The notes below the pieces were generated by a model. It saw only the letters and a list, made by a program, of their open reading frames with translations, did no database searches and had not been told where the DNA came from. From assembly GCA_963678675.1 (NCBI GenBank), contig OY783199.1, positions 9,384,356 to 9,448,355 on the forward strand: a stretch of DNA of 64,000 nt. The letters are read 5' to 3'. The DNA comes from Xiphydria camelus (Eukaryota; Arthropoda; Insecta; Hymenoptera; Xiphydriidae). The position numbers and the translations under genes are program-made. Below, piece by piece: positions 1 to 64,000 of the stretch. Each line of letters starts with the position of its first letter. Positions within the stretch are counted from its first letter, which is position 1.

Positions 1-1460
1 CGTTTTTCGGATTCGCATGTAGCTAATGGACCGCAAGCTGCTGCATAGGTATGGTCATTTATGAGATGCGGATACAGAGGAACTGAGTGTGGTCGATGAG
101 CGTCGTGAGGATAATACGGATATTCTAGGTCTTTTTGGGTATAGGGGTAGCGGTACTTAAGGAAGGTCTTCAGTATTTTTACGAAAAATGAATGCAATGA
201 TGTACAGCTTTGAAATTTTGAGGGTATATTCATTAATTAGTTCTCAATAAATTCTCAAAATTTCAAAGACACTTACCGTATGCATTTTCGAGAAAAAAAT
301 AATAAAAACTTGAATTTCATCCTTTTTTCCGGGGTAGAGAAAGAAAAATTGCAATGGTTTACGGAAAAACTTGATTTAGAAATACATTCTTAGAAAGTTA
401 AATTTTATATTTCTACAATAAAAATGTCCACTAGCCGTACTAACTTTTGAGCAATAATTAACAAACAATCAGGTAACCTAGAATTTACTTTGAATGAGAT
501 ACAAATGGCGGTGAGACTTGGCAACGAAGATTCCCTTGACGCGCTTCGCGCATGCGCTGGAACACTGAGCGGGCACTTGCAGGCACTTTTTAAAATACAT
601 TTTCCTTTTACTCGTGACTGTTCTTGATGCTCCATCGCTTTCTTCAAATTTTTCTCTTCATAAAATAACAATGTACTTCACTTGCTTACACTCGTGAACC
701 CAGGACATAACCTCATTAATATATGACTTGTCATCACAACCGCGCAAGTTTTGATGGTAACGTTCCGATTTTACCGACCGGAACTAACCACTTGTTCCAG
801 AAAAGCGTGGTTATCAAGTTTATTCAATAAATCTAATTCATTTATAAAATTTGGAATTAATAATAATTTGTCAATTGGAAAAATAAAATCGAAGGTGCCA
901 AACTCAATGATAATCGAAAGAAACTATTTCAGAAGGTTTTCCGTAAGAATCATTGCATTTTTTAAAGTTAATACTTTTTTCTGCAAGTTGTAGCTGACTA
1001 TCGGCATCTTTGAAGTTTACCCCAACTCCTTACCCTTAAATTCAACTGGGGACCTTCCTTAAATGTGTAGGGAAGAATAGTGGTAGAATTTTAGTGGTAT
1101 CTAGGGATTATCGAAACTGTTATGTTTTACTCTACGTTATTTTAGTTATGCATCAGTCGTAATAAATTTTATCGTCCCAATCCCAATCCCAATTAATTAT
1201 TAACGTGTGCATTTCAGCATGGTCCGAAATTATTTTAAAAAGTCTTCTCAACATAGATGGTCGGAAAAGGACATGCAAGTTGCGGATCTTAGCGTTTGGC
1301 TGGTGTATGTGGCGCTCGCCTTGTTTATTCACCTAATTTTCATTCGCTTGATTTATTCTCATTTTTTTCAATGTATATGTAACCTGAGTTTTCTTTTCTT
1401 AAATGATTCGTGACAGTAAATCGCTTTTAATTCCATCAACTATGATTTTTTGACCGGTCC
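1..1460. other. No gene recognised
   Basis: AT-rich sequence with only short open frames and no recognisable protein motif on either strand. A stretch around 480-620 is less AT-rich but reads as nothing I know. No tRNA or repeat structure was noticed. Confidence 0.5.
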
Positions 1461-1501
1461 CTACTTTGCCCCGCCCTTAGGGCAAAGCGGGGAGAAAGTA
1501 G
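1461..1501. repeat. Short imperfect hairpin
   Basis: CTACTTTGCCCCGC is followed, after a 12 bp loop, by GCGGGGAGAAAGTAG, which pairs with it apart from a small bulge. It stands out because it is GC-rich in an AT-rich setting. It could be a solo fragment of a palindromic repeat; no function can be read from it. Confidence 0.5.
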
Positions 1502-1669
1502 TTTTTTCGTTAACAGTATATTATATTCAGGCGTTATTGAATATTACTATTTAAACATTTTTCACAAGAGCGATATCGATCAAGGAAGAGATACAAATTT
1601 GATTTACAATCAAGAGACACGGTAGTTTCTCGCGGCATGTTCGTTCAACTGTCGTCGCGGGCACCCGTG

Positions 1670-1677
1670 TATATATT

Positions 1678-1727
<50 letters not shown>

Positions 1728-1736
1728 TATATCTTT
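1670..1736. repeat. (AT)n microsatellite
   Basis: About 60 bp of almost pure TA dinucleotides inside module X. The equivalent place in the 24.2 kb copy lacks it, so it expanded after the copies separated. Confidence 0.9.
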
Positions 1737-2233
1737 ACAGGAAAAATGTCTGCGCCCTTCACCCCTCAATTTTTACATCGAATTTTCTCAATAAATATAT
1801 GGTTATAACTAAAACTATGCTTAGTTACGCCATATAAATTGATTATTCTCTATTGATAGAGACCAGAATAAATTCTATAAGTTACATATTAACAGAGATT
1901 CATCCTTAACAACGCGAAGCCACGCCCCTCGCGCCTAAGAGTCGAGAATTTTACGATTTCTCGGCCGATATCTATATGTCAAAATGTCACAAAAATTCCG
2001 GCAATCTTCGGCGATAGTCGGCCATGATCGGAAATGTGTATCCATAGATGCGATGAAACACACACACGCGCCATTGAATGTGTGAGATATATTCCGGCTT
2101 TCATCGTCGACTGTTCAGCGATGATCGGAAATGCGTAGACAAATGCGACCACACGCATACGCCATCAAATGTGTGTGAGAGAATATATATGTATGAATAC
2201 AAATGCCTGCATCTCCTTTCCTAATTACTTTAA

Positions 2234-2826
2234 CCCTCCAGTACCCGCTTGAAAATCTGTGACCCATTACCCGTTTCGGTCTCACAGACCGATGTCTCTT
2301 ATATGGGCAAGTTATATTATGATCGCTATTAATTTTTGATAGGAAGGTAATAATCACTAAAATCATAATTTATAAAAGGCATTTATTTGAAAAATAAGAG
2401 ATGATTATATTACAAAAGTAAATAATAAACTGAAGTTCAATTCTGGGTGTACCCCCACCAATATCAAACCAATATCAGTGACAAAACACATTACAATAAT
2501 GTTAGTCCTAAGAAATATATCAAAAAGTATCTTTTTCTCAAAAGAAACAATACAACAATCATACGTAAAATACCTACCTCTCGGAATTATTAAAAAAATT
2601 GTTATTAGAAGAATATAACACCGCTACCCGCTTCGGACTCACAGACCGAAAACACCGATAAATACTATACTTTTCTGCACAGATCTAACTCTCGTTTCAC
2701 ACTGGCTTCGAGCGCCTAGAACTAAGAAGGTACACGGGAGGGGAGCAGCTAGCGACTCTCAACTGTTTAAAACGACAAGTTAGAACACTGCGTCGGTCCT
2801 AGAGACCGTGAACGGGTACCGGAGGG
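2234..2826. mobile_element. piggyBac-like MITE, TTAA target duplication
   Basis: The 593 bp element begins CCCTCCAGTACCCG and ends with the complement of CCCTCCGGTACCCG. It is flanked by TTAA at 2230-2233 and 2827-2830. TTAA duplication and a CCC start are hallmarks of piggyBac-type elements. The related repeat at 59362-59378 lacks the insert and reads straight through a TTTTAA site, so the insertion is confirmed by an internal empty site. Subterminal motifs of the type ACCCG..TTCGG..TCACAGACCGA occur near 2266-2290 and 2625-2650. There is no transposase reading frame. Confidence 0.85.
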
Positions 2827-3179
2827 TTAAAAATATTGTTTCTTTTTCTATGAATTCAGAAAATTATAGCGAGCATTTCCATTACTGCAATTATTTCCAT
2901 GCACTAACATATACCTATTATGGTTTCATGCCGATTATATATGTTCAATTGCTCGTTTCATATGGTGACAGTAAATGTATCAAGCTGTCAAAATAGCTTA
3001 AAAAAAGAAGGAAATGACATGACTCTATATTATCGGCTATCGGATTATTTATACCTTACCGACTGCCGAAGTCAAATTTCAAGGTATCGGCCATAGGTAT
3101 GACTTTGATCGGTTTGCCCGCGGACATACGGCAGTTATTTATGGAAATCCTTTCACGAAAGAATTGTTCTGGGGAAAAT

Positions 3180-3995
3180 ACCGCATGTCCTATGGCCAAC
3201 CGCGCAGGTGAGCTGCGACCTGAATTCTTGACTTCGGCAGTATTTATGGTACAGTTAGAGTGGGCTTCAGACGAGTGCACTGCATAAGAACGAAAAGTGT
3301 CGACTGCTCTTCTAATAGCTGTCAATTCGGGAGATCGAAGCGTTTCGTGTAACCTCAAAATCGTAAAGTTTTGAATTAGTAGTGAATAATTTGTAGAAGT
3401 GATCAGAAATAATCATAAATAATCTTCCGAATTGACAGCCATCGGGAAATCAGACGACGCTTTTCGCTCTTACGCTGCGTTCTTACGAAAACTGTGAAAC
3501 GTCTGATCTCCCGATGGCTATCAATTCGGGAGATCGAAGTATAAGCTCGAAATCGTGAATCTTTGAATAAATGGTAAGTAATGTTCAGAAGTGAGAGTTA
3601 ACAATCATTCGGGTTTTTTCGATGTCCCACCGAATTACACGCCTCATGCCTATTTGTTTCAGAAATTATTTCCGCGCTAGTACCGCGCGTGTCTAGGAAG
3701 TAGTTTTACGAAGTGGCGTGAACGATACCTAAGGTGTCACAATTCGGAAGATTATTTATGATTATTTCTCATCACTCCTACAAATTATTCACTACTAATT
3801 CAAAACTTTACGATTTTGAGGTTACACGAAACGCTTCGATCTCCCGAATTGACAGCTATTAGAAGAGCAGTCGACACTTTTCGTTCTTATGCAGCGCACT
3901 CGTCTGAAGCCCACTCTAACTGTACCATAAATACTGCCGAAGTCAAGAATTCAGGTCGGAGCTCACCTGCGCGGTTGGCCATAAGACATGCGGTA
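3180..3995. repeat. Inverted repeat with ~250 bp arms
   Basis: 3180-3432 is the near-exact reverse complement of 3741-3995. The ~310 bp spacer has its own nested pair: GACAGCCATCGGGAAATCAG at 3436 and the complementary phrase near 3505-3525. Open frames on each arm are mirror images of one another, not a protein. The phrase TCAATTCGGGAGATCGAAG recurs at 3302, 3522, 3836 (as complement) and 56560, marking a wider repeat family. Confidence 0.85.
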
Positions 3996-4189
3996 TATAT
4001 ATTATCGAAATATTAATTATAAAATCATTTCAAAATATCACGAGAATAAATCAAAAGTAATGTGGTTATAATTAATTAACTCGTATCGGTATAAAATGTG
4101 AGACTTTAATTTTGTGGTAATAAAAAGCTATTCTCCTACACGTACATATTCTCCTCATGAATAAATTCCAAAAAGGAGTGAAATCTTGT

Positions 4190-4745
4190 CACAAAAACAG
4201 ATTCTCTGTAAAAAAAAAAAGGCGGCATGTTCATTTAGTGCCAACAAAATTGATACGTAAAATACTCTCCAAAAAAAGATTAGAAATCAATTAAAATCGC
4301 CATGTTCAAGATTTATATATAAAAATTAAAAGGCATCATTTGAAAGGAAAATTATTGTAAATCAAGTTACTAAAAAATTCGACAAAAAATTTATAAAAAA
4401 ATTTCATAAAAAAGAACTTGCCGCGTTTTTTTCCTTCAAAATAAAAAATTCAGACAGAAAATTATATTCGATGTGTATGCACTTATGATTTTAAATAAAT
4501 TCATACACTTATATGATACCACCAGTATGTAGTGGAAAAAATATGAAAATTTAAACGCGGCAAGTTCTTTTTTATGAAAATTTTTTAATACATTTTTTTC
4601 GTCGAATTTTTTAGTAACTTGATTTACAATAATTTTCCTTTCGAATGATGCCTTTTATTTTTTATATATAAATCTTGAACATGGCGATCTTAATTGACTT
4701 CTAATCTTTTTTGGAGATTATTTTAGGTATCAATTTTGTTGGCAT
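4190..4745. repeat. Y palindrome, copy 1
   Basis: The arm running to GAACTTGCCGCG near 4419 is repeated in reverse from CGCGGCAAGTTC near 4556. The arms are ~200-230 bp and contain many AT-rich homopolymers, with a ~115 bp loop. The same palindrome is at 17633-18350, and one arm is at 57490-57740. It is non-coding; probably a non-autonomous TIR or foldback element. Confidence 0.8.
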
Positions 4746-5303
4746 TAAAGAATACCAATACTGTGACCATGTTTGTCATCGTAGCTTTTATTCAAGTACA
4801 TTTTGATAAAATTTACCGATCATAAAATAATTCCTACAGTTCGGTACATTTTACTGTTACCGAATATATTTTATTATTCGTTTTATTAGTATTCACTAGA
4901 GAGTACTACGCGGGCTCTTGCTGCACTCTGAGAAATGTGTTCTTTTATTCTTCTATTTTTATTCTTTTATCTTTTTAAGTGTTAAATATTGCTACTGGAA
5001 GTATAATTCTACTACTCGTAACAGTAATTATCCTTGTGATTAGGTACTATAGAGTATTTTCATATCTGTATTTACAATAAATTTCTCTGTGTTACATTTT
5101 GAAATGTCAATTAATAACTGAAGTAGGTAACTATGCGAGGCATATCACGAATTGCAATAAATAATTTTATTAATTCGTCTATTCGCATAAGTGGTACAAA
5201 GAAGAAAGACTTATTTGGAAGAAGTACCTGGTCTTTAAAGATGACAAAATTCTATTCAAGAATTTTTTCTTGTAAGAACTGAATTATTTGTTTATCTTTT
5301 ATA
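4746..5303. other. No gene recognised
   Basis: AT-rich, with short frames only. Nothing recognised. Confidence 0.5.
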
Positions 5304-6067
5304 CAGGGTGGACCAGGTTAAACGTCATTTTTGTTTATATATAGAACAACAAAAAAGTAGACTTTCATAAGAAAATTTTTTTCAAAAATGTTTCCTAACA
5401 AAGATACAGGGTGTCAAAGTTTCGAAAAAAAAATGGTTTTCTCATCATAACTTCTAAACTACTTGATCGATTTCCATGGAATTTCGCACACATGCTAATG
5501 TAGAACAGCTCTAAGCAATAATGAAATAATTTTAAAAAATTCTCAAGTGGCGTAGATACTGGGGGCCGGTACCCCCCTTTCCCACTTCCAAATCTTCGGC
5601 GCCACTGGATATTTTGCAAAGAAAATTTAATTATTGGATTCCCCGTTTAATTTAAAGAAAAAAAAACACCCTTGCAAATTTTTGATTTGTGACTTCGTTT
5701 TTGAGATTTTTTCTTTAAATTAAACGGGGAATCCAATAATTAAATTTTCTTTGCAAAATATATTCAGTGGCGCCGAAGATTGGGAAGGAGGAAAGGGGGG
5801 TACCGGCCCCCAGTATCTACGCCACTGGAAAATTTGTAAAAATTATTTAATTATTACTTAGAGCTGTACGACATTAGCCTGTGAGGAAATTTCACGGAAA
5901 TCGATCAAGTAGTTTAGAAGTTTTATGAGAAAACCATTTTTTTCGAAACTTTGACACCCTGTATCTTTGTTAGGAAACATTTTTGAAAAAAATTTTCTTA
6001 TGAGTCTACTTTTTTGTTGTTGTTCTATCACATATAAAAAAAATGACGTTTAACCTGGTCCACCCTG
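5304..6067. mobile_element. Foldback element with ~370 bp arms
   Basis: Two arms (about 5304-5675 and 5710-6067) are reverse complements with few differences, around a loop of only ~35-40 bp. Termini read CAGGGTGGACCAGG and its complement, with TA on each side. A second CAGGGTGTCAAAG-type motif lies ~100 bp inside each end. Nothing codes for protein. The whole unit would fold into one long hairpin. TA flanks and the CAGGGTG end suggest a Tc1/mariner-type MITE. Confidence 0.8.
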
Positions 6068-6491
6068 TATAAGGATGGTGAAGAACTGAATTGGAAAGTA
6101 TGTCCTTTTTTACGACACTGATCTTACTTATTACTCTACTTTTTATTAGCAACTCTTTTGGTTTGAAATTAACTACTGCAGAGAAGGCCAGACAATTTCA
6201 GTAATGTTTGATATTCCTCCTGCTAACATATGTACATTTAATATTTTGTTTTTCATTCCCTAAGAATTCAAGATAGCTATGTACAAATAAGATTGTTTTT
6301 TTATTTGGATAATAAAATTTCAGTTCAACTCTCATGGTCGATTCAAACGTTCGGAGTAATCACCTCGGAACGGAGAACTTTTTAGAGCATACCGGATGCT
6401 ACGGTCAAATGAACTTCGCATCGATTATGAAACATCCAATGTAGTAAAGATGACTGTGCCGTGAAAAATGAACGAGAACTCCAAAAGCTCA
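6068..6491. other. No gene recognised
   Basis: AT-rich spacer between two TIR elements. No motif seen. Confidence 0.5.
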
Positions 6492-8889
6492 CACTGAGAA
6501 GAAAGTTTAGTTGAAAAAATTAAATATTTTTAGTTGGATGCAAATTGTTTATTTCAATCAATTATATGTTTAAATCAATTATTTCGGTCTTTACTAGGAA
6601 GAAATAATTGATTGATTCAAAGAATTGATTTCATTGCATGTAAACCGAATTAAATATATAGTTAGTTCAAGTAAAAATTAATTGTTCTAATTATACGGCT
6701 AGTTGAAATAGTAAGAAACAGTTTAATTGAAAACATGAAATGTACCCAATGAAACATTCAATGAACTGAACGTTCTGATATTATTGAAGGAATTAAATAT
6801 TTAATTACTTTAACACGTTCGTCGCCCAACGCGATTCGGTTGAGTTTACGGATTGTTAACGGATTCGCCTGAATTCGGGTACCTGGGGGTTTTTGGGGTC
6901 GCTGATTACTAATCCGAGGCCATAATTGCCAAACTAGTAGATGGCGCCACAATACGACGCATGCGCGGATCAAATGTCGACGTAAAATTGAGTAATTGCC
7001 CTGAATTCGGGTACCCGGGGGTTTTTGGGATCGCTGATTACGAATCCGAGACTAAAATTTCAAAATTCCTAGATGCCGCCACGATACGGCGCATGCGCGG
7101 ATCAAATCTCCGTATCGTGGCGCCATCTACTAATTTGGCAATTCTGGCCTCGGATTCGTAATCAGCGACCCCGAAAACCCCCGAGTACTCGAATTCAGGT
7201 CAATTCATTAACTTTTCGACATTATAAAGGATCCATTTTATCATAAATATAAATTAATAAAACGTATACTATAATGTATATATTTTTAATATTTCTATGT
7301 TGTATCCTAAATTTATATTTCAGTACTTAATCCATTAAATTCCTTTTAAAAATCCAACTGTGAAAATCATGTTTAACTTGAACAAGAAAAGCGTCACCCG
7401 TACGTGGGTGACGCGGCGCCGAACGTGTTAAAATGAAGATGACAACTATATTATGATGTGCTTGTTTTAATGGCCGTATATTTGTACAGCAATTAATTAT
7501 CTAATTACAACAGAGCAGTAAAATAGTTATTCCAACGAAATTTTAATCAAGTAAACGCACTTTTTCAACTACTTTTTTGGTCACTGAATGAAAAAATTAC
7601 TCGAAACAATGCTCAAATTTAATCCATAAAATAATAATGCCATTGAAGCAAATATATTAAGGTAGTCAATTATATCTTAATTTGAATGAACTATGTGATT
7701 TAGTTGAAATCAAGTACCTATCAAATCGAATAACGTGATGTAATTTTTGCAATTATATATATCATCAAATCAAAAAATCGTATTACATTGAATCAATGAA
7801 AATTTATGTAGATTAATTACATCACTTACGTGACGGCATTTTATTACTTCAAAGATTTAACAAATTATTTCAAATAACTACACTTTTTTGAAGTAATTAC
7901 ATTTCTTCTTATTTCAAGTAATGGCAGGTTTTTCAAATAAAATTACAAGAATTACAAGAATTGTTGATTCAGTTACTTCGCCCAAACAATTTGTTGTTTG
8001 AAATAAAGATAGGGAAAATTAAAATATCCTCTCTCTCTCTCTTCTAAGATATATATTTACATTATGAAATATCGTGGTCTAACCAAATAGATGTCAGTTA
8101 TAGACAACAATTGCTACTGTCTTCGAAGCAATTAAATAATTGCTTGCAGCAAGGGAATTATTCGCTGATGGGAGTACACATATTTGACTCCTTCAAAAAT
8201 ATATGCACTGTATTCGACAAAAAGTAGTGCGCGTGGCTTAGTTTGTTTAAAATTGTACATAGTTAGATGAGCTATTGATTCAGTTCAACGAAACGGTGTT
8301 TTGTTTCAAATGAATATACGGTAAATCAAGATATCGATTTAGTTGCTTCGATTAAATATTGAATCGTTGCAAATAAACGTTCAATGCGATTGCATTCAAT
8401 GGAACAAACAAAACTGCAATGCAACTATGTACTTCAGTAAGACTTTCAGATGGGTCGTTTAATGGAATTAAATGCTCTATTGAAGCAAACACTTTCTGCT
8501 ATATTCATGCGTGGATGTATTTGACTTTATCAATCACCATGACAGACAAGGAAGTGAATTATTTGTATCAAAGAAAATGTGACACATTCAAATAAATATT
8601 TGTTTCCTTTAATAATCCATGCAATTGTAACAAATAATCTCTTTATGCGAATAATCCTTGGTGCGGTTAATTAAAAAATGCATTTTTTAATTTAAAAAAT
8701 CCTGTAATCAGTTCAATGCTAATTCTGAATTGTTTCAAATAAAATTTAATAGTAGTAATCACGTTCATCCCCATTGAAACAATTACATCATTTTATTGTG
8801 AACAAACAATTACTTACGACCCCGCAAGTAATTTATATGGTGAATTCAATTAAATATTCATTGCTTCAATAAAAATTTCTTTCTCGGTG
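6492..8889. mobile_element. Non-autonomous TIR element, CACTGAGAA family
   Basis: The left end reads CACTGAGAAGAAAGTTT and the right end is the complement of CACCGAGAAAGAAATTT. The interior is ~1.8 kb of AT-rich sequence dominated by variants of TTCAATTAAAT and CAATTATTT, with no long open frame, plus the TTAA-flanked insert at 6814-7427. The same terminal motif bounds the 266 bp element at 62729-62994. Outer target duplication is not visible, so the ends are moderately certain. Confidence 0.6.
6814..7427. mobile_element. piggyBac-like MITE nested in the 6.5-8.9 kb element
   Basis: The 614 bp element is flanked by TTAA at 6810-6813 and 7428-7431. Its ends are CACGTTCGTCGCC and the complement of CACGTTCGGCGCC. 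Inside are three copies, one inverted, of a ~90 bp unit containing CGCTGATTACGAATCCGAG next to a GGGGGTTTTTGGG motif and ATGGCGCC-type sequence. The same module recurs at 38031-38550 and, diverged, in the 16.3 and 25.2 kb repeats. It has no coding capacity. Confidence 0.8.
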
Positions 8890-9299
8890 AATCTTTAAGA
8901 TAAATCGATAACACTGATTTCGAAAAAAATAATTGAAAAATTCTATCTTTATCCTCCGGGCAGGGATGACCACCCGTATTGTAAAACAATGGACATGAAT
9001 TTCGAAACTCCTGGAGCCATTTCGATGCAAATAATCCTTATCCCTTCGGACTCACCACCTGAAGGGGCTGAATTACATTTTTTATCACTGCTACCGATGC
9101 TTGCTTAAAAACTTACATCCCTTCTCTAATTTTCTGAAAAGTGCCAATCGTATATCTAATGACTCCTTCCTAGTTTTTTAAAAATCTACTCTTAGGACAG
9201 CATTTCTGGTCCAGTCTGTAAATTATAGTCATACATATTCTCACAATAAGATGTCGAATATCGGTACAATATCGAAGACCGGAGCGTAGTCACCTTATT
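8890..9299. other. No gene recognised
   Basis: AT-rich flank of the GC-rich island. No motif seen. Confidence 0.45.
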
Positions 9300-10415
9300 G
9301 GTTATTTGCTCACGGCAGGAAGGCGCTTGGATGGATTACTCAGGGATGCGTGACATCATAGAGCTCAAGGCAGCTTGGTGCGCGGCAAATCCCGAGACTC
9401 GAGCCTTTCGGCTAAGTCGAGCAGAGCGAAGAGGCGCAGTCTCTCCCGCTTTAAAAATCCCATCCTACATCCCTCCTCCTTCTCCGCTCTCCATACTCCC
9501 TCCCGAGGTGCCCTCGGCGTCGCGCGCGTATCCTAATATCCACGCTCCAACGGAGAAATTAATTTTACAGATTTGAGAGGCGCCTCCTTTCGTCGTCCTT
9601 TCCTCCCGCCGCGGTTCAGCCTGGCGTCTCTCCTCCCCCGACCACGCGGCATCGACCCACCGCGTAGATTCCGTCGCCGAAGTCTATATAGCCGGATTAA
9701 GATCGCGGAGAGGACTCCTAATGGGATCTCTCGCGCACTCGGCCGCCCCATTAATTGTTTTTCCCTTTTTACGGTGGATTTATGGTCTGCTCTTATTTAT
9801 TCACGCTTTAATTACCCTGCAGCCCCGAGGCGTGGCACGTAGGTGCGGGGCCAGGAAGGGGGGGGGGGGGGGGGCTCGGTCGCACGTCCCGAAACGAGAA
9901 ATTTCAGGAAGACTACAGATTAATGGGGGCGCGTCGGTTAGCGCGGCGGGTGCACACGCCGCCGCTCCCACCGTCGTAATACCGGCATAATAGGGGAAAC
10001 TCTTTAGAATAAAAAATCATCATTCATCCGACGCGCGCCCGTTGTTATTGCGAGCGGTGATCCGCGGGTCGTATTCGTTCGCCTCGTTATTTTTTTATTT
10101 ACCCATCTCATCGCAAAAGAGGATCGAACGGCGCGAATAGCCGCGGGGTGCATTCTGTCACCCCGTGGAAAGGTCCCCTCTCTGAATCCCACCACTCTCG
10201 ATTGTATATCTAAACAGTGGATCCTCTTGAGCGAAATTAAGAATTCCCCCACCTTCGTCCTTCGATCTTTAACGGTCTTTTAGTTAATTTCCTCCATCCC
10301 CTCCCACTTCATCTTATCCGACGAACGCGGTTTTCGAATTTCCGATGGATCGCCCGCAATTCCAGCACAGCTCGGCGCGGAGAGAAAGCGCGCCGGGGCA
10401 GGGGAGGGAAAATTA
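9300..10415. other. GC-rich, CpG-rich island, left half
   Basis: Composition changes abruptly from the AT-rich surroundings to CpG-rich sequence, including a G run at 9858-9874. Open frames of 80-90 codons exist but overlap on both strands, as expected from composition, and none matches a family I know. TCTATATAGCC near 9683 and TGACATCATA near 9350 are TATA-like and CRE-like, but single matches mean little. It may be regulatory or 5' untranslated sequence of a host gene lying outside the window. Confidence 0.4.
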
Positions 10416-11935
<1,520 letters not shown>

Positions 11936-11939
11936 TATT

Positions 11940-12262
11940 TAGAAAGTCACTTTGTTTAATTTTGTCTATTCTTTTCTATCTGAGTAATCCGACGTAATAC
12001 GAACCACATTAAAAACAATAACTTGGTTAAAATGTCAAAACGCATCTGTTTAAACGAGTAACTATTTTAACCAAAATACTAGTAGGTTTAACCAATTTTT
12101 TAGTCATTCTAATTACATTTTTAGTTATTCAAACTACATGTCTAGTTATTCTACTCAGAAAATAGTCAGTTTAACCAAACAGATGGAGGATCCTTATTTC
12201 GCCAAACGGTTATTAGATTTTGGTTAAGTTGACCTACAGGTTATTTTTCTCAGTATAGCAAC
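11940..12262. repeat. Diverged repeat related to 16020-16140
   Basis: Both places carry a run of related phrases: AACCAAAATACTAGTA, then TTAGTTATTC, then AGTCAGTTTAA or ATCAGTTTAA. The right end TTTTTCTCAGTATA resembles the CACTGAGA-type termini seen elsewhere in the window. Probably a decayed TIR element; the other end was not found. Confidence 0.45.
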
Positions 12263-12538
12263 TATCGGATTAGTGGAATTTCCAGATTATTAGAATTTGT
12301 AGGAGTAACACACTGAAATGATTATTTTACAATGTCTAGTTCAATTGTATTATTTTTTTCAGAATTATTGTATTATAAGGTATTTTGTTATACACTTCTA
12401 CTTTTTTGCATAACCGCCTGCTTGAAAATTTGATCACGTAATTTATATGAAAAACTTGCGTATTTTTAATAAGTATTATATAACCACCGTAAAATGTTTC
12501 CATATACAGGAATGAACCCATAACGACCGTCGTTTTAA

Positions 12539-13208
12539 AGTAGTATGGTCACTTTCCAAAGTGATCGTTGAGTGTCCGTAAAAAAAGTCATCAAAAAACT
12601 ATGATTTATAATTGAAAATTCTCTTTGTGAATTATAAAATTTATGACCATAAGAATTAGTCGATTATTTTGATTATTTTTCGCTTATTATTCAAATAATG
12701 TGCCTCCTTTGACTAGCGTATTTTTATGTGTGGCAACGCATATTATCAATGGGCTCGTTGCCCAGTAGAGAAAACCACGATACACTCAAACGTTTGAGTG
12801 TGTCGAGGGGAAAACGAGATCTGAAATGCACGCTTGAACCCACTCCACTGACGCGACGTTGCCGCATCTACTCGACGCGCTATTTCCGAACACCGAGAAG
12901 CAGAAATTAGTTATAACTAAAGTATCAAACGGTCAATAATTTTCATCAATGGGTGTAAATTTTTGTTTTTTTCCCCGTTTTTTTGGTATATTTTTTATAT
13001 TTTAATCTTGGATTTTACATACAAACCCAAAAAAATGTGTCTTGCCCATAAGACTCTGGGTTATTTTCTACTCGGTAATTAATTTTTATCAGACATACTA
13101 AACGGTCAATCTACCCCAAATTGCACCAGGAGGTTTCTATTGATATTAGCCTGCATACATAATTATTTCATATTTAAATCTTGGAAATCGATTCATGACC
13201 ATACTACT
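12539..13208. mobile_element. TIR element, probable TTAA target
   Basis: The ends AGTAGTATGGTCA and its exact complement are each preceded or followed by TTAA (12535-12538 and 13209-13212); with the flanks, the match is 18 bp long and perfect. The 670 bp interior is AT-rich and non-coding. The TTAA could be a piggyBac-type duplication, but the AGTAG start is not typical, so the superfamily is open. Confidence 0.65.
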
Positions 13209-13212
13209 TTAA

Positions 13213-13697
13213 ACGCTCTGCAAACGACACATACTTTGCTGTGGCGTTAAAAAGGCGGAAAGTGCTGGACTACTAGACGTGTCGGAGTATCGAGATGTTA
13301 GATTACCGAAAGTGCGCTATACTTAAAAATGTGTATTAATGAGGGAAGACCGATAGAGAGAGTTTAGTGCCGATGCGAATTTTCATTGCAGTGTAATTGT
13401 GAAACATCTTGCGTAATTTAAAAAAAAATCGTTTCAAAACGTTGAATGAGGTGTAACCTTTTCTTCGCGGCGAAATAAGATACACGGGCATTTCATGATT
13501 GGAAACTCTTTTCTCTCGATATAATTTTTAATGAAATTAAATGAAATTTAATGAAAGAATAGTTACGCACGCGGAGTTGGAAAGACGAACGTTGCATACT
13601 TTGGTGACCGCGTCATGCGCGCTCGGGTCATCGGGACTGGATAAAATACGGAATTTTTTGAGAATTAAAATAACTCTTTTATCTCGGTGCATTGATC
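13213..13697. other. No gene recognised
   Basis: A short open frame crosses into the left arm of the next inverted repeat but shows no family motif. Confidence 0.45.
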
Positions 13698-15637
13698 AAT
13701 TGAGGTTCCCGATGCAAGAACCGGTCGAGCGGTCGAAAACGCTTAAAAGTATTGTCCACTTCGGAAAAGTGGCTGATCGAAAAAAAGTTGAGAAATATAA
13801 AAATATAAAAATACGTACTTATAGAGGGCACAAATACGCATATTTTAGTGTAATTTTACTTTTCTAACTTTTGTGGTTTTTAAGAAAAAAATTAAAAACT
13901 ATTGAATTTCGATCACTCAAAATCGACGATTTTCAGTCTACTTTTAAAACATACATCGCCATATCTCGAAAAATTATGTACGAAACGTCACAATTTTTTT
14001 TTCTCGAACTTATTACACCCAAGCGATGCCAAAAAATTAACAAGCACCGCGAGAAAGATTCATTGTTTATAAATAATCACTGTATAATTATTTAACGAAA
14101 AAGTCGAAGTTTAAAAATTTTCGACCTGTGGGAAACATTTTTCTATTTATTCTTACGACAAAGTGTAAGCGAGAAAGTTGTAGATAGATGTTTTATGAAG
14201 TTTTCTACGAAAAATAGGGAAGATTTAGTGACATTTCACGGGTTTTACGATAGTTCATGTATAAAGCGTGCGATCCGCGTTCGCTCGATTCTCGCGCTCT
14301 GCGCTGCTGTTGCAACAGCGCTGGAATTCAATACCGTCTTGCCGGCAAAGCAAGACGACACATGTATTTTACATCGCCAAAAATAAATCATTTCAAATTT
14401 TGATTTGAATAATTTAGGTCTTGACGTCAATTTGTTTGTCAAATCGTGTCTCGCTTCTACAGCCGTGGGGGCGTGCGAAGACAAAGAAAACGTTGCACAT
14501 TTTTCTAACTGCGCGGCGTGCGTTTATCGGCAAGTCTCGACTTATTGAGACGTGAAAAGCAACTATTTCATAATATTAAAGGGAAAAACTTCTCATTCTC
14601 CTTTCGACGTTCAGTCGGATACGTTCGTTGGTTTTTATCTTCTGTAAAACAACCTAATTTTCCTAATCTGTTTTTACGTTATACAGTATTTTAAGTAATA
14701 ACATTATTCAGTTTTCACGAAATAAATGATAAGATAAAAATTTATCAACAACGCCTGATTTCATCTTGTAATACTACAAAACCCATAAACATATTGCCAA
14801 ATTATTTCGAAAATTCAATAGTACGAATATTATGTTATATCGACATTTTGTACAATATGTATCGTTCATATTATCAAAAAGATTTAATATTATGTCTAAA
14901 TACAATATTTATGCAAGCGCACCTAGATTATTCAAATCAAAATTTGAAATGATTTATTTTTGGCGATGTAAAATACATGTGTCGTCTTGCTTTGCCGGCA
15001 AGACGGTATTGAATTCCAGCGCTGTTGCAGCGCAGAGCGCGAGAATCGAGCGAACGCGGATCGCGCGTTTTATACATGAACTATCGTAAAACCCGTGAAA
15101 TGTCACTAAATCTTCCCTATTTTTCGTAGAAAACTTCATAAAACATCTATCTACAACTTTCTCGCTTACACTTTGTCGTAAGAATAAATAGAAAAATGTT
15201 TCCCACAGGTCGAAAATTTTGAAACTTCGACTTTTTCGTTAAATAATTATACAGTGATTATTTATAAACAATGAATCTTTCTCGCGGTGCTTGTTAATTT
15301 TTTTGGCATCGCTTGGGTGTAATAAGTTTGAGAAAAAAAAATTGTGACGTTTCGTACATAATTTTTCGAGATATGGCGATGTATGTTTTAAAAGTAGACT
15401 GAAAATCGTCGATTTTGAGTGATCGAAATTCAATAGTTTTTAATTTTTTTCTTAAAAACCACAAAAGTTAGAAAAGTAAAATTACACTAAAATATGCGTA
15501 TTTGTGCCCTCTATAAGTACGTATTTTTATATTTTTATATTTCTCAACTTTTTTTCCATCAGCCACTTTTCCGAAGTGGACAATACTTTTAAGCGTTTTC
15601 GACCGCTCGACCGGTTCTTGCATCGGGAGCCTCAATT
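13698..15637. repeat. Large inverted repeat with ~720 bp arms
   Basis: 13698-14418 and 14922-15637 are reverse complements of very high identity, around a ~500 bp unrelated spacer. The clearest difference is an extra GCTGTTG-type unit near 14303-14310 in the left arm. Frames of 60-85 codons appear in mirror pairs on the arms and are not genes. The arms contain a short GC-rich segment (CGAACGCGGATCGC). Neither target duplications nor transposon ends were identified. Confidence 0.9.
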
Positions 15638-15650
15638 ACCAAAATTAAAC

Positions 15651-15960
15651 GAGATATTAACGTTTTCAAAGACAAAACTTACGTATTCTGGTGCACACGC
15701 ACACATGCGCCTGACTCATTACGACCATATGAAAAATACCACAATTCAACGCATAAAAACTCTATTCTCCCGGTCCAATTTTCAGTCAAACGAAACGAGA
15801 TATTGACGTTTGCAAAAGCAGACCCTGTAGGTATAGATATTCGGACATGTATGTGCGCCCGCTCTCTCGATCCATCACGACTAAATGAAAAATGTTACCA
15901 TTTGACAGTAACAAATTCTTTTCTCCCAGTAGGATTTTCAAAAGAATAAAACCGGAAACT
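15651..15960. repeat. Two diverged tandem units, period ~146 bp
   Basis: GAGATATTAACGTTTTCAAAG at 15651 and GAGATATTGACGTTTGC at 15797 start two units that share a TTCTCCC block and a block of the form CATCACGACTAAATGAAAAA or TTACGACCATATGAAAAA. A further diverged relative is at about 27195-27320. Non-coding. Confidence 0.6.
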
Positions 15961-16019
15961 AATATAGTTCGGCTCTTATATACGAAGACAAAAATAATTA
16001 AGTTCAAATGACAAAACAA

Positions 16020-16140
16020 ATCTAGTTAAACACGTTCAGCTATTCCAACCAAAATACTAGTAAGTTGAACCAAATATTAAGTTATACCAACCAAATGTTT
16101 AGTTATTCTAATCAAAAAATGATCAGTTTAAGGGGTCTGT
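16020..16140. repeat. Second copy of the 11.9-12.2 kb repeat
   Basis: Shares the AACCAAAATACTAGTA and ATCAGTTTAA phrases with 12045-12165. The two copies bracket the 12.5-15.6 kb block, which may mean that block was inserted into an older repeat. Confidence 0.45.
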
Positions 16141-16262
16141 CCAGGTTTATTTAGAATCGAGTGTGATCGTCACGCACCACATGACAGAAATGCAAAGTTA
16201 ATCACGTGGGATTTAAATTGGCGCAAAAGCGTAGAGGAAGAATATCTATTATTACACTAGTA

Positions 16263-17100
16263 TACTGAGAGAAAAAAATGATATATTCAATTAAATCTGT
16301 GTTTACAGGTAGATGAATATAGAATTAGTTACTCCGACTAATAAATTTGGTTATAACGATTAACGGCTATTTGAAGGAAACAGGTTACAGTCAATTCGAG
16401 TCAATTTCACTGTTCGACAAAAGTAAAACTTTTTTGTATAAAATTCTGAAAGACAAAAATAAATAAAAATAGACATGTATCGATGTTTTTATGTACACGT
16501 CAAATAGTTATTTTCGTTATGAGGGCGTGAAGCGTCGTTTTTAACGAGTGTGAAGTTTGCCGCACGAGCGAAGCGAGTACAGCAATCACACTCGTTAAAA
16601 CGGCGCGAAACAACCGAATAACGAATTCTATTTTTTGTCACTAAATGTCAAATACGAGGTTGAAAATTTCACGCACTGCGCAGGTTATTTCATGCACTGC
16701 GCAACTTTTCACGAATTGGTGTGTGGAAGATGATTTCACATGCGTCGAGGACGCCCATGAAACCGAGTATTTAACACTGAGTGACAAAAATGTTTTTTTG
16801 TCGATATTTGAAGTGTTTAGTGTCGTTAGTGGTTCATTATTTTCTTCGAAATGTGGTATTCCGTTGTTTTCGGGTCTTTGAATCCCAATTCAAAGTGAAA
16901 AATTCAAAATTCATAATGGCGAATCCAATGTGGCGGCGAAAAGTTGAAAAGTCTTCAAATTGTCATGAAATTTTCTGCTTGCGAATTTTGAAGTCGCTGA
17001 ATCCGAATCCGCGATCAAAAATTCAAGATTTAAAATGGCAAATGTGATAGTCGGCCATATTGGATCCGCTATTTTGAATTTCATATTTTTGATCGCAAAT
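16263..17100 (+). mobile_element. Repeat W, copy 1
   Basis: Begins ACTGAGAGAAAAAAATG and matches the region 25240-26125 in reverse complement, including TTCACTGTTCGACAAAAGTA, a TTCATTATTTTCTTCGAAATG-type block, and phrases like AATGGCGAATCCAATGTGGC. It is interrupted by the hairpin module at 16536-16601. Open frames are short and differ between copies, so I do not call a gene. Confidence 0.65.
16536..16601. repeat. GAGTGTGA hairpin module, copy 1
   Basis: GAGTGTGAAGTTTGC, then CGAGCGAAGCGAG, then GCAATCACACTC. The outer stem here is TTTTAAC against GTTAAAA. The same core occurs, inverted, at 36671-36730 and 37608-37668 with a different outer stem. Confidence 0.75.
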
Positions 17101-17170
17101 TCGGGATCAGCAGCCTTAAGGTAGTACCTCCACGAGATCGTTGAATTAAGAAATGCTTGAAATTTGACAT

Positions 17171-17330
17171 ATATCGATACCTTACTTTGAAAACCTCGTA
17201 AGTGCAATTTTTGACAAAAATGCCATTTATAGCTTACTTTGTTAAGGTTTAAGATCTGAACACAGTAAGCTATAAATGGCATTTTTGTCAAAAATTGCAC
17301 TTACGAGGTTTTCAAAGTAAGGTATCGATA
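17171..17330. repeat. Near-perfect hairpin, ~66 bp arms
   Basis: 17171-17237 pairs with 17265-17330 almost without mismatch, around a ~27 bp loop. The stem begins ATATCGATACC. The size is in the range of long-stem precursor RNAs, but a short palindromic MITE is equally possible. Confidence 0.8.
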
Positions 17331-17632
17331 TGTTATTTAATGCATTATTCAAACATCTGTGTAATTTAAATAAGTTTGACCACCCCAAACCGGAGATATT
17401 TACACTTGAAGGTAGCTTGATTTACACGTAACAAATACGTTATGATGACCAAAACAGTACGTCATTAATTTTACCGTCAAAACTAAAATTAAGAAGTTGA
17501 TAAAAAACGAGGATAAGGTAGAGTAGGATATCACGAATAATGTGAAAAAAAATGAGAATGATTCATCATCTAGTTTCCAAGATATAACCATGAGAAGTCT
17601 CACAATTTTGGTCGTATAGCATATCCCCCCAC
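17331..17632. other. No gene recognised
   Basis: AT-rich sequence with one short frame and no motif. Confidence 0.45.
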
Positions 17633-18520
17633 AAAAACAGATTCTCTGTAAAAAAAGACGGCATGTTCATTCAGTGCAACAAAAATTGATACGTAAAATA
17701 CTCTCCAAAAAAGATTTGAAATCAATTAAGATCGCCATGTTCAAGATTTATATATAAAAAGTAAAAGGCATCATTTGAAAGGGAAATTATTGTAAATCAA
17801 GTGACTACAAAATTCGACTAAAAAAATTTATAAAAAAATTTAATAAAAAAGAACTTGCCGCGTTTAAGTTTTCATATTTTGTCCACTATACCGAATAATT
17901 GGTAGTGCTTGGACGGTGCTAGAGTGATTCATAAATTGCACTGCCGAAGTCAAATTCAGAGAAATTCAGAAGGCCCCCGCCTGATCGGTTTCTCGTGCGA
18001 CATTCGGTATACTGGTGGTATCATATAAGTGTATGAATTTATTCAAAATCATAAGTGCATAAACATCGAGTATAATTCTGTCTGAATTTTTTATTTTGAA
18101 AGAAAAAACGCGGCAAGTTCTTTTTTATTAAAATTAAAAAAAAAATTTTTTAGTCGAATTTTGTAGTCACTTGATTTACAATAATTTCCCTTTCAAATGA
18201 TGCCTTTTACTTTTTATATATAAATCTTGAACATGGCGATCTTAATTGATTTCAAATCTTTTTTGGAGAGTATTTTACGTATCAATTTTTGTTGGCACTG
18301 AATGAACATGCCGCCTTTTTTTTTACAGAGAATCTGTTTTTGTGGGGGGATTTCACTACTTTTTGGAATTTATTCATGAGGAGAATACGTATACATGTAG
18401 GAGAATAGCTTTTTATTACCACAAAATTAAAGTCTCACATTTTATACCGATATGAGCTAATTAATTATAACCACGTTACTTTTGATTTATTCTCGTGATA
18501 TTTTGAAAGGGATTTATAGA
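17633..18520. mobile_element. Y palindrome, copy 2, with flank
   Basis: The arms 17633-17865 and 18105-18350 mirror each other and match 4190-4745. The loop holds a ~140 bp stretch (about 17870-18010) not present in copy 1. The downstream flank 18360-18520 matches 4018-4180 in reverse and 58740-58860 directly. Non-coding. Confidence 0.75.
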
Positions 18521-18715
18521 CTAGAGAGCCCTTATATTTTTCACTTTGTCTGTTAGACATCTAGATTTCAACCATGTTTATAACAAATATAGATGTCATT
18601 TTTTAGACATATAGAAATCTTGTAGATATCTGACAGATTTACGTATCAATTTTTGTTGGCACTGAATGAACATGCCGCCTTTTTTTACAGAGAATCTGTT
18701 TTTGAGGATACGTCT
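18521..18715. repeat. Micro-duplicated Y end
   Basis: 18645-18710 repeats the phrase of 18275-18345 (CGTATCAATTTTTGTTGGCA, then GAACATGCCGCC, then ACAGAGAATCTGTTTTTG). The stretch between contains diverged GACATCTAGATT- and GACATATAGAA-type repeats. Confidence 0.6.
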
Positions 18716-20040
18716 TTACAAGTAATTTTTCTGATATTCTTGCGATATTTTGCAATATTTTTGAACACTACCCTATGTTAGAAATATATCTTTCTCGATA
18801 AATTCACAAAGTTGCAAAACGTTATAGAATCATTTTGGAATCATTACATTGAAAGATACAGCTCGATAAGACAGCTCGATAAGATTATACTTGTCAGAGC
18901 TGAATTATATATGTGATTTCTGTAATTATTTTAGAAAGACCTGAAAGAATACGAGAGCAGTGGAACATCCTCTCCTAGAGAGAATAAGACTATAAGAAAT
19001 AGAAAAGAATTTTCATCCTTTTAAAATGAAGTACATACATGCACCGGAGATGACAGATCCAGCTCGACGAATGAACTATTCCGACTGGTTTTTGGAACGG
19101 CAAGTGGACGATCCCTCGTTCGTCAGAAGATTTTGTTCACAGATGAATCGAAATTCTACAACGAAGGATTAGTGAATAATCACAACGCCCACTATTGGTC
19201 CGTGAGAAATCCTCACTGGGTAGAAGAAGTCGAAGGCGATGGAGTGGAGGCGATGAACTAAAAATAAAATAAAATTTAGTATATAAATCGAAACTTGTAG
19301 CAGGAAGGCAGAGGGCAAGCACCGATGAGAAAAAAATAGAAATAAAGTATTATAGTTACCCCGATATTGTAGTTACTCCGATGTTTTTGTTCTTCTCCCA
19401 CGACTTGGATTCTCCAATATGTAGAAAGATTAATTCCGCTTAGTCCTCAAAGAGTTCGTTCCGTCCTCATATGCAATGCTGAAAGAAAAAAAGAAGTGAC
19501 CACAAAGATATGTATTCTTTATAGGTCATCAAAATGAGGTTAAATGAAGTAATTCAGAAATTAACTTATCTGATTGCATTTCGACTCCTTTTCTGTTGTC
19601 TATGTTCGATGAATGACTACAGAAAAATAGCACGGCTTCTATTTATTAATAATAAAAACACAAACAGCTGTCACATTTTTCGGAGCACCCATCACCTACA
19701 ATAAAAGTTAGCCGATGTTTTTCAAATTGATACGTCTCTTTGGTTTGAGTCCGGGCTATCGGGGTTTGAGTCCGGGCTAACGGATTTACCATTAAATTAC
19801 AGGAATCGTCGGTATCTCCTAAGCGCCGAGCGATATACAACCCATTTGCTGGCGTGTATAGTGCGACTGACCCTGTATGTATGTTGTTACATATATTGAC
19901 TCGAGACGTTGGAATAGTTTTAAGAAATCCTTTTGCATGCACAGCTGAAATTTCGCCCTTACTCGTAAATAAATTTCCAGCACAACATCGATATTTCGCT
20001 GCACTTGTGTTCTTCTGGGACTACCTAAAATGATTATAAA
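18716..20040 (+). mobile_element. Decayed Tc/mariner-type transposon, copy 1
   Basis: The 5' part (18716-18937) matches 20790-21000. It is followed by a possible splice acceptor (TTATTTTAG) and a transposase remnant, then a non-coding tail related to 23460-23700. The order (untranslated 5' arm, acceptor, transposase) is the same as in copy 2 downstream. Terminal repeats were not delimited. Confidence 0.6.
19014..19261 (+). pseudogene. Transposase fragment (Tc/mariner superfamily, DDE domain)
   Basis: The frame reads HPFKMKYIHAPEMTDPARR, then DWFLERQVDDPSF. After a one-base frameshift near 19130 it continues LFTDESKFYNEG, then NNHNAHYWSVRNPHW, ending at a stop at 19259-19261. LFTDES holds an expected catalytic aspartate of the DDE/D fold, and the YWS..NPHW block is typical of the insect Tc/mariner-type transposases found in many copies in Hymenoptera. 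Such proteins cut and paste their own element in the nucleus. Both the N-terminal DNA-binding part and the rest of the catalytic domain are missing, so the copy is dead. The family assignment is from remembered motif patterns; no search was run. Confidence 0.75.
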
Positions 20041-21000
20041 AACCCTATATATAATTCAGCCCTAACAAGAACAATCTTATCGAGCTGTACCTTATCGAGG
20101 AGATCTTTCGACTTGATTCCGAAATATTTCTATGATGTTTTCCAACATTCGCGAATTTATCGATAAATATATATTTCTAACATACGGTAATGTTCACGAA
20201 TATTGTAAAATATTGTAGGAATGTTACAGAAATGTTACCTGCAAAAACGTGTTTTGTGGGGTATAAATGATGATATTTTGTAATTTCCATCGCTACACTA
20301 GAGGCGAAGAAGAGATGAAATAGAAGTGCGAGGTACATGTACACTTCACGTTTGACAGGTCGGTCTATCAATTGGAACTTGTGATAGTATGTATAATACG
20401 AAAAAGGAAATATATCGATAAAGAGAGAAAAAATAAATAAAGTAGTTACTCCATTATTGTAATCCGATTCCATTGTATCCCTTATTTTTCTGCCACGACT
20501 TTAATTGCTGATAGCGAAGAAAAATCAAATTTATTGGTTGATCCATCCACTATCAACAATAAAAGTCGTGGCAGAAAAATAAGGAATATAATGGAATTGG
20601 ATTACAATAATAGAGTAACTACTTTATTTATTTATTTTTATCGATATAAGTTTTTCCTCTTTCGTATTATACAATCACAAGTTTAAATTTATATACCGAC
20701 CTATCAAACGTGAAGTGTACATGTACCTCACTTCTCTTTCATCTCTTCTTCGCCTCTGGTGTAACGATGGATTACAAAATATCACCATTTGCACCCCACA
20801 AAGCACGTTCTTGCAAGTAACTTTTCTGTAACATTCCTGCGATATTTTACAATATTCGTGAACACTACCGTATGTTAGAAATATATACTTCTCGATAAAA
20901 ACGTTTCGGAATCATTATGTCGAAAAATCTCCCCGATAAGGTATAGTCCGATAAGATTGTACTTGTTCGGGCTGAATTATATAGGGTTTTTATAATTATT
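20041..21000. repeat. Palindrome of transposon arms, ~450 bp each
   Basis: 20041-20510 is the reverse complement of 20548-21000, with a ~37 bp centre. Phrases such as AAAGTCGTGGCAGAAAAATA and GGCTGAATTATATAGGG appear on both arms. The right arm matches the 5' part of the transposon at 18716-18937. It looks like two copies of the same transposon end joined head to head. Confidence 0.8.
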
Positions 21001-21012
21001 GATGTGTAAACA

Positions 21013-22267
21013 TCTATGCTATCGCTCTACGGTGGGACCTTCCTGGGAAATCGAGCGTCAGACGTAAGCCGTGTACATGTGACTGCGTCAGTGTGTGGCG
21101 CTACTGTGCATACTATTCGCGCAAGCTGGATTATCTCAACGGGAAAACATTTTAGAGAAAAATGTTTAATACAAAACTTTAAGGATTTTCCCGTGGCTAC
21201 CCAGTGGTCGTATTGGATTTGACCTTGACCGTGACCTTTAAGGTAATATCAAATGCCTTCCTAAACCGTTCATCCGATTGCGATGAAACTTTGGGGAATG
21301 GTTGGACGCATGCCCGCGAAGGTTTCTGAGTTAGTAAATCTTATACAGGGTGTTCAAAAAGTACCGGTACTGATGATTATTATGCCTTCCTAAACCGTTC
21401 ATCCGATTGCGATGAAAAGTTGGGGAATGGTTGGACGCATGCCCGCGAAGGTTTCTGAGTTAGTAAATCTTATACAGGGTGTTCAAAAAGTACCGGTACG
21501 GATGATTATTATGCCTTCCTAAACCGTTCATCCGATTGCGACGAAAATTTGGGGAACAGTTGGACGCATATCCGCGAAGGTTTGAGTTAGTAAATCTTAT
21601 ACAGGGTGTTCAAAAAGTACCGGTACGGATGATTATTATGCCTTCCTAAACCGTTCATCCGATTGCGATGAAACTTTGGGGAATGGTTGGACGCATGCCC
21701 GCGAAGGTTTCTGAGTTAGTAAATCTTATAAAAGGTGTTCAAAAAGTACCGGTACTGATGATTATTATGCCTTCCTAAACCGTTCATCCGATTGCGATGA
21801 AAAGTTGGGAAATGGTTGGACGCATGCCCGCGAAGGTTTCTGAGTTAGTAAATCTTATACAGGGTGTTCAAAAAGTACCGGTACGGATGATTATTATGCC
21901 TTCCTAAACCGTTCATCCGATTGCGATGAAAATTTGGGGAACATTTGGACGCATATCCGCGAAGGTTTCTGAGTTAGTAAATCTTTTACATGGTGTTCAA
22001 AAAGTCGAACTATACTTGACCTAAATTTGACCTCCGCTGACAATAAAGGTAACATGAAAAAAATGGTCAAGGACACATTTGAACGTGAAAAAAATTAATT
22101 TGACCTTGATATAACCTTGAAGGTCATGGTCAAGGTCAAATCCAATATGACCATTGCGTAGCCCGGGAAAAATACTAAAAGTTTTGTATTAAAAATGTAT
22201 TTAAACAATGGTGGACGGACAAAATCAATCCACAATCTACCCGTGCGAAACCGGGACGGGCTGCTAG
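21013..22267 (+). mobile_element. Helitron-like non-autonomous element
   Basis: The 3' end has the small stem CCCGT..ACGGG followed by CTGCTAG and a T, fitting the Helitron rule of a hairpin about 10 bp before CTRR and insertion between A and T. The proposed 5' end is ATCTATGC at 21013, less certain. Most of the interior is a tandem array, flanked by inverted GACCTTGACC-type blocks at 21220 and 22118. No Rep/helicase frame is present. Confidence 0.6.
21253..22000 (+). repeat. Six-unit tandem array, 129 bp period, trimer higher order
   Basis: Units start with ATGCCTTCCTAAACCG at 21253, 21382, 21511, 21638, 21767 and 21896. Unit 3 is 2 bp short. Units 1-3 differ at fixed sites (ACTTTGGGGAATGG, AAGTTGGGGAATGG and AATTTGGGGAACA), and units 4-6 repeat those variants in the same order. 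The array therefore grew by duplicating a ~385 bp trimer. Each unit ends with ACAGGGTGTTCAAAAAGTAC. Confidence 0.95.
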
Positions 22268-22439
22268 TAAGTTATAAATCTAATATAATAATAATAAATA
22301 ATTTATTATAGAAAAAATTAAACTTCTTTATGACGAACTACGACGTCATATTCCCCAATTAAACTCGGACCGCAGATAATTGTAAGATGTTTACACATCC
22401 TCCGTGAATACAACGGCACTCACATCTTTTTTTTTTTAG

Positions 22440-22737
22440 GAAGTTCCAGAAGAATATAGATCCAGCAAAATATCGATGCTCTCTGCTAGAAAGAGTAAGG
22501 AATAACCCTCGAACGAATATTCAGGCTATGGCAAGAAAGGTTAGAATCAGAGGTTAGCAAGTCTACGGGGTTCGGAGGAAATTAAAGGATATTCATCCAT
22601 TTAAAGTGACGTACGTCCATGCACTCGAGACAGCAGGTCCAGGTCGCCGAATGAACCAAAGCAGCAGGTTCTTGGAACAACAAGACGATGATCCTTCGTT
22701 CGAAAGAAACCCCCTCGAGTTCGCATACGATCTGTAA
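22440..22737 (+). pseudogene. Transposase fragment, copy 2 (N-terminal part)
   Basis: After a poly-T stretch and AG (22428-22439) the frame reads NIDPAKYRCSLLERVRNNP, then RTNIQAMARKVRIRG, an in-frame TAG, then QVYGVRRKLKDIHPFK, then HALETAGPGRRMN, and ends after FERNPLEFAYDL at a stop at 22735-22737. The first blocks look like the helix-turn-helix DNA-binding part of a Tc/mariner-type transposase; HPFK onward overlaps the fragment at 19014. It lacks the DDE catalytic residues. The poly-T and AG suggest that the parent had an intron in its 5' region. Dead copy: one internal stop and truncation. Confidence 0.75.
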
Positions 22738-23140
22738 CAAATTGTAAATAACACAAACAATTTAAAATATACTGAACTAACTAAACGTAGAAACTAAGAT
22801 TATATTAATCTAAGTTAACCAATTCTAATAATGACAGAATTATAAGAAAAATGATATATTTCCTCTTTCGTATTATACTACCAATTTATATACCGACCTG
22901 TCAAATGCAATGAATGCAACTGGTTCTTGTTCGAACAACAAGTGGATGATCCCTCGTTGGAAAGAAACCTCCTCGGGTTCACAAACGATCTGTAACAAAT
23001 TGTAAATTATACAATTATATGCAGCATTTCACTTTTAAAATATACCGAACTTACTCGAGCGTAGAAATTAAAAAACTATATCTGAGTTAATCAATTCTAT
23101 TCTAATAATGACAGAATTATTAAAAATGATATATTTCCTC
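22669..23140 (+). repeat. Direct duplication, ~255 bp period
   Basis: 22669-22890 is repeated at 22925-23140 with moderate divergence. Both copies hold the end of the transposase frame (FLEQQDDDPSFERN and FEQQVDDPSLERN), the same stop, and the tail phrase ATGATATATTTCCTCTT. It arose by local tandem duplication of the transposon's 3' half. Confidence 0.75.
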
Positions 23141-23194
23141 TTCCGTATTATATTACGTTATTCAGCACTTATCTGCCTAATCGGTATCAGTAAT

Positions 23195-23840
23195 TCCTCA
23201 TTGACCGTCGTTACACCGGAGACGAAGAAGAGATGAAATAGAAGTGAGGTACGTGTACACTTCAGGTTTGACAGGTCGGTGTGTAAATTGGAACTTGTGA
23301 TAATACGAAAGAGGAAATATACCGATAGAGAAAAATAGTGATAAAGTAATTACTTGATTATTGTGATCCAATTCCATTTCATCTATTCTGCCACGGCTTG
23401 TATTGATGACTGATTGTGAGAAGAAAAACCTTCGATTTTTCCAGTGCTCGCATGACCCTGAAAACAAAAAATAGAACGAACACAAAGATATTGTCCTTCC
23501 ATTGTGTGAAAGTGAGGTTAAACCTGTCAGATGGCAATTAAACTTATCTGATGGCAATTCTTCTTAGACCGTCTCCTTTCCTGCTCCTTTCTTGATGCAC
23601 AGGCAACTAGAGAAGAATACCACTGCATCCGTTCACTATCTCGATATTCGAAAAAAATACAAACGATTATTAAACTATACGGAGCGTTTGTCACATTCAC
23701 CACTATTGAGATTCACTACTCCGATTACACTGAATTTTTACTTTTTATTAACAAGCGCGTCCGAGGATCGAAAAAATGCGAGGGAAATCGTTTCGCGAAT
23801 GGAAATATTAATTGTAAAAAACAACTAAACATTCAAGGAA
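23195..23840. mobile_element. Tail fragment of the same Tc-type transposon
   Basis: 23200-23440 matches 20285-20510 (GAGACGAAGAAGAGATGAAA, TTTGACAGGTCGGT, CCACGGCTTG or CCACGACTTT). 23455-23700 is a diverged relative of 19480-19660. No protein remains. Confidence 0.6.
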
Positions 23841-23844
23841 TATA

Positions 23845-24312
23845 TTCTCTCACACACTCTCACATGCATTTGATGGTGTATGCGTGTGGCCGCATCTGTG
23901 TACACATTTCCGATCATGGCCGACTATCCCCGAAGGTAGGCGGAATTTTTGTGACATTTTTACATATATATATCGCGGCCGAGAAAAGAAATCCTCGACT
24001 TTGAGGCACAAGGGGCGTGGCTTCGCATTTCTAAGGAAAAATCTCTGTTAATATGTAACTTACAACATTTACTCTGGTCTCTATCGATAGAGAATAGTCG
24101 ATTTATATGGCGTAACTAAGCATAATTTTGGTTATAACCGTATATTTATTGAGAAAATTCGATGTTAAAATTGAGGGGTGAAGGGGGGGCAGACATTTTT
24201 CCTGAAAAGATACACGGGTGCTCGCGGCGACAGCGCTGGCGGCGTCGTTCTGACGACTTGAATGAACATGCCGCGAGACACTACCGTGTCTCTTGATTAT
24301 CTGCAAGGCCTG
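23845..24312 (+). mobile_element. Module X, copy 2 (partial)
   Basis: Matches 59395-59840 in the same orientation and 1615-2215 inverted. It keeps GGGGCGTGGCTTCGC, GAGAAAATTCGATGTTAAAA and the end TGCCGCGAGACACTACCGTG. Modules Z and Y are absent here, so it is a truncated or solo copy. Confidence 0.75.
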
Positions 24313-24396
24313 CAAGCGAACGAGTGCGTGGAGGGGAAACGGGACAGCGAGCCACGTCGTCGTTGACACGCACACAGAAGAATGCGTCGTCTGTTA

Positions 24397-24964
24397 CAGG
24401 GTGTTCGGAAAAAACACCGACACAGAAATAGGGGTGATAGGTTACGTCATTACAAGTATTTTGATATAAGTGACCTATACCCGCAAGCGCCCCCTTCTGG
24501 AGATATCAACTTTTCAAGTTTATAACGACCGAGGTTGATCAAAGTAGAATAATAAGAAACGTATCAAGATGGTAACTAATATTTAATTTTATGAGATACA
24601 AAAACAATGTACTACAGCAAATGCTCAAAATGACGGCCACCCATGTCCATGCAACATCGGAAACGATTCTGGATAGATGTGCCACTGCGCAAATTGCTTG
24701 CGGAAAGGATAACCGCTTGGCTCAAGTCCTTGTACTTTTCGAAGATGATGCGGATACAAGGAGTTTTCATTTGTTTTTCAATTGTACAGGTAGACAAAAA
24801 ACTCAATATTATTCTACTTTGATCAACCTCGGTCGTTATAAACTTGAAAAGTTGATATCTCCAGAAGGGGGCGCTTGCGGGTATAGGTCCCTTATATCAA
24901 AATACTTGTAATGAAGTAACCTATCACCCCTATTTCTGTGTCGGTGTTTTTTCCGAACACCCTG
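24397..24964. mobile_element. TIR element, ~160 bp TIRs, TA target
   Basis: Flanked by TA at 24395-24396 and 24965-24966. The ends read CAGGGTGTTCGGAAAAAACA and its complement, and the inverted arms continue for ~155-160 bp with few mismatches (24397-24552 and 24804-24964). The ~250 bp interior has no recognisable protein. TA duplication and the CAGGGTG end point to a Tc1/mariner-type non-autonomous element. Confidence 0.8.
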
Positions 24965-25239
24965 TATACAAGCTATTTCGTGTATTGGGGCAAAGCCCGG
25001 GCAGTCCCGACAAAAAGTTTACTAGCAATGGTAGATCACAAACACAATACAGAATATATTTTACAGCAATAAATGATATCCATCGTATTAACTATTAGTA
25101 CCGAGTCAATATTGCGTAGTTTTTTATTTTATTTACTACTAATGAAACCAATTATCAATATTTTAAACATGAACCTGTGGTATGTAAGTTTTGGTTGAGG
25201 TTGTCGCGGAGAAAAACCCGTAACGAGGAAATTTCACGG

Positions 25240-26125
25240 CGATTCAAAAACTTTTTAAATTTTAACTGTCACATTGGATCCGCCGTTTAGAATTTTGAAA
25301 TTCCGATCTCCGATTCACATTCCGCGGTCACAAAAACCCTGATATACCAAGTTTCATAACGAAATTTTATTAGAATATAACGAAACTTAATTCTAAGGGT
25401 GTTTCGAAGTTGTCGAACTCGGCTCTGCAAGCACAATTTAAAAATTCAAAATTAATGCAGAAGTTTTCGGTGTCGCCGGTAGTACATTTTCTTATTGAAA
25501 TTTATTTCTTTTATTTCTTCGTGTTTCTCAGATCCAATATGGTAGCTAAAATTTGAAAAGTTTTTGAATTGCTGTGAAATTTCCTCGTTGCGGGTTTTTA
25601 AGGTTTCTGATTCCGAATCTGTGGTCCAAAATCCGAAATTCAAATTGGTGGATCCGATATAGTGGACTTTCACATCTGCCATTTTTAATTTGAATTTTTG
25701 ATCGCGAGTTCGGGTTCAGCGATTCAAAAATCTCGTAAACAGGAAATTTCACGACGATTTAAAGACTTTTAAAATTGTCGCCACTATATTGGATCCGCCA
25801 TTACGATTTTTGAATTTCGTAATTCGGATTGGGATTCAGCGACCTGAAAAACCCGGAGATACCACATTTTGAAGATAATAATGAACCACCAACGACACCA
25901 AAAACTTCAAATATCGATAAACAAAATTTTTGACGTATACGTGAAAAGCGCCGATACGCGTATATTTTTATTTATTTTTATCTTTTAGAATTTTTTCGAA
26001 ATCTTCACGGGGCAAAATAAAGTTTTACTTTTGTCGAACAGTGGTACATTAATCCCAGAAATTAAATTTGTATTCCCTATCCGTAATCGCCGATTTAGTC
26101 AAATTTACTCCATTTTGTCTCTCAG
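25240..26125 (-). mobile_element. Repeat W, copy 2
   Basis: Reverse-complement relative of 16263-17100, ending TTTTGTCTCTCAGCGTA. It contains several diverged repeats of the kind TTGGATCCGCC next to GAGGAAATTTCACGGCGATT or GAAATTTCACGACGATTT, so it is also internally repetitive. Short frames on the minus strand are inconsistent with the other copy. Confidence 0.6.
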
Positions 26126-27190
26126 CGTAGAGGTTAATTCAGATTTCGATAATTTAATGATCCCTCTTCTACACCATTGTTAACAACATATCTACCGTGT
26201 AGCAAAAAAATTAAAAACTGCATTGCTAGTCAGCAGCAGTTAGTGTCAATCACGGATTTATATTGGTTCTCATTTGCAGAGAAGAAATATTTGATTAATG
26301 AACTATGGTTTTTCCGATATATTCGCTACGTGCAATGCCATACTATAGCGGCTGAATAGAACTTACAGCGCCCATGGTGGCCGGTATTTGAATCTGTAGT
26401 TGGAGTAAGTATAATGTAAAAATGGACCCAAACTCCGTTCGAATGACGAAATTCATTTTCGTCGGATAGTTATCCTACAACGTGGAATCAAAAGTAACAC
26501 ACAGCATACTTCTATCACTTCGTAACGTTACGATTTTTCTTGTCAACATAGATACAATTAAAGTTAATTCACCACAGTGTATATATCATTGATAAAATAA
26601 TTACCTCTCGTGCAAATAAATAAAAAAAGTTTTTAATCCTATGTCAGTACTTACTGACGGCTCCAGCTACACTTTCGATAGGCGCCGCCAACGGTGCCAC
26701 TAGGTTTTTTGCACACAGCGAATAGGAGACCTTCAAATTGTTACACGTGGCCTCATTTTTTATTTTAAAATACCATAATTCGGTAATCGACTATTCTTCC
26801 GTACTAAGGTGTGGGGGTCCACTTCTAGGGATTTTAACGGTAGTATGTTTTTATTATAATAAATAAATATTATTTTTGAAAAACAAAGACCACGTGTAAC
26901 AATTTGGAGGTCTCCTTTGTCGGAAGAATCGTAGTTCATTAGGAACTGAAATATTCTTTATCTGGAAATGAGAGCCGATGTAAAACCTAGGAAAAAACAT
27001 GGCGGCTTTATAGGGATTTACAAATTGGATTAGCTCCTCCAAACAGATGAAGAATCCATATTTCACCAACCAGCTTGGTCATTGGCTCCAAGATTTTTGA
27101 TTAAATTGATCAAATTATTTTTCTCACAATCAGTGTACTACGTATGATTATCTCATAGCAGTTAGACGGAAACATAGCGATTTGGGCATT
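26126..27190. other. No gene recognised; one small inverted repeat
   Basis: 26726-26755 (AGGAGACCTTCAAATTGTTA) mirrors 26889-26918, giving a short palindrome around a 130 bp spacer. The rest is AT-rich with no recognisable feature. Confidence 0.45.
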
Positions 27191-28150
27191 AAACATTCTT
27201 CCCGCTCAGTATAATTTTCAATAGAATAAAACGCACCATCCGCAGATCCGATAGCGCTGCATACCTATAGCGCGGCATGCGCAAACTCGCTGCTCGGTCC
27301 ATCACGACTAGTTGAAAAACAGAGTTGTTTGTTTTGCCATGATGTCCGTGGCCGTTCCCTCCGCTCAGCCCCAAAAAACAATCGTTCTCTAATAGCTGCA
27401 ATTTGATGGCCGGCAAGGGTGAGGCGAATCGTCTATCCCCCCAATCCTTTCTCCTGGATTCACCGGCCAGTTCGCGAGGCATTAGGACCTTTTACGAGTT
27501 CGCTCGGGGAAAAACTCGCGAAAAATGTTGGCAGAATAAATAAAAGAGGCTCCCCCTCTCTTGCCTCTCACGGCCGGTCACTGTCGACTGCTCTCTTTCT
27601 CTCCCCCCTCTCTCCCCCTCTCTCCCCCTCTCTTCAACTCTCCCTCTCTCTACATCGCTCTTCTTTCTCCGGCACTTTCTCTCGCCGCCCGTCGTATTCT
27701 CGACGCGCTCCCGCGAGTAAGCCTTGGCTGCTCGTTGTGAAAAATGAGTCGTTTTGGTCTTGCCCGACACCCCAACGCGAGAAGGCGTCGGTCGGAAACG
27801 CAAAATTAAGCGAGCGAATAAATTTGAAGAGACGCAAACAGCGTCGAGGGACTCCTATTAGGATCCGCTAAGTTTTGGCCATCGGACGGGGCCGGCAAAT
27901 TTGACGGGGTCGAGAGCGGTTGCGGTGAAGGAGGATCGTGGAAATTCGATTCGATCGGAAGCTTTGTTGAATTTTCATGTAAATTGAATGACCTTTGGCA
28001 CCACTTTCGACGAGGGCTGCACGTCCAGCGAGGTGCGTGGATTGCTCTAAATTGCGGAATAATCGTTTTGCATGTTGATTTGTCGGTAATGAATGAGAGT
28101 TTTCTTTTGTTATTGTAATTTGAATCCATAATCGTGCAAATGTGGTCATG
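27191..28150. other. Second GC-rich island with CT tract
   Basis: From about 27330 to 28060 the sequence is GC-rich, with a polypyrimidine tract at 27596-27670 made of CCCCTCTCT units. The layout (GC-rich sequence around a GA/CT tract) echoes 9.3-11.9 kb. A 150-codon frame on + and 90-107-codon frames on - overlap here; none has a motif I recognise, and the overlap argues for a composition effect. 27195-27320 is a diverged relative of the 15.65 kb tandem unit. Confidence 0.4.
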
Positions 28151-28222
28151 CGGATCTAATACGTGAATTATACTTCGTTAATTTAGCTGGTTCAATTTAA
28201 AGTAGTACAGCAACAACCGATG

Positions 28223-28421
28223 TATATGAAGGGTTTCTTTCAAAAACAACATTTGTCAAAAACGTTAATCCCTGTAGTATTGGTAATAATGCCTACTCTT
28301 TCGTTGCATCTAGCCATGTAGTAGCCACGAACGTGGTACAACGAAAGAGTAGGCATTATTTACCAATACTACATGGATTGGCATTTTTACCAATGTTGTT
28401 TTTGAAAGAAATCCTTCATAT
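28223..28421. repeat. Hairpin with ~80 bp arms
   Basis: 28223-28298 pairs with 28338-28421 with a few mismatches and single-base bulges; the closing part is GCCTACTCTTTCGTTG against CAACGAAAGAGTAGGC. The loop is ~39 bp and itself contains CCACGAACGTGG. Shape and size resemble a long-stem hairpin RNA precursor or a palindromic MITE. Confidence 0.8.
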
Positions 28422-28910
28422 GCAAGGATGACCAGTTTTTCACGAGGATTCGAAAGAAATAATATGTGATGAAATACGCACGTGATTTGATAAATGAACA
28501 AGTGTCGAACGTGGTATATTTTATATAGTACCTACACGTGTTGATCCGTCGTGCATAAATCCTTCGTTCGTCGAGTCCGTTGTTTTTATAATTTACAGAG
28601 CGTAACGATATATGTGTATTTGTTGTATCGATTGGTTACACGGGCGCTACTTTGCGACGCGTACGTTGGAATAGAAAATCTATTGTAATTTCACGATTCA
28701 CTATCCACTATCGTAAATCACTTGTGCGGCCGCCAATCCGAGTAACGGTGGATCCAGGTACGTCCTTTTTCTAAAGAGAAGCCTAATAAAATAACTAAGA
28801 AATTCATACCCCCAACCGCTCCCCCAAAAAAATTCACTTCAAAAAAGTATTGATATCCGAATGTAGTGCCGAGTACCCGTACCAAATGTTCTTCAGGGTG
28901 GGTAATATAA
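28422..28910. other. No gene recognised; possible untranslated exon
   Basis: A good-looking splice pair brackets 28601-28757: TTTTTATAATTTACAG before it and CAG/GTACGT after it, with GC content higher inside than outside. No reading frame stands out, so this is only a weak suggestion. Confidence 0.2.
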
Positions 28911-29039
28911 GGGCCAGTTCCACAATTCGGGCTTATCTAGATAAACTCGGTTTAAATCCTCATTCTCTCGGGCGCTCATTGGTTGCACGGATGATTTAAA
29001 CTCCGTTTAAGAGTTAAGCCCGAGTTGTGGAACCGGGCC
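28911..29039. mobile_element. Harbinger-type MITE
   Basis: The 129 bp element starts GGGCCAGTTCCACAA and ends with the complement of GGCCCGGTTCCACAA, flanked by TAA at 28908-28910 and 29040-29042. A 3 bp TAA/TTA duplication and a GGGC start are typical of PIF/Harbinger. The larger Harbinger at 45408-46310 has a similar end (GGGCCAATTCCACCA). Confidence 0.8.
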
Positions 29040-29169
29040 TAAGAGACCCACAAGGGCGCGTGAGAACTTCGACTGATCCTTCAGACATTTTCTGTCGCCT
29101 ATCCTGCAAATCACTCGGTATAATCAAACCTAACTAAAGTGACCGAGATAGAAATAACAAATGACTATA

Positions 29170-29420
29170 CAGTCAACTCTCGTTATAAGGCTGCTCGTTA
29201 TAAGGCCGCTTCGCTCAAGCGTCACCCCCACCACGGTGCTCTAAACGTTTCTACTCTCGTCATAAGGCCGCTCGTCATCGCGGGCTACTTTGGCCCTGTG
29301 GTCCTTTAAACAAAAGTAAGAAAGAGTTTGAGGGGAGTGACGCAAAGAGTGGGGAAGGCCATTTCTCAGAATGCGCCTCTCCTACAGCCCCTGCACCGGC
29401 CTTATAACGAGAGTTGACTG
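29170..29420. mobile_element. pogo-type MITE, copy 1
   Basis: The 251 bp element has ends CAGTCAACTCTCGTTATAAG and its complement, and TA at 29168-29169 and 29421-29422. The right arm of the host inverted repeat (near 30331-30340) has the same site without the insert, so the insertion and its TA duplication are directly supported. CAGT.AACT-type ends with TA duplications are characteristic of pogo/Tigger-like elements. Confidence 0.85.
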
Positions 29421-29980
29421 TACTAAAACAGGCCACCAATGTTCAAAATGGTATGGTAGGCCCGTGCCTGAATAAATATTGTTATTCTTGAAAGGTACGT
29501 ATTATATTCGGACTAAATCAGTTATCGTAAATTTTTAGTAAAATCAATGTTACCGATTTGTGTTAATTTCTTAAAGCAGTACAGAATTATTTAAAATCAG
29601 AAATGCTCGAGATAATTCGCTCAGAAGGTTCGTGTTAGGTATATTTAATTTGGCAATACTTATCTTGTCGATGAATGGCAAGATTATAATGATCGGTGAA
29701 ATAATTGTTCGCCAATTTGATGATCAGTTAATCATTACTTATCCCATCATGTAGTAACGTTTTGCAATTTACCGACGAGATAAGTATTGGCAAAATTGTT
29801 AGTATAAAAATATACTCTGTAGAAACCTCTTTAATGAAAGACCCTATGTGACACAGACAATATGAGAGTGTCAGAACTAATATCCACCAAATATAACTGA
29901 AGGATCTTAGCATACTTGTCTTTTCTAACTTTATGCTTCTTAACTTCTGCATCTTCCGACTATAAGAGAATCATAATGTA

Positions 29981-30218
29981 CAGTCAACTCTCGTTATAAG
30001 GCCGGTGCAGGGCCTGTAGGAGAGGCGCATTCTGAGAAATGGCCTTCCCCCACCCCTTGCATCACTCCCCTCAAACGGTTTCTTACTTTCGTTTAAAGGA
30101 CCACAGGGCCAAAGTAGCCCGCGTTGACGAGCGGCCTTATAACGAGAGTAAAAACGTTTAGAGCACCGTGGTGGGGGTTGACGCTTGAGCGAAGCGGCCT
30201 TATAACGGGAGTTGACTG
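29981..30218. mobile_element. pogo-type MITE, copy 2 (inverted)
   Basis: The 238 bp element is flanked by TA at 29979-29980 and 30219-30220 and matches copy 1 in reverse complement through its whole length. The two copies face each other within 600 bp. Confidence 0.85.
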
Positions 30219-30455
30219 TATAATAATAGTACGCAATATTATAATAACCGTGTGCTAAATATTCACCAATTTGTTCAGGAAGGGGCCCGCCAAGTACTAT
30301 TTTGAACATTGGTAGCCTGTTTTGGTATAGTCATTTGCTATTTCGATATCGGTCACTTTAGTTAGGTTGGATTATACCGAGTGATTTGCAGAATAGGCGA
30401 CAGAAGATGTCTGAAGGATCAGTTGAAGTTCTTACGCGCCCAACTATAGCATACC

Positions 30456-31290
30456 ACAGCCTTCCTTTGTTAGATTCATTTATGCTCAGTTCCATTATGC
30501 GAGCTCTACCGTAACGAGATTAGGCCCACGTGGAATATCACCCCAGTGGAAATTCTCTCTAGGCCCTGTACGAAGCCTATAGTTAATTTGACTTCGTAAT
30601 ATTTTGGACGTATATAGGCCGCCAATCTGGAACCAATACGAGCGTGTCGTAATTTTCCAATTTGAGCCTATAAATGCACCTAGACTAGGGCCAAATAGGA
30701 ATAGGGCACCAATGTATGCCGTCTATATCGAACTCCTGGATATTTCTTAAAGAAATCGACGACGTACCTGTAACAAAACTAACACCTCTGGTGGCACGGT
30801 TAACCACGTACTTTCTGATTTGGCAAATCGAAGATTTACTTATATACAATATGTAACTTGTGTGTAGTTATTTCCGTATAGCTGTTTCTGAAATTATTTT
30901 ATATCGGAAGAATATTGTTGCATATATTATATTATATTCATGTTCTTTATGATAACAGGTTCTTATTTTTCATCTTTACTTATGTTAAATCTACCAATGT
31001 TTTTTTTAATTCACAATATGTTTCACACAATAATAGTTCAAGAACGATCTTCTTAACGGATCTGCATAGCGTATGTCAAGAGCGCTTTGAAAGATATTAT
31101 ATCTACTGAATGACTATAAAGTAACTTCCTCATTTAAAAAGTCTAGATGTTCTTCGCAATTGCAGATGTATTAAATCTAATTTAGGGAAATGCTTATAAG
31201 ATATAGATTTTTAAATGGATTATAATATATATATATAATGGATATTTGCGAAAATATAGCATAAAAGCAAAGAACTAGGTACATAGATAA
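30456..31290. other. No gene recognised
   Basis: Mixed composition, short frames only; nothing recognised. Confidence 0.45.
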
Positions 31291-31619
31291 AGTTATCGTG
31301 GTTGTCCAGCTATGTAAAACCCATATTGGGCCTAGATGGACATTAATGGGGAAGCCCGGAATAAAATTATCATAGACGTCCAGATAAAGCCTGTACAGTG
31401 CTGTCTCCCTGACTTTTCACACTCGGGGCTTACAGAATGCTTCCACTCCGACTAAAGGGGCAGTCCAAAGAGAGAGAGAGAGAGAGAGAAAGGAGGGAGG
31501 AAGGGAGGGAAAGAGAGAGATGATGTTGATGAAGATATTTATTGCCCATAATTGAGAAAAAGTTTGCAGTATGACTACATGTACAAGCGTGAGTAATATT
31601 GTAGATTAAGTAACATTAG

Positions 31620-31680
31620 TAATAAAATAAAATAAAATAAAATAAAATGAGATAAAATAAGATAAAAGAAAAATATAAAG
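31620..31680. repeat. (TAAAA)n-like simple repeat
   Basis: AATAAAATAAAATAAAATAAA followed by degenerate GATAAAATAAGATAAAAG. It may be an A-rich retrotransposon tail read from the other strand, or a simple repeat. Confidence 0.8.
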
Positions 31681-31823
31681 TCGAATAAACTCAAATAAAG
31701 ATAATAATAATAAAAAATGTGTTCAACTGCCTGCTGCACAGCAGACGGCAGTGAGAAGAGATTTTTTAGAAAACAAGAGCGGGTACATTTTCCGTGACGA
31801 TGAGAGTAGAACTTGAGGCTGCT

Positions 31824-32264
31824 TCAGAGTTTTCCAGAGACATCAGTTGGGACTTGACCTTCGATAAAAGGGACGTGTGGCGGTCGGTAGACCACTGCGA
31901 TGAAGATGGGTTGGGTTCCAGGTCTAGTGATTTCACACATCAGGTACTCAATCATTCCAGCTTTGTTTGAGGTATCGGAGCAAGCAATGATGTTAGCTGA
32001 AAAGGAATCGTATACGAAGAGTGCTACTCCACCACCATGAACATTTCTGTCGTTCCTAAGGACAGTAAATCCAGATAGGCTGATGTCAATGTCTGGAACT
32101 TGCGGAGAGAGCAAAGTCTCGGTGATAGCAATGGCTTGATAAGGCGGATTAGTGTCAAGATGCAATTTAAGGACGTCCAGGTGTGAGCGGAGAGAATTAG
32201 AGTTGAGGCAGCAGCAACGGAAGTTTAGTTGGAGCCAGATTAGTTTTGCTGTTAGGACGAACAT
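31824..32264 (-). pseudogene. Endonuclease domain of non-LTR retrotransposon ORF2
   Basis: The 146-codon frame reads LNSNSLRSHLDVLKLHLD, AITETLLSPQVPD, FTVLRNDRNVHGGG, VALFVYDSF, then FIAVVYRPPHVPF. This is the AP-endonuclease (exo/endo/phosphatase) fold that nicks target DNA in Jockey/CR1-type elements: TET is the catalytic glutamate region, and RNDR..GGGVALFV and VVYRPP are its usual middle blocks. The frame closes soon after and the His-containing C-terminal blocks and reverse transcriptase are absent. The first ~18 residues before LNSNS do not match the family well, so the true start is probably elsewhere. A dead fragment. Confidence 0.85.
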
Positions 32265-32289
32265 TGATTGAGCGAGTAGGTTGCGTATA

Positions 32290-32991
32290 TCATTGAGGTT
32301 GTTTTTTATAAAGTTGAGCGATCCTAGAGATGTCCGCAGGGGAGTTTACGATCTGTATGAGGCTGTCGTTAGACCCCTTACAAAGACTGTACCATTTCTG
32401 CACCAGATGCGCCTGAATCCGACCGACTTCAGCTCTAATTTGACTGCCAGCAGCAGCTTTAAGGTGGGCGGCGTGGGGGTGGGGGAGCAGTTCATTCACA
32501 TTAATGAATGGGTCGCTATTTTGTCCGCCAGATAGATCTAGGTGAGCGAGAGTAGTTGCATCAAGCTATGAATACTTGAGAGAGCCAGTAGACCGTTTAG
32601 CTGCCAGCAGCCACGTCACGATGGAAGGTTCACTACACACTACTGCAAAGGAGGTCTTGGCTACAGGCATGGCTGAAGAGTGTGACTCCTGAGCTTGAGG
32701 CAGATTAGCTTTTCGAAGAAGTCGAGTGTTGACCAGATCACCGGGGCATAGTTTTAGAACTCCTGCAATAGCTGTAGCCTACTGGAGCAAAGCTTCGCCA
32801 GAGATTAATCCGAAGGACAAGCCAGAGATTGCAAGCTCAGCCTGCTTAGTGTAGCTCAATAGTCTCCGCTGAAGACTGAGTGCGCTGGCATTTGCAGCTG
32901 TTTCCAATTTGGATAGGCCGAATGATGGGGAGGAACATGTGTCTATGGTTGATGCCAGTCGATCAAGTCTTGTCTCAAGCGTCTTCATCAA
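32290..32991 (-). pseudogene. ORF1 remnant of the same retrotransposon
   Basis: Two minus-strand frames separated by stops. The upstream one (32779-32991) reads LETRLDRLASTIDTC, then LLSYTKQAELAISGL. The downstream one (32290-32499) reads MNELLPHPHAAHLKAAAG, then SLIQIVNSPADISRIAQ. The pattern 'ELAISGL' and 'VNELLPHPHAAHLKAA' resembles the RNA-binding ORF1 proteins of insect non-LTR elements, which accompany the RNA in the particle. The order ORF1 then endonuclease in one orientation supports this. In-frame stops lie between the parts, so it is broken. Confidence 0.6.
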
Positions 32992-33210
32992 GAGAGAAAG
33001 AGAGAGAGTCTATCGTCTATTGGCGCGCAGAGAAAATAGTGGGGGAATTATTTACTGACGCCCATCGGTTGAACGTTCAGGGGAAGCGAAAGTTACATAG
33101 TGATAAAGTTAGGGAGACAACACTGTATTGACCTTAGGCAGTGATGGGGAAGCTTGGATAAAATTATCACGGATGCCTAACTAGGTCCCCCATTGACCCT
33201 AGGGGCCTAT

Positions 33211-34782
33211 TATTGTGGCAGTGTTGTTAACGCTCATACGGAACCTTGATATTATTGGGGCTTGCCTTGTTAATTTTCATTCAGGCAGGCGTGATTGAAA
33301 ATTTTTCTACTCTGGTATATTGAACATCGGTCGACGAGCGATATAGTTATCCCCTGCACTTTTTTAAGTTCCAGCTCTCACGAGTTCTCGTACAACAAAG
33401 CGCGCTAGATTAACGAGTACTAACTATAATTATTGCGCCGAGATACAACGAAATGTGTCCTTGCTTATTGTCGATAAAAATTGTTGCTGACCTTCTGAAT
33501 AAGTAAAGGCAGCTTTGCAACTCGAGCCAAAACAATTTTGTCAATTCACTCGCTATGGAATTGTTCATTGTGGCGTTCCGCCTTTTATTTTCTATATACA
33601 TGTGTTGCAATTAGTCGTCGCCGTGGATACAAATAAGCTGACATAAAAGAGATCGAATCCTTCGTTCCTCCAGTCGGACTGTGAAAGATTAATATACTAT
33701 ATATATATAGCAGGTACACGCTATCACGAAGTAAATACGGTCGTATTCTCGATCATTATATATCATTATATACGCAGCACGCACATCATTAGGGACAACG
33801 ACGCTTCGTTACACTTGTTTCCAGATCATTATTCGCAACGATATAAGGGTGGTTGTTCGTGGGGAGTCGTGTAAGGGTTCTTTTTTCTGTGGAGGGTTTT
33901 CTGTCCGCGGGATGCGAGACGCGTTTATTTACGTCAATATTGTAGTTTGAGGAAAGGAACTGTAGATAGTAGTCTTATAGTGAAAACTAATTCAAACGCT
34001 CTTCGTAATTTGAATGGAATTTATATATCATCGATATGAATAGATTTAAGGTTTTGCAATATATAGAAAATACTTTAAGTTTTGTAGCTAAAAGTCGATA
34101 GACTTCGCGAAGTGTAAATGACTTTATTGAAAACGATAGACCTTTTATTGGAATACAGTCGAACAGACGAACAGACATATTATTTCACAGTTCGATTATT
34201 TCGCTATCCTCTATATTTTTTGACCACCACTCTAATTCTTTGCAGTTAGGAGAATCAAAGTTGGAATAACCCATTGCAGATGTATATTTTTTGCAGATAC
34301 GTCTTTTGCGCCAACATATCGAACATAAAGTATACATATACCCCTACAATTCATTATCAACGCTTTTGAACGCATGCCTTATCATTTTACTAGCCTTCCG
34401 TGGATGGCAAAATAACAGGTGCCCTACTGTATAATGATTGAAATTATTTAAATCTAATCGATACAAATTGAGTTAAACACCAAGGGAAGCTATGGAAAAC
34501 TGTACACGGTACCGACAGAATTTATTAATGATGACTAAAACATTAACTTTTTCTATGGTTGAGAGCTCTGCCTACTGAATTTCTGGATCTTAGAGCTATA
34601 TTCAAGTCTTTTGGCACAACAACAGTATCGTCTAGACACAAGAGCCAAACGTTTGCGCCGGACGTATTCCGTTGGCATGCACGATGTTGTATAGCTGTGG
34701 GAGTTGAACGACCGATAAATTCTAGTAGCCATGCAATGTTCAATATGACAAGTGAGCGGCTTCGCATTATATGTGTATAAAT
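33211..34782. other. No gene recognised
   Basis: Mixed composition; the 33340-33950 part is a little more GC-rich. Several 60-70-codon frames show no family pattern. No repeat partner elsewhere in the window was noticed. Confidence 0.45.
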
Positions 34783-35262
34783 AAGGTGCCTGCGGCCAAT
34801 GATTCCGATCGACCCGCTTTAGGTGATGGTATTTCATCGAGTCGATCGTAGCTAATCGGTTCGAGCGAATCTATCGTTTTGCCATGAGAGCTAAATTTGA
34901 TTGGTCCTTCATAGCAATACAAGAAGATCTGCTCGTATCGTTTAGCTACGATCGACTTAACCCTTTCAGTCACGAATTTTTTTTGGTCGGGTGAAAAAAT
35001 ATTAGATAAGTGGTTTTAGATCACATTGGAGGTGCTATAACCCTTCACTTGAAAAATTGGTCTTTCGCTAAATGTGACTAACGAACTTCAAATGGGATGC
35101 CATCAGTTGACTACATCGTGTTTATGTGGCAAAACGCAATCAGTTCCGCATAAACGGAGTTAAGATTTTTATGTCGTCAATTGACGACACAGTGACCGAA
35201 AGGGTTAATGAAGTACTGTTATCCAAAGCGGGTCGACCATAATCATTGGTCGCAGGGATACA
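34783..35262. repeat. Palindrome hosting a TTAA insertion
   Basis: 34783-34842 mirrors 35206-35262 (AAAGCGGGTCGA, AATCATTGG, TACCATCACC-type blocks). Between them, 34835-34955 has a second mirrored pair, GTCGATCGTAGCTA and TAGCTACGATCGAC. The element at 34961-35204 landed near the centre. Confidence 0.65.
34961..35204. mobile_element. piggyBac-like MITE, third example
   Basis: The 244 bp element has ends CCCTTTCAGTCAC and the complement of CCCTTTCGGTCAC, and TTAA at 34957-34960 and 35205-35208. The interior is non-coding. A CCC start plus TTAA duplication fits piggyBac-type mobilisation. Confidence 0.8.
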
Positions 35263-35989
35263 ATCACCAAATACTGACCCCCTTTTCTTTAAAATTATTT
35301 TGTCACTTGATACATAGGTACATTCCCATAGCAATGCTATTTATGACTGATTTGCGCGTAAGTGGAGTGTACGCGTGGTTTTTGCACCCGTACGTATAGC
35401 TTCCACAACTGTACTGGGTTAGTTACTGCATCAGTTCAAAAAAATATTTCCACTAACCAAAGTATCTCTCGAAGCGATTTCTCACGTTGTTACAGTGACG
35501 AATACATTGGAAACTAAATGATATTGCTCTTACAGCAATACGTATTCCTCATACGACAATGATTACACAGTCACACACAAAAAAGTGGGGTATACTTTTG
35601 ATGCGATATATGTTATCCGTAGTAATTTTGCCTCCAGATCACGAATTAGGTGTCAAAATTTGGCCATTACATCAATATTTTGAAGTGAAACTTCTTTGTG
35701 CTGAGGGTACTAAAAGCGTGGTCTATGCAACGAAAGAACCGTAACGAAACCCACACACTCCAGCGCTACCGTACGTGCCTCACTCATACACCGATCTCGA
35801 CCCTGCCCCATTCCACTTAGGCCCTTCACACACAACGCTACGCAGGTATCCGAAACTCGACGAGTGTACACACACCACTCGACGCGACTTTCGTCAGTGA
35901 TGCTATATATTATACTCCTGCGACCTGCATGCTCAAGTGGCCGATACTCGCGTCGCCGAGACTGTTCCGTCGCACAATTATGATTTCTT

Positions 35990-36405
35990 TTATTTTACAA
36001 CGATTTATTTTGTTGTTTGGCAATATGTTTATATGTACTCGAAAGAGCTCTTTCTGCTCTACAAAACTGTTATAATTGTTATTTCGAATAATTAAATTTT
36101 TTATTATTTTTCTGGCTTAGAGATGGAATACCCAGGGGGCAAAAATCAGCAGTTTCGACATCTGCTTTTCTTCGCTTTTCATCGAGGTCAAAAAACTGCC
36201 ATATACGGAGAAGTTGTTATAGGCGAGTCTTTGATAAAAAAAGATGTCAAAAATTCTTCCTGGATATTCCATTTCTAAGCCTGAAAAATAATAAACAATT
36301 GTTATTCGAATAAACAATTATAACAGTTTTGTAGAGCACAAAGAGCTCTTTCGAATGAATATAAACACTTTGCGGAACAGCAAACAAATCGTTGTAAAAT
36401 GAAAG
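35990..36405. repeat. Palindrome with ~120 bp arms
   Basis: 35990-36120 mirrors 36270-36400, including CGAAAGAGCTCTTTCTGCTC and ACAAAACTGTTATAATTG blocks. The ~150 bp centre is unrelated. Confidence 0.7.
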
Positions 36406-36430
36406 AAAATAAAAGAAAACGCTACGAACT

Positions 36431-36769
36431 TATTTTTTATAACACGTGCATCGAAAATGGTGCTTTTCATGCTAGTTTTACGGGACGAAAATAGCAAATT
36501 GCACGCTAGGATAGAAAAGTTGAGCTCGCGCATGCGCAGTTTATACTTGCTTCACTTTCGTCCCTTGGGTGAATTTTCGTTCACTTTCGTCCCTGAAAAC
36601 TAGCATGAAAAGCACCACTTGCATTCACTTGTTATAAAAAATATCGTGTGCAACACGGACCAAAGTTGGCGCCGACGAGTGTGATTGCACCCCTCGCTTC
36701 GCTCGGACAGCAAACTTCACACTCGTCGGCAATCGCCAACTTTCAGCCCTTGTTGCACAATATACTATT
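36431..36769 (+). repeat. 340 bp direct repeat, copy 1
   Basis: ~97% identical by eye to 37368-37708, 937 bp further on. The first ~225 bp are a palindromic unit (GTGCTTTTCATGCTAGTTTT and its complement near the other side), followed by the GAGTGTGA hairpin module at 36671-36730. Open frames through it encode nothing recognisable. Confidence 0.85.
36671..36730. repeat. GAGTGTGA hairpin module, copy 2
   Basis: GCCGACGAGTGTGATTGC, CTCGCTTCGCTCG, GCAAACTTCACACTCGTCGG. Inverted relative to 16536-16601. The outer stem is GCCGAC/GTCGGC instead of TTTTAAC/GTTAAAA. Confidence 0.75.
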
Positions 36770-36789
36770 CCAACCCAATAGCATCGCGA

Positions 36790-37350
36790 TCATAAATACT
36801 TCGTCAAACTAGGGTTCATCTCGCCATCAGCGAAGCAGTACATTTCGGCGAATCCAGGCTGCTAATGAGTTCGCAGTCCTGCACCTTTCCTGAAAGGGTT
36901 CATTACTGGACGAATCGGAATGAACCTTTGCCGAAGTATTCGGTTATCTATTGAAATCGTCATTTCTCTCCTTTACAAAGCTGAATGTATTTCGAATGCA
37001 TTCGATATATAGCGGTATCTGCGAGAAGTGGTTCATTACAATTCGTTCGGTAATTAGTCTTCCGGGAAAGGTGCAGGACTGCGAATACATAAGCAGGCCT
37101 CGTTTGCCAAAATATACCACCCGAACTACGTGCACTCTATAATGTGCACTATAATAGAATTTGTAATGTATCTGAAATTCTGAGAAACAGCGATTAATGT
37201 TTTATCACTGTCAAATTTGGAAATAAAATTCCTTGATTCCGTTTATGATTTTCTAGAAATTTGTCAGTTTAGTGAACACTTCGTTCGTTCGATCAAAGTT
37301 ACTTCGTATACTGAGAAAAGAGTTTATTTGCAATTAATAAGTGTATACTT
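36790..37350. repeat. Repeat also found at 42630-42990
   Basis: 36955-37075 matches 42630-42745 directly (TTACAAAGCTGA or TTACAAATCTGA, ATAGCGGTAT or AGAGCGGTAT, CCGGTAATTAG-type). 37165-37350 matches 42790-42985 inverted. Two relatives sit in different arrangements, so at least one rearranged. Non-coding. Confidence 0.6.
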
Positions 37351-37367
37351 GATTATGGCAGAAAAAA

Positions 37368-37708
37368 TATTTTTTATAACACGTGCATCGAAAGTGGTGC
37401 TTTTCATGCTAGTTTTACGGGACGAAAATATCAAATTGCACGCTAGGATAGAAAAGTTGAGCTCGCGCATGCGCAGTTTATACTTGCTTCACTTTCGTCC
37501 CTTGGGTGAGTTTTCGTTCACTTTCGTCCCTGAAAACTAGCATGAAAAGCACCACTTGCATTCACTTATTATAAAAAATATCGTGTGCAACACGGACCAA
37601 AGTTGGCGCCGACGAGTGTGATTGCAGCCCTCGCTTCGCTCGGGCAGCAAACTTCACACTCGCGTCGGCAATCGCCAACTTTCAGCCCTTGTTGCACAAT
37701 ATACTATT
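37368..37708 (+). repeat. 340 bp direct repeat, copy 2
   Basis: Near-identical partner of 36431-36769; it carries the third GAGTGTGA hairpin module at 37608-37668 (one CG longer in the stem). High identity suggests recent duplication or conversion. Confidence 0.85.
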
Positions 37709-37799
37709 GTTGGACCAAGTAAGTAAATATACTCGGTGATTCTTTAATATTGCGACAAACTTCAAGGATGGGTTTCTTTGGATGAAAATAAGAAACAAG

Positions 37800-38018
37800 A
37801 AAACAAAACGTGTGGCCGCCACTCGCGGAAGAAGTAAAACTTCGATACCAGTTTCTCTGAATTTGATTCCGGTGGTATTAGTTTCAATTGGCTCTATACA
37901 AGTCTTTTACAATGCTTCTTCGTAGAGCCAATTGAAACTAATACCACCGGAATCAAATTCAGAGAAACTGGTATCGAAGTTTTACCTCTTCCGCGTGTGG
38001 CGACCACACGTTTTGTTT
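37800..38018. repeat. Long hairpin, ~95 bp arms, 62 bp perfect core
   Basis: 37834-37895 is an exact reverse complement of 37924-37985; outward, pairing continues with small gaps to CAAAACGTGTGG / CCACACGTTTTG. The loop is 28 bp. Non-coding. The strongest hairpin in the window by uninterrupted stem length for its loop size. Confidence 0.9.
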
Positions 38019-38030
38019 TTTTAATCTTAA

Positions 38031-38550
38031 AGAACCAGCCAGAGGTCATGATTTTCAAAAAGTTAATGGACTTACACCAAATTCGGTATAGGGGGTTTTT
38101 TAGTCGCTGATTACGAATCTAAAGTCGAAATTCAAACATTCAAAATGGCGGATCCAATATGGCGGACGAGATTTTCGAAAATCGACGGATTCATGCCAAA
38201 TTTGGTATAGGTGGGTTTTTTGGGTCGCTGATCACGAATCTGAAGTTATATTTGCAAAAATTCCAAATTTTTGAAAATCTCGTCCGCCATATTGGATCCG
38301 CCATCTTGAATTTTTGAAGTCTGACTTCAGATTCGTGATCAGCGACCCAACCCCCCCCCCCCCCCCTTATACCAAACTTGGCATTAATCCGTCGATTTTC
38401 GAAAATCTCATCCGCCATCTTGAATTTTTGAAATACGACTTCAGATTCGTGATCAGCGACCCAAGAAACCCCCCTTTACCGAAGTTTGTTTAAGTCCATA
38501 AACTTTTGGAAAATCATGATCTCTGTCTGGTTTTTTGAGATTAAAAAAAA
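38031..38550. repeat. Inverted array of CGCTGATTACGAATC modules
   Basis: Four related units, two in each direction, each with CGCTGAT.ACGAATCT, a GGGTTTTTTGGG-type block and ATGGCGGATCCAATATGGCG. A C run at 38351-38366 lies in one unit. The same module is in the TTAA element at 6814-7427. Confidence 0.75.
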
Positions 38551-38667
38551 TGTAATGTTATGGCCAAATTTTGACACCGGATTCGTGATCAGGAGGCAAA
38601 ATTACTACGGAGATAACATATATCGCATCAAAAGTATACCCCACTTTTTTTGTGTGTGACTGTGTTA

Positions 38668-41600
38668 TTGTTATAATAACGGGCATTCTCTCAGTGCAGA
38701 GTAAAAGTTTATATATATTGGTTTAAATATCTTTCTATGGATATTTTTCATCGGACTTCATCGACATTGCCGCTAACGCTTGTCGGACTTCCGCGTATCG
38801 GCACCGTAAAGTCCAGTGACGATTTTTTTCAGCCGTATTTTTCGAGAGTATCTGAACAAGGCCGGCGCATCGGTGAACGGAGTACGGTCTCGTCAATCGC
38901 ATCTACACGGTGAGTTAATTTTCCGATAAACTCCGCAGTTTTGATCCTGTAGCGATATAGGAACTCCAATTCGTCGCTCTGAAACGTTGACGAAAAAATT
39001 GGTCGGATCAACTAAATGGCGCTATCGCGTGAGACAAATTTAATGTTTTGTTACTGTGACGAATTTTATTTTTCGCCGAGAGAACTGGTTCGAAATGAAG
39101 AATATACGATATATAGCTTTGTGCTTATTGAAATTCAACCGAAGTAACTAAATACGAGTACTTAGGCCGTTACCGGCGACGACATTATACGGTCAACCTA
39201 ATCAATCAACAAAATCGTTTACGTCTACGTTTTCATTATTCGCAGTAAGCCAGATAATTGGATCGATCTACTACACATGCTCTTTGATTAAATAAATAAA
39301 CGTTATTGAATAGTACCTAACTGTTATAGTTTTCTATTTGTGATTAAAACTATTAGAAATGAAAATTTGCTTATAGGTATCTATTTTCTCTGTAATATTT
39401 GCTGAAAAGAGAAAGAAAGTAGTTAAATAAAACCAATTTGAGGCGATTTGATTAAATGCTCTTTTTTAATCGGTTCAATTAAACATTTGGTATCATCAAA
39501 ATGTACTGTATTTACATACTTCTTACGATAACGACGATTAGTTTAATAATATTTCAATTTACGGAACTAAGCATTGTCTATTTCGAATAGGATATTCTTC
39601 TCCAAAATAAGTAATTAGACTAAGTAATTAAAAGTACGCCAATGGCGTCTCATTACGTTTTACTTTTTTTTTTACTGTTTCACTTAGAACGCGATGTTTA
39701 TATAGCCGTTGGTGTAGATGACAACATTAAAAAACGCAACAATTTTAATGACACAGTAAAAGCTTCCGTGAACACTCACGTACCTACGACCGCCTCTCTC
39801 TCTCAGAGGGTAACGCGGTAAAATATATCGCACTCTCTCCCGTTTTTCCGTGCATAGTAACGAAAGTTAACCGACGTTACGTCATGTATAGGTGCGGAAG
39901 AGCAATTAGGTAGATAGAATCATCGTAACATTCCATTTTGGTTCATCGATTCTTCCGTTAGTCAGCCCGATCCGGTAGATAGTTAACGAACGTGCAACGA
40001 TGAGAAAAACGAGCTTTTTCCCTCTATAGCAAAAAATACGAAATTATTTCGAAATGTACTATACTGTATTAACTTTTGCTATGTAACGAGAAGGAAGTTC
40101 TATTCTTTATGGTAATATTTTTCATAGATGACCACTGCAGTCTCAAAATTCGGGTACACGATACTTTTTATTCGACTATAAATTTTCTCCGCGTAGAAAA
40201 AAAATTGATGATCATTTGAGAAACGGGCTTTTTCTGTTGCCTGCTGTATAAACGATATGAGAGGGATGTTTCCAATCAGCGTTATCCTTACAGTTTCGTA
40301 TGCTGTCGTGTCGGATGACGGCGGATCGAACGTGCGCAAAGGATTAAAAGTTCGTTATCGACTGGCTGGGGGGCTTTGAAAGGAAACGCAACGTGTCAGC
40401 GTATAGATAAAGTTAATTACCCATCGCGTTCGTCATTCCACGCGTTTTCCGCGCGAGGAGTTTTTTTTAACGACCCGTTCGTGCACCCCGTTTCGACGTC
40501 GCAGGGAATATAATCTCATAGGCCAATTGCCGGAGTCTTGGGGGAGGGTCCTTTTCTTCGGACAGTTATTTTCGTATCGATAGTGGATCACGTTTGATTG
40601 CGTTGATCGAGATTTTCGTCCATGACGTTTTATCGTTTAATGGGTCAAATTATTATTAGGTGTCTTAGGGGTGGGCTTCTGACGTGGGAAAATGTGGTCA
40701 CAACGGATATTTTGATGGTTCTTACTTAATGGCAGAGATGGTTAGGGGTTATTAAGATGTTCGACGATTCCGAATTTTCCTCTATACGAGAGCAGCCATG
40801 AAAAGGTATATTTTTACTGATCTTTCGTGAAATTAAGGATAAAGGAGTATTATAATGCATTAGATGATGAATAAATGAGCATAGTATGTGCACATTTTCT
40901 TAAAAAATTGATAATGTAAAAATAATTATTTATTTGTCAATACTTTTATACATGTTAATAACTGTAGTCGCACCCCACCGTCACCCCTTTATGGTTATAT
41001 ATATGTAATGTATAATATATTCTTAAATCAGGTATGTGTGGTTCCTTTGCGAATCAGATTAAGCAAATTAAAACTATGTCTCGTTTAGACTTGAACATTC
41101 GATTTTATAGATATGTAATTCAATATCTAATTAATGAAAGTCATTCAGTTTATATGTGATAAAATTGTATATATTTTTCGTGAACAGTAATAGCTTTTTA
41201 TTTTTATTCCATTAATTCAACAGACTGTAGATATTATTGTCTTACATAAACAGATACTGTAATCAGTGTGTAATATAGTGAAAAGTTATCGTTTGCAGTA
41301 TATAATGTTTATCTTGGATTCGAAATTAAAATTGGAAATTATTTATGTTTCAGGTGAGGTCCTATTCTTACTGATTTAACGTGACAATAATGCTAACACA
41401 AACGAGCTCTGTGGTTCGCTGTGGTTCACCTGTAATTGTGTGAGTATCAATTTTAAACCTTTACCTATAAACCTACTTCTTTCAAAAGTATGAAAAAAGA
41501 GACCAATAAACACATATCGATAAACATGTGGAATATTATAAATAAATCGCAAACGCGTTACGTGTTTATTGTGCAATCGGATACAAGTCTAAGACGCCGA

Positions 41601-41831
41601 TCTTTAAGAAAAATAAACGAATAATTATCGCATATCGTACACTTATTCAATAATAAACATTTTATAAGTGATATCTTCTAGAGAAAACATTGGTTCCTTA
41701 CTAATTTAAGAAACGTTTACTATAAGATGTAGGATAATATGTGTGTGTAATAATTACAAGCATACCTACATTTTGAAAGTCGAATAGGTGGGCACATTAT
41801 ATGTTGTACATGAATATGCATACAGGATGTA
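38668..41831. other. No gene recognised (3.1 kb)
   Basis: Mostly AT-rich. 39640-40560 is richer in GC and CpG, includes a (CT)n stretch at 39792-39804, and lacks repeat partners in the window, so it may be host single-copy, possibly regulatory, sequence. A 79-codon minus frame at 40100-40339 has no recognisable motif. 40800-41760 is very AT-rich. Confidence 0.4.
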
Positions 41832-41836
41832 AAGGC

Positions 41837-42055
41837 GCGGATCCACCAAAGCAACATAGTGCAACTTTTGTGTTTCTGTTGCATATTTCCAAAAATGTCG
41901 CAGTAAACGTGCGTATCCACCAAAGCAACATAGTGCAACTTTTGTGTTGCTGTTGCGTGTTTCCAAAAAATGTTGCAGCAATAGCGTATCCACTAAAGCA
42001 ACATAGAGCAACATTTGTGTTTCTGTTGCGTGTTTCCGAAACTGTTGCCGTAAGT
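41837..42055 (+). repeat. Three tandem ~73 bp units at the TIR
   Basis: GCGGATCCACCAAAGCAACA at 41837, then GCGTATCCACCAAAGCAACA at 41911 and GCGTATCCACTAAAGCAACA at 41984. Each ends with a GTTGCGTGTTTCC-type block. Frames running through all three are repeat artefacts. Confidence 0.9.
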
Positions 42056-42282
42056 TGCACTGTGTCGCGCATTGTTGCTGCAACAAAATGAAAAAGTTGC
42101 TGTATGTTGCGTGTTTCCATTGGAATTAAAACTTGTTGCAACATGTTACAGTTGCGACGTCGTTCGAGACCCCTCATCAGTTATATTTAGATTGGCCATA
42201 AAGAGGGGTCAGGCTACGCGAAATGGTGAATCGACCCTCTATACCTGACAAGCCAGGTATTTAGGCTTACCGGAACGTAGTA

Positions 42283-42607
42283 CAGTATAGATGGGCTGAG
42301 AAAATCGACTTTGTTGTCTCCTGTTCTTTACAAGTGTCCGATTAACATTTTTTTGTTTAATACTCGGAAAAATATGTAGAGCAAATATTACATAAAGCCA
42401 AAGTATGGTTTATAATTTTTAATACAAATGTTTTTTTTTGTACGGTTTTTTTTAAATATCTCGAAAACTGTTGAGAAATTATCGAGACATGCTCCGGAAA
42501 AAATTTAGAGAATTTCAAGACGAAACGATTGGTTTTTGTCTCATTTTGTTACGATGAATATTTCTGAAAAGGTGACAACAAAGTCGATTTTCTCAACCCA
42601 TCTACTG
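42283..42607. mobile_element. TA-flanked MITE
   Basis: 325 bp, TA at 42281-42282 and 42608-42609. Ends CAGTATAGATGGGCTGAGAA and the complement of CAGTAGATGGGTTGAGAA; the match continues through AATCGACTTTGTTGTC. No coding sequence. Tc1/mariner-type by its TA duplication. Confidence 0.8.
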
Positions 42608-43289
42608 TACTAACGATCACTTATTGAAAAAATTCGTCATTACTTCCCTTTACAAATCTGACTCTGAGTGCATAGAGCGGTATTTATGAGTGGTCGCCGC
42701 GGGGGGTGACTTATTCCGATCCATCCGGTAATTAGCCTCCCGCGAAGGATATGGAATTACATACCTTAATATTTACTTGGCCCAACAAAATATTTTCTCC
42801 ACCGTCATCAAGTATACATTTATTAACTGCAAATAAGCTCTCTTCTCAGTATACGAACTAACTTGGATCTAGCGAACGAAGTATTCGCTAAAGTGACAAA
42901 TTTCTCGAAAATCATAAACGGAATCAATGAATTGTACTTCCAAAATTGATCGTGATAAAAAAGTAATCACTGTTTCTTAGAATGTGACATACATTATCAA
43001 TTTTATTTTCTCTATTCTCTTTCAGCGCGATAACAAATATTCGCCACTCTCAGCTTTTCACGAATTTATATCTCAATTCACGCGTACGTACCAGTACACT
43101 GTAAAAATCGGGAGTTAATGCGTAGTGATTTGCGGAGTGAATGCGGAGTGGATGATTTTTAGTTAATTTAATCCCGTTTGGAGTGAAATTCACTCCGAAA
43201 AGGATTTTATTTAAATTATTTATAAAAATAACTCCACGGATGAATTTTAGATAGGAATCGTCCACAAAATATTAAATTATAATACAAAT

Positions 43290-43430
43290 AATGAAGTTAT
43301 ATTATTATTATTATCACTCTTTTATTACTTCAGTACTAATAATAATATGTTTAAATATTTATCTTTATTATTGTTGTTATTATTATTACTATTATTACTA
43401 ATATCATTCCATAAAAATATTATATACATG
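43290..43430. repeat. ATT/ATA-rich low-complexity tract
   Basis: Degenerate TTATTATTATTATC and ATTATTACTATTATTAC runs. Simple repeat. Confidence 0.8.
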
Positions 43431-44114
43431 ACTGATATCAAGATTGATGTGAATCATACGACAGTTTTGAGTTCAATGAATTTCTTGTCATTGAAAATAA
43501 AGAGTTTTTGTTTTTGGATTTGATAAGCCTAATAATTTATCGTTACTAACTCGAGATTCGTGTGTGTATATGTTAAATGATCAATTAGAGATTTACGCTA
43601 ACTGAGATTTACGCGTCAAATACGTTGCGTGTGCAGCCGTGAGAGAATCTCTCATCACGCGAGTAAAGAACGGTCGGACGAGAGCGCGAGTGCTGACGGG
43701 TTAAGTGCAAGGCGCCTGGGTCCCTTCTCGGGCTGCGAGAGCCTCGCGGGAGGGCACGGGACGAGCAACGAAATGAACTATGCGTCGCCCCAATAAGAAA
43801 AGTGCCTAACTCCATTTTAAAAAATTGCACAGGAGAGAAGAAAAACTGTTTATTTAAACGTTATTATAATAGATGGCAGCAAAATTCCATTTTTGCCAAA
43901 AGCGGGCGAATACCGAATGTTTGGCGCAGTAGACCTCCCACACACTACGCGAAGGATCTTAAGCCAGGACAAACCGCCTCTTCTGTTGCCTCGGTGGAGA
44001 CGAAATGTTGCTGTATGTTGTAGTATGTTTCTACATTTTGCAACATACAGAAACATACAGCAACACAGTGCAACAGAAAAGTTGCACTATGTTGCTTTGG
44101 TGGATCCGCGCCTT

Positions 44115-44475
44115 AATGGCTAAAAAGACTGAAATAAGAGAAGCCTACTTCTGCTCATATTGTCAGAATTAATACACTGGTGAATGGTGTGACCCCCTAT
44201 AGTTCTTTTACATCAAATAAACCAATGTGAAATCACATTCCATATTGAAATAATGAAGTAGTTAGGTTAGTTTCGGCTATTATATAAGAAGCTGTCTTCT
44301 TGAGTTGAGAGGAATAATATTCTTACCTCAAGAGGAGCACTTCTGATACGAAGACTACATATTTGTCTAATTACGTTAAGCTGACAATTTGCTTACAGCA
44401 AGTGGCTTAGGTGTGGAGAGGATTTTAGTCTTCCCACAAGCAGAATTCTATTAATAGGCCAGTGCAATTAAGATC
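44115..44475. other. No gene recognised
   Basis: Short spacer between two TIR elements; no motif. Confidence 0.45.
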
Positions 44476-45407
44476 GCTCGTGGAACAAAATGCCCTAAAG
44501 CTGATTTATGCGGGATTATTTAGCTTTTGTGGCCCTGATTAAAATACTAAAAGTCCCCATCCCTCCGAGGGTGCAAACAACCCAAAAACTACCCCTAAAG
44601 GTAAATTTTTTTAGTTTTTCTCAAATATCTTAAAAACGGCTCTTTTTTTTTGAAAAAATGAAAGGGACCAAAATGAAAGCCAATAAAACTACTTATAAAA
44701 TGGTATATAGCAGTGCATAATTTTTTGGAAACCAGTGGAGGGCTGGAAGCGTTTAAAATTGCGAAACGTACATCCACCCTCAATATTACGTTTTACGCAG
44801 TAAAAATACTCCTAGTTAGTTTATTTAAGACAATGGAAGTTAAAACATTGCGAAAAAAGTAAAAAATATATATGTATAATAAATATAAATATAGGTACCT
44901 ATATAAAAAATAAAATATAAATATAAAAGTAAACATATATAGGTATATGTATGTATGAATGTATGTCAAAATATGTTACGTTAGTGGCGTGCAGCAAGTG
45001 TCCGAAGACGATACAGATTTTTCAATACTCAAAAAAGATGTAATTGGTTTGAATTGTTCTGTTTAGAACAATTGATGTTTAAATTATTTATCACTTGGAG
45101 AAAATCCAATCAAAATTAGGGCAGTGGCGTGTAGTGAAGTTTTAAAGTCGATTAAAAAATGGCTATTAATATGGCTAAAGAATCGTATCTATTATACTAA
45201 AAGTATATATCAAATATTTATTTTCCCATGCTCAAGAAACAATATACATTCAGTACTCGTACTTACATTAGAGTATATGTACAATAAAAAATCTAGATCA
45301 AATCTTCGTCGACTTCGTTTTCAGCGGGTTGAAATATATGGCTACAAGACTGTCCTTGACATTGCCCACACATATTTGAACAGTTTAGACCAGATTTCTT
45401 ACACTTA

Positions 45408-46310
45408 GGGCCAATTCCACCAACTCTGATTAAATGCTAGATTACCTAATCACGATTATATTTAATCGGCTTTCTAATCATGATTAACTGCACAATTCGT
45501 TCCGCCATGAATTTTGAACCCCCGATTATCTAATCATATACTCTCTTTGCAATAAGTTTTGGTTTTGTTGCAACGGTGATTCTGATTGGTTCACCAACGG
45601 AACTTGGAATGGAGTAGGAGGAAAACCTGACGTGATCAACTGGCGCGCTGCAAGCCGAGCTCAGTGAGCTGCCGAAATCTCCAACAGAATTTCAAAAGGA
45701 ATCAGTTGCATAATACCGGAGAGCAAGCAGTAGTTGTACTCTGGGTACAACAGCGTGGTTTCTGAAATGTGCACTATCTTTATTGAGTAAAGATACAGAA
45801 AATTCTACGCGATTTTTAACGTAATATGATAATGTTGCGATATTTTAAAATAGATTATATATTATTTAAGAAGCAATTTATCTTTCTGTAGCGTGTTGCA
45901 AATGATGTACAATTTCCAGAAGCAATGCTTCAACAATGTCTTTCGATAACCGAAAACGCGTAATGAAATCCAAATCATTCAAAGTTTGGAAATAATTAAT
46001 TCGTTCCTTAATTAAATGTGGCCTTCTATCAATTTCGACACCATTTTCATCATCAGATGATGATAAAATATCGTAGTAAAATAAATTCATGTCCGGTATA
46101 GTATTGCTCAGCAGTGGAACTTCGATTTTAAGGTTATGTTGATCCACATTAATCACTGGTTAAGTTCCTAACCGGCCAACAATGGCCGATTAAGTTCAAT
46201 GGTGATTATCTCACTTTAATCATGGATTAAAAATTGGTGGAACGCAAGAGCTTGATTAAATTAAGCTAATCGGAAATTAACAATTTAATCAGAGTTGGTG
46301 GTTTCGGCCC
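45408..46310. mobile_element. Harbinger element inserted in the Cys-rich tail
   Basis: The 903 bp element starts GGGCCAATTCCACCAACTC and ends with the complement of GGGCCGAAACCACCAACTC; the inverted match continues TGATTAAAT. TTA flanks both sides (45405-45407, 46311-46313). Removing the element with one TTA joins the host reading frame perfectly (KLC / KCKKSG), which proves both the boundaries and the 3 bp duplication. It holds a transposase N-terminal fragment on the minus strand. Confidence 0.9.
45878..46156 (-). pseudogene. HARBI1-like transposase, N-terminal fragment
   Basis: A 92-codon frame with PDMNLFYYDILSSSDDE, then RRPHLIKERINYFQTLND, then DFITRFRLSKDIVEALLLEI, ending HLQHATER and a stop. 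'FRTRFRLSK..V..LL..I' after a 'R..Y...L.D..F' lead is the N-terminal signature of PIF/Harbinger transposases (HARBI1 type), placed before the DDE catalytic domain. The helix-turn-helix and all catalytic residues are absent. Its position inside GGGC-ended, TTA-flanked termini independently supports Harbinger. It is a truncated, presumably non-functional copy; no second Myb/MADF-type gene is present within the element. Confidence 0.85.
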
Positions 46311-47715
46311 TTACACAGCTTTCCACAATCAGTCTTACAGTTACAGAATATCAATTTTAGGATGAATTCTGGTGCAATTGGTTTGTCGGTCGTTATTTGT
46401 GAAAGAAGTTCTCCCTGCTTTCTCCATCCCCAAGAGGTAGCTTCTAACTCATTTTCCAGCCATTCCTGAATTTGGTAATATACCCGCAAACTGTGCTGAG
46501 TGGCTGCATCTGATGTTGGTGGTAAAGAAGTTAATGAGAAGTTTGCACTTAAACTCTGGCTTGATGCATTGTTGTGAAATTTGAAAAAACGTAGCTGATT
46601 TAGCGTTTTTACTGACTTTCCGACATCATACAGAGCCAATAGAAACTCTTCTCCAATAGCGATTATATCCTTCTTGTATGCAGTGGGATTTTAAAAAATG
46701 GCTACTTTGGCTTGTAGGTCCTGATGTTTCTCTGAAAGCCTATATGTAGACAACTTTCCTTTTTTATAAATTGCCGAGGTAGTATCACATCCAAAAACGG
46801 TATGGGAAAATAAAATCGAAGCACGCATAGTACCTATCTTATTTTGAAGCGCATTTATGTTCGTTGTTTTATTAGGTTTTGTAGTGCTGCCGGGTCTTAA
46901 CATATAAATATTGTCCGTTTTTGATTTGAATAACAGTAATATACCATTAAATCAGTGTCTTTTCACCAACCAATGTTACCGATTTGTCTAACTTTCTTGC
47001 TTCAAGAATTTTCTCCGCTATGAGTGTATCTAGATACATCCCCATGTGCTTGGAAAACTTTAATATCAGCTGTTTCGAGATATTGGCTTAGTTGTGAAAT
47101 AAACAACTTTTTATTGTTTTCATTTTTAAAAAATCGGGGCCTATTAATGATTGCCATGCTGTGGTCTATTAACCGAAAGACTAATTGTGGAAAGGCCAAA
47201 TGTTATCCGTCTTCACTTGCATTTAGCCGCCTAGCATACGCCTATTACTTAATGAAGGGCCGATTGTAAAATTTCTTATATTTCAGAAACACTTCGAAAT
47301 AAAAAAATACCTAACTTTATTGACTTAACACTATTTGTTCTTTATTTTTGAGTACTTTTACATGGGAAAATAATTCGATAGCATTTTCGCTGAGAAAAGT
47401 GTTTTTTTTGAAGGCCGAAAAATATTTAATGACTTTTGACACTCGCTGTACGCCACTGGTTTATTCAAAAATTATGTGTATATATATACCAAATTGTAGA
47501 TAATTTTATTGGCTTTCATTTTGGTCTCTTGCATTTCTTCAAAAAAAGGAGTAGTTTTTGAGATATTTGATAAGAACTAAAAAAATGTACATTTAGGGGT
47601 AGTTTTGGGGTTGTTTGCACCCTCGGAGGGATGGGGACTTTTAGTATGTTAATCAGGACCAAAACAGCTAAATAATCCCGCATAAATCAGCTTTAGGGCA
47701 TTTTGTTCCACGAGC

Positions 47716-48135
47716 ACCATGTTATCAAAAATAACTTCCCTGGCCTATAAGGTCGTGAATTGAGAAGAATTTCTACTAGTCCCAAATGGATTCCGCTTAC
47801 GGCATATGTCTTTTTTTGAGCGTGTATTATACTTGTTCAATATACATGCGATATACGTTATCAGTTTAAGATTATCAAGCTGATCATAAGCCGGTATTTC
47901 TAATACAAATTGTATACGTATTTTGTACGTACACTTGTGCCGAAGCGTATAAAATTTGTACTTATATTAACTATATGTTTATTTCATGACATATTATAAC
48001 CCGTTTATCTTACGCACATTTTATACGTGTAGTAATGAAAAACGTTAAGTCCACGCATAAAGATGGTTCCTTACTAATTAAAATGATGTAATTAATCCAT
48101 TTTTTAATCGTATTCTGTATACGTTTTTTAAATGT
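47716..48135. other. No gene recognised
   Basis: AT-rich; nothing recognised. Confidence 0.45.
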
Positions 48136-48636
48136 TTGGTAAAACATCCATTTACACATAATTTAAACGTTGATAAATCAGTTAATGGGTGGACATCCGC
48201 CCAAAAATATACTACTTGTATCAGCAGTGTCTTGTATAAGTTAAAAAATTATGTTCCGTATAAAACATTAAGAACCATTTACTGTGCACTAGTAGACTCG
48301 CAGATTAGGTACCTATGGGATATTAGCTTGGGGGACGGCAGAGGAGGTTTACAAATGCTGCAAAATGTACACAAATACGCACTTAGACAATTTGAAAAGA
48401 AGGAACATCTAAACTACGTGCAGATGGCAGATAACTTAAATGTGGCGACGGTCAGAGGAATGTATTTTTATTTAGTATACTGGGAGCAATTTTTTGTAAA
48501 ATATATAGAATACGAGAAAGCACAAGTGCTATATAATATGAGGCAAAGAACAAGAATTCCAGCCCCTACATGTGATAATAAATTTGGATACAGAACAAAG
48601 GAATACATAGAAATTAGACTAAGCAAATCCCAATAA
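48136..48636 (+). pseudogene. Reverse transcriptase C-terminal fragment, non-LTR element
   Basis: A 166-codon frame with KYTTCISSVLYKLKNYVP, then YKTLRTIYCALVDSQIRY, then QMLQNVHKYALRQF, DNLNVATVRGMYFYLVY and, near the end, FGYRTKEYIEIRLSKS. The pattern 'VP..TLRTIY.ALVDSQI.Y' followed by 'LQ...KYALR' is the thumb and C-terminal region after the palm of Jockey/CR1-like non-LTR reverse transcriptases. The catalytic YADD box and the upstream palm are not present, and 5' truncation is the usual outcome of this class of insertion. The sequence after the stop (48640 onward) could be its 3' untranslated part. It lies between two DNA transposons and belongs to a different insertion from the one at 31.3-33.2 kb as far as can be judged. 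Confidence 0.65.
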
Positions 48637-49230
48637 GCGACCTAAGAAATAGCCGGAAGAGTGTGAGTTAAAGAAAAATCTTAAACTAGAACTAGACAGT
48701 CGTCAAATTTTCCAAAGCTATTCCGTCACTACATTATTCACATGGGAATGTTAATGTCGATGCAGGGTCACAAAAAAGCAAAGCTAATAATACGTTGTGA
48801 AGAATGTTGATACGTTACTTTATCATCGATCCATGGGATCTGACATGGGTGAGGAGCTTAGTTCGAAAAATCCAATATGGCCGAAATGAGTATACTACCG
48901 ACACAGAATGTATGGGAGTGAAGTCATTATTTATTGTTTTGGCACGCGCAGGGCTCCGCGAATCCTTCCCAACTTTCACTAGACTCGCGGGAGGACATGA
49001 GCACCCTTTGCCCTCCGTTATCGTCTAGGGTTGACCTCCCATAAATATAAATTAAGTCTTCGAGACGCGCATATGTCTGTCCCTGGATGGGCGCATCATG
49101 GAACGTCGACGTATCTGCGCGCAATCCCGGAGTCTTTTTCACGCTTTTACTCTTCCACTTTCTCGAAACTTTCTTCTCATGTCGTGAAATGGAAAAAACC
49201 CGCCCTTTTTAGAGCGAAGGCTCGTGTATA
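48637..49230. other. No gene recognised
   Basis: The part at 48900-49200 is more GC-rich. Short overlapping frames without motifs. Confidence 0.45.
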
Positions 49231-51789
49231 CCCCCCTCCCCGCCCCCCCCCCCCCGTGGGAATTTCTGACTCACATATTTTTTAGTTGGTATTGCCATGT
49301 AGTTTAAGGTTTTAGTTGTTTGCCTCTTGTCAATTACAGCATATCCCGGAAAAACGTGGAAAACCACAGTGTTCCGTCGCACTGAGCGACGGAATTCGGA
49401 AGGTCGATTCATACCCCTTAATAGCGTCTGTAGATCACAAGTTCCAAGTTCTAGAAATTCTATTGACATCACAATAGAACAGACAATCAATCGATATGCC
49501 AAATGCACCGGCGGCATAGTGGGTTACAGCAGAAATTTCTGGGCATATGCACGATGGTGTATTACAAGGCATGAACGTGCTAAATATGTAGAATTGGCAT
49601 TTGAAAAAAAGCAAGTATGTTACATACATCAGATTCCTTTCACCGAGACATGCAAATAAGAGAAATGAAACGAAGTGGGCAAAGTGTCTTGAAAGTAATT
49701 GAAGCTATTGAGTAATATATCAATCCATTTGAAGTTGACGACAAGGATTCTCTGTTCTGCTTATCATCTGGAAGGCCTGCACCTGAATCGGTGGAAGAAG
49801 ATTTACTCAATGTAGATATTCTGGGGAAGCTGACTACAACACTTTCCTACAAGACAGATTTATTTTAAAGAATAAAAAATTTCATGAACCACTGAAGAGA
49901 AAAGCTTAAAACTTTAAAGAGTATTCAAGAGAATATAATTGTTACGTCCTCTCAAAACAGATTAGTGTAGATAAGAGTAGAAAGAAATATTTTTGGTCGA
50001 GCTTTGCTCCTGTCCCAGGGACGTCAAATTAGCCTAGAGATGCTGTTATCCTATCCATTAGGACCAGTACCATGGGCATTAGCAACTGCTGATGGGTGTC
50101 CTACAAAAACAGACAAGGCCAAACTACTCCATGCTTTGGAGATCAAGGGTGCGGTAAATGAACCTGCTAAGGTTGAAGAATGCATTTATATGATTGATGG
50201 CATGGCTTACTTTCAAGCTCTCAGTAATATTCCAGAAACCTTTGGTTAGCTCGCCGAGATAGTCTTAAGCCGCTTTCCAAAATGCAAGAGGATAGATTTC
50301 GTGACGGATACTTACGCAGATGTATCTATTAAAAACATTGAGGGACTAAGAAGGGGCCGTGGAGATACCTAAGAAAAAAATTCCTCGGGATTGGAAAAAA
50401 TTTCTCAGTAATGGCAAAAACAAGGAACATCTTGTCAACCTTCTACATAATGAATGGAAACAAGATATATATGCCCACTATTTTATTGGTAGAAAACTTG
50501 ACTCATCACATAATGATCAGTGCATGTTGTTTACTAGCGAAGACGGTTAAACTGTGAATTATACGATACAAGAAGAGCTATGCTCTTCACAAGAGGAGGC
50601 GGATACTAAAATTACATTACATTGCTTTCATGCTTCTCAATCCTGTCAAGACAATTTGCATATCAGAATTAGATCACCAGACACAGATGTTTTTATGTTG
50701 TTATTAAGTTACGCCAACGAAATTGAAAACGTGTTACTGTTTGATACAGGAACTAGAAACAAACGAAGGGTCATTAATGTCACCATCATTTCTCGGGATT
50801 TAGGTGTTGAATATGCACGCATTATCCGGATGCGACACTACCAGTTCATTTGTTCGTTATGAAAAGTTGTCAGTAAAATCTAAATTGGAAGTTTTCGAAA
50901 TTCGTGCCTATCCTTAGATCATTAGGATCATCACTTACAATTACAGACATGTTACAGACAGGCCTAGAGGAATTCGTCTGTTGCTTGTACAGTGATAAGG
51001 GATACACATATATAAATAAGCTACGGTACGATTTGTTCACACAAAAATACTCTCCCACAATGACATTTGCATTGCCAAATACACAAGGTGTCGAATTGAG
51101 TCTACTACCTCCTTGTAAAGCTTCACTTGAAAAGCACATCAGTCGTGCAAACTACCAGTGCTATATATGGAACAATGCACATGTTGCTAAATTCATACTA
51201 CTAACTCCAGTGGGACATGGCTGGAAGTTGGAGAATGGACAACTGAAGTTTGATTGGATTAAAGGGGATCCGTTGCCGCACGAATTAACCGACGTTACGG
51301 AAAGTTAACATCCAGATGAGTTTGAAGATGGAACTGATCCAGAAGTAGTTAACTTAGCCGATATAGTACATGAGGATGAAGAAGACTGCTGATTACAGAT
51401 GCTGTTATAAAATGAAATACTCTTCTTTGATTTTGAGGTTGAAAGTGAATTTTCATTATTATAACTAGGATGTTTTCGTTTATATTCACACAATGAGAAT
51501 GTTGTGTTAAGGTTCATATTTACAATAAAAAATGGAAGAATATGTTACTAAAAACTCAGGGAAGAATTCCTGCACAAAATATTATTTATAAACATATCTT
51601 CTTCAACGAAAAATTTTAATGAAATGAGAATGAATTGAAAAAGAGTCATTTTCTCCGTGTTTTCGTGGTTTTTCATGTTTTTTCGGGATATACTGTAATT
51701 GACAAGAGGCAATCAACTAAAACCTTAAACTAGATGGCAATACCAACAAAAAAATATGTGAGTCAGAAATTTCCACGAGGGGGAGGGTT
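49231..51789 (+). mobile_element. DNA transposon B with GCDTTS/PIN-like gene remnant
   Basis: Terminal inverted repeats of ~125-135 bp: 49231-49367 mirrors 51665-51789, sharing AATTTCTGACTCACATATTT, TTAGTTG.TTGCCTCTTGTC and AATTACAG.ATATCCCG. The outer end is C-rich (CCCTCCCCCTCGTGG on the right, a longer C run on the left). The TIR sequence is unrelated to that of element A. The enclosed gene remnant fills the whole interior. Length 2.56 kb; target duplication unresolved because of the C run. Confidence 0.8.
49456..51392 (+). pseudogene. GCDTTS-family protein (PIN/XPG-like), copy B
   Basis: Collinear blocks, in changing frames: NSIDITIEQTINRYAKCTGG and FWAYARWCITRHERAKYVE (49456-49590); LKVIEAIE and SLFCLSSGRPAPESVEEDLL; GRALLLSQGRQISLEMLLSY, VPWALATADGCPTKTDKA and ECIYMIDGMAYFQALSN (50004-50249); IDFVTDTYADVSIKNIEG; LCSSQEEADTKITLHCF and RSPDTDVFMLLLSY (50569-50720); HALSGCDTTSSFVRYEKLS (about 50814-50870); LSLLPPCKASLEKHISRANY and LLTPVGHGWKLENGQLKFDW (to 51308), then an acidic end with a stop at 51390. 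More complete than copy A but broken by at least six stops or frameshifts. Acidic motifs EEAD, DTD and GCD suggest a PIN/XPG-like nuclease. Unlike A it ends in an acidic rather than a Cys-rich tail. Confidence 0.8.
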
Positions 51790-52182
51790 TCATATTGGTA
51801 GCTCATGGTCTACTTGTGCCGAAGCATACCCCTTCCTTGCGAGCCGTTTCCCGGCAGTCGTGAAAAATTCGTTATCGTGTTCGTATCTCCTCCTGCACCT
51901 CACTTACGCAAGCATCGCACTCATTCTAAGTGTTCCCGGACATTCGTTGTTAACCCGAAAATAAAATCTACGTATTTACCAAACTACAACCCTCTCTCTC
52001 CAGTTTCTTCGCTTCTGTCTACTCCTTCGTCGCAACAGCATTCTTTCCTGGATTCCGATTCTATTCCCTTTCTCTCCTCAAACTATTTTATGTTTGGTCT
52101 TCCGAACATTTACGAATGGCTTTAACTATGAACGCGATTTGCTCTTAGGCAGGTATCTTACACCTTCCATTTTTCTATTAAT
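51790..52182. other. No gene recognised
   Basis: Moderate GC, short overlapping frames on +; no motif. Confidence 0.4.
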
Positions 52183-52668
52183 TCAACATATGAATAAGGT
52201 ATAATTTTTAATAATATAATTATGTTCTGTTCGCTTCGAGGTTTTTGAACGTACTGGACGCTCTTCGACCAGGAGCTTGTTGTATGACTTTTTTAGTTTT
52301 CTCTTACGATCGGGGGTGGGAGTGCTAACTACGCAACGCGAAGAAATTTCCAGGGATATGCGGAAGGCAGGATTAAGGGTTTGTAAATCCGGAGGAAACT
52401 CCAGTGCTCGGTTCCTAAGTCCCGGCCGACGTACATGTACACGGGACCCTGTGGCATTGAGGAACTTTCCCGGATCTAATTTATGACTCAAAGTGTCCCA
52501 AGGAGAGTGTCGAATTTTTCCCTCGCACCGGTCTAGGGCCCAAATGCGAGAAGCATTTGGGCGAATACGTGACATACATGCTAATTGTGCAATTATGGCA
52601 TTAATCCAATGCCAGTCACTCGCTAACCCACTAAACGGTATACTAGGAATAGTTTTACTTCTCGCCAC
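52183..52668 (-). other. Unassigned 161-codon open frame
   Basis: The longest open frame in this neighbourhood outside simple repeats. It contains SKTIPSIPFSGLASDWHW and a basic stretch PDRKRKLKKSYNKLL, but I recognise no domain. No partner copy occurs in the window. It could be a fragment of a transposon protein or chance. Confidence 0.2.
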
Positions 52669-52789
52669 CAGACGGCGTATCGAGACATATCAGATCCCAT
52701 ATTGGGATTTCTGATGAAATCTGCCAGCAAATATTGGACCCCGTCTCCCTTATTCTCGACAAATATTGCTAGATATGTATTATACGTAA

Positions 52790-52899
52790 GTATACAGGTG
52801 CCGGGCACAATGGTCCATTAGGACTGAGCACCCGGTTGATGTCACCCCACCAATTCTGTAAGTACACAGGTGGGGTCATACTATCGTCTCAATATTGGC

Positions 52900-52937
<38 letters not shown>

Positions 52938-53160
52938 GAGCCGCGCGGCATCATCAACGTTGGTGTGATATTGGCTCTTCATAATGAGCCGGTACTGGCA
53001 GCATGCTGGAATGATAAGATTGATGTGATATCGAATGCCTACATTGGGTCGATGCTAGAAAATGACATTGATCCGATGTTGGAAGACAACATCGATTCCA
53101 GTGTTTCGAGTTTACTATTTTGCTACGTATACAGAAGAAATAATAAATAATTCGTTGCAT
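52790..53160. repeat. (AT)n tract and short internal repeats
   Basis: A (TA)n run lies at 52901-52934. Downstream, short related phrases built on GATGTGATAT, ATTGGGTCGATGCT and ATTGATCCGATGTT recur, suggesting an old short-period repeat. No gene. Confidence 0.6.
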
Positions 53161-55148
53161 ATTTAATGCCTTATGTGCTTGTGGACTGGCCCGCTATTAC
53201 CAATGTCGGAAAACCCTACCTGGGTACGTAAATAGATACAGCGAATCGAATTTCTATCATTCGTAAAAGAGAGCTGTTTTAATGTACTACCGTGCGATTA
53301 TGCACAGCCGAGCGCTGCAAACGCGTACGTCGATTATTATTAATACAAACTCGTGTTGTTGTTCAGATGAATCTCCCATTTTATTATTATCATTGGATGA
53401 ATTCTATAGTACGCCCCCTTCCTTGGCATTAAATACGTCCTGTTTGCCGGCGCATCTTTCTTGCAATGCCCAAAAGAATAGTGGCTATTTGCGTTTTGGC
53501 GTATTTACCAATTCAAGTCCTAGATTTTCCTCCCAACTTCATTCGTCACTTCGATCTTCTCGTCTAATTGCCAAAGTATTGGTACTTGAAATTTAAATCT
53601 CGGTATTTTGAAGAAGTCAGAATAATTTTATAACTTGGATATAGTAGAAATGAGATTTGAACGTGCATCTCTAATGGAATCGGTGGTTACATCATTTTAA
53701 AGTTGTGAGCTAATGTTCTGAATACCAGTACTTGTTCCATAAGACTATTCCAGATATTAAGCCGAATATAATAAAAGTTTATATAGAAAAGCTGTTATGA
53801 TTTCAAGTCGAAAAACTTTTGTATTCAAACTTCTCTATTATGTATATTTACCTTGCATCATCTGTAAGATAGCTCTCTGATTGTGAGTGAATCTTGGGAA
53901 TGAGATTCGCCTTCTTCAATCGAAATGAAGTTGCTAAAGAAAAATATGGATACGTCATTTTTGTCGATAAGCCTCGAATCTACCGAGTTTCATAAAGATT
54001 GGAGGTGAACACATTGGACGCTTTGCTTGCCTGTAGTATACCAGTATGGGTAACGTGGTAAAATAGGATGAGTAGATACATATAATACATACCTATCGTC
54101 CAGTCGTGTTCTTTCAACTGGAAAGTCTAACCGCGTGTCGCCGTGATATCTACGAACACACATATCTTATCTAACCGATCTTGAACCTATCTGTGGTCTC
54201 TATTCGAGTGTCGGTTATATATTTCGTATGCGTACGCCTCCGATTTACTCGATATTTTTGGTCACGTTCGATCGGGTGTTACATTAGCGACGTAGGGTAG
54301 ATTGTAGGTACTCATCGTCGGAAGTCGGAAATGAATTCGAAATGATGTGGCTTTGTATTGCTTGGTAACGAATTGATTGGCATGAATTATGGACAGACAC
54401 TAGTAAGTATTCCAGTTAATGTACGAGTTATTTCAAGCTAAATCGATATAGTTTCATTCCAGCAATTTTCTCTCTAATTTTTGTTTGTATCCCTTGAGCT
54501 CAAATGCATTTTTGGTATTTATAATATATTCCCGGGAACTTTTCATTTTAACATTTTCTGAGATGTGAATATTTATTGAAGGGGATTTTCGAATATAAAT
54601 ATATTAAATATTTCATTTAAAACGTCCATTTTGATGAAAAGTATTATAACATTCATCGATATGATAACAATAGGACATTTTGTATAATATTTATAGATAA
54701 AAAGTTAGCTTTGCTATTTACATTGAATTAAACTTTCTTGAAAAAACTTCAGAAAATACTTGGAATGCATAATTTAATTTTACTATTCCTTTTACGTAGT
54801 TCATTTGAAAAAATGTGTCGTTTGCGATGTTTAATACTTATGATGCAGGATAAATGCCAAACATACAATTATAATACATACCTATAAGTATTTTTAACCA
54901 TGTAATATTTTCGTAATTAAGCTAAAGAATTTGCTGAAGATGCGTATAACTTGAGTCACTTTCCAGTTACAACAAAATGTAGGTACATGTATACGTTACA
55001 TTACATACGTTACATGGCTATCAAATAATAAGACTATATTATTTTTAAAAAATAAACCATATTTCGTGGTGGTGGTGGATTTTAATTTTGGACACGCCTG
55101 AAACGGTCTTGCATAATTTCACCCCTTTTGTTTAGATACTCGAGATTA
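53161..55148. other. No gene recognised (2 kb)
   Basis: AT-rich, with a 104-codon frame at 53282-53596 (no motif) and a slightly GC-richer patch at 54100-54300. I looked here for further GMC oxidoreductase exons on the minus strand and found none. Confidence 0.45.
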
Positions 55149-55428
55149 CCGTGATATCGCGTCAAGAAACTCCAACTGACCAACGAGTTCGTCAAGATCT
55201 GCTTCGATGAGGAGAACCGACCAGTTTGTGATATCGCTCGATCTCGATGCCACGACTGCCCCGGCGGTGCCACCTATTGAAATTAAAAATCGTTATACTA
55301 TGAGTCGGAAAAGTGATGATAAATGTTTGGTAGCTTTCTACATCTTACCTCGTACCACAATGAAGTCATAGTTCGGGTTTACCCTTTTCACTGATTTAAT
55401 ACGCTCGCACGTATCGCTTCCTCCTCAG
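55149..55428 (-). pseudogene. GMC oxidoreductase (glucose dehydrogenase-like) fragment with intron
   Basis: Two minus-strand exons separated by a 75 bp intron (55274-55348; GTAAGATG..TTTCAATAG, phase 1). Exon 1 reads CERIKSVKRVNPNYDFIVVR and exon 2 continues GGTAGAVVASRSSDITNWSV, then LLIEADLDELVGQLEFLDA, reaching an in-frame stop at 55146-55148. YDFIVVGGGTAGAVVASRLSE..NWSVLLIEAG is the N-terminal FAD-binding beta-alpha-beta unit of insect GMC oxidoreductases, which oxidise alcohols and sugars with FAD. Here the first glycine of GxGxxG is Arg and the EAG glycine is Asp, and nothing downstream matches. It is therefore most likely a relic of a host gene or duplicate. This is the only host-type gene remnant I can identify. 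Confidence 0.7.
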
Positions 55429-55579
55429 TTTCCCACAGTGTAAGAACTTAACAATATTAGACACGACACCAATTGATTTCCGAGACAGACATCAGTGAGT
55501 TGGAGGAACGCTTCCAGAGGACTGTAAGCATTGCGGGGTCAAATAGGTTTGATCCCAGTTGGTCACGAATGGATCACTC

Positions 55580-56740
55580 ATTTGGATATAATATATACCG
55601 TATGCCCCACCCTATATTGGCCAGTTTGAAAGTTATCTTCGGGCAGGCTTGGTCGGTACTCGAGTCATTTAATACGGTAAAAATCGAGTCGGCACACAGT
55701 GGTCGAATTTCCCAGTTTAGGATGACATTTCCAGTTAATCATTGTAATGAACTTAATTTTGTTGATATTACGACTAGTTGGTTCTTTCTACACAGTTTAG
55801 ATAGTTTCACTTCTACTATAAAGTTTATTAAAGTTTTTATGTTCATATAATACAGATAAATAAAAAACGATATTTTGAATGATATATTTTATTTTATGTT
55901 TTGTTTACAAAATATCGTCATCACTGTCTAGAGAATTGTGGTCACTATCCGAAGTATCTTGTGAGGATACTTGTTCCTTATTCGCTGTATCTATGTATGT
56001 CTTGACTTATTGCAGGGACATCGAGTAAATTTATTACATCGTGAGATAATTTCTTTAGGTTTCGCTTTGGTAGCGGCCTTATATTCGATATAATCATATC
56101 AGAAGAAATTAAGAAAGCATGAAGAAGATCTTCTATGTTTTCTTTTCTTCTCCTGATTTTCGCGTATTGTGCTCGCGAAAAAAACGACATTCCCGATGAA
56201 AAAAAAATAAAAATAAATAACTTCCGCACATCTACGCACTTTACGGGTGATCACATTATCAAGCAAAATAGATGTACAATTAAGTGTAAAACCAATTCTT
56301 GCCCGAAAAATAGGGTACTATTTTTTTTCTAACCTACAGAAGAATGCAAATGGAAAATATAATCATTGCGCTCACAATTCGCGAGGCATTAGTTTACACA
56401 CTATTCCAAGAATTTCTTCTACCCTTACTTAATCGAACTATAGGTACATGTTTAACTATACTTGGGCATATTTCCTTTCGTATTTCTAAGAATTGAATTC
56501 TGAGCTAAATGACCCCCTAATAAGGGAAATCCGACCACTGTGCGGCAGTTAGAGTTGGTGTCAATTCGGGAGATCGAAGCGTCTAACCTCGAAATTGTGA
56601 ATTTGTGAATAATGAAAATTACGAAAATAATTATAATTACGGTATAAAGTGTCTCGATTACCGACCAAGCCTGCCCGAAGATAAGTTTCAAACTGGCCAA
56701 TACAGAGTGGGACATACGGTAGTTGTGTCTTTTTTCTCTT
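55580..56740. mobile_element. Probable element with inverted ends (AAGCCTGCCCGAAGAT type)
   Basis: 55590-55720 mirrors 56520-56725: the blocks GGCCAGTTTGAAAGTTATCT, CGGGCAGGCTTGGTCGGTA and ACAGTGGTCGAATTTCCC all have complements on the right. The right side also carries TCAATTCGGGAGATCGAAGC, found in the 3.2-3.9 kb inverted repeat. The interior includes a BESS-like fragment. Exact ends unresolved. Confidence 0.55.
55905..56229 (-). pseudogene. BESS-like domain and acidic tail, protein fragment
   Basis: The minus-strand frame reads QYAKIRRRKENIEDLLHAF, then LISSDMIISNIRPLPKRNL, then KKLSHDVINLLDVPAIS; a frameshift near 56000 then leads into IDTANKEQVSSQDTSDS and DHNSLDSDDDIL with a stop at 55905. 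The pattern of an acidic lead, 'AFL.S....I..L......L...V..LL' and a Ser/Asp-rich tail resembles the C-terminal BESS motif of insect MADF-BESS proteins, a protein-interaction motif of DNA-binding factors, some of them carried by transposons. No MADF domain was found upstream. The short motif makes this tentative; an unrelated charged helix is the main alternative. Confidence 0.4.
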
Positions 56741-57384
56741 TGAATCTTCCTCACTTGATATTTAGGTAAAATTAGGCGATGGACTTATTCAGATTGCGCA
56801 CTCTTTTCTTTAATATTGATTTCCCTTTCTAATTACCGGAACGATGCCAACGACCGATATTGCCCTAAAGCAGAAGCATTCACGAACTTCTCTTTAGCTT
56901 ATATAGACTCGGACTTCCAGATAATAATGAAACACAACGTGCCATAAGATTTTCATAGGTAGGAAATGTATACAATAATGCGATTATTAACGCGCGTTTC
57001 GCACGAACCACTGATAATTTGCATCCATATAGTCTTATACACTATTTCGCTCAGAAGGTTCGTATAGAGCGTGGCTTAATTTCGTCAATATTTATTTGCT
57101 GATAAATCGTAAGACTATAGTAGTTATACTTAAGTTGATCAATATTTATCCCACCAATTTTTTTGTAGTCTCATATTTGTCGGAGGTATAAGAATTGGCG
57201 AAATTAATCTATACTCCATTTGAATCTCTTGAGCGGGACATTCTGTACATGACATTCGGTTTTGGAATATACATACATGCATGCTATGCAATATGTATGC
57301 AATGTGGTTACGGAGATGGCAACCATAAACTGTGTTACTATGTATAAACTCTATAAGGAGTATGACATTAGTCAAAGATCTAAG
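56741..57384. other. No gene recognised
   Basis: AT-rich, short frames only. Confidence 0.45.
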
Positions 57385-57786
57385 GGCACCGTACGATTGG
57401 GTGGTATCATATAAGTGTACGAATTTATTTAAAATCATAAGTGCATAAACATCGAATATAATTTTCTATCTGTCTGCATTTTTTATTTTGCAGGAAAAAA
57501 ACGCGGCAAGTTCTTCTTTATAAAAATTTTTTTATAAATTATTTGTGGTCGAATTTTTTAGTAACTCTTGATTTACAATAATTTCCCTTTCAAATGGTGC
57601 CTTTTATTTTTTATATATAAATCTTGAACATGGCGATCTTAATTGATTTCTAATCTTTTTTGGAGAGTATTTTACGTATCAATTTTGTTGGCACTGAATT
57701 AACTGTCACCTTTTTTTTTACAGAGAATCTGTGTTTGTGACAAGATTTCACTCCTTTTTGGAATTTATTCATGAGGAGGACATGTA

Positions 57787-58723
57787 GGGGAATGTCGTCA
57801 GGGTCAGCCTGTCGTCTAGGTTGGCCATTTACGATATTTCAGTTTATAAAACTAGTTTCAACTATCTGGAAGCGTGGTAAAACTTCTATTGATAACAGCA
57901 AACTTTTCGTGGCAACACGGAGTTTGAAGCATGAAATTAAAACGTGTTGTGCACTCAGTGGCTTGGGAAAGACGAAACAAGTTTTCCAGTATCAGTGAAT
58001 ACGGTACCAGAACTTGAAGCTAAAACTTGCAATCGTCGAAGTAAGCATATAAGTGTGTCATCTGGTTATCCTTTAGGAATAAACCAAGAGGATAACCAGG
58101 ATAATTCAATTTGATAACCTGTTTGGTTGTGGTGTGATGCGATGTGGTCCTGGTGTTTGTCGTCAAGGTTGGATCATTTGTGTAGTCAGGGTTGGCCACC
58201 GTGATTTGTTTTCTTTTCAGGGTAATAACAACACTTCGTCATTGTTTGATGCTACGAAATGTTAAAAACGAGGTCGTCCACCCAAAAAAGTGGAGAAAAA
58301 GCCCGCTTCGGATGAAGACGAGGACTTTTGCCTCATCTATTTGGAAGCGATGCCTCATCGCTTGAATAGTAACAATGCCGTTGCATGCATTGAATGCAAA
58401 AGAGAAGTGCATTTAAAGTACGCGAAAATGACGACCAGCTACTTCACTTGTCAAAACTGCGATTCAGAATAATTTAGCGCCTATATTTCGTCGATTTTCA
58501 GCGGCTGGCCAACCTAGACAGCACTGACCAACCTTGACAGTATTTCTAATTAAAAAAAATACTCATTACTGTCTAATTTTTCATCCAATCAATTCATAAT
58601 ACCTCGGAAAAGTTTTCTTTTTTCCGGACCTTCCTAAGAATGCGCAGTAATTATAAGAATTCTTTTTTACATGGAAATTATGGGCAAAATTCAAAACTAT
58701 GGCCAACCCTGACGACATTCCCC
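57787..58723 (+). mobile_element. pogo-like element, TA target
   Basis: The 937 bp element has ends GGGGAATGTCGTCAGGGT and exact complement, with TA at 57785-57786 and 58724-58725. The uninterrupted site ATGTACGTGTAG exists in copy 1 of the host repeat (complement of 4137-4148). Subterminal CAGGGTTGGCCA- and TGACCAACCTTGACAG-type repeats occur on both sides. It retains a 3' coding exon (58222-58472). The transposase core is missing. Confidence 0.8.
58222..58472 (+). pseudogene. Transposase C-terminal exon with AT-hook and PHD-like finger
   Basis: After a splice-acceptor-like TTTTCTTTTCAG the frame reads GNNNTSSLFDATKC, a TAA stop, then KRGRPPKKVEKKPASDEDED, FCLIYLEAMPHRL, VACIECKREVHLKYAKM and YFTCQNCDSE with a terminal stop. 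KRGRPPKK is an AT-hook core (minor-groove DNA binding). The Cys/His spacing is that of a PHD-like finger, but two expected cysteines read Tyr (CLIY, LKYA). Such tails are known at the C-terminus of some DDE_1/pogo-type transposases. Together with TA-flanked TIRs this suggests a pogo-type origin. The in-frame stop and lost ligands show decay. Confidence 0.65.
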
Positions 58724-59113
58724 TACATGTAGAAGAATAGCTTTTTATTACCACAAAATTAAAGTCTCATATTTTATACCGATACGAGTCAATTAATTAT
58801 AACCACGTTACTTTTGATTCATTCTCGTGATACTTTGAAATGATTTTATAATTAATATTTCGATAATATATATTTTTCCCCAGAACAATTCGTTCGTGAA
58901 AGGATTTCCATAATAACTGCCGTATGTTCGCGGCCAAACCGATCAAAGTCATACCTATGGCCGATACCTTGAAATTTTACTTCGGCAGGCGGTAAGGTAT
59001 AAATAATCTGATAGTCGATAATATAGAGTCATGTCATTTCCTTCTTTTTTTAAGCTATTTTGACAGCTTGATACATTTAATATCACCATATGAAACGAGC
59101 AATTGAACATATA

Positions 59114-59254
59114 GGGTAAATGATACAGTGATTGGCCACTTAAGCAGATGAAACTATACAGTGATTGGCCTATCGCTTTCTCTTTCTATCGAATGCATTT
59201 GTTATGAGAGGTGGCCAATCACTATCCCATGGCCAATGACTGTATCATTTACCC
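59114..59254. mobile_element. 141 bp TA-flanked MITE
   Basis: The ends GGGTAAATGATACAGTGATT and the complement of GGGTAAATGATACAGTCATT are flanked by TA at 59112-59113 and 59255-59256. Deleting the element and one TA gives AATTGAACATATATAATCGG, identical to the complement of the matching site at 2933-2952. An internal TACAGTGATTGGCC repeat lies near 59158. Tc1/mariner-type MITE. Confidence 0.9.
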
Positions 59255-59849
59255 TATAATCGGTATGAAACCATAATATATGTTATTGCATGGAAATAAT
59301 TGCAGTAATGGAAATGTTCGCTATAACTTTCTGAATTCAAGGAAAAAGAAAAAATATTTTAAAAGTAATTAGGAAAGGAGATACAGGAATTTGAAGTCAT
59401 ACATATATATATTCTCTCACATACATTTGATGGCGTATGCGTGTGGTCGCATTTGTGTACGCATTTCTGATCATCGCCGAACAGTCGACGATGAAAGCCG
59501 GAATATATCTCACACATTCAATGGCGTGTGTGTGTGTTTGATCGCATCTAAGTATATACATTTCCGATCATGGTCGACTATCGCCGAAGATTGCCGGAAT
59601 TTTTGTGACATTTTGACATATAGATATCGGCCGAGAAATCTAAAATTCTCGAGTTTTAGGCGGGAGGGGCGTGGCTTCGCGTTGTTAAGGATGAATCTCT
59701 GTTAATATGTAACTTATAAAATTTATTCTGGTCTCTATCAATAGAGAATAATCAATTTATATGGCATAACTTAGCATAGTTTTGGTTATAACCATATATT
59801 TATTGAGAAAATTCGATGTAAAAATTGAGGGGTGGATACACTAACATGT

Positions 59850-61745
59850 AAGTGATTCATATTGATACTTTGCTTCTGGAATTATAAATCTTGTATAATT
59901 GACAATTGTACCTTACATATTAAAAGTAAATGGACTTTTTTCATCGCCCGTTTGTGACATAGGTACATAGATGATACTATCAACGGAGGTGATATGCAGG
60001 GTTTTCATGGATCAGCTCTAAAACTAGACGTGAATTTTGCCAAACGCGCGATCTAATAGCGGATCGGCTGTATCACTCTATATTTACCCAGTATTGGTTC
60101 GCGCACTTATCAGTCTACGCCTAGTCTCTGGGCAGATCTACGAACATCCGATATACAACTAACGACGTTGATAAGCTACAATTACTAAAGAATGGAATGT
60201 TGTACGACAGGCTTACAGGTCTATTTATGTTTATGTTGAAAATTGAAAGTAAATGATTATTTCTCGTTATAACCTTTATAATTATTTTTATTATCACCTT
60301 TCTAAAAAGTTCGTTATTATCGACTAACCAGCAATAAATAAATGACCCATTTTAGAGGTAGGAAAGGAAGCCAGGAAACCAGTAATAAGCCGAATGCCTG
60401 CTTGTGATGAGGGATAATGCAAGCATATCTGAGTAAGTGATAAAGGTCGTAAAGCAAATGAAATGGCGGCTGATTATGTGCATCTCATCGTTAGTTGAGT
60501 GTGTCCCCTTTATTGCTCGTGTCGTCTATGTCACGAGTTATGGAAATGGGTTCCAAGTGTATAGGGAACTTAAATAAAGTAGCTACTGATGGACGAAAAA
60601 AAAGCCTAAGATTTACAGTTATATTCATTATACGAAGGACTTTATTTTTTGATATCGTCACCCTTCTGTGGATGATTCCCTAGTCTTCATTGTATAGTCT
60701 TACGCTTTTACGAATATTCTTTCTCTAATTCTGAAGAAACTCTTCAGTTTCCGCTTTCAGTAACCTTTGAAACTTCATGTTCTTTGGATAGATTTGACAA
60801 ATCATTTATCTTACTCCAGAATTTTCAAAATAGTATGTTTCATTAAATTATAAAATCAGTAATTATTATTTTTTTAGTAGATATTTTGCACAAAAATGCA
60901 ACGAAAAGTGCAGCATTGAAACGCAATCAGTTAAAGAAAAACTACATCGCTTTTTAATGCAATTTGATTGATGGTGGCCATTAGTACCCAGGCTTCGCCT
61001 GTCAGGTGTTCATCAGTAAGTAGGTACTTATTTACTAGAAATAAATTACACTCTTAACCCCCTCTGGGGGCCATCCTGTATGTGTAGCAACCCATAGTAG
61101 GCCCCTGTCTTTACGGATTTATCACTAATTAAGGTCCCTATTTGCAAGTTTTCTCGCGTCTTTATATTAGCACCAGTGCCTCGGACATACGCCTTAAAAT
61201 ATTAAGACTCTAATTTAAACGATATCTCAATTTTAGGAAACTTTTCTACATACGTACCTTATGTCAACGATTCTAAACGACCATTTATATATCGCAATGC
61301 TGTGTTTTTTGTAAATAAATAGCCAGGAAATTTAACATTCACTAATGAAAATCGCGGAGGAGTTGACGGAAAAATTGACAACTATAATACTTTCGGAAAA
61401 ATTAGACTTCTGGTGTATTTATGCTAAAATCGGGCTGCATTGCGTTCCGGAAGCCACCTTCAGGAATACAGAAAAATTCACTCCACCACGCTTACCATTT
61501 TCTCTAACGAGTTATCGTTTGACGAAGGTCTCGTACTGTCAGGTGTATCTCCTGAGAAAGATCTGCTTTCAAAATTGTTTAATGCGGACACTTTTCACAT
61601 AACGTCAAGGAGTCGCTGCATATAATAAAGCTTCATAAAAAAGATTCGAATTTGGATATGTATAATATTTAAGAATAAGTTAGTAATACGTTTACGTTCT
61701 TTGCTGCACCAAAATAAGGGGTATTAGATACATACGTGAAATATA
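59850..61745. other. No gene recognised (1.9 kb)
   Basis: AT-rich. Overlapping 60-85-codon frames at 61345-61625 (for example VLSGVSPEKDLLSKLFNAD) look slightly protein-like and lie in a less AT-rich patch, but I cannot assign a family. Confidence 0.4.
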
Positions 61746-62646
61746 TGTAGGGTAGACTGGGTACGGTTGAAACAAAGGACGGTTGAAACAGAGTGAATAT
61801 TCTCGAACCATGTGTGGGAAGGTGGGGGATGAAAGAGACGAACGAAGCGGACAACAAGGCCGAACACGAATTTCAATATTGCGTGTCTCACAGCGTGCTG
61901 CAATTGTTTATGTGAGGCCCTATTGTGTTTTAAGAAGTAAAAGTACGTATTTTTGTTCGTAGATTTTTGCAATTACTAAGGCTTTTATTAAAGTGAGAGG
62001 ATTGAGTGTTCTTTTGTGTTTGAAATGAAGCTTGCAAAATATGGCAAGGTGATTAATTTTAATGTGAAATTATTATCACCATTATACTATAAACTGTTTT
62101 GTACCTAATGGGGGGGTTGGGTACGGTTGAAACAATATCATATCGGTATATTATGAGCGTAAGCTCAAATGTTTGGATCCCTTTTTAGCACAAACAACGC
62201 AATTACACCACATGAACTTGGTATCATTTTATAGATAATTGCTCTCCCTATCAGTAGTTGTGCGCTTAACTTAAATATTGTTAAGTTGTGTCTTTAAATA
62301 ATGATGATTAATTTATATTGTTAAACGGTGCCATAATTACTCTTAAAATGATAATAAATAATAAATAAAACATATAATAATATTATATTATGTATTATTT
62401 GCGTTTCAACTGACCCTAATCGCTGTTTCAACTGCCCCTGGTATGGGGACGGTTGAAACTAATCAGATATTTTCTTAATTTGATATTATATTAAAAATAA
62501 AACACCAGGCCTACTCAAATGGTACTTCTCATTAGTAGATAGAAACACGCTCTTGTATTTAACATATTTCCATCATTGATCGGTTTATTAATGGCAATGC
62601 TATGAACGATATAAGCTAAATTGTTTCAACCGTACCCAGTCTACGC
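61746..62646. mobile_element. TIR element with GGTTGAAAC repeats
   Basis: The left end GTAGGGTAGACTGGGTACGG and the right end (complement of GTAGCGTAGACTGGGTACGG) continue as TTGAAACA. Additional GGTTGAAAC or GTTTCAAC copies lie at ~61782, ~62125, ~62403, ~62425 and ~62450. ~900 bp with no coding capacity. It resembles TA-inserting MITEs, but its flanks do not show a clean duplication. Confidence 0.7.
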
Positions 62647-62728
62647 TACTAAAACAAGAAATGATTCGGATGCTTTTATAAATCCCAGCGATAGAAAATA
62701 TTGCTATCATACAGCTGAAGCATATATA

Positions 62729-62994
62729 CACCGAGAAAACTGTTTATCTATGTATAGCTAATAAATGCATTTTCGGATATGGTGAAATAAATATTTCATT
62801 AGAATAAGAAAATATATGTTGATTATTAGAACATCTGTTTAATTCAATCAGTTTCCTCGAACGAAACATTTAATTACGTAAAATAAATATCGTCATAGGT
62901 AGTTAACGCACATTTGCTTGTCCCGAAAAAATGTTTATTTTTCCATGTTCAAACATAATTTATTAACTACAGTAAAGACATTATTTTCTCAGTG
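62729..62994. mobile_element. 266 bp MITE, CACTGAGAA family, TA target
   Basis: The ends CACCGAGAAAACTG and the complement of CACTGAGAAAATAATG are flanked by TA at 62727-62728 and 62995-62996. It shares its terminal motif with the 2.4 kb element at 6492-8889. AT-rich, non-coding. Confidence 0.75.
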
Positions 62995-62996
62995 TA

Positions 62997-64000
62997 TAAT
63001 ATTGACGATTTTTTAAAATTAATTCACGTAAGGTCGTGTCTAAAAATTCGCAATCACAAAATTTCCAGTGAAGAAAGATTATATTTCATTGTAACCGTTA
63101 TTTTGCTCCTCATGTACGAGTATGAACATAGGATAGGGTATTTCTCCTCGAATTACCGGATGTCATCTGAACATTAATATTTCGTGCCGTTGACTCGCCG
63201 ATCACAGGGACATTCAGAGTAATGTGAACGTTCAGCTGATCGAGGAACGTAGTTGCGTAGCTCACCTCGGTTGTGTCTACCGTTCGTCTGGGCAATCGCG
63301 AATTCCGTTATTTGCTTCCCAACCGTGTCCCCCGTTACGCCGTATCCCTTTTTCCCGGCCGCCTCGGGAATATCCCAGACGAGCTGAGGTTGCCAGGGGA
63401 ATCTAATTTCGAGACAGGGGAAGGCAATGAAATACGGCACTCGTCATCTCGGATGGTCGAGAGGAGGAAGACGGAAAGGAAAGGAAGTGGATGAAGCGGA
63501 AGAGCAAAAGTAGGACGAAACGAGAACCTTTTGGAAGTAAACCCCCTCGTAACATAGTATTTACTGCTCGCTCTGACCGATCTCTCTATTGTTTTTCGAT
63601 CGTAAGAAGTACGGGAAATCCTGCCTTGGACGGAGCTCCTTATGTTTACCTATTTATGGGTCAACGACGTCTGCCGTCGGAAGTATCGTATTGGTCATCT
63701 TAAAACACTTTTAGTTTCTTAACTATTGCTCCCTCGACATTATAACTTGCACTTTATACATCTAGTTTTTGACAAGGAATCTCTCATTTCACGTTGCACG
63801 GTCATTTTGGGACACGCTGTATGGTGGACGTTGAGATTATTCAAATATCCCCGGAAGAAACTCTATTTCCGTTCAGCGTTAAACAACATTCTCTGATTTT
63901 CTCCCAAGCTTAACGTATTTCTACAACCCACGTCTTCGACGTCCCATACGCCTCCCGCGGGAAAAACACGTATACGCGAAGGTCGTGAAAGTCGTGAAAG
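62997..64000. other. GC-rich end of window, no gene recognised
   Basis: From about 63180 to 63660 the sequence is GC-rich with overlapping frames on both strands, none with a motif. As in the other GC-rich islands, it could be host regulatory or exonic sequence. No repeat partner was seen in the window. Confidence 0.4.

Follow-up and report, generated by a model that had tools for sequence, protein, structure and literature searches.

Two deleted inverted-repeat elements in Xiphydria camelus, probably of AcademX type, with relatives encoding a DDE transposase fused to a predicted XPG-like nuclease

Results

Two elements with long inverted repeats enclose gene remnants

The window, the whole 64,000-nucleotide stretch of DNA that was analysed, contains two elements, A and B, in which long terminal inverted repeats (TIRs) surround a gene remnant (Table 1). 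The first-pass annotation had described such repeats, and they are real: gapped inverted-repeat scores are 321 bits for A and 178 bits for B, against a top score of 33.7 bits among 50 first-order Markov sequences used as a chance control for the same region. The arms lie where that annotation placed them (for A, 44476-44657 with 47534-47715, 182 nt at 91% identity, extending further as 44645-44725 with 47467-47547, 81 nt at 81%; for B, 49245-49367 with 51665-51787, 123 nt at 92%), but the true ends of both elements are further out.

Table 1. Features of elements A and B, and ends of related families in the genome
Feature	Position	Strand	Remarks
Element A	44455..47747		gene on minus strand; ends 5'-TAGGCCAG...CTGGCCTA-3'; ends and duplication from one copy
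Left target-site duplication of A, TAA	44452..44454		
Right target-site duplication of A, TAA	47748..47750		
Left TIR of A, inner part	44476..44738		versus 47453-47715, 87.5% over 264 columns
Right TIR of A, inner part	47453..47715		
Harbinger-like element inside A	45408..46310		ends GGGCC; TTA on each side
A gene remnant	46292..46942	-	around and after GCD of XPG-like domain; tblastn
Element B	49210..51812		gene on plus strand; ends 5'-TAGAGCGAAGG...CATGGTCTA-3'; ends fixed by 20 copies
Left flank of B, TTT	49207..49209		expected duplication, one mismatch versus right flank CTT
Right flank of B, CTT	51813..51815		
C-rich tract within left end of B	49231..49254		G-rich tract at opposite end
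Left inner TIR of B, beginning CGTGGGAATTTCTGAC	49255..49367		
Right inner TIR of B	51665..51777		
B gene remnant	49423..51386	+	collinear with P0142, a 1555-aa relative, over its residues 880-1551; tblastn E 4e-154
Family L031/L045/L032			end TAGTCCGGGAGGTAGCG
Family L033/L042			end TAGACTAAGAGC
Family L034/L048/L035			end TAGTCCGGGAGGCAG
Family L036/L039/L041			end TAGTCCACAGTAC
Family L037/L043/L049/L040			end TAGTCCAAGAGC
Family L044/L046			end TAGTCCGGGAGGTAGGGG; without long ORF
Seventh family, L047/L050			

Aligning the flanks of genomic copies, a check proposed with the first-pass annotation, gave the ends of B and its target-site duplications. Flanks were compared for 20 B-family copies from the genome that contains the window (357 Mb, 38 contigs), counted from 30 B-type loci of which nine have no TIR pair in the retrieved stretch and one (L030) has an odd left end. 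Similarity among the 20 copies passes through a C- or G-rich tract, the length of which varies from copy to copy, and breaks off at 5'-TAGAGCGAAGG at one end of the element and at 5'-TAGACCATGAG at the other; the sequences outside are unrelated from copy to copy. An exact 3-bp duplication flanks 19 of the 20 copies and a 4-bp duplication flanks none of them, whereas mismatched left and right flanks, used as a control, agree over 3 bp in 18 of 380 pairings. The sole exception is the window copy, with TTT and CTT. The first base of the duplication is T in 12 of the 19 and the last base is A in 11. Read in the same way from its single window copy, A has 5'-TAGGCCAG at both ends and TAA on either side; the limits of the two elements in Table 1 are those given by these termini and flanks.

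It had also been claimed that the TIRs of A and B are unalike. This holds for their interiors, which give no match when compared, but both elements begin 5'-TAG and have 3-bp duplications; by eye, both also carry CTCGTG near the left end. We considered whether the interior of B is inverted between its two unlike ends and rejected this, as the TAGAGC end lies upstream of the gene in 20 of 20 copies. The left end of A occurs in at least 40 places at 95–100% identity (best 40 of 166 candidates) and that of B in at least 40 places at 97–100% (best 40 of 405), the window's own copy being counted in each case.

Several other features lie nearby. Within the Harbinger-like insertion in A, a minus-strand ORF (45878-46159) resembles by eye the start of a Harbinger transposase, with no Pfam match. 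Between A and B, a 184-codon open frame (48082-48636) resembles, by eye, the terminal part of a reverse transcriptase, and its Pfam match (E 0.15) is under the cut-off. Elsewhere in the window there are a long fold-back element at 13698-15637, whose three inverted-repeat pairs lie one within another (339, 277 and 109 nt, 99%), and a short element at 24395-24966, with 160-nt inverted repeats at 99% and an outer end, CAGGGTGTTCGG, beside TA. No further 5'-TAG element was seen among the 21 of 46 inverted-repeat pairs scanned in the window.

The remnants are C-terminal pieces of a longer protein

A GCDTTS motif was reported for both elements and is found in both, in a minus-strand ORF of A (46691-46951) and in a frame of B at 50813-50866. 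The accompanying EEAD motif is present in a B ORF (50551-50862), which also contains DTD; in A, DTD is seen by eye in a frame that differs from that of GCDTTS. Each element does have one gene remnant, as annotated, although in each case what survives is a C-terminal fragment of a longer protein. That of A comprises about 200 residues around and downstream of GCD, and it is matched in tblastn by 263 of 323 relatives at E<=1e-3 (best 5.5e-19, 31% identity). That of B is the final 43% of the fused protein, 42–75% identical to P0142 depending on the piece, and spans the end of the DDE domain, a linker and the XPG-like nuclease; it lacks the N-terminal region, retains little of the DDE domain and is interrupted by stops and frame changes.

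At one locus of the B-like set (G000:C10:28313097-28318535) about 5 kb separates the TIR from the nuclease match, compared with about 1.1 kb in other B-like copies. The roughly 3.9 kb of extra DNA between TIR and nuclease match makes this locus a candidate for the full-length parent of B.

Long relatives lie between inverted repeats with 5'-TAG ends

With 103 residues of B as query, the genome yielded at least 137 matches (best 150 of 247 candidates), some within open frames of more than 1000 codons. Among relatives examined as 20 stretches of 10 kb, five stretches (L031, L033, L034, L036 and L037) have ORFs of 1454–1514 codons, whose products are 37–53% identical to one another. An inverted-repeat pair encloses the ORF in 11 of the 20 stretches, L034, L036 and L037 included; these repeats are 167–728 bp long, and some run beyond the retrieved stretch. 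No second arm was found for L031 or L033 within their 10-kb stretches. Members of a family are 97–99.9% alike at the DNA level, and for six families the alignment of copies breaks off at 5'-TAG or at most 5 bp outside it (Table 1). Two copies with both ends have 3-bp duplications, TAG/TAG in L042 and TGA/TGA in L032.

The L042 element (2860-6791, about 3.9 kb), whose 728-bp TIRs are 99.9% identical and which has the TAG/TAG duplication, is probably a recent insertion. Two members of different families, L037 (from 6572) and L046 (from 6623), have an identical end point next to copies of a shared repeat (93% over 690 bp), and the junction coincides with the edge of an imperfect palindrome of 291 bp; this repeat is possibly a preferred target. 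A long C tract near the 5'-TAG end is common to B and L036/L041, which are otherwise different families.

A DDE domain is fused to a domain with the predicted fold of XPG nucleases

Relatives of the protein, by the names given in the sources, occur in insects, cnidarians, molluscs, a hemichordate, a tunicate, echinoderms, a sea spider and a sponge. Our first two protein searches covered long proteins only and listed 211, of which 39 have GCDTTS and others have GCDY, GCDF and so on. Domain profiles cut from an alignment (A1) of 96 of these 211 proteins, which are not independent of the proteins scanned with them, detect the two domains together in 201 of the 211 and only the DDE domain in the other 10. 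The proposal that the family is a transposon protein is supported: the nuclease half ends the long ORF of TIR elements, and it does the same in those 201 relatives.

The order of EEAD, DTD and GCD had been said to recall XPG/FEN nucleases, and prediction of the structure of an intact relative had been suggested as a check. In the predicted model an XPG-type core appears to be present, with a fold match to XPG/Rad2 nucleases over the catalytic domain. Seven acids of the XPG-like half (D751, D790, E893, D895, D917, D919 and D977), whose pattern D, D, ExE, DxD, D we take to follow FEN1 numbering, are conserved in 91–96 of the 96 aligned rows. A sequence search of the PDB returned no XPG-family chain at E<=10, and Pfam gave no XPG match on 11 proteins at E<=1.

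In both predicted models the strands and helices of the DDE domain follow the RNase H order, with conserved acids D92, D268 and E514 (the first being D92 or D89) and a large helical insert ahead of the last acid. Foldseek by itself gave no confident match. PF20231 (DUF6589), a family of unknown function, matches the DDE region (residues 640–945) in five of six relatives scanned, with the cut-off passed in two of the six only, and is precomputed for 19 among the 120 matches listed. Pfam named neither a DDE nor an XPG domain above its cut-off in five ORFs of the genome, and an NCBIfam scan of six relatives gave nothing relevant. The N-terminal part of the long protein has a Cys/His motif, seen by eye, and weak winged-helix matches, and may bind DNA. 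A Tesmin/TSO1-like CXC domain (PF03638) is present at the C end of P0214, P0226 and P0242 and is precomputed for several others.

Discussion

We conclude, with a probability of roughly 0.9, that A and B represent two AcademX-type families and are dead, non-autonomous copies with internal deletions. Academ had been named as one candidate home, a suggestion that is likely right, since the enzyme pair and the 3-bp duplication agree with AcademX.

Starting from the ends, 3-bp duplications, domain order and acid conservation observed in the families, and from the broken frames in the window, we propose an intact element of about 6.5–7 kb with 5'-TAG ends and long TIRs, whose one gene would encode about 1450–1550 aa. 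Its product would consist of the putative DNA-binding N-terminal part, an RNase H-like DDE domain and a C-terminal XPG/FEN-type nuclease carrying the EEAD, DTD and GCD(TTS/Y) motifs. The DDE domain would cut and join the transferred 3' ends in a cut-and-paste reaction with a 3-base stagger. XPG relatives cleave 5' flaps and junctions, and the XPG domain here may cut the other (5') strand or trim 5' flaps, either at the element ends or in the 3-base gaps. Elements such as A and B, which retain the ends, would have been mobilised by protein from intact relatives. We tentatively suggest, at somewhat below even odds, that the XPG half is a second catalytic centre rather than an accessory, the DDE domain acting on the 3' strand and the FEN-type nuclease on the 5' strand or flap. 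If true, this would be a eukaryotic cut-and-paste route in which one chain uses two different nuclease folds, and the fusion across long relatives together with the conserved acids makes the two-centre reading directly testable.

Three alternatives were considered. The families could form a distinct, undescribed superfamily in which a DDE transposase and an XPG-like nuclease are likewise fused. In its favour, AcademX is known here by description rather than from reference sequences, Pfam names neither domain above cut-off in the five genome ORFs, and the DUF6589 matches of the relatives bring no functional name; however, enzyme pair and duplication length both fit the AcademX description (PMC10045372), and we regard a separate superfamily as improbable. 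The label AcademX-type is supported in the sense of that enzyme pair and duplication length as described.

A second alternative is that the nuclease half is self-sufficient, with B a compact form of an XPG-only element that once worked. B-family copies do retain the nuclease half and lose the rest, and in a third protein search, which let in shorter proteins and is counted separately from the 211, the DDE domain went undetected in 46 of 112 new proteins. However, across the 30 B-type loci a frame change recurs near residues 790–830 of the relative P0088 in 23 and near residues 974–986 in 17, in addition to stops. Such recurrence suggests that the B family probably spread with an already broken gene, with a short intron possible at one of the frame-change places. 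The DDE-less relatives moreover begin at scattered points (26 inspected, 23 of them among the DDE-less ones listed), as expected of exon-cut predictions or exon fragments. On these shared frame breaks and scattered starts we judge a working XPG-only protein highly unlikely. That unrelated TIR elements took up fragments of a host XPG-like gene, as the unmatched TIR interiors and the partial genes of A and B might suggest, is barely credible given that the long ORF of TIR elements in this genome ends in the nuclease half, that this half is likewise C-terminal in 201 of the 211 listed relatives, and that the ends share 5'-TAG with 3-bp duplications.

Under the AcademX-type assignment, animal proteins now called 'uncharacterised' look like transposon proteins of an already described kind. 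This offers a name and a domain reading for proteins that Pfam barely resolves, and counting such proteins as host gene families calls for a check first. Exact ends, the length of the duplication and long copies that are nearly identical, all from one genome, provide material on the role of the XPG nuclease in transposition, which becomes testable.

The C-terminal domain shares its fold and seven acids with the XPG/Rad2/FEN1/EXO1 nucleases, but it differs from them in having no sequence-level match and in being fused to a transposase. Like the DDE domain here, the transposases of the P element, Transib and hAT (Hermes) combine an RNase H-like core with a large insert that precedes the last acid; their duplications are 8, 5 and 8 bp respectively, and they are not known to have such a nuclease domain. 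AcademX reportedly encodes a single protein that includes an XPG nuclease (Kojima 2020). AcademX termini are 5'-YR, which fits the 5'-TA(G) of A, B and the six families. PMC6327564 reports Academ elements in every arthropod that it examined, and PMC4284661 describes raised Academ copy number in the TE islands of an ant. Within the superfamily, PMC10045372 describes AcademH as having a helicase in place of the nuclease and duplications of 9 or 10 bp, against 3 or 4 bp for AcademX, and attributes this difference to the encoded nuclease versus helicase. No helicase family was found in 17 protein scans, and the duplication here is 3 bp. In AcademX as described there, transposase and nuclease are encoded together, as here, and the 3–4 bp duplication agrees with the 3 bp seen in 19 of 20 B copies, A, L042 and L032; set beside it, the elements of this genome have 5'-TAG ends and observed TIR stretches of 167–728 bp, some of them truncated by the retrieved sequence, with A and B as deleted copies.
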